The notes under the pieces are model-generated. The model was not told the DNA's origin. It saw nothing but the letters and a program-made list of their open reading frames with translations, and made no database searches. Below, one piece after another: positions 1 through 23,727 of a stretch of 23,727 nt of DNA. Positions within the stretch are counted from its first letter, which is position 1, and the number at the start of each line of letters is the position of its first letter. This stretch comes from a virus. The translations under genes were made by a program, and so were the position numbers. The DNA is taken from positions 1 to 23,727 of IMG/VR virus record IMGVR_UViG_3300020438_000278. One strand, 5' to 3'.

Positions 1-2
1 AC

Positions 3-2141
3 GTAAAGACCGTCAGTAGTTGCAGAAGGTGTAGGTAAATTAGATCCAACAGCTAATCCAGCAGCAATACCACTTGTAGTGGTACTAACCATTTTTGAAG
101 TCGTTGCATTAAATGTTCCACCAAATACAAGACTTCCTTTTGTAAGTGTTGTTATTGCTTGCCAAGCGTTTCCGTCCCATATAAAACAATCTTCTGAAAC
201 AGTGTCAAAAAGAAGCTGGCCATTGTACTGGGCTGTGGGATAAGCTCCAGTTTGTTGAACTGATTGAAATAAAGCTGTTGAACTATTTGTTAATTTTGTT
301 CCGTCAATTGATTTTCCAATTCTTGCTCCATCAATAGTTCCACTAGTTATCTGTGTAGCAGGCAACGCAGGGATTAGTCCTGCTGTTAAACCTGCCCCTG
401 CTGTAATTACTCCTTTAGAATTAACAACAACTGATTGATATGTACCAGCTCCCACTCCACTCGTTGAAGTCGTAAGATTGCCTGATCCATCGACAGTTAA
501 ACCTCCACCAGACGTAATTTGAACTCCACCTTTTGCTGATGTCGTAGCTGTAGGTATATCTCCAGCAGCAAGAGTAGAGCTACCTGTAATTTGTCCTTGA
601 GCGTTATATGTAACCTTGACTGCACCAGCAGTGTTAGCAGTAATGCTATTTGTAATTGATAACGCACCAGCACCACTAACACTTAAACCAGCACCAACAG
701 AAACACCACCAACTGCTGAAGTTGTAGCTTTTGGTAAGTCTGCTGCGGCAAGTACGACAGCTCCAGTAATTAATCCTTCTGAATTAAAACTAATACCAGA
801 TTTAGTAGAAGCTCCTCCACTAACAGCATTATTTATTCCAAGATTTCCTGAAGATACATTTAACGACCTATCTATATTTGATGTATTTAGTTTTGCTGCT
901 GTAACTGTTCCATCTCTTAATTTTGTAGCTCCGTCTAAACCTGTTGTTGAGTTAGTAGATGTTTGAACTTTATCGTTTGTAATTGCTGCGTTTTGAACAG
1001 CTCCAGTATCCACAGCGTCATCTGCAAGCTCTGTTGCCGTTACAGAATTTGTTCCTAGCTGAGTTGAAGTTATACTGCCTGAAACTATTTTAGTCGCCTG
1101 AATACTTCCTGCTAATTGTGCATTAGTAATTGTTCCAACTAATGCTGAAGTAGCATAATTAGTAGCACTGGTTAAATTAAATGCTGGTGTAGCATCAGTC
1201 TGACCAAGGGTTATTGTTACTCCACCTACAGAAGCAGAAGAAGAAGCAAGTTTAGAAACTGCTATAGATCCTGCAAGTTGAGCATCTGTAATTGTTCCCG
1301 TTAAAGAAGACGTAGGATAATTAGTAGCATCTGTTAAATTAAAAGCAGGAGTAGGGTCTGAAGCACCTAAAGCAACACTAATACCTCCAAAACTTACAGA
1401 AGAATTTGTTAATTTAGCATTTGTAATTGACCCTGCTAATTGTGTATTTGTAATCGTACCAACTAAAGCACTCGTCGGGTATCCAGTTGCATCTGTCAAG
1501 TTAAAAGCAGGAGTAGTATCTGCTTGACCAAGTGCTACGGTTACGCCACCAAATCCAACATTAGAACCAACTAATTTTGATACATCAATTGATCCTGCTA
1601 GTTGTGCATTAGTTATTGTCCCTACAAGATTTGTTGTTTTATATCCAGTTGCGTCAGTTAAATCAAAAGCAGGTGTAGCATCTGTCTGGCCAAGATTTAA
1701 AGATATTCCTCCAAACGAAACACTAGAAGCATCAAGTTTATTATTAGCTATTGAACCTGCTAGTTGAGCACTGGTTATTGTTCCACTTAAAGATGATGTT
1801 GGGTATCCAGTTGCACTAGCTAAATTAAATGCTGGAGTTGCAGACGTTCCACCAAGAGCTATTGATACACCGCCTAAAGAAATAGTTGAGTTGGCTAGTT
1901 TTACATTTGTTACTGCTCCATCAACAATTGCTCCAGTTGCAACTTGATCTGTTCCTAATGTTCCTACCTTTGCCGCAGGGATTGAAGCTGCATCAATTAA
2001 GGCAACACCAGCTTCTATAAGATTTTTAACAGTTACCCTTTTCGTCTCACTAGCACTAATATCTGCAATGGCTAATGGGTCTGTCGCTGCTACACCTGCT
2101 TCTGCTAATTCAGGCAGATTACTAATTTCAAGATCAGGCAT
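3..2141 (-). CDS. Tail fibre / repeat-rich structural protein, partial (C-terminus off window)
   Basis: An open frame of 713 codons runs from an ATG to the left edge without a stop, so the protein is longer than seen here. AAGG sits just before the start. The composition is rich in Thr, Ser, Ala and Gly with no cysteine-rich or enzymatic motif. Residues 1-76 form a unique head. Residues 77-352 hold tandem 54-residue units built on GTITNAQLAGSI, SFGGVSVALGQ and TPAFNLTDATGYPTS. Residues about 440-600 hold a second repeat type of about 60 residues (GLITG, LAAxDxPxATTSAxGGV). The last visible part (LLFDTVSEDCFIWDGNAWQ) is of a kind seen in marine phage fibres. The role is probably host recognition or fibre shaft at the tail tip. 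The position after the J-like and tail-tip genes agrees with this. The fibre assignment is confident; the receptor is unknown. Confidence 0.85.
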   Translation of the reverse strand, partial: MPDLEISNLPELAEAGVAATDPLAIADISASETKRVTVKNLIEAGVALIDAASIPAAKVGTLGTDQVATGAIVDGAVTNVKLANSTISLGGVSIALGGTSATPAFNLASATGYPTSSLSGTITSAQLAGSIANNKLDASSVSFGGISLNLGQTDATPAFDLTDATGYKTTNLVGTITNAQLAGSIDVSKLVGSNVGFGGVTVALGQADTTPAFNLTDATGYPTSALVGTITNTQLAGSITNAKLTNSSVSFGGISVALGASDPTPAFNLTDATNYPTSSLTGTITDAQLAGSIAVSKLASSSASVGGVTITLGQTDATPAFNLTSATNYATSALVGTITNAQLAGSIQATKIVSGSITSTQLGTNSVTATELADDAVDTGAVQNAAITNDKVQTSTNSTTGLDGATKLRDGTVTAAKLNTSNIDRSLNVSSGNLGINNAVSGGASTKSGISFNSEGLITGAVVLAAADLPKATTSAVGGVSVGAGLSVSGAGALSITNSITANTAGAVKVTYNAQGQITGSSTLAAGDIPTATTSAKGGVQITSGGGLTVDGSGNLTTSTSGVGAGTYQSVVVNSKGVITAGAGLTAGLIPALPATQITSGTIDGARIGKSIDGTKLTNSSTALFQSVQQTGAYPTAQYNGQLLFDTVSEDCFIWDGNAWQAITTLTKGSLVFGGTFNATTSKMVSTTTSGIAAGLAVGSNLPTPSATTDGLY
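400..800 (-). repeat. Second fibre repeat family, ~60 aa (180-183 nt)
   Basis: GLITG, GQITG and GVITA begin at 776, 596 and 413, giving spacings of 180 and 183 nt. Each of the first two is followed by a LAAxDxPxATTSAxGGV segment and a GLxVxGxGxL strand motif. The sequence differs from the 54-aa family upstream, so the fibre shaft is built from two separate repeat types. Confidence 0.75.
1086..1913 (-). repeat. Tandem 54-aa (162-nt) repeats in the fibre gene
   Basis: Four complete units of exactly 162 nt cover 1137-1784 (unit starts at 1784, 1622, 1460 and 1298). An N-terminal unit lacking its first 11 residues lies at 1785-1913, and the first 17 residues of a further unit lie at 1086-1136. 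The period never varies. Each unit reads GTITxAQLAGSI, then xxxKLxxSSVSFGGVSVALG, then QxDxTPAFNLTDATxYPTSxL. The DNA copies are diverged, with many synonymous changes, so expansion is not very recent or is held by protein selection. Confidence 0.9.
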
Positions 2142-2171
2142 TTCCCTTAACTAAGAACCAATAAACATATA

Positions 2172-3032
2172 TTACGGCTGATCGAGCAATATGGGACTTC
2201 CATCTTGCTGAAGAATCTTATTCTCATCTTCCTGTAACAAGTATCCAGGTGTTGCTCCTGTATTTAAAGTGATTTCTCCATTAGTTATAAATTCAACTCT
2301 GGTTGTAATTTCTTCTGTTGCAGAAACACTAACAGCAACATTTGTTACTACACAACTAGCTTCGTACCAAACAGTATGCAATGAGGTTGCACTTGATTTG
2401 TATATGTAAAAACGTCCATCAAAATCTGCACCCTGTTGAAGGCGAATAATTAACTGAGCAAGATAAAAAGGAAATTCTGGATCTTGAGCACTCGTGTGAT
2501 CAGCTAAATCTGAACTATGCTCCCACAGGCAAGACAAAGTTCCTTGACCACTAATTAATCCTGCTTCATATTGTTCTTTAAATTGAGCACCTAAAGGTGT
2601 TAAATCTATTTGATCTCTATTCGTCGTAATCTCAAAATCTTGTACCCTGGCTAAATGCCTGAATCTAGAATTAACAGTTCTAAGTGTTACTTCTTTAGAA
2701 GAACTAGGAGTAACAAGTGTTAAAGCATCTGATTGTCTTCCTGTTATAGCAGCAGAAAATGTATCAAATAATCTAATTCCACCCATTTTATCTACATAAA
2801 TATACCAATTGCCATCTGGATGATTATGACCACTTACAAGTTCTAAAGTACTTTTATCAACTGTTGCAATTTCTACACGATCTCCAGTAATTAACGAACC
2901 AGAAGAACGATCAACTGAAAATCTTTTTGATCCTGCGTTTACGTCATGCGGATCTAATCTGGTTTGAAGAGAAGATAATAGAGTATCTCTACGAATTTCT
3001 ACTTCACCACTTTGTCCAAAATAAACAGCCAC
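2172..3032 (-). CDS. Tail protein of unknown function (286 aa), tail-tip/fibre module
   Basis: It starts with GTG. I do not recognise the family firmly. The predicted product has no membrane segment or catalytic motif and looks beta-rich, with many short Val/Thr/Ile strands. The N-terminus (VYFGQSGEVEI) resembles that of the next gene upstream (RYFSGKDGALL), and LITGDRVEIATVD resembles small beta-barrel tail proteins, so it may be a tail-tube-like or collar protein. The C-terminus carries an imperfect duplication, YLLQEDENKILQQDGSPILL, a short acidic/leucine motif found at the ends of many marine phage structural proteins. It lies two bases from the 146-aa tube-like gene and 30 bases before the fibre gene, so it probably helps join fibre to tip. 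Confidence 0.6.
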   Translation of the reverse strand: MAVYFGQSGEVEIRRDTLLSSLQTRLDPHDVNAGSKRFSVDRSSGSLITGDRVEIATVDKSTLELVSGHNHPDGNWYIYVDKMGGIRLFDTFSAAITGRQSDALTLVTPSSSKEVTLRTVNSRFRHLARVQDFEITTNRDQIDLTPLGAQFKEQYEAGLISGQGTLSCLWEHSSDLADHTSAQDPEFPFYLAQLIIRLQQGADFDGRFYIYKSSATSLHTVWYEASCVVTNVAVSVSATEEITTRVEFITNGEITLNTGATPGYLLQEDENKILQQDGSPILLDQP

Positions 3033-3034
3033 AA

Positions 3035-3475
3035 TTAAGTACTTAGTTCGTCAGTTGGAGCACCATCAGCTTCCCACGTAAAATCAACAGAAGAAATTTC
3101 TCCTACAGAACTACTCATAGACACACCTGTTATATAAGCACTAAACGTAAGTTGTCTTGCATCTGTCGCTGATCCTGCTGATTCTTCTAATCTACATATC
3201 AACGTAACTTTATCTGATTCAGTGCCACTAGCTTTTATAGCTGCTGTTAATAAATCAGTTACGTTAGGTGTTGCAGTAGAAGTAGCTGTATAGTAATAAG
3301 CTCTTGCACTACCTGAATAACTTCTAACTCCTGGCTTTATTGTTCTATCCGTATCACCCATTGCTGTGATCTCAAGAATAGACATGGACTGAGAAAAACT
3401 CCAACTTTGTAGTTGGCCTACCTCAGAACCTCCTACCAGCAAAGCCCCGTCTTTTCCGCTAAAATAACGTCCCAC
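3035..3475 (-). CDS. Second tail tube-type protein (146 aa), paralogue of the major tail protein
   Basis: It starts with GTG. Residues 19-27 read VGQLQSWSF, matching IGQVQSWSF at 124-132 of the major tail protein encoded far upstream. A short run later, ITAMGDTDR parallels VTTIGQTVG. Then PGxRSYSGSARAYYY parallels PGFADGSGSASVYV. Both proteins end with an F-x-(4-5)-GAP-x-(2-3)-LS pattern. These shared landmarks place it in the tail tube fold family. It lacks the inserted domain of the major protein. Its place beyond the J-like gene, not beside the tape measure, suggests a minor tube-like ring at the tip, a fibre adaptor or a decorative copy rather than the main tube. Homology is read by eye. 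Confidence 0.7.
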   Translation of the reverse strand: MGRYFSGKDGALLVGGSEVGQLQSWSFSQSMSILEITAMGDTDRTIKPGVRSYSGSARAYYYTATSTATPNVTDLLTAAIKASGTESDKVTLICRLEESAGSATDARQLTFSAYITGVSMSSSVGEISSVDFTWEADGAPTDELST

Positions 3476-3502
3476 AGCCCTAAATCAAAAACATTACTTT
3501 TA

Positions 3503-3916
3503 TTATATAGGCGCATCCAAACAAGCAACAAAACTACAACTCACATTACTCAAACCTTTAAAGGTACTTGTAACAGAAGGAGGCCCAGAATAACGCCATT
3601 TTAAACCTGATCCACCCGTTTCTCTCATATAATCACGAAGATCTGAAGGCTCTATTCCTGACGTAGCAAAACCACGATTAAAAGTTACATAATTCCAATC
3701 GCCATTAACCTGTACATAATTATCTAAAATCAAAGCAGCGTCAGCATCAGAAATATTAGAAAAACCTAATTGCAATGTGGCATTTACTCGTTTGTTACCG
3801 TAACGCAAATGTGTCTTTGTACCATCTAACGATTCAAAATCTGTACTTGGATACGTTCCAGGGGAATAACTTCTGGAAGTTGGTTTGATAGTAGGAAATT
3901 GTTTTTCTATTGCCAT
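3503..3916 (-). CDS. Minor tail protein, unknown function (137 aa)
   Basis: It starts at an ATG five bases after the J-like gene stop on the minus strand. FPTIKPTSRSYSPGTYPSTD at the N-terminus and the following RYGNKRVNATLQLGF look like a conserved beta-rich structural protein that I recall from other marine phage tail modules, but I cannot give a named family. There is no signal peptide, transmembrane segment or enzymatic motif. Its position directly after the tip protein and before the tube paralogue makes a tail-tip or fibre-connector role likely. Confidence 0.65.
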   Translation of the reverse strand: MAIEKQFPTIKPTSRSYSPGTYPSTDFESLDGTKTHLRYGNKRVNATLQLGFSNISDADAALILDNYVQVNGDWNYVTFNRGFATSGIEPSDLRDYMRETGGSGLKWRYSGPPSVTSTFKGLSNVSCSFVACLDAPI

Positions 3917-3921
3917 TGTTT

Positions 3922-6900
3922 TTAAGCGAAAGCGAAACGTCCGTTACTATTCCATCCATTTAATATAGCTAATTTGCCATCTTTTCCATTACCAATATCA
4001 ATTAAAGGTACATGAGAACCTGATAGTTCAATCAAACCGTCATCTCCAAATGTAATACTTTCAACTTTATAACATTGATTGGTTTTTTCGTCTTCTCGAA
4101 TAGTAAACAACGATCCAGCATAAGCAGCTAACACATTTGAACTATTGAAATTTACGTTTGTAGCAAATTGAACTTCATCTTCGTTTGAGTTCCAATAATA
4201 AATATTATGTGAACCTGTAATCGTATCTTTACTTACGACTTTACCTCCTTCAAGAATAGCTCCATTATTAAATCTACTTGTATGCTGCGTTGTTGAAAAT
4301 ACTCTTATATAGTCTCCTGGTTGTAATCCTTCTATATAATGAGGAGCTGTTTTAAACGTAATTAAATGTGTTGTTTTTTCTCTTACACTTAAAACATATT
4401 TACCAAAAGTTTTAGCGTGTTGTTCACTTGTACAAAAACCACTTAAATCAAAAGTTTCAACAGGATCATTGTTGTGATTGTTTCCAGCTAATTTAACTAC
4501 AATTGATTTTGTTTCTGTAAAACCATTTATTGTTTCGTGTCTATATAAAATATTTGCTTGAAATGTTTGCCTGTCTTCTGGAGCAAGATAAGAAACATTT
4601 AAGTCATTAATATTTCCATCAGTAAATAATGCACTAATTTTAATAGCTTGATCTGGATCAATTTCATAACTACCGCCTTTATATGGAACAGAAGGTTTAA
4701 GACTAAACTTACCTCCAATAATTGTAAAATCTAATAAACAATAAGTAGCTTGTTCAAATATAAATTCTCTTAAGTTAACTTTATTTGAGATCATTCCGTC
4801 CCAAAATAATTTATTTGCTTTACAAAATTGTGCTGCTTCTTTCATGTCTCCTTTACCTGTTGTTTTGTTATAAGCAACAGAATTTGTATTAATAATTGAT
4901 CCTGCTCCTATTGTTTCATCAGTTAATAACGCATACGCAATATCTGGAAATAAATGTGTTGGACCGTCTGAGTTTTCTATTAAACGATGAACTTTAATTC
5001 CTTTTTTAATGTAAGCAGAAAACTGACTAAAGTTTGTCCATTCTTTTGAACTATCTATTTGTAATGCTGCATACGCTAAATCGTTATATGTAGAACTTGT
5101 ATCTTCTACTATTTCATTGCAGTAAACAATTTCATGCTCTGGCCCATCTAAATGACTTGATTGATCTCCATTAAATAACCAATGATCAGCAGCAGCATCA
5201 TAAGAATTTAACTCTATACCTTCAACAGGGATACGATCAAAACCTTCTACAGTAACTGTAAATCTTTGAGCTGGAAGAACAACATCTGAGTCATCATCAC
5301 TTGGATCAATATCTATTCTCGGAATAACAACTATTTCGTTATTTGTATAACCAGAACCAGTCCCTACAATATATGACCATTCAGCATAAGTTTGTTCAGT
5401 GCTTCTGTTATGCCAAAGATTTAATCTTACTTTAGCTGTACCAGTGCTTCCGTCTTCATCTTCAAGAAAAACATCTCGTGGATAAGCAGTTCCATTATCT
5501 AATATTACTTGAGCAGATTCAACTTCTAAAGTTTCTTGTTGACGTACATAATATAAATCTGGTCTTCCCTTTGGATAACCCGTAACAATAGGATGTCCGT
5601 AGCCTGGGTCACTAGAATCCTGTCCTGAACCAGGGATGCTTGGATCAATAACTGGATACATTTTTCCACCTAAACCATTAGCTTGTTGAGAATAATGAAA
5701 CTCAACTCCAGTTACAGTTTTTCCTCCACCAAAAACAGCAGGTACATCTTCTTCGTTATACGCACCAACAACAACATTTCCCCATGCAGGGCCAGATTTC
5801 TGATCTCTATTATCTGGAGCGTGATCAGGATGTATATATAAATTAAATAGTAATGATGTCCCTGCTCTTAAAATTAAAGTATCATTTGGCCCTTGAAAAG
5901 TAACGCTGCTATAAGATCCTGAGTTTCCTTCTCTATAAATACTTGTACCATTAGCTGCATTAAATCTTGTCCATTGTGTTTGACTTTCTCCAGTATATTT
6001 AAGTAAAGGAGCACTACTATCGCTACTGTATTGACCAACAGGATTATTTTCTCCTGTTGAATTTATATTTTTAATAATACCTGCTGTTGATAATCTTGAT
6101 GTAGAACCAGTGTATGCAGGATCGTTAGGATTAGTTATATCTGAATTACCTAAATTCCATTCTGCATTACTTAAATCTTCTTTCGTTAAGTTTAATTCTC
6201 TATTCCCTGCAAATTTAACAATAATATTATTAATTGTAGAACTAAAAGTTTTTATATCTGTATCAGAAAAAGCATTGTTTGAATTTAAAAGATTAACTTT
6301 TATACTGTTATTACTAATAACTGTTTTAATAACATCTGCTCCAGACCAAGGTATAAATCTATATTCATGTTGGATTTTAGGATGTTTAATCCTTATGTAA
6401 TTGTATTGAAATTCAGGGCTGCTTCCTTTAACACAGAACAAACCACTATGTCCTGAAACTTGAGAAGGCTTAGGAACAACATCTTCCCAATTATCTGTTC
6501 CTGATTGTCTTAACTGAAGCTTGAAAAAACTATATCTTTTAATATATTTATTAACAGTACCTAGTGTTAAACTAGACTTGCCTTTATAAATATCATCTAA
6601 AGCTTTTTCTGTTGGCTTGCTATTTACATTTGCAAAATTTATCTGTTTAAATACTTTAGATTTAAGTCCTATTTCTGTAATATCACAATCTCTATTGTCA
6701 GAAACCGTTCCAATAGCAGCTTTTTGAAGCGTATATGTTATTGCTGGATCGTTTAAGTCATTATAGTATTGTTCATAATAAAACTTATCAGATCTACCGT
6801 AAAGTTCAAAATATTTACCAGTATTGTTATACCACTCTGGATTATTAATATGATCTCCTAAATGATTATTTGGAGTGCATTGTATTCTACCTTTTTCAAG

Positions 6901-8208
6901 AACAGTAAACTCATAAGATCTATCACTTGTGCCATTCTCCCAAGGCGTTCCAGAAGCAGAAGTACATCTAACTAAGGCTGTTCCAAGCAAATACTGTTCG
7001 CCAAAAGAAATATCATCATCAGCCTTTTCTCTCATTGTTTGACTTATTGCATTAACATCTTCTACTCCATGTTCCATATAGCCAGGATCATTTCCTCTTT
7101 TATCTTTCCAATCAAGTTGATAGGCTCTTCCTCCTTTAGGATTGTTTGGCCCACCTATTACTTGATAAAAGATTTTTGCATTTTTAGGTATATCTTGATT
7201 GCCTAGTCTTACTTGAGCTGCATTGGCAGACCCAGTATTTTCAATTTTTATAAACCCTGCTCTTGCAGGCCATTTACCTACATTTTTTCTTCTTTTAGCA
7301 AGTGTATTTCTTGCTGGTGGAACTGTATCATCATCTAATTCTGGTGATATACGAAGCAGCTCATAAGGCAATCTAAAATAAGTAGCATTAGGAATAGGAT
7401 TACTTACACCAAATATTGCTTGAGTTGTAGGATTTCGTGTTCCTGAAAACCATTCTTGATTATTAATTTTAAATTTTTGTTTATTAGTTGCACTACCTTT
7501 TGTAATAAAAGGAATATTGTCACCAATTGGATTTGAAACATAAAATTCTTGATGGATTTTCTGTTCGTTATAGTTATGTAATAACAAATCACCTATTGCG
7601 TAACCTTTAAATTCTGGTCTTTCTGCTAACTCACCTAAAGAAAACATTCCTAATATTTTTAACTGCTGGTAACGACCCAAGCTAATTATCTGTGACCATA
7701 AAAGTTGAGAGTTAACTCTTATTCCACCAAAGCCATCTTCATCATTAAAATTAGCAAAAACAAGAGGAATAATATCTCCTAAATTTGCTAAATCTTGAAC
7801 ACTATTAAAACCAAACTGAGGAGCAAACCTTCTCGTACCAGCAATATCAGCAGTTCTTCTATTTGACCCCCTACTTGTATCTGGTTTAGGTGTTAACAGG
7901 TATGCAAGAACACTTAAAGCAACACCAACAACTACTTGTCCTAAAAGAGTTAAAGCACCTGCATTTGCATACGGAATAGCAACAACTAAAGGGCCATTTA
8001 CTAATTCAGGAATATGCTCATAACCTTTTGGTTTTTCTTTTGACTTAGCTGCTACTTGTTCAACAAATTGCCAATACTCTTCTTCTGTTATTCCAAGGAG
8101 GTTGCAAAGATCTGCTTCCGTTGGAAGTAACACCCTTCTACCAAAAGGTTGTCTAGCGGACACCAAATCACCACCTGGCCTCCGAATGTTTTTCGGTAAC
8201 TCAGCCAT
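3922..8208 (-). CDS. Tail tip host-specificity protein, lambda J-like (1428 aa)
   Basis: This is the largest gene here and the central tip protein, expected to close the tube and begin host contact. Residues 26-50 (LLPTEADLCNLLGITEEEYW) and a hydrophobic stretch at about 73-104 (VVAIPYANAG..VVVGVALSVLAYLL) form an N-terminal region that recalls lambda gpI fused to gpJ. Residues about 125-200 (APQFGFNSVQDLANLGDIIPLVFAN) open the J-type tip domain. The C-terminal third holds the conserved J-like part (AAQFCKANKLFWDGMI, then LSGFCTSEQHAKTFGKYVLSVREKTTH and GLQPGDYIRVFS). The middle (roughly 650-1000) is long, rich in Gly/Ser/Asp/Asn and not recognised. The ATG has GAGGAAGG immediately before it. 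A GTG at codon 26 is an alternative start. The first 39 codons overlap the end of the K-like gene. Confidence 0.88.
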   Translation of the reverse strand: MAELPKNIRRPGGDLVSARQPFGRRVLLPTEADLCNLLGITEEEYWQFVEQVAAKSKEKPKGYEHIPELVNGPLVVAIPYANAGALTLLGQVVVGVALSVLAYLLTPKPDTSRGSNRRTADIAGTRRFAPQFGFNSVQDLANLGDIIPLVFANFNDEDGFGGIRVNSQLLWSQIISLGRYQQLKILGMFSLGELAERPEFKGYAIGDLLLHNYNEQKIHQEFYVSNPIGDNIPFITKGSATNKQKFKINNQEWFSGTRNPTTQAIFGVSNPIPNATYFRLPYELLRISPELDDDTVPPARNTLAKRRKNVGKWPARAGFIKIENTGSANAAQVRLGNQDIPKNAKIFYQVIGGPNNPKGGRAYQLDWKDKRGNDPGYMEHGVEDVNAISQTMREKADDDISFGEQYLLGTALVRCTSASGTPWENGTSDRSYEFTVLEKGRIQCTPNNHLGDHINNPEWYNNTGKYFELYGRSDKFYYEQYYNDLNDPAITYTLQKAAIGTVSDNRDCDITEIGLKSKVFKQINFANVNSKPTEKALDDIYKGKSSLTLGTVNKYIKRYSFFKLQLRQSGTDNWEDVVPKPSQVSGHSGLFCVKGSSPEFQYNYIRIKHPKIQHEYRFIPWSGADVIKTVISNNSIKVNLLNSNNAFSDTDIKTFSSTINNIIVKFAGNRELNLTKEDLSNAEWNLGNSDITNPNDPAYTGSTSRLSTAGIIKNINSTGENNPVGQYSSDSSAPLLKYTGESQTQWTRFNAANGTSIYREGNSGSYSSVTFQGPNDTLILRAGTSLLFNLYIHPDHAPDNRDQKSGPAWGNVVVGAYNEEDVPAVFGGGKTVTGVEFHYSQQANGLGGKMYPVIDPSIPGSGQDSSDPGYGHPIVTGYPKGRPDLYYVRQQETLEVESAQVILDNGTAYPRDVFLEDEDGSTGTAKVRLNLWHNRSTEQTYAEWSYIVGTGSGYTNNEIVVIPRIDIDPSDDDSDVVLPAQRFTVTVEGFDRIPVEGIELNSYDAAADHWLFNGDQSSHLDGPEHEIVYCNEIVEDTSSTYNDLAYAALQIDSSKEWTNFSQFSAYIKKGIKVHRLIENSDGPTHLFPDIAYALLTDETIGAGSIINTNSVAYNKTTGKGDMKEAAQFCKANKLFWDGMISNKVNLREFIFEQATYCLLDFTIIGGKFSLKPSVPYKGGSYEIDPDQAIKISALFTDGNINDLNVSYLAPEDRQTFQANILYRHETINGFTETKSIVVKLAGNNHNNDPVETFDLSGFCTSEQHAKTFGKYVLSVREKTTHLITFKTAPHYIEGLQPGDYIRVFSTTQHTSRFNNGAILEGGKVVSKDTITGSHNIYYWNSNEDEVQFATNVNFNSSNVLAAYAGSLFTIREDEKTNQCYKVESITFGDDGLIELSGSHVPLIDIGNGKDGKLAILNGWNSNGRFAFA

Positions 8209-8492
8209 CCTTCCTCGTAATAAGCAGCCATGCCATAACCATCATCTGATTTGCATAAACCAATTGTTCCTAGTTTAGGGGGTGATTCAACTCCCCACCT
8301 ATTTAATTCTTCAAAAAAGATACTATAGTCTTTTCTCTTTAACCTTCGATACCAATCACGCTCTCCTTTTGGAACAGTAAAACCATAATGACCCAATACT
8401 GTACGAACCAAAGACAGGCAATCACCAGTTCCATGCTTAACAGGGTCAGAACCTAAACGATATTTAAGTCCTATTAATTCATGTGGCTTCAA
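8088..8492 (-). CDS. NlpC/P60-like tail assembly protein (lambda gpK C-terminal type), possibly inactive
   Basis: 134 residues starting at a TTG that shares TTGA with the stop of the preceding gene; no other sensible start exists in frame. GTGDCLSLVRTVLGHYGF (residues 21-38) fits the nucleophile segment of NlpC/P60 cysteine peptidases with Cys25. The segment where the catalytic His normally sits reads DGYGMAAYYEEGWLSY (84-99), with Gly-Met where His-Val is usual, so activity is doubtful. Length equals the single NlpC domain, without the N-terminal Mov34/JAB domain of lambda gpK. In lambda-like phages this protein acts in tip assembly and may cut peptidoglycan at entry. The last 39 codons overlap the J-like gene. 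Confidence 0.7.
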   Translation of the reverse strand: MKPHELIGLKYRLGSDPVKHGTGDCLSLVRTVLGHYGFTVPKGERDWYRRLKRKDYSIFFEELNRWGVESPPKLGTIGLCKSDDGYGMAAYYEEGWLSYRKTFGGQVVIWCPLDNLLVEGCYFQRKQIFATSLE

Positions 8493-8944
8493 CGGTTTTG
8501 AATTGTTCCTGTTAACGGTAACTGATTACATTGTTCTGTTGATAAAGATTTTTGAGGAACATTTGCACCAACAGCGTCAATAGCAGAACTTAATAACAGT
8601 TCAATTGATTCTGGATCGTATCTCATGCCAGCAGCTAACCAATACTCTTTTGTTAACATTGAATTTCTAGAAAAATCAGTATTCATAAGCCATACTTCAA
8701 CTTCAACGTAATATCCTTCTTCAACAAATTGATTAACAAAACCCATACTTAACGGATTATTTGCAAGGACTAAAGAAGCTTCTAAATTATCTCCTGTTCT
8801 ATTCATTGCTGCACCTTGATAAATAAAAGATAAATATGTATGACCACTTACATTTGCATCGTATTTTCCATTTTGAAAAGCATGTTGTTCGTTTCCGTTT
8901 TTATCTGTAACGGTAACAAAAGCAGTTAAGGCAACAACAGTCAT
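8489..8944 (-). CDS. Minor tail protein, lambda gpL-position / DUF1833-like (151 aa)
   Basis: The start ATG overlaps the tape measure stop as TAATG and the stop overlaps the K-like start as TTGA, so all three are likely translated in series. The protein is beta-rich, with residues about 33-62 reading TYLSFIYQGAAMNRTGDNLEASLVLANNPL and a later YDPESIELLLSSAID, a layout like DUF1833/gpL tail proteins that describe a base surface plus a measured ring. Gene order (tape measure, L/M-like, K-like, J-like) matches lambda-type tips. There are no cysteine clusters except a single Cys near the C-terminus, so the iron-sulphur cluster of lambda gpL is not supported. Function by position is more secure than the family name. 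Confidence 0.6.
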   Translation of the reverse strand: MTVVALTAFVTVTDKNGNEQHAFQNGKYDANVSGHTYLSFIYQGAAMNRTGDNLEASLVLANNPLSMGFVNQFVEEGYYVEVEVWLMNTDFSRNSMLTKEYWLAAGMRYDPESIELLLSSAIDAVGANVPQKSLSTEQCNQLPLTGTIQNR

Positions 8945-11088
8945 TACATTCCTAACCTCGATCTAGCACTTCTACTATTTCTTAGTGTAGACAAAGTTCT
9001 ATTTTCTCCAGCTCTAGCACCTTGAGATGTAGCAGTTGCAATAATTTGTCCTACAGCAGACTTAGGAACAAACTCTTCAGAGTTGAAGTTCAATATAGGC
9101 CCAGAGTAATTAACAGTAGTAGAACTTCCACCGCCTCCACCTGCATAAGACGAACCAGTGCCAGGTATTACAGCTTCACCTCTAGCACCTGCTGAGTAGC
9201 GTTGCATACTTGAAGCCATCTTAGAAGCTGGGATAATATACTCGTCTTCTCCCGCTTCTCCCACGAGTCCCATTGTGGGTTTGGTTGCATATCCTCCAGC
9301 AGCAAAAGGTTTGATCCCATTAGCTACATATCCACCTTCTGCAAAAGTAGGAAGAATACTTGTTATTGCAGATTTCAAATACATACTTGCAATCTGTTTA
9401 GCGACTCCAGCAAGCGACTCTCCAAGAGATTTAGTGCCATCAATTAACCCCATAATTGCTCCATGTAAACCATCAGCAATTGTTGTTTTTACTTGTAACA
9501 AGGTTTCTTCCCAATTTTTTGTATTCTCTTCTCTCTTCTTCGCGGCTGCTGATTCTGTTGCAGCCAAATCTTCTGCTGCCTTTTTCATTGCTGCGGTCAT
9601 TCCTAAATATTTACCAGTTAAGCGGTCAAACGTACCAACGCCTTCAACCTCATAAGTTTCCCATTGCTTACCAGATTTCTCTTCCCATTTTTTCATTTCT
9701 TCTTGTAAAGCAATTGCTCCTTCTATCCCTTGAGCCTCTTCTTTCTTTCCCTCTATCTGAGACGTAAGTTTCTTCGCTAATCTTCTATCCTTCCAACTAT
9801 CCCCTAATTTACCTAGTTTTTCCTCTAAACGACCAATTTCCACCTCTAATTCTTTTGTTTTCCATGTTGCGTCTTCTATCGAAACTGTTCCGTTCTCAAT
9901 ATTTTTCTTAAATGTATCCATAGGTGTGTCAGCACCTTTGATTTTATTAACAAGCCATTTGATTCCTTCGTATAAAGCCCAAACAGCCGCAACAGCCAAC
10001 AAGAATTTAGCCGTCAAAGCAACAGCAGCCGCCGTCAAAACTCCTAAACCACCAGCAGCAGCAATTCCTATTTTTAGAGCCGCAAAACCAGCCGCGAGCG
10101 AAACAACAGCAGGAGCAACGATAAGAACAGCAGCAGCTAAAGCTGTCACAATAATCGCTGCTTTTTGAATTGCAGGATTTAACTGTGCAAACCAGCCAAC
10201 CAACGCTGTCATCGCTTTTACAATAGGAGTAACGGCTGGAAGCAGTTGTTTACCAACAGCAACAGAAAGATCTTCCATTGCGTTTTGAAATTCTTTAAAT
10301 CTTTGCAGCGCACTTTTTGAAACAATTGCTTCAACAGCTCCTCCTCCTTCTTCTTCAATTTTCTTTAAAGCTCTAATAACAACATCTGAAGTAATTTTTC
10401 CTTGAGATCCAAGTTCTTTTAATCCTCCAACCGTTGTACCTAATTCATCCGCAATTGGTTTTAATAATGTAGGAACTTGTTCCGCCAAACTTCTAAATTC
10501 ATCACCTTGCAATCTTCCAGAACCTAATGCCTGAGCCAACTGCCTAAAAGCTCCTGAAGCTTCCGCCGCAGAAACTCCAGCCGTTGTTGCTGCTGTATTA
10601 AAGCCAAAGAAAGTTGTTTCAATGTCTTCCATCGAAACACCTAATGGTCTTAATCGGCCAATGATATTTGTAACACTGTCAGCCGCTTCGATGTTTGACA
10701 TTCCAAAAACTTTTGAAGCTCTTGACGCTATCGCTTGTGCTTTTTCATATTCCCCATATTGCTCTGTTAATAATTTCATCCGAACTTCTAACGCTTGCGC
10801 TTTTCCCGCCGTCTGAATTGCATTTTTAGCAAAGAACCCTAATCCTGCTCCTGCAACTAAACTCCCAATATTTAAACCACCTATTGCACGTTTCAACTTC
10901 TCCATATCTGTCTGCACTTTCCGCCTTGTCTTCCTTACCTTGTTCCCGAATTTTGTCCAAGCGGTTTCGTTAAGACGCTGGAGCTTGCTTACCGACTTTG
11001 CTAATTGCTCTGTTTTAACCTTTAACTTCGCGGCTGCGGCTGCGGCTGGCCCAGTTATAAAATCAAGTTTTACTGAAGCAACAGCCAC
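8944..11088 (-). CDS. Tape measure protein (714 aa)
   Basis: It starts with GTG about 25 bases after the gpT stop. Residues about 90-250 hold the tape-measure N-terminal domain, with the signature GSGRLQGDEFRSLAEQVP (190-206) and KITSDVVIRAL (231-241). Residues 308-385 are very hydrophobic (several Ala/Val/Leu segments), as usual for tape measures that insert in the host membrane. A charged coiled-coil region follows at about 405-530. The C-terminus carries GLVGEAGEDEYIIPASKM and a Gly/Ser-rich linker, also typical. At about 1.5 A per residue the tail would be near 107 nm (inference). It acts inside the tail tube, setting length and aiding DNA entry. It is bounded by gpG/gpGT upstream, its chaperones, and by tip genes downstream. 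Confidence 0.92.
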   Translation of the reverse strand: MAVASVKLDFITGPAAAAAAKLKVKTEQLAKSVSKLQRLNETAWTKFGNKVRKTRRKVQTDMEKLKRAIGGLNIGSLVAGAGLGFFAKNAIQTAGKAQALEVRMKLLTEQYGEYEKAQAIASRASKVFGMSNIEAADSVTNIIGRLRPLGVSMEDIETTFFGFNTAATTAGVSAAEASGAFRQLAQALGSGRLQGDEFRSLAEQVPTLLKPIADELGTTVGGLKELGSQGKITSDVVIRALKKIEEEGGGAVEAIVSKSALQRFKEFQNAMEDLSVAVGKQLLPAVTPIVKAMTALVGWFAQLNPAIQKAAIIVTALAAAVLIVAPAVVSLAAGFAALKIGIAAAGGLGVLTAAAVALTAKFLLAVAAVWALYEGIKWLVNKIKGADTPMDTFKKNIENGTVSIEDATWKTKELEVEIGRLEEKLGKLGDSWKDRRLAKKLTSQIEGKKEEAQGIEGAIALQEEMKKWEEKSGKQWETYEVEGVGTFDRLTGKYLGMTAAMKKAAEDLAATESAAAKKREENTKNWEETLLQVKTTIADGLHGAIMGLIDGTKSLGESLAGVAKQIASMYLKSAITSILPTFAEGGYVANGIKPFAAGGYATKPTMGLVGEAGEDEYIIPASKMASSMQRYSAGARGEAVIPGTGSSYAGGGGGSSTTVNYSGPILNFNSEEFVPKSAVGQIIATATSQGARAGENRTLSTLRNSRSARSRLGM

Positions 11089-11113
11089 TTTGTTTCGTTC
11101 TTTTTTATTTATT

Positions 11114-11646
11114 CTAACGATACTTTGCCCGTTTCATCTCGGCTTCTTGTTCTTCGTTTAAAAGATCAAAATAAGCCGACCAAATATACAGCTCTTCTAG
11201 CGTTACTTTGTTTACTAATTCAGAAAGCGTATAACCCAGTTCACGAGCAACACCTAACTGCAATTTTGTTAAGTCATTCTTCCTTAGCTCTTCCTTTATT
11301 TTTTTGGGTCTACTTCTTCTCCCTTGTCTTCGATAACGGCAAGCATTAATGATTGTAAATCAGTATCTCTAACTTCGTTCTTTAACTCAGCAGTATGACC
11401 AGCAGTAAAAAGCCTTTGACCATTTTCATCGGTAGCCTTCTGCACAAACAAACGCAAAGCAAAAGCGTTTAAATCATCTTTGGTGCCTTTCTGTGCATAT
11501 TCTCTTTCTGCCATTGTTAAAGGTGTTGTCCAAAATTCAAAAACATCGCCATTGGATAAAGTAACTTCTTTTTTCGTAGAAGTTAAATTTGCGGCCTTTT
11601 TTAAACGCTCTAAAGGACTAAGAGACTTTGCCTTTGGTGATGCCAT
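11114..11646 (-). CDS. Tail assembly chaperone gpGT-like, -1 frameshift fusion (177 aa)
   Basis: After the gpG codons AAA AAA, slipping back one base gives ATA AAG GAA and a further 61 codons to a TAG at 11114-11116. The added part ends ELYIWSAYFDLLNEEQEAEM, then KRAKYR, the typical C-terminus of phage gpT domains (W-x-A-x-F/Y.. EEQ..Mk-A-x-R), which binds major tail protein. The T segment has no good start of its own and is open from before the slippery site, so it is made only as a fusion. Length with the ATG start is 116 + 61 residues. This is a normal programmed frameshift, not a damaged gene. Confidence 0.87.
11296..11646 (-). CDS. Tail assembly chaperone gpG-like (116 aa)
   Basis: I choose the ATG at 11646 (MASPKAKSLSPLERL); an in-frame TTG at 11673 would add nine residues. 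Neither has a clear Shine-Dalgarno site. The product is a small mostly helical protein with a beta start (VTLSNGDVFEFWTTPLTMAERE), the usual look of gpG-type chaperones that coat the tape measure before tube assembly. It ends DPKK at a run of seven A that forms a frameshift site. It is placed between the major tail protein and tape measure, exactly where G lies in lambda-like phages. The stop is part of AAATAA just after the slippery heptamer. Confidence 0.85.
   Translation of the reverse strand: MASPKAKSLSPLERLKKAANLTSTKKEVTLSNGDVFEFWTTPLTMAEREYAQKGTKDDLNAFALRLFVQKATDENGQRLFTAGHTAELKNEVRDTDLQSLMLAVIEDKGEEVDPKK
11299..11324 (-). promoter_or_regulatory. Programmed -1 frameshift site with upstream Shine-Dalgarno-like stimulator
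   Basis: The slippery heptamer A AAA AAA is at 11305-11299, in the X-XXY-YYZ phase of the gpG frame and followed directly by T AA (gpG stop). AGGGAG at 11324-11319 lies 13 bases upstream. The E. coli dnaX site has the same hexamer about ten bases before its heptamer, where it stimulates frameshifting. No strong downstream hairpin is evident by eye; the sequence after the site is purine-rich (AAAGGAAGAGCTAAGGAAG). Confidence 0.85.
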
Positions 11647-11684
11647 TTCAAATAATTGGGGTTGTATATACAAATTTAGACAAT

Positions 11685-11714
11685 AAAAAACCCCTTAGCA
11701 ATAGACTAAGGGGT
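11685..11714 (-). terminator. Rho-independent terminator after the major tail protein gene
   Basis: On the minus strand an ACCCCTTAG / CTAAGGGGT stem of nine pairs closes a 7-base loop and is followed by TTTTTTATT. The stem ends 13 bases past the major tail protein stop. There is no T run on the other strand, so it acts in the late direction only. It would cap the most abundant tail transcript and lower gpG, tape measure and tip expression, which must rely on read-through or an unseen promoter. Confidence 0.88.
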
Positions 11715-11726
11715 GAAATAACACTA

Positions 11727-12485
11727 TTAAGAAGAAGAACTTAAATCAAATGCTGGAGCACCTGTTGGCCTAAAGGCAATCTCAACCATTTGTGCATCAT
11801 CTGGGTTAATGCTCCAACTTGCGGACAGCAAAGCAGCATCCATTGAAATACTTCTACTTAATGCTTCTGTTCCTTGTTTGTCTGTATAGAGCCTAAATGC
11901 AGCCCCTACTTGTTGACGTTGTAAAACATCTTCTACAAGTCTGTTAGATAAAGCAGCATCTTCGTCTGTAACGTAAACGCTTGCACTACCTGAGCCATCA
12001 GCAAAGCCAGGAATATAAGCTTTGAATGGTGCAGTTTGTCCTACAGTTTGACCAATAGTAGTTACGTCAATTTCTGCTCTTGTTACTTCAAAAGACCAAG
12101 ATTGAACTTGTCCAATAGCAGCATAATCACTGTAATAAACTTCAAACTCGTTAGGAGCTGCGGCTGTTCCAACATCAGTTAGGTTCACAGCAGAACCGCC
12201 ATTAGTTGCTGAAACAGTCATTGCTCCAGAACTATTGGTATATGTTTTAACAAAATATTCAGTACCAGCCGTTAATCCAGCAGGTAAAGTTCCAGTTCCA
12301 GCTCCTCCAGAAGAAGAGTCAACAACTTTAAACTTAACTGGATCACCTGCTTTTAAATTCAAGTAAGCCTGAACAACCATAGTTTCAGTTCCAATGGTCA
12401 CGTCTGACGGTGAAAAAGTGCCAGTAGTTCCAGCAGGTTTATAATAAAGTGCGCCTGAAGTACCAGACAGAACAGTGACAGCCAT
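11727..12485 (-). CDS. Major tail (tube) protein (252 aa)
   Basis: This is the main building block of the tail tube. IGQVQSWSFE at 124-133 followed by VTTIGQ, PGFADGSGSASVYVTDEDAA and a C-terminal VEIAFRPTGAP is the pattern of TP901-1/lambda-V type tube proteins. Residues about 40-115 form an inserted domain with LPAGLTAGTEYFVKTYT and GGSAVNLTDVG, a small beta unit that recurs in phage surface proteins, so the tube surface is probably decorated. Without the insertion the protein would be of usual tube length. It is preceded by the tail terminator gene (nine-base gap) and followed by an intrinsic terminator. No Shine-Dalgarno site is evident. Confidence 0.87.
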   Translation of the reverse strand: MAVTVLSGTSGALYYKPAGTTGTFSPSDVTIGTETMVVQAYLNLKAGDPVKFKVVDSSSGGAGTGTLPAGLTAGTEYFVKTYTNSSGAMTVSATNGGSAVNLTDVGTAAAPNEFEVYYSDYAAIGQVQSWSFEVTRAEIDVTTIGQTVGQTAPFKAYIPGFADGSGSASVYVTDEDAALSNRLVEDVLQRQQVGAAFRLYTDKQGTEALSRSISMDAALLSASWSINPDDAQMVEIAFRPTGAPAFDLSSSS

Positions 12486-12494
12486 TGAATTAAA

Positions 12495-12920
12495 TTAGTC
12501 TAAGTATGCGTCAAATGTAGCCGAGAATTGCGTTTGAAAGAACGCTTCTTGCTCTGCTGGTTGTATTGTAGCTAATCCTGAACATGGTTCAAAAATAAGA
12601 CTACTAAACTTAGCTCTGTCAAACTTATCTTTAACTCTTTCTCCTATGGTGTAATTCGCTCCAGCTCCTACTCCAATAGGTGTAAAAATATCAATTGTTA
12701 TAGTTCCTGTTTGTCTATTAAATGATTTACCCGTAGTAGGTGCTTCTAATGTTGCATAATTATTTGCACCAAAAAGAAGGTAAACAGCAATCCAAGGGGT
12801 GTTGTTTGGTGGAGTGAATGGAGCGTTCTGATAGCTAACAGGATAAGCAGGATTTAATGCCATCTCTGTTGCAATGCGGCCTTCTATAGCTGCTCTGACA
12901 TCGTTAAAAGTACTGCTCAT
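12495..12920 (-). CDS. Tail terminator protein, lambda gpU-like (141 aa)
   Basis: Length and layout fit tail terminators: an N-terminal helix (TFNDVRAAIEGRIATEM), a central strand hairpin (PWIAVYLLFGANNYATLE), RQTGTITIDIFTPIGVG, a helix IGERVKDKFDR and a C-terminal beta strand ending in FSATFDAYLD. These proteins form the ring that stops tube growth and joins tail to head. The start is strongly supported by GGGAGGATTAAATG, with the upstream gene stop TAA directly before ATG. It lies between the gp10-like gene and the tube gene, the standard place. Confidence 0.83.
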   Translation of the reverse strand: MSSTFNDVRAAIEGRIATEMALNPAYPVSYQNAPFTPPNNTPWIAVYLLFGANNYATLEAPTTGKSFNRQTGTITIDIFTPIGVGAGANYTIGERVKDKFDRAKFSSLIFEPCSGLATIQPAEQEAFFQTQFSATFDAYLD

Positions 12921-13391
12921 TTAATCCTCCCATCTGAAAGATTGAACTTGATCTTTAACCTGTTTTTCTACACTATGAAACCAACCTTTTTGTACTTGGT
13001 TCTCCCTACTTCTAAATTTACCGCCCCATGATGGAGGGAAATTAGTTCCTAAAATGTTTGGTTCTGCATAAGGTAAGTTATTAAATATTGAATACGTTGG
13101 CCCTATTTTTTCTCTTTGATAATTAGCCCTTCGAGGTCTTCCCGATCCTCCTACAGACTTAGAAACTTGTGATAAAGGAATTGGTTTCGATTTGTCATAA
13201 CTTCCTTTTCCTATTGTTTTACCTTGATCTGTATTTTCTCCAATCTGCCAATTAGCGCGTAATCTTCCAGTATCAACGGGTGTTCCTTGCTTCAACAAAC
13301 TCTCTGTCCAAGGCACAACCCTCTTAACAATATCGTTTAAGACTTCTTCAGGAAGATCAACCATCTCCTGTAATGAAATTTTCTTTGTCAT
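12921..13391 (-). CDS. HK97 gp10-like / minor tail Z-like connector protein (156 aa)
   Basis: The signature GTPVDTGRLRANW (residues 36-48) is the hallmark of the HK97 gp10/lambda Z-like family, which acts at tail completion or the head-tail joint. A helical N-terminus (EEVLNDIVKRVVPWTESLLKQ) precedes it. The middle is rich in Gly/Pro/Arg and Tyr, and a basic C-terminus ends in VQSFRWED. The start ATG overlaps the preceding stop as ATGA, and its own stop TAA touches the tail terminator ATG. Confidence 0.82.
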   Translation of the reverse strand: MTKKISLQEMVDLPEEVLNDIVKRVVPWTESLLKQGTPVDTGRLRANWQIGENTDQGKTIGKGSYDKSKPIPLSQVSKSVGGSGRPRRANYQREKIGPTYSIFNNLPYAEPNILGTNFPPSWGGKFRSRENQVQKGWFHSVEKQVKDQVQSFRWED

Positions 13392-13747
13392 GCCCTCAAT
13401 ACCAAATCGTAGCTAATAGCAGTATTAGCTAATTCCGTGGTTTCGACCTGAATAATTTGATAAACGATAGAAGAGATAACAACACGATCTGAAGCCGTTG
13501 GAGTGTAATCCAAGTCTTCCGCCGCAATTGTTAACCTTTTATCGTTTGCCTTGATCAAGCCTTTTACTTCTCTTGCAGCGACATTCCCAACAACACCTTT
13601 TACCGTTGTATCAGTAGTTGTCTCACCAACAGCCCCAGTAGTTGTGTTGTAAGCAGCAGCCGTTACTTTGCGAATAATGACGCTGCCACCTGTCGCTTTA
13701 AACGCTTTACTAACGCCTTTTCTTAAGCCCTTTGGTTTGACTGCCAT
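13388..13747 (-). CDS. Head-tail connector (stopper/neck-like) protein (119 aa)
   Basis: The basic N-terminus (MAVKPKGLRKGVSKAFKATGG) is followed by beta strands and a C-terminal block KRLTIAAEDLDYTPTASDR..VYQIIQVE, a layout shared by small head-completion/stopper proteins that seal the connector under the portal. Start and stop overlap neighbouring genes (TAATG before, ATGA after). I infer stopper rather than adaptor because a longer adaptor-like protein is encoded just before. No catalytic motif is present. Confidence 0.65.
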   Translation of the reverse strand: MAVKPKGLRKGVSKAFKATGGSVIIRKVTAAAYNTTTGAVGETTTDTTVKGVVGNVAAREVKGLIKANDKRLTIAAEDLDYTPTASDRVVISSIVYQIIQVETTELANTAISYDLVLRA

Positions 13748-13977
13748 TACAAGCGATAAGCAACAACTTGGCCGCTTGCCAATGTAATACTTGTAATAAC
13801 CATTCCTTCGATCTCTGTTCCTGCGTTCATCGTGATTCCATTAATTGTTGATGATCCATTCTCAGTAAGATCACTTGAAACAAAAGTACAAGAAGCATCT
13901 GCTAACGCATGAACTTTCCCAAAACGTCCTGTGTGGGTGTTTTGATCTGTGATGATTGTTGCTGCTGGGTAAATCAT
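13747..13977 (-). CDS. Small conserved structural protein, unknown (76 aa)
   Basis: It is short, without a membrane segment. The sequence pattern NTHTGRFGKVHALADASCTF.. ENGSSTINGITMNAGTEIEG.. SGQVVAYRL looks like a right-handed beta-type or barrel unit, with strands ending in small and polar residues. Similar pieces occur as stand-alone proteins or as modules in marine phage structural regions. It sits among connector genes, so it is probably a virion component (neck decoration or head fibre base). The exact role is not recognised. Confidence 0.65.
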   Translation of the reverse strand: MIYPAATIITDQNTHTGRFGKVHALADASCTFVSSDLTENGSSTINGITMNAGTEIEGMVITSITLASGQVVAYRL

Positions 13978-13979
13978 GG

Positions 13980-14546
13980 TTAGCTGCGTTTTACTGCAAT
14001 GTTACTTGGTCCACTTATTCTAATGCCCCTGAAGTAGCGTTCAAACATAGGTGGAACAGCATTGAACCCTACAGCTCCGAATCTGTAAGGAGTAATTGAA
14101 ATATTTCCAACATTTAATGTGCTATAGGATTCTAAGCCTGTTAGATCTAAAGCATCTTTATTGTTATTTAAATAAGCAGCTAATACCGCCTGTGCTTTCT
14201 TTACTTGATCTGGTATTTCTGTATCGGTGAAATAATCCTCAGTAATAGTAAAAGGAAAGCCTAAATTATAGTTGTTGATATAAGTATCAGGTTTTCTTAC
14301 CCCAGTTCTAGGCCATTGCATTGCTTGAGTATCTGTTGCCCTAGCACCTAAAAATCTTTCACGGTCAATCCGTTGCGCTGCACTATAAAGAGCACGATTT
14401 CTATAATCGTCACTTGTTGAACCAGCTTCCCACGCAACAATATCATCCGTAGCAACTAAACCTTCAATCAGTTCATTTGCTTCTGTCAATGAGATGTAGC
14501 TATTTGCGTTCGCTGCTCCCGCCGTGTGATGAATTGTTATTGCCAT
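13980..14546 (-). CDS. Head-tail adaptor-type protein (DnaT-like/connector family, 188 aa)
   Basis: The N-terminal NSYISLTEANELIE and the following helix with Arg-rich repeats (RNRALYSAAQRIDRERFLG), then QAMQWPRTGV and IPDQVKKAQAVLAAYL, are the recurring landmarks of phage adaptor proteins sometimes annotated as DnaT-like ssDNA-binding protein. In a head gene block the adaptor role (ring below the portal) is more likely than replication. The C-terminus is glycine/proline-rich and basic (RISGPSNIAVKRS). The start lies inside the 3' end of the small 55-aa gene. Confidence 0.75.
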   Translation of the reverse strand: MAITIHHTAGAANANSYISLTEANELIEGLVATDDIVAWEAGSTSDDYRNRALYSAAQRIDRERFLGARATDTQAMQWPRTGVRKPDTYINNYNLGFPFTITEDYFTDTEIPDQVKKAQAVLAAYLNNNKDALDLTGLESYSTLNVGNISITPYRFGAVGFNAVPPMFERYFRGIRISGPSNIAVKRS

Positions 14547-14667
14547 CAGTGGTTACTTTAGATTTGCGCTTGCGTTTTGGTTTGGGCTTCTCAATAACAG
14601 AAGTTGAGGCCGCTACTTCTGCAGCAGCCTCGCGTTCTCTTAGTCGCCTAAAAGCGAACAAGCCCAT
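14500..14667 (-). CDS. Small basic protein MGLFAFRRLREREA (55 aa), unknown
   Basis: The ATG overlaps the preceding stop as TAATG, and the 3' part overlaps the adaptor gene by 47 bases in another frame. The product begins MGLFAFRRLREREAAAEVAA, followed by a KPKPKRKRKSK stretch (about residues 27-37) and a Ser/Asn/His/Gly-rich tail. It fills the only gap between the decoration and adaptor genes, so it probably is translated. A similar leader (MGLFAFRRLRE) is one I recall from related phage head regions. Possible roles are DNA or capsid interior binding; none is proven. Confidence 0.65.
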   Translation of the reverse strand: MGLFAFRRLREREAAAEVAASTSVIEKPKPKRKRKSKVTTDGNNNSSHGGSSERK

Positions 14668-15032
14668 TAGCTTGCTGCGCTCTTGATAACAGCATAATTA
14701 AGCACAATCGCTTGGCTTAATGAGCCGCCAGACAAGTTGCCAACTGTGACCTTAAAAGATCCAGCCGCAACTGCTGAAACAACCAGCCAATACGCACCAG
14801 CAGTACCAGCAGAACCATGATTAACGACAACAACGTCAGTTGCAGCCACTTTGTCATTGTTCACTTGGAAGGTAACTTCTGCTGCATCAGCTAATGCTGC
14901 AGCGTTCATTGTGATTTGACCGCCTTGCGTGTTAAGCGTTACAGCAGTCGCTTTGCTTGTGGCTTGTGTTACGGCTCCACCTGAGACGTAACCAATCGCC
15001 TTGCCGCCTACGGCTTCAAATACGGATGTCAT
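14667..15032 (-). CDS. Putative head decoration protein (121 aa)
   Basis: AAGGGG nine bases before ATG is a strong ribosome site, in accord with high expression just after the capsid gene. The protein is Ala/Val/Gly/Ser-rich, almost free of charged residues, and alternates strands and turns. The last third (GSFKVTVGNLSGGSLSQAIVLNYAVIK) is a beta hairpin form widespread in phage structural proteins. Position next to major capsid protein suggests it sits on the capsid surface. It could instead be a head fibre subunit. Confidence 0.7.
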   Translation of the reverse strand: MTSVFEAVGGKAIGYVSGGAVTQATSKATAVTLNTQGGQITMNAAALADAAEVTFQVNNDKVAATDVVVVNHGSAGTAGAYWLVVSAVAAGSFKVTVGNLSGGSLSQAIVLNYAVIKSAAS

Positions 15033-15045
15033 TTGTTAATACCCC

Positions 15046-16074
15046 TTAGTCGTAGTTAGAAACTACGGTAGCGCGAGCTATACCGAGGTTCTTGTTTTCA
15101 TACACGGCTGACCAGTTTGCAACAGTCTGGAGCTGAGCAACAGTCGGATTCGTCGTAGTCACCGCCCATTTACTACCAACTGGGTGATAGCAATAATGAG
15201 CGTCATAACTGATCGCGTCGGACTTGGCCAAGATGTCTCTGTCTTGCTCAATGTCTAACGCTTGCATTTCGCCACTACCTACAGCACCAGGCTGGAAGAA
15301 GTACGCTGCATACTCAGTTGTTGCACCTGAGCCAGTCTTGGTTACATCATCTGAAACCAATACATTTAAGCCGCAGAAGGTAGGAACTTTATCGTCTCCA
15401 CCATAAGCATTAGCCATTGATCCGCCTGACTGAGTTGTGGATGTACCACGGGCCTCATTTGTGCTGACGTAATCAATAAGCTTCCTTTCGACCATGTCGT
15501 AATAAGTGTTGCTATGTATTGCAACAGCAGTTAACTTGTCGCCTTGCTCACCAAATTTTGCTCTGGCAGCAGCAACAGTTCTTGGACTTAAAACAGTTGG
15601 TGAATCTCCACTTTCTGAATCAACGCACATTGAGAAAAATGCGCTATTTGAATCGTTAGCGTTAAGAGATCCAAAGCAACCTTCTAAACCAGCAAGAAGA
15701 TCTTTTTGCTTTTGGTTGGCAATATAAGCAGCAAGCTTATTACCAATAGCGGCCATAGCATCAGAACCCGCAGCGATTGATGCAAGATCTCTTGCCTCAA
15801 ATGCGCGACCTCTATGTAATTGAACAGCTATTTGCTTTCCTGTTGAAATCTTGCCAGGAGTCAATGAAGTGCTATCAGTTAGAACCTCTTGATCACCAGC
15901 TAAGTTTGCACCCCAAAAAGGTACATTTATGAAGTCACCTTCTCCAGCGTTTAGTTCCGCCAATGGCTGCACAACACCAGACTGCAAGAAGCGGTCTAGA
16001 TTTGTGGTCGCTTGAACGACATAAGGAACAAAAACCTCTGGGATGATGACATCACTCCGACGAGTGGGAGCCAT
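15046..16074 (-). CDS. Major capsid protein (342 aa)
   Basis: This protein builds the icosahedral head. The opening VIIPEVFVPYVVQATTNLDRFLQSG, then FINVPFWGANLAGDQEVLT and LHRGRAFEARDLASIAAGSD, fits the gp13-like group of HK97-fold capsid proteins (about 330-350 residues). MAAIGNKLAAYIANQKQKDLL is the expected long spine helix, and a C-terminal part YHPVGSKWAVTTTNPTVAQL is also typical. The start ATG has only a weak TGGA site. The N-terminus starts directly with the capsid domain, without a delta domain, so the separate scaffold gene upstream must guide assembly; no maturation protease is seen. Confidence 0.9.
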   Translation of the reverse strand: MAPTRRSDVIIPEVFVPYVVQATTNLDRFLQSGVVQPLAELNAGEGDFINVPFWGANLAGDQEVLTDSTSLTPGKISTGKQIAVQLHRGRAFEARDLASIAAGSDAMAAIGNKLAAYIANQKQKDLLAGLEGCFGSLNANDSNSAFFSMCVDSESGDSPTVLSPRTVAAARAKFGEQGDKLTAVAIHSNTYYDMVERKLIDYVSTNEARGTSTTQSGGSMANAYGGDDKVPTFCGLNVLVSDDVTKTGSGATTEYAAYFFQPGAVGSGEMQALDIEQDRDILAKSDAISYDAHYCYHPVGSKWAVTTTNPTVAQLQTVANWSAVYENKNLGIARATVVSNYD

Positions 16075-16163
16075 TTAAGAATCCAGATAAATTTTGCAGT
16101 TTGGGCGTAACCCTTACTCTCCCTATTCGGCGTAACCTATTGGAGGAGTCATTGCTATATATA
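16075..16163 (-). promoter_or_regulatory. Leader region before the capsid gene with 9-bp direct repeats
   Basis: 89 bases between scaffold stop and capsid start. On the minus strand GGTTACGCC occurs twice (16137-16129 and 16112-16104), 25 bases apart, with GGGAGAGTAAG between. An AT-rich GCTAATATATATAGC imperfect palindrome spans the scaffold stop. It may be a promoter, operator or RNA processing site for the abundant capsid message. No convincing -35/-10 pair is found. Confidence 0.35.
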
Positions 16164-16856
16164 TTAGCGGCTTTCGGCCATTTCCCTATACTTTCTCCAA
16201 ACTTCTGCGCCTTGTTGTCTATAAATCCTTGTCTGTTCGTCCATATTTTGTGTTTCAGGTAAGAAATATTTCAAGTCACCTTCTGATATTTTGCTACCCG
16301 AAACAGTTCCACCGCCCACTGCGCCACTGCCTCTTGCAATAGGCTTTTTAACAACCCATTTTGTTCTATCGTTTGCAGCAAGTTTCTTTTGGACAGCTTC
16401 TTCTACTGTCATCCGACTAAATTCATCAACATATACAACAGAACCATCTTCTCCTACTTCAAATTTATCTTTACCTAATTTCTCTAACGCATAATCTGTA
16501 TCATGCACCGCATTAGATAAAGCAGCCATAGCAGGTGAGATCAATTCGAGATCACGAATCTTCGCCTCAAGCTTTTTGATCTTGTCGTCTTTATCTTTTA
16601 CAGCATCACGGAATTGGCCCTCCCTTGATTCCAATGCCTTTGAGTAATCACCTTTGGCCTCTAATTCTTTCTGCTCTGCCTTTTGTTTAAAATCAAGTAA
16701 TTCTTGATAATCAGCAGGAACATCAGGCGTTTCTTTTTTCTTTAATTTGCCTATTAGTTCAAAGTTTTTTTTCTCTAATCCCTCAATGCTTCTTTTTAGT
16801 GCATCAAGTTCAGATGGATCAACAGCCGTAGGCTCTTGAATGTTTTCGTCAGACAT
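16164..16856 (-). CDS. Capsid scaffolding protein (230 aa)
   Basis: The protein is highly charged with heptad-like Leu/Lys/Glu pattern over residues about 15-110 (ELDALKRSIEGLEKKNFEL, DKDDKIKKLEAKIRDLEL), that is, a coiled coil. A middle acidic part (GKDKFEVGEDGSVVYVDEF), a Gly-rich linker (about 185-198) and a basic C-terminus (EVWRKYREMAESR) follow. This three-part build and the place just before the major capsid gene fit phage scaffolds whose basic C-terminus binds the capsid shell. It has no Ser-His-Asp protease signature. The start is 59 bases from the divergent + strand gene. Confidence 0.83.
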   Translation of the reverse strand: MSDENIQEPTAVDPSELDALKRSIEGLEKKNFELIGKLKKKETPDVPADYQELLDFKQKAEQKELEAKGDYSKALESREGQFRDAVKDKDDKIKKLEAKIRDLELISPAMAALSNAVHDTDYALEKLGKDKFEVGEDGSVVYVDEFSRMTVEEAVQKKLAANDRTKWVVKKPIARGSGAVGGGTVSGSKISEGDLKYFLPETQNMDEQTRIYRQQGAEVWRKYREMAESR

Positions 16857-16915
16857 AAATAACCCGTAAGGCCAGTTTTCCTCTAAGTTAGCAGAAACTA
16901 CTAGGAATCAACCCC

Positions 16916-17164
16916 ATGCCTAGCCTAATTAAAAAAGAAGAAGGCTTTACTGTTCGAGAATTAAGAGATTTACTATCAAAAGTTCCAGATGTTGACGGTG
17001 AAGGAAACGAAACAATGGTTTACGTCGTCACAGGAAACGAAATGGCTGACGTTATTACACTAGGTAAAGCCGACAGCCATGATGATGTGTTATTAGTGCC
17101 TGGTTTTTGGGCCAACGTAATGGAAGACCTTGAAACGCTAGACGATTTTATTGCTGACGATTAG
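16916..17164 (+). CDS. Lone + strand small acidic protein (82 aa), TVxEL-type
   Basis: This is the only plus-strand gene in the window. AGGA nine bases before ATG supports the start, and no comparable minus-strand frame exists here. The product is acidic (many Asp/Glu, tail LDDFIADD) and begins with a FTVRELRDLLSKVPDVDGEG segment followed by strands (MVYVVTGNEMADVITLG, DDVLLVPG). This helix-strand pattern is shared by many small phage proteins of unknown role. Its stop overlaps the stop of the basic protein gene on the other strand (TTAG), so the two are convergent and back to back. It looks like a moron-type insertion with its own expression. Function is unknown. Confidence 0.75.
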   Translation: MPSLIKKEEGFTVRELRDLLSKVPDVDGEGNETMVYVVTGNEMADVITLGKADSHDDVLLVPGFWANVMEDLETLDDFIADD

Positions 17165-18054
17165 CTATAGCCATACTTATATTTGCGCTTTAAATCTCTT
17201 TTCTTTGTTTTTATCTTGATAAATGTGTTTGTCGTGTTGTCATAAACCTTCCCGCCTCTTCTTTTCTTAACGCCACGCGGTTGCTTGTTTCCACCACCTA
17301 ATGCCTTAAATGTAGCTTTTCCATCGTTTTTGAAACTACCTGCAAACTTTCTAGCCGCTTTTGCATCTTTATAGATAAAAGCACTAGGAGATTTATCTCC
17401 TTTTGATTGAGCTAAGACTCTATAAGTTGGTTGGTTTTTGCTTCTTTTTTTATATGCTGTTTTAGCAGCACTTGTCTTTGTCTTACTTATCTTTCCTTTA
17501 GGAGTCTTAAATACTCCCTGTTCCATTCGCTTCGCTTTAGTCTTCTTCAATATTCTTTCTTTTGCTTGCTTTGCTTCCTGCTTAGGCTTATAAGAAGCTC
17601 TTGCCTTTGCTCCCTTCCTGATCTCAGCTTTTGCTCTTCTTTCTCCTCTTCTTATCTTTGCAGAAGATACCGCATCCTTTCTAACTGCTGATCCTTTAGG
17701 AGCCTTTCTAGCGGCTGCAAATTTCTTAGAAGAAGCAAGCTTATTAGGATTTGCTGCCCCTCTTTTTGCTTTTGCTGCACCTTTTCCAGTCAACCTATTA
17801 CTTACACGAGTCATTCCTGACTTCGCGCCACCTAATTGTCTATTCGCATAGGCTGATCTTCTTGCATCTCCTCCTTTCGCTGCTCCAGAAGCAGCTTTCT
17901 TTGCTTCTCTTAGCTTCCCTGCCTGATTCTTATAAGCCGCCCTTGCTTTTACATTCTTAGCTGACTTGCCTACTTTCCCGCCACCGCCAAAACTTCCTCC
18001 TCCTCCAGAAGAAGCAAAGCGGCCTATCTTATCCCTGACATATCGACGCGCCAT
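17161..18054 (-). CDS. Extremely basic, histone H1-like virion-region protein (297 aa)
   Basis: I choose ATG at 18054 (MARRYVRDKIGRFAS); a TTG two codons earlier is possible. By my count Lys+Arg are about 90 residues against about 14 Asp+Glu, a net charge near +76. Residues 1-30 hold a YVRDKIGRFASS motif and a Gly-rich run. Residues 30-200 are low-complexity Lys/Ala/Gly/Ser/Arg without long hydrophobic segments, like histone H1 or bacterial HctB. The last 100 residues look more folded (YRVLAQSKGDKSPSAFIYKD, VYDNTTNTFIKIKTKKRDLK). There is no enzymatic motif. It lies between the MuF protein and scaffold, so a packaged DNA-condensing or internal head protein is plausible. Alternatives are an RNA/ribosome binder or a scaffold partner. 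Confidence 0.75.
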   Translation of the reverse strand: MARRYVRDKIGRFASSGGGGSFGGGGKVGKSAKNVKARAAYKNQAGKLREAKKAASGAAKGGDARRSAYANRQLGGAKSGMTRVSNRLTGKGAAKAKRGAANPNKLASSKKFAAARKAPKGSAVRKDAVSSAKIRRGERRAKAEIRKGAKARASYKPKQEAKQAKERILKKTKAKRMEQGVFKTPKGKISKTKTSAAKTAYKKRSKNQPTYRVLAQSKGDKSPSAFIYKDAKAARKFAGSFKNDGKATFKALGGGNKQPRGVKKRRGGKVYDNTTNTFIKIKTKKRDLKRKYKYGYS

Positions 18055-18081
18055 AACCAAAAATCAAACATTACAGGTAGT

Positions 18082-18098
18082 TTAACCGTTACGGCTAA
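18082..18098 (-). other. Short hairpin in the gap before the basic protein gene
   Basis: On the minus strand TTAGCCG TAA CGGTTAA forms a 7-pair stem (one G-U) with a 3-base loop, 27 bases before the start of the basic protein gene. No T run follows, so it is not a normal terminator. It may protect or process the message. Confidence 0.35.
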
Positions 18099-18107
18099 CC
18101 TTTGCTA

Positions 18108-18299
18108 CTAATCAAAATACTTTTCTACAAGTTCAAAATCTTCACTACTGTCGCATGAAAGAATTAAGCCTTCTACCAACTCTCCCAATAAATCCTTCTC
18201 TATGCCTTTTGCTTTTTTTATTGCATCCGCCAAAAGACTAGGGACATTCTTGTCCCGTGGAAACCTATTCGTCATTTTGACAGCTTCTTCGTAAGTCAT
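18108..18299 (-). CDS. Small protein coupled to the MuF gene (63 aa), unknown
   Basis: The ATG overlaps the MuF stop as ATGA, so translation is likely coupled to it. The product is mostly helical: MTYEEAVKMTNRFP, then VPSLLADAIKKAKGIEKDLLGELVEGLIL and an acidic C-terminus (SSEDFELVEKYFD). It has no signal peptide or membrane segment. I recognise no family. Because it follows directly after the MuF-peptidase gene, a chaperone, inhibitor or immunity-type partner of that protein is conceivable, but this rests on position only. Confidence 0.65.
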   Translation of the reverse strand: MTYEEAVKMTNRFPRDKNVPSLLADAIKKAKGIEKDLLGELVEGLILSCDSSEDFELVEKYFD

Positions 18300-20530
18300 A
18301 ACAACTTCAAAGCTTTTTCTAGGTTATCATCAACCCATTGATAAAGCTTAGGAGCTTTTAATTGTAAACCTTCAGGATCAAGAACATAAACAGTAAAAGC
18401 TTCTGCAAACTGTTCAAACCTATTCTTAGAAGCATATTTTGTAACGTAAGTCATAGCTTTAGGATCAAAAGCAAAAGGATAAGCCGCACCTCCAGAGCCT
18501 TTGAAATGGACTTGATGGCCAATTTCGTGAATCATCGTAGACAACCATGAAATATCTCTATCCTGTGCTGCACTTACTGAAGGGAGCTTTTTTTCTTTAA
18601 AAATATACTCTTTTAAAGGGTTAGAAAGATCCCTAGCTTTTTGATCTAAAATTCCTTTTGCTGCTTTTTTAAATTCTTTAATATCTTTTTTTGTCAACAA
18701 ACGAGAAGTCTCCCTAAGTTTTGTATTGACGACAGAACTGCAAGCGGTTGTATATCCTGAATAAGTTTTTCCACAAGGTTTTAATATATTTTTAAGAACA
18801 TGAACATAAGCTTTTTCATCACCCTCTTTTATAGCTTTCTTTGAATATTCAAAGAATTTCCTTGAGTCTTCAAATTTCAAAGATTCAGGATAAGCATCAA
18901 AAGCCTTTTGAGTTGTTTTCAATTGATCTTCTATTACTTTCTTGCTATATCTTTTGACTTGTTTTTTGTTCCACCTTTCGCCACTCATTGCGAAATTATT
19001 AACTTGATTGCTTTTCTCTAAGAATTTACGCATCTTTTTACTGTTTTGGGCTGTTAAACCACCTTCGGCTTCTAAATTTTTCAATGTTTCTATAGTCATT
19101 TTTTCAATTCCTCCGAATTTTTCCACATAGGCTTCAACGGCTTGAGTGCTATGAATTTTTCCAACGGTGAAAGTCTCTTTTGCTTGTGCTGCTCTTGCTG
19201 CTTCTGCAAACTTCTCTAACTGCTTTTGATTCTTGATAACAATCGTTGGTTTCGAAGCGGTGATGCTTGTCAGTTTTGGATAACGCTTCTGCAATTGCGC
19301 CAAGCTGATTTCTGTTCCATCCGTTCTTACAAACTTTTTAATTGCTTCATCAGGTCCATACTTTTTAGCTAAACGATTAAAATATTTAGCCTTACCTTCT
19401 CCTAATGCTTCAATCTGTCTTGGTCCAGGTGTGAATTGAGATAACTTCCCTGACTTAGTTTTAGCCCTTTGTCCATGCAACCATTTCCCATAAGTAGTGT
19501 CAGCAGGAACCATCCCTCCTGTTGCGGCTCTTTTCCCTTCGGCTGGATCATCAAATTTTAACTTTGGATATTTCTTCCTCAAGCCATCCCAGTCAATAAC
19601 AGCAACAGTTGTTGACCTGCAATTAAAATGCTGTGGTGGTTCTGGCCCTTTGTCATATTCAAACTCTTGTCCATCAAGTGATGCACATAAAGCCGAGGTT
19701 CTACTATCTAACGTCGCAACATAACGGTACTTCTCTGTTACATCTTCATTTGCTTTATAAACTTGCTTACTTGCTGCATTAGAAACCTGATTAACACTTG
19801 TTCTAACAACTGTCCTGATCTGATGCCTAGCCATTTTAAAGCCAGCGTCACCAGATAACGCCGCTTGTAATGGTGTTCCAGCTCTTTGACCAAACTCCAA
19901 ATTACCCATTAACTGTCGAACAATATCTTCTGTAGGTTCACCAGATAAAAGACCTGTTCTAACCGTTTGCTTAAAGTTACTCAGCTCCCTAGAGGCAATT
20001 CCTCTAAATGCTTTCTCAACAGTGTCACCGTTAGGCAGTGTTAATTGTGCTCCTTGCGCTGCTGTTAAATCAAACGGGCCTGTTGCTCTTAACGTGACAA
20101 CACTAGGGTCTTTTGTGACTACAGCTTTCGCAAAGTCTGGACTTACTGCAACAGTTTGAACGCTATAACCTGCTGGATTTAATTCGCTTCTTAATACTCC
20201 ACTAGGTAATGCCTTTTCTATTTGACTTTCTACAAAACCAGCTTGAACATCTGCAATTCCTTCTAACTCCTTAATCATCACCGCAACACTTTCTTTTCTC
20301 CAAGTACCTAGTGATTCTTTTGTCTGTTTCAATAATGCTCTTAATCTTGCGGCTTTATATGACGGCTTCTCTGAATCATCAATCTTTGCTAACTGCTCAA
20401 TTGCACGAACAAGAACTTTTTTATTAGCTTTTACAAGTCTATTTTGAACCCCATTACTAAAGCGATTTAAGTCAATAGCGTTCCGATACAGAATCGCTGG
20501 TGTGCCTTCTTTCTTTATTTGCGGGGCCAT
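18296..20530 (-). CDS. MuF (SPP1 gp7-like) head morphogenesis protein with C-terminal zinc metallopeptidase-like domain (744 aa)
   Basis: Residues 1-230 form a charged helical region like the portal-binding N-terminus of MuF proteins. The MuF core is at about 235-315: VVRTSVNQVSNAASKQVYK, VATLDSRTSALCASLDGQEF and PPQHFNCRSTTVAVI (Cys304). A spacer follows (350-640; basic, helical, with a Cys586/Cys597 pair). The C-terminal 100 residues hold IHEIGHQVHF with H668, E669, H672, then NRFEQFAEAF at 703-712 where E706 or E710 can be the third ligand, and APKLYQWVDDNL. This HExxH...E order resembles anthrax-lethal-factor-like/zincin domains found in toxins. Typical MuF proteins are 300-450 residues, so the tail is an extra domain. 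It would sit inside the head near the portal and may be injected. Effector or maturation function is not proven. Confidence 0.85.
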   Translation of the reverse strand: MAPQIKKEGTPAILYRNAIDLNRFSNGVQNRLVKANKKVLVRAIEQLAKIDDSEKPSYKAARLRALLKQTKESLGTWRKESVAVMIKELEGIADVQAGFVESQIEKALPSGVLRSELNPAGYSVQTVAVSPDFAKAVVTKDPSVVTLRATGPFDLTAAQGAQLTLPNGDTVEKAFRGIASRELSNFKQTVRTGLLSGEPTEDIVRQLMGNLEFGQRAGTPLQAALSGDAGFKMARHQIRTVVRTSVNQVSNAASKQVYKANEDVTEKYRYVATLDSRTSALCASLDGQEFEYDKGPEPPQHFNCRSTTVAVIDWDGLRKKYPKLKFDDPAEGKRAATGGMVPADTTYGKWLHGQRAKTKSGKLSQFTPGPRQIEALGEGKAKYFNRLAKKYGPDEAIKKFVRTDGTEISLAQLQKRYPKLTSITASKPTIVIKNQKQLEKFAEAARAAQAKETFTVGKIHSTQAVEAYVEKFGGIEKMTIETLKNLEAEGGLTAQNSKKMRKFLEKSNQVNNFAMSGERWNKKQVKRYSKKVIEDQLKTTQKAFDAYPESLKFEDSRKFFEYSKKAIKEGDEKAYVHVLKNILKPCGKTYSGYTTACSSVVNTKLRETSRLLTKKDIKEFKKAAKGILDQKARDLSNPLKEYIFKEKKLPSVSAAQDRDISWLSTMIHEIGHQVHFKGSGGAAYPFAFDPKAMTYVTKYASKNRFEQFAEAFTVYVLDPEGLQLKAPKLYQWVDDNLEKALKLL

Positions 20531-20533
20531 TTA

Positions 20534-21967
20534 TCACTCTTCAACTTGTACTGTTTCTTCTTCTTTTTCCTTCTTCTCAGGTGGCTCCATTTCAATTAAT
20601 CCTGCTACTTGTGTTGCTTCAACTTCTTCTTCAACATCAAACTCATCAGGTAATACATTGCCCTCGGCCAACATCTTTAGCAAGCTTTCTTGGCTGATTG
20701 TATTAGCTGTATAAAGTTGAAGAACGCTGTTGATCTCTTGAGGATCTAAACGAGATGCTAAGAAGTCGCGATTGACATAAGAACTACCCGCCTCAACACC
20801 TAAATAATCAGCATGAAAACGCAAACTATTATCAATTAAATCCTGAACCTGTTGCGCGATATAAAGCATCGTGGCATCTGATTGACTTCTATCAATGGCC
20901 TTAGAAGTCGCCGTCTCGGCACTGAGTTTTTGACCAAGGATTGCGGCGAGGCCCAATTCGTTAATTTGAGACGCTATCTCTTTAAGTCGTTCTTGTTGTG
21001 CTGAAAAACTACTACCGCCTGGTTCTATATATTCAATTCTTGCTTCGGCTGGCATCGCAAAAGCTTCCCCTGGACCAGCACTAATTTCACTATCACTTGG
21101 AGGCATCCCAAAGATAGACAGCATCGGAACAGCCGAGATATGCAAGATATTGTCGTAATCGCTCTGTATTTGATAATGCTTCAAATTTAATTCAGCTATA
21201 TCGCTCATCGGTGGTCTTGATTCCATATATCCAACCTTGTTTGCATATGCAACAGAGAAAGGAATGTAATCAAGTGATGTTGTTCCTTCTTCCTGAATAA
21301 CCCAATCGCTTTTCTCTTTATTCTTACGATGAATTTCAAAGTTTCCTGGCGTTAATACCCTGATCTGTTGAACTTCTTTTACTCCATACAAACCGTCTTC
21401 AACCAACACTTGTTCAGCTAATCGAAGCTGTATTAATTCATCTTTTCCATCTTTCTTTTCTGTTCTCCAACCAATAATGTCCCTTGGTGTGTAAATACTC
21501 CAATATGGACGGCCTTCTCCTGTTTCTAAAGATGGACTATCAACAAGACAGCCAATATGTCCGTACCTGAGAAGCTTGCGCGTTAACTCATAGGTAAATA
21601 TAGAAATATCGTTTCCACTAAGGTCTATATCAAATAAATCTTCTCGTATAACATCAGCAGTGTCATTTAACTGGACAGGTTTACGAGTTAACATACCCGC
21701 CAACATCCTTTCAATTCTGATGAAGTAAGGAGATAAAACACTTCTTGCTAACCGAGCGTCATAACTTAAATCTGATTCGCGTTCTTCTTGTGGAAGATAT
21801 TTTCGATGTTTACTTCTTATCTCATACGTTCCTTGAACAATCGTTTCAGGCAAAATCCAATGCGGCTCTTGATTCAACCATTGCTGGTTAGGGTCAGATA
21901 CCTTATTAACTTTTGCTTCCGCAATACCTCTATAAGTTCTATATCCACTGTATGCACTGAAAGCCAC
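20534..21967 (-). CDS. Portal protein, DUF4055-type (477 aa)
   Basis: It starts with GTG preceded by AAAGAGG ten bases upstream. The portal is the dodecameric ring at one head vertex through which DNA passes. The N-terminal layout (WILPETIVQGTYEIRSKHRKYLPQE, then AGMLTRKP), the YGHIGCLVDSP block (about 130-142), YWSIYTPRDIIGWR, and LGLAAILGQKLSAETATSKA with the following helix are standard for the DUF4055 family. The last 45 residues are very acidic (EEEVEATQV, KEKEEETVQVEE), probably a flexible tail. The stop TGA is followed at once by TAA and the MuF ATG. Its place after the large terminase is the standard order. Confidence 0.87.
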   Translation of the reverse strand: MAFSAYSGYRTYRGIAEAKVNKVSDPNQQWLNQEPHWILPETIVQGTYEIRSKHRKYLPQEERESDLSYDARLARSVLSPYFIRIERMLAGMLTRKPVQLNDTADVIREDLFDIDLSGNDISIFTYELTRKLLRYGHIGCLVDSPSLETGEGRPYWSIYTPRDIIGWRTEKKDGKDELIQLRLAEQVLVEDGLYGVKEVQQIRVLTPGNFEIHRKNKEKSDWVIQEEGTTSLDYIPFSVAYANKVGYMESRPPMSDIAELNLKHYQIQSDYDNILHISAVPMLSIFGMPPSDSEISAGPGEAFAMPAEARIEYIEPGGSSFSAQQERLKEIASQINELGLAAILGQKLSAETATSKAIDRSQSDATMLYIAQQVQDLIDNSLRFHADYLGVEAGSSYVNRDFLASRLDPQEINSVLQLYTANTISQESLLKMLAEGNVLPDEFDVEEEVEATQVAGLIEMEPPEKKEKEEETVQVEE

Positions 21968-21982
21968 GGCGTTAAATCCTCT

Positions 21983-23344
21983 TTAATAGATTCTAATTCC
22001 TGTTCTGCTACCCGCACGGGCATACAGAATAGAGAACTCTCGATATACACAGTATCCTAGTGCGTCATTCATGTGATCGAAACCATTAAGCTTATCTGGT
22101 TGTTGTGTTTTTTCATCCCATGATTGAAGTTCAAGGCACTCAATCACACGTCGCACACGGGAGCTAACCTCCAACCTTGATTCTCCCTTGGAGTTACATA
22201 AAAGATTTTGTAAAGTCTGGACTCGATCTTTGATTGCGGGGTTTGCTCGCGGCGACATGTTTTCAAAGCCGTAAGATTGGAGTATGGATATATCTGTCCT
22301 AGAGGCGTTTGCGTTGGTTGAGCGTTGCGAGCCTGAAGCATCTGGAAATACCTGAATTTTACGATCTGGATAACGCCTAACGATTTCCTGAGCTAGTGCG
22401 TCAGTGTCGTGAGCTTTCGCTATTTCATCTATTATGACGAGCTTATTTCCGTCCCGCACACATACGACAGCGTTTGTATTATCTACGTTGAAATCAATGC
22501 CTATTTTGAGAATTGAATCACTGTAATCTGGGAAATCATCTTTAACGTGAATATCCCTAGAGAACCGATCATATACAGCTCCAGTGGTTAGGTTGACCCA
22601 TTGCCCCAGCAAGTAAGCCTTTATTAATTGTTCCGAGTAATTAGATTTAAGACTTTCGATGAATCCGTCAGGAAGAAAAGGATTATCCATGCTGCGGGCC
22701 TGTATTAATGCGGTGTCTTCTGTTGCTTCCTTGTCGAATGTATGAAACGCCCACCCATATCCTTCTGGGGTTGTTGAAGCATAGAACTGTTGATTGTTTC
22801 CCGATCTCAATCTTGCCAGTGCCATATTCATGGCATTTGTAGCTTCACCCATTGGGATCGTATCGGCCTCATCAAAGCCAACGGCGCATAAGTTTTGACC
22901 GCGTAAGCGTTGATAAGTCAGGATCGTTCTAAGCAATATTTGATGATTTCCTTCAGCAAAATGAAGCGTATATTCAGGCAAAGGACTTGCCCTAAAAGTG
23001 AAAGGAATTTCCCACTGGTCTAATAAATCATTAAGCGTTCGGATCAGAATATCCCGAACCATAGGCGCGGTTGGCTCGAAGACAGCACTAACAAAACCAA
23101 CATTATCGGCGGCAATCATGCAAGCCTTAGCAACCAAGCCATGCGTTTTTCCTGCTCCGAACCCACACACAAGGCCCAATTTTCTCGATTCCGTGTTCAG
23201 GCAGAATTTCTCCTGGTGCGGTAAGAGTCCTTCAAGTATTCGCGCCTTTACTTCTTCTGCTGTTGGCAAACTATTAATAGAAGATTGATAAGCAAAAGCG
23301 GTAAGCGGTTCGTTATCACATATTCCGGCAATTAATGAAGTCAA
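21983..23344 (-). CDS. terL: Terminase large subunit (453 aa)
   Basis: This is the DNA-packaging motor. Walker A is GFGAGKT at 61-67, Walker B is CAVGFDEA at 153-160 with D158/E159, and coupling motif residues STTPEG lie at 190-195. The nuclease domain keeps D284 (KIGIDFNVDN), D335 (VFPDASGS) and D427 (FDHMNDALGY), so both activities look intact. Total length is typical. It starts at TTG whose TTGA overlaps the stop of terS; a second in-frame TTG lies at codon 26. No ATG exists before the ATPase core. Lacking recognisable cos or pac data, the packaging type is not decided. Confidence 0.93.
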   Translation of the reverse strand: MTSLIAGICDNEPLTAFAYQSSINSLPTAEEVKARILEGLLPHQEKFCLNTESRKLGLVCGFGAGKTHGLVAKACMIAADNVGFVSAVFEPTAPMVRDILIRTLNDLLDQWEIPFTFRASPLPEYTLHFAEGNHQILLRTILTYQRLRGQNLCAVGFDEADTIPMGEATNAMNMALARLRSGNNQQFYASTTPEGYGWAFHTFDKEATEDTALIQARSMDNPFLPDGFIESLKSNYSEQLIKAYLLGQWVNLTTGAVYDRFSRDIHVKDDFPDYSDSILKIGIDFNVDNTNAVVCVRDGNKLVIIDEIAKAHDTDALAQEIVRRYPDRKIQVFPDASGSQRSTNANASRTDISILQSYGFENMSPRANPAIKDRVQTLQNLLCNSKGESRLEVSSRVRRVIECLELQSWDEKTQQPDKLNGFDHMNDALGYCVYREFSILYARAGSRTGIRIY

Positions 23345-23682
23345 CTTAATTCAAACCTCAACAACCGAGCTTGTAATTCCACAGCGCGTAAGGCTGCCTG
23401 ATGATTACCACGTTTTGCGGCTTGCGCTTCATAATTTTGAAGACGGCTAAGGGCAGACAATAACCATTGTGGCCTCTCAATTTCAGAGTCTAATTGAACC
23501 AATATTCTTGCCCGTTTTATATAATTTTCTGCCTGTCTTAAACCAACACTATAATTTTCCGAACAGTATTGAACGACCTGAGTTTTACTTTGACCGTTAA
23601 TCAATAAGTTGTAGACAGAATTAACCCTGCAATCAATTTCTCTGTCTGTTGCTTTTTTACCCATAGGCAAAATATAACTCAT
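23341..23682 (-). CDS. terS: Terminase small subunit (113 aa)
   Basis: This is the DNA recognition partner of the large subunit. An N-terminal helix-turn-helix-like segment (LLINGQSKTQVVQYCSENYS, then LRQAENYIKRARILV, about residues 26-62) is followed by a helical oligomerisation part rich in Gln/Ala/Leu (RLQNYEAQAAKRGNHQAALRAVEL). Length and place right before terL agree. The first ATG overlaps the preceding stop as ATGA; an internal ATG at codon 7 (MGKKATDREID) is an alternative start. Confidence 0.82.
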   Translation of the reverse strand: MSYILPMGKKATDREIDCRVNSVYNLLINGQSKTQVVQYCSENYSVGLRQAENYIKRARILVQLDSEIERPQWLLSALSRLQNYEAQAAKRGNHQAALRAVELQARLLRFELS

Positions 23683-23727
23683 TCATTAGACAAAGGCTTA
23701 AGGTCAGCTTCTTCAGCGCAATTGAGG
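23679..23727 (-). CDS. C-terminal end of an upstream gene (partial)
   Basis: The frame that ends with TGA overlapping the terS ATG (ATGA) is open to the right edge and reads LNCAEEADLKPLSNE. It is too short to name. The coupling to terS suggests a real gene of the same operon. Confidence 0.5.
   Translation of the reverse strand, partial: LNCAEEADLKPLSNE

Follow-up and report, generated by a model that had tools for sequence, protein, structure and literature searches.

Organization of the head gene cluster

The DNA analysed here, referred to as the window, is a stretch of 23,727 bases from record IMGVR_UViG_3300020438_000278, which belongs to an uncultured relative of viruses that infect marine cyanobacteria. 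Its head genes are closest to those of the cyanosiphoviruses KBS-S-2A, S-H1, MED4-117, and MED4-184. Along the minus strand, the cluster opens with the terminase large subunit (21983..23344; PF03237 and PF17289), followed by the portal protein (20534..21967; phrog_145, E 1e-111; DUF4055), the MuF minor head protein (18296..20530; PF04233, E 5e-16; phrog_241, E 3e-103), a 63-aa ORF (18108..18299; phrog_36872), and a strongly basic protein of 297 aa with a net charge of +76, encoded by an ORF with an ATG start (17161..18054). Next comes a convergent, acidic 82-aa ORF on the plus strand (16916..17164), whose stop codon overlaps that of the basic gene, and then, again on the minus strand, the scaffold protein (16164..16856; phrog_206, E 1e-20) and the major capsid protein (15046..16074; phrog_247, E 5e-77; PF20036). 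An earlier reading of this DNA by itself (the sequence-only reading) had placed the basic gene in the head cluster between MuF and scaffold, which is essentially right, the 63-aa ORF and the convergent ORF also intervening.

The basic protein contains 20.2% K, 10.1% R, and 4.7% D+E (60 Lys, 30 Arg, and 14 acidic residues, exactly as counted in that reading) and no Cys. It is an outlier within the window, with a net charge of +25.6 per 100 aa against +5.4 for the next highest gene product; the K+R content of the next-highest window gene is 17.8%. The N-terminus reads MARRYVRDKIGRFAS, and the RDKIGRFAS motif that had been pointed out there occupies residues 7-15. The tails of histone H1 and the bacterial H1-like proteins are rich in Lys, Ala, Gly, and Ser and poor in acidic residues, and the composition of the basic protein resembles theirs. 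However, the designation "histone H1-like" was not supported as a family assignment: the window protein matched no family in Pfam or PHROG at E up to 1, no PDB sequence at E up to 1, and no structure among the PDB and viral models by Foldseek at E up to 0.001, and six variants searched against Pfam at E up to 5 yielded no linker-histone, HU, or otherwise relevant family. The protein further differs from the H1 and H1-like proteins in its predicted hairpin and in being encoded by a tagged gene of a phage head cluster. PF04233, the MuF domain present in the neighbouring gene, was not matched by the basic protein either. With no match to any Pfam or PHROG family tested or to any phage isolate record, the protein has so far been invisible.

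A constant N-terminus and a predicted hairpin

Direct search recovered 13 loci, and more were found via scaffold and opposite-strand-ORF searches. All 22 close variants start with M(A/G)R(R/K)YVRDxxGRFA and continue into a Gly-rich stretch. In the window, alignment and motif scan delimit an N-terminal tag at residues 1-14, MARRYVRDKIGRFA (18013..18054, minus strand), a putative head-targeting signal, followed by a Gly-rich linker at residues 15-30 (17965..18012, minus strand), which has low pLDDT at residues 16-27. Across 12 aligned variants, the invariant residues of the tag are M1, R3, Y5, V6, R7, D8, G11, R12, F13, and A14, and 15 of the 18 invariant columns of this alignment fall within the first 33 residues.

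The AlphaFold2 model of the basic protein had a mean pLDDT of 61.6 and a pTM of 0.26. Its most confident part is a predicted helical hairpin at residues 32-89 (17788..17961, minus strand), in which ten-residue blocks reach pLDDT 73-91; examined for the winged-helix globular domain of linker histones, the model shows helical hairpins and low-confidence strands. The sequence-only reading had described a more ordered C-terminus, which was not supported: the block means for residues 181-297 are pLDDT 41-68, and the confidently predicted hairpin lies close to the N-terminus. No enzymatic domain was detected in the tested close-family bodies, and no conserved enzymatic fold, which would have spoken against a head-internal DNA-neutralizing protein, emerged in the C-terminal part, the C-terminal half being modelled at low confidence. 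A profile of the hairpin matched 26 other tagged proteins and none of 655 shuffled controls. A body made up of repeated, homologous hairpins was not supported in general, since the profile occurs once per close-family protein and twice only in L125.

The coding status of the gene was assessed by substitution rates. For the shared ungapped segments of the 22 close variants, pooled dS was 0.81 and dN 0.19, giving a dN/dS of 0.235, and shifting the frames of the same alignments by one or two bases as a control gave 1.08 and 1.28; this pooled ratio is a summary rather than a test, as pairs of variants are non-independent. The contrast between 0.235 and the values above 1 in shifted frames indicates that the ORF is a real gene.

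Exchange of segments between variable bodies

Among the 22 close variants, length ranges from 183 to 529 aa and net charge from +46 to +146, and in all 22 the charge density lies between +23 and +29 per 100 aa and Cys is absent. The bodies are differing assortments of recurring segments, the order of which is always compatible. Free permutation of the segments was rejected, because not one order inversion occurs among the 22 variants; gain, loss, and replacement are indicated instead. The exchanged segments are under purifying selection (dN/dS 0.24). The body is made of exchangeable, conserved segments and is not one featureless basic tail. This change of reading follows from the exchange of segments between near-identical phages, which is invisible from a single sequence.

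The exchange is most evident in six loci (L002, L003, L008, L010, L022, and L027) in which the portal, the N-terminal half of MuF, the scaffold, and the capsid are 90-98% identical to those of the window, counting genes held whole by the contig, and in which the basic gene aligns to that of the window over 33% to 100%. Two variable islands are present, one comprising the MuF C-terminal half and the 63-aa ORF and the other the basic gene, and these islands reassort. The MuF C-terminal half of the window matches that of L004 at 100% over 58%, up to the end of the L004 contig, and the basic gene of the window matches that of L002 at 97% over its full length; the 63-aa ORF of L002 is unrelated at the DNA level.

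Segments are also shared between diverged phages. Residues 193-293 (17176..17478, minus strand) form an exchangeable segment with 83% identity to L006/L007, for which dS is only 0.19, against a dS of 2.0 for the capsid and saturation for portal and scaffold; in the tag, synonymous sites are saturated between the window and L006/L007, and the amino acids are kept. Likewise, a C-terminal tail segment of 38 residues (260-297; 17164..17277, minus strand) is 97% identical to L011/L012, with a dS of 0.09 against L011, whereas the first 25 codons of the same pair have a dS of 1.8. Such low segment dS between diverged phages indicates that the segments moved recently and that the tag was inherited and kept by selection. 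Exchange at one locus between phages with near-identical capsids points to strong, changing selection on the basic protein.

The tag in distant phages

The sequence-only reading had suggested a search for RDxxGRFA N-termini in phage head modules, and such N-termini do recur there, attached to one type of protein. A scan with the N-terminal alignment returned 60 loci. Because the confirmation step of that scan could favour basic sequence, the plain DNA pattern YVRDxxGRFA was also scanned, using neither composition nor neighbours. At least 73 distinct cases with enough sequence were obtained, 62 N-terminal and 11 internal among the matches listed. Taking a body as basic when its K+R content is 10 or more percentage points above D+E, all 62 N-terminal cases among the matches listed are basic, compared with one of the 11 internal cases, which lies just at the limit (Fisher p 2e-11 among the matches listed, a value that overstates independence, as the 62 N-terminal cases are partly interrelated). 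The stretches carrying N-terminal cases hold a terminase, portal, MuF, scaffold, or capsid gene in 54 of 60 among the matches listed. In L079, L085, L087, L098, and L108, profile search found terminase, phrog_145 portal, and minor head genes next to the tagged ones, and a phrog_145 portal is present in all distant groups tested.

Several loci contain more than one tagged gene, three in a row in L077 and L085 and two close together in L078 and L079. The tags of these tandem proteins agree at 10-14 of 17 residues, and their bodies have no blastp similarity; in L098, L104, and L108, the tagged bodies are partly related. Tandem proteins that are alike in tag but not in body are what would be expected if a common sorting tag served different cargoes. 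The position of the tagged genes varies as well: they lie directly between terminase and portal in L075-L080, L087-L097, and L102, and immediately upstream of the terminase, next to helicase/primase-type genes, in L081, L082, L085, and L100. L087, L088, and L102 represent a second group, with tagged ORFs of 594-822 aa between terminase and portal whose basic products likewise consist of segments that are shared and exchanged.

The internal occurrences of the motif include those in MuF proteins (L119, L123, and L155), among them one right before an ADP-ribosyltransferase domain (L119, 10361-11842, minus strand), in an ART-PolyVal protein (L116, 1710-4229, plus strand), in a ddrB-ParB protein, and in an XkdF-like protease protein. 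It has been argued that MuF, MuF-ART, and polyvalent-type proteins are packaged and injected (PMC5512222), and the company that the internal motif keeps, small as the numbers are, is suggestive of packaging. A J-domain-like region with HPD was seen in tagged basic proteins of L013 (6001-7275), L104 (3976-4980), and L108 (7479-8483); that of L013 matches the Pfam DnaJ family (PF00226) at E 8e-5, below the family cut-off.

All tagged loci come from metagenomes. A tblastn search of 50,697 phage records returned no relative of the basic protein, a result weakened by low-complexity filtering; the first 50 kb of cyanophage P-SS2 contain no RDxxGRF N-terminus, and a motif scan of bacterial genomes gave no confirmed relative. 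A literature search for the motif written as "xxGRF" found nothing, which is a weak negative, as motifs are seldom printed in that form. The basic protein is lacking in KBS-S-2A, S-H1, MED4-184, and P-HS2; since these are near relatives in culture, head assembly in the lineage can proceed without it. The MuF-scaffold slot of KBS-S-2A, S-H1, and MED4-184 holds several small basic ORFs (43-92 aa, K+R 20-40%), which share the position of the basic protein but have no RDxxGRF and no detectable similarity to it. In the cultured-relative loci L016 and L015, the small unrelated basic ORFs lie at 5824-7215 and 4964-5702, respectively.

A putative internal head protein and the alternatives

Given the tag, the charge, the place in the head cluster, the segment exchange, and the purifying selection observed here, we propose with moderate confidence that the basic protein is a tagged, hypervariable internal head protein of a tailed phage that lines the packaged DNA. 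The constant N-terminus, RRYVRDxxGRFA with the Gly linker, would recruit the protein to the prohead via scaffold, portal, or MuF. The strongly basic, partly helical body would then lie on the packaged DNA and displace small counter-ions; a DNA-binding role is suggested by the charge taken by itself. For a genome of 40 kb, as in the isolate relatives, about 100 copies at +76 each would neutralize one-tenth of the phosphates. At infection, the protein would probably exit the head with the DNA. Exchange of segments between phages makes its body hypervariable, as would suit a protein that, like the T4 internal proteins, encounters differing host factors shortly after entering the cell, for example restriction, the nucleoid, or further DNA-directed systems. 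In favour of the head-internal reading we counted the place between MuF and scaffold, the motif scan, the tandem tags, the constant charge density, the segment exchange, the dN/dS, and the motif inside MuF, MuF-ART, and polyvalent proteins. Against it we counted the absence of the protein from cultured relatives and of any relative from the 50,697 phage records, the lack of a recognized head maturation protease in the window, and the tagged genes of L081, L082, L085, and L100, which lie outside the head genes proper.

Charge density is the best conserved property of the protein, and this, together with the cluster position, would also be expected of a passive counter-ion or core protein, packaged to condense DNA or load the head but neither ejected nor directed at a host target; segment exchange would then be tolerated, as only charge and helicity would matter. 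We consider this unlikely, because a dN/dS of 0.24 within segments means that sequence is kept and not charge alone, because length and total charge (+46 to +146) vary threefold at a near-constant capsid, which would be odd for tuning of the DNA load, and because close relatives do without the basic protein.

The many tagged genes directly between terminase and portal, and the same portal family, phrog_145, in all tested distant groups, could instead speak for a late nucleic-acid binder outside the virion, for example a packaging accessory or a binder of RNA or ribosomes, its motif binding portal or terminase. This is improbable too, as the gene moves freely among slots, tandem copies have unrelated bodies, and the motif also occurs inside MuF-fused effectors, where an accessory of one enzyme would have no need of it.

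The position of the motif at the MuF/ADP-ribosyltransferase junction of L119 and the J-domain-like region of the distant tagged protein of L013 (PF00226, E 8e-5, below cut-off) would fit a delivered, toxin-like effector whose C-terminus is enzymatic or targets the host, as in the MuF polymorphic toxins. That the basic protein itself is such a cargo seems very unlikely, given that the tested close-family bodies contain no enzymatic domain, that no Foldseek match was obtained at E up to 0.001, and that the composition is unlike that of an enzyme.

Finally, a drifting or selfish low-complexity sequence of no set function, maintained by recombination on lysine- or alanine-rich repeats, is scarcely credible despite the low complexity and the gain and loss of segments, since the N-terminal motif is invariant, the charge density is constant among the close variants, the protein occurs in many phage groups, and the dN/dS of 0.24, against control values above 1 in shifted frames, speaks against neutral drift of the gene.

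Relation to known packaged proteins

The T4 internal proteins IPI, IPII, IPIII, and Alt carry a capsid targeting sequence, and the surface of IPI has been described as basic (PMC3012670). The resemblance of the proposed head-internal protein to these is one of architecture: both are head-module proteins, several per phage, in which a short conserved N-terminal stretch is joined to diverse bodies, and for both, prohead packaging and counter-defence use can be proposed. However, no sequence relation was detected, as neither PHROG (E up to 1) nor PDB sequences gave a match that would indicate homology to IPI, IPII, IPIII, or Alt, and RDxxGRFA is unlike the T4 signal. The bodies are also longer here, far more basic, and exchanged segment-wise. 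No head maturation protease is among the head genes identified in the window, a 23.7-kb fragment, and the tag would therefore probably not be cleaved as in T4.

The MuF polymorphic toxins and polyvalent proteins (PMC5576092, PMC5512222) share with the basic protein the gene cluster and the combination of a constant head-associated part with an exchangeable remainder, and some of them contain the RDxxGRF motif internally. The basic protein differs from them in lacking a MuF domain and any known toxin or enzyme domain, and the ORF that follows it lies on the other strand.

A broader possibility, which we put forward only tentatively, is that RDxxGRF serves phages that have a phrog_145 portal and MuF as a general signal for loading proteins into the head. 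Its cargo would mostly be modular basic DNA-binding proteins and also J-domain-like proteins and MuF-linked effectors; the basic cargo would be a kit of exchangeable segments under host-defence selection, an analogue of the T4 internal proteins that arose independently in uncultured aquatic phages. If the tag does load heads, phage proteins that accompany the DNA could be predicted from a single short sequence, even in phage groups that lack cultured members and in which these genes are not annotated. Alongside T4, there would then be a second and apparently unrelated system in which hypervariable internal proteins carry a constant packaging signal.

Elements adjoining the basic gene

The C-terminal half of MuF, which varies between near-identical phages, contains a HEIGH zinc-peptidase-like motif and has weak, sub-threshold matches to ATLF and M90 profiles; a related end is present in MED4-117/184. 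The window MuF looks like a MuF polymorphic effector. Directly behind it lies the acidic 63-aa ORF, with 99% DNA identity only in L004, which is also the only listed locus to share over half of the window MuF C-terminal domain. The 63-aa ORF covaries with the MuF C-terminal half and is a candidate immunity protein. This candidate occurs in phages related to lytic-looking cyanophages.

The 82-aa opposite-strand ORF has a D+E content of 24% and a net charge of -17 per 100 aa. It sits in the middle of the head operon, is found with 59-99% identity in 18 other loci as a steady companion of the basic gene, and is absent from the examined annotated slots of KBS-S-2A and MED4-184. Its product is a possible partner of the basic protein. 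A histone-chaperone-like role was rejected, as the NAP match (E 0.11) is expectable from any acidic sequence; the model of this protein was poor (pLDDT 48).

An imperfect palindrome, GTTAGCCGTAACGGTTAAAC (GTTAxCCGTAACGGTTAAAC; 18080..18099, minus strand), is located 25 bp upstream of the ATG of the basic gene. It is present in a single copy in the window, where none is expected, and it is recognisable in most close variants. The site is a short conserved spacer between two hypervariable genes, and the palindrome is a candidate operator, promoter part, or exchange joint.
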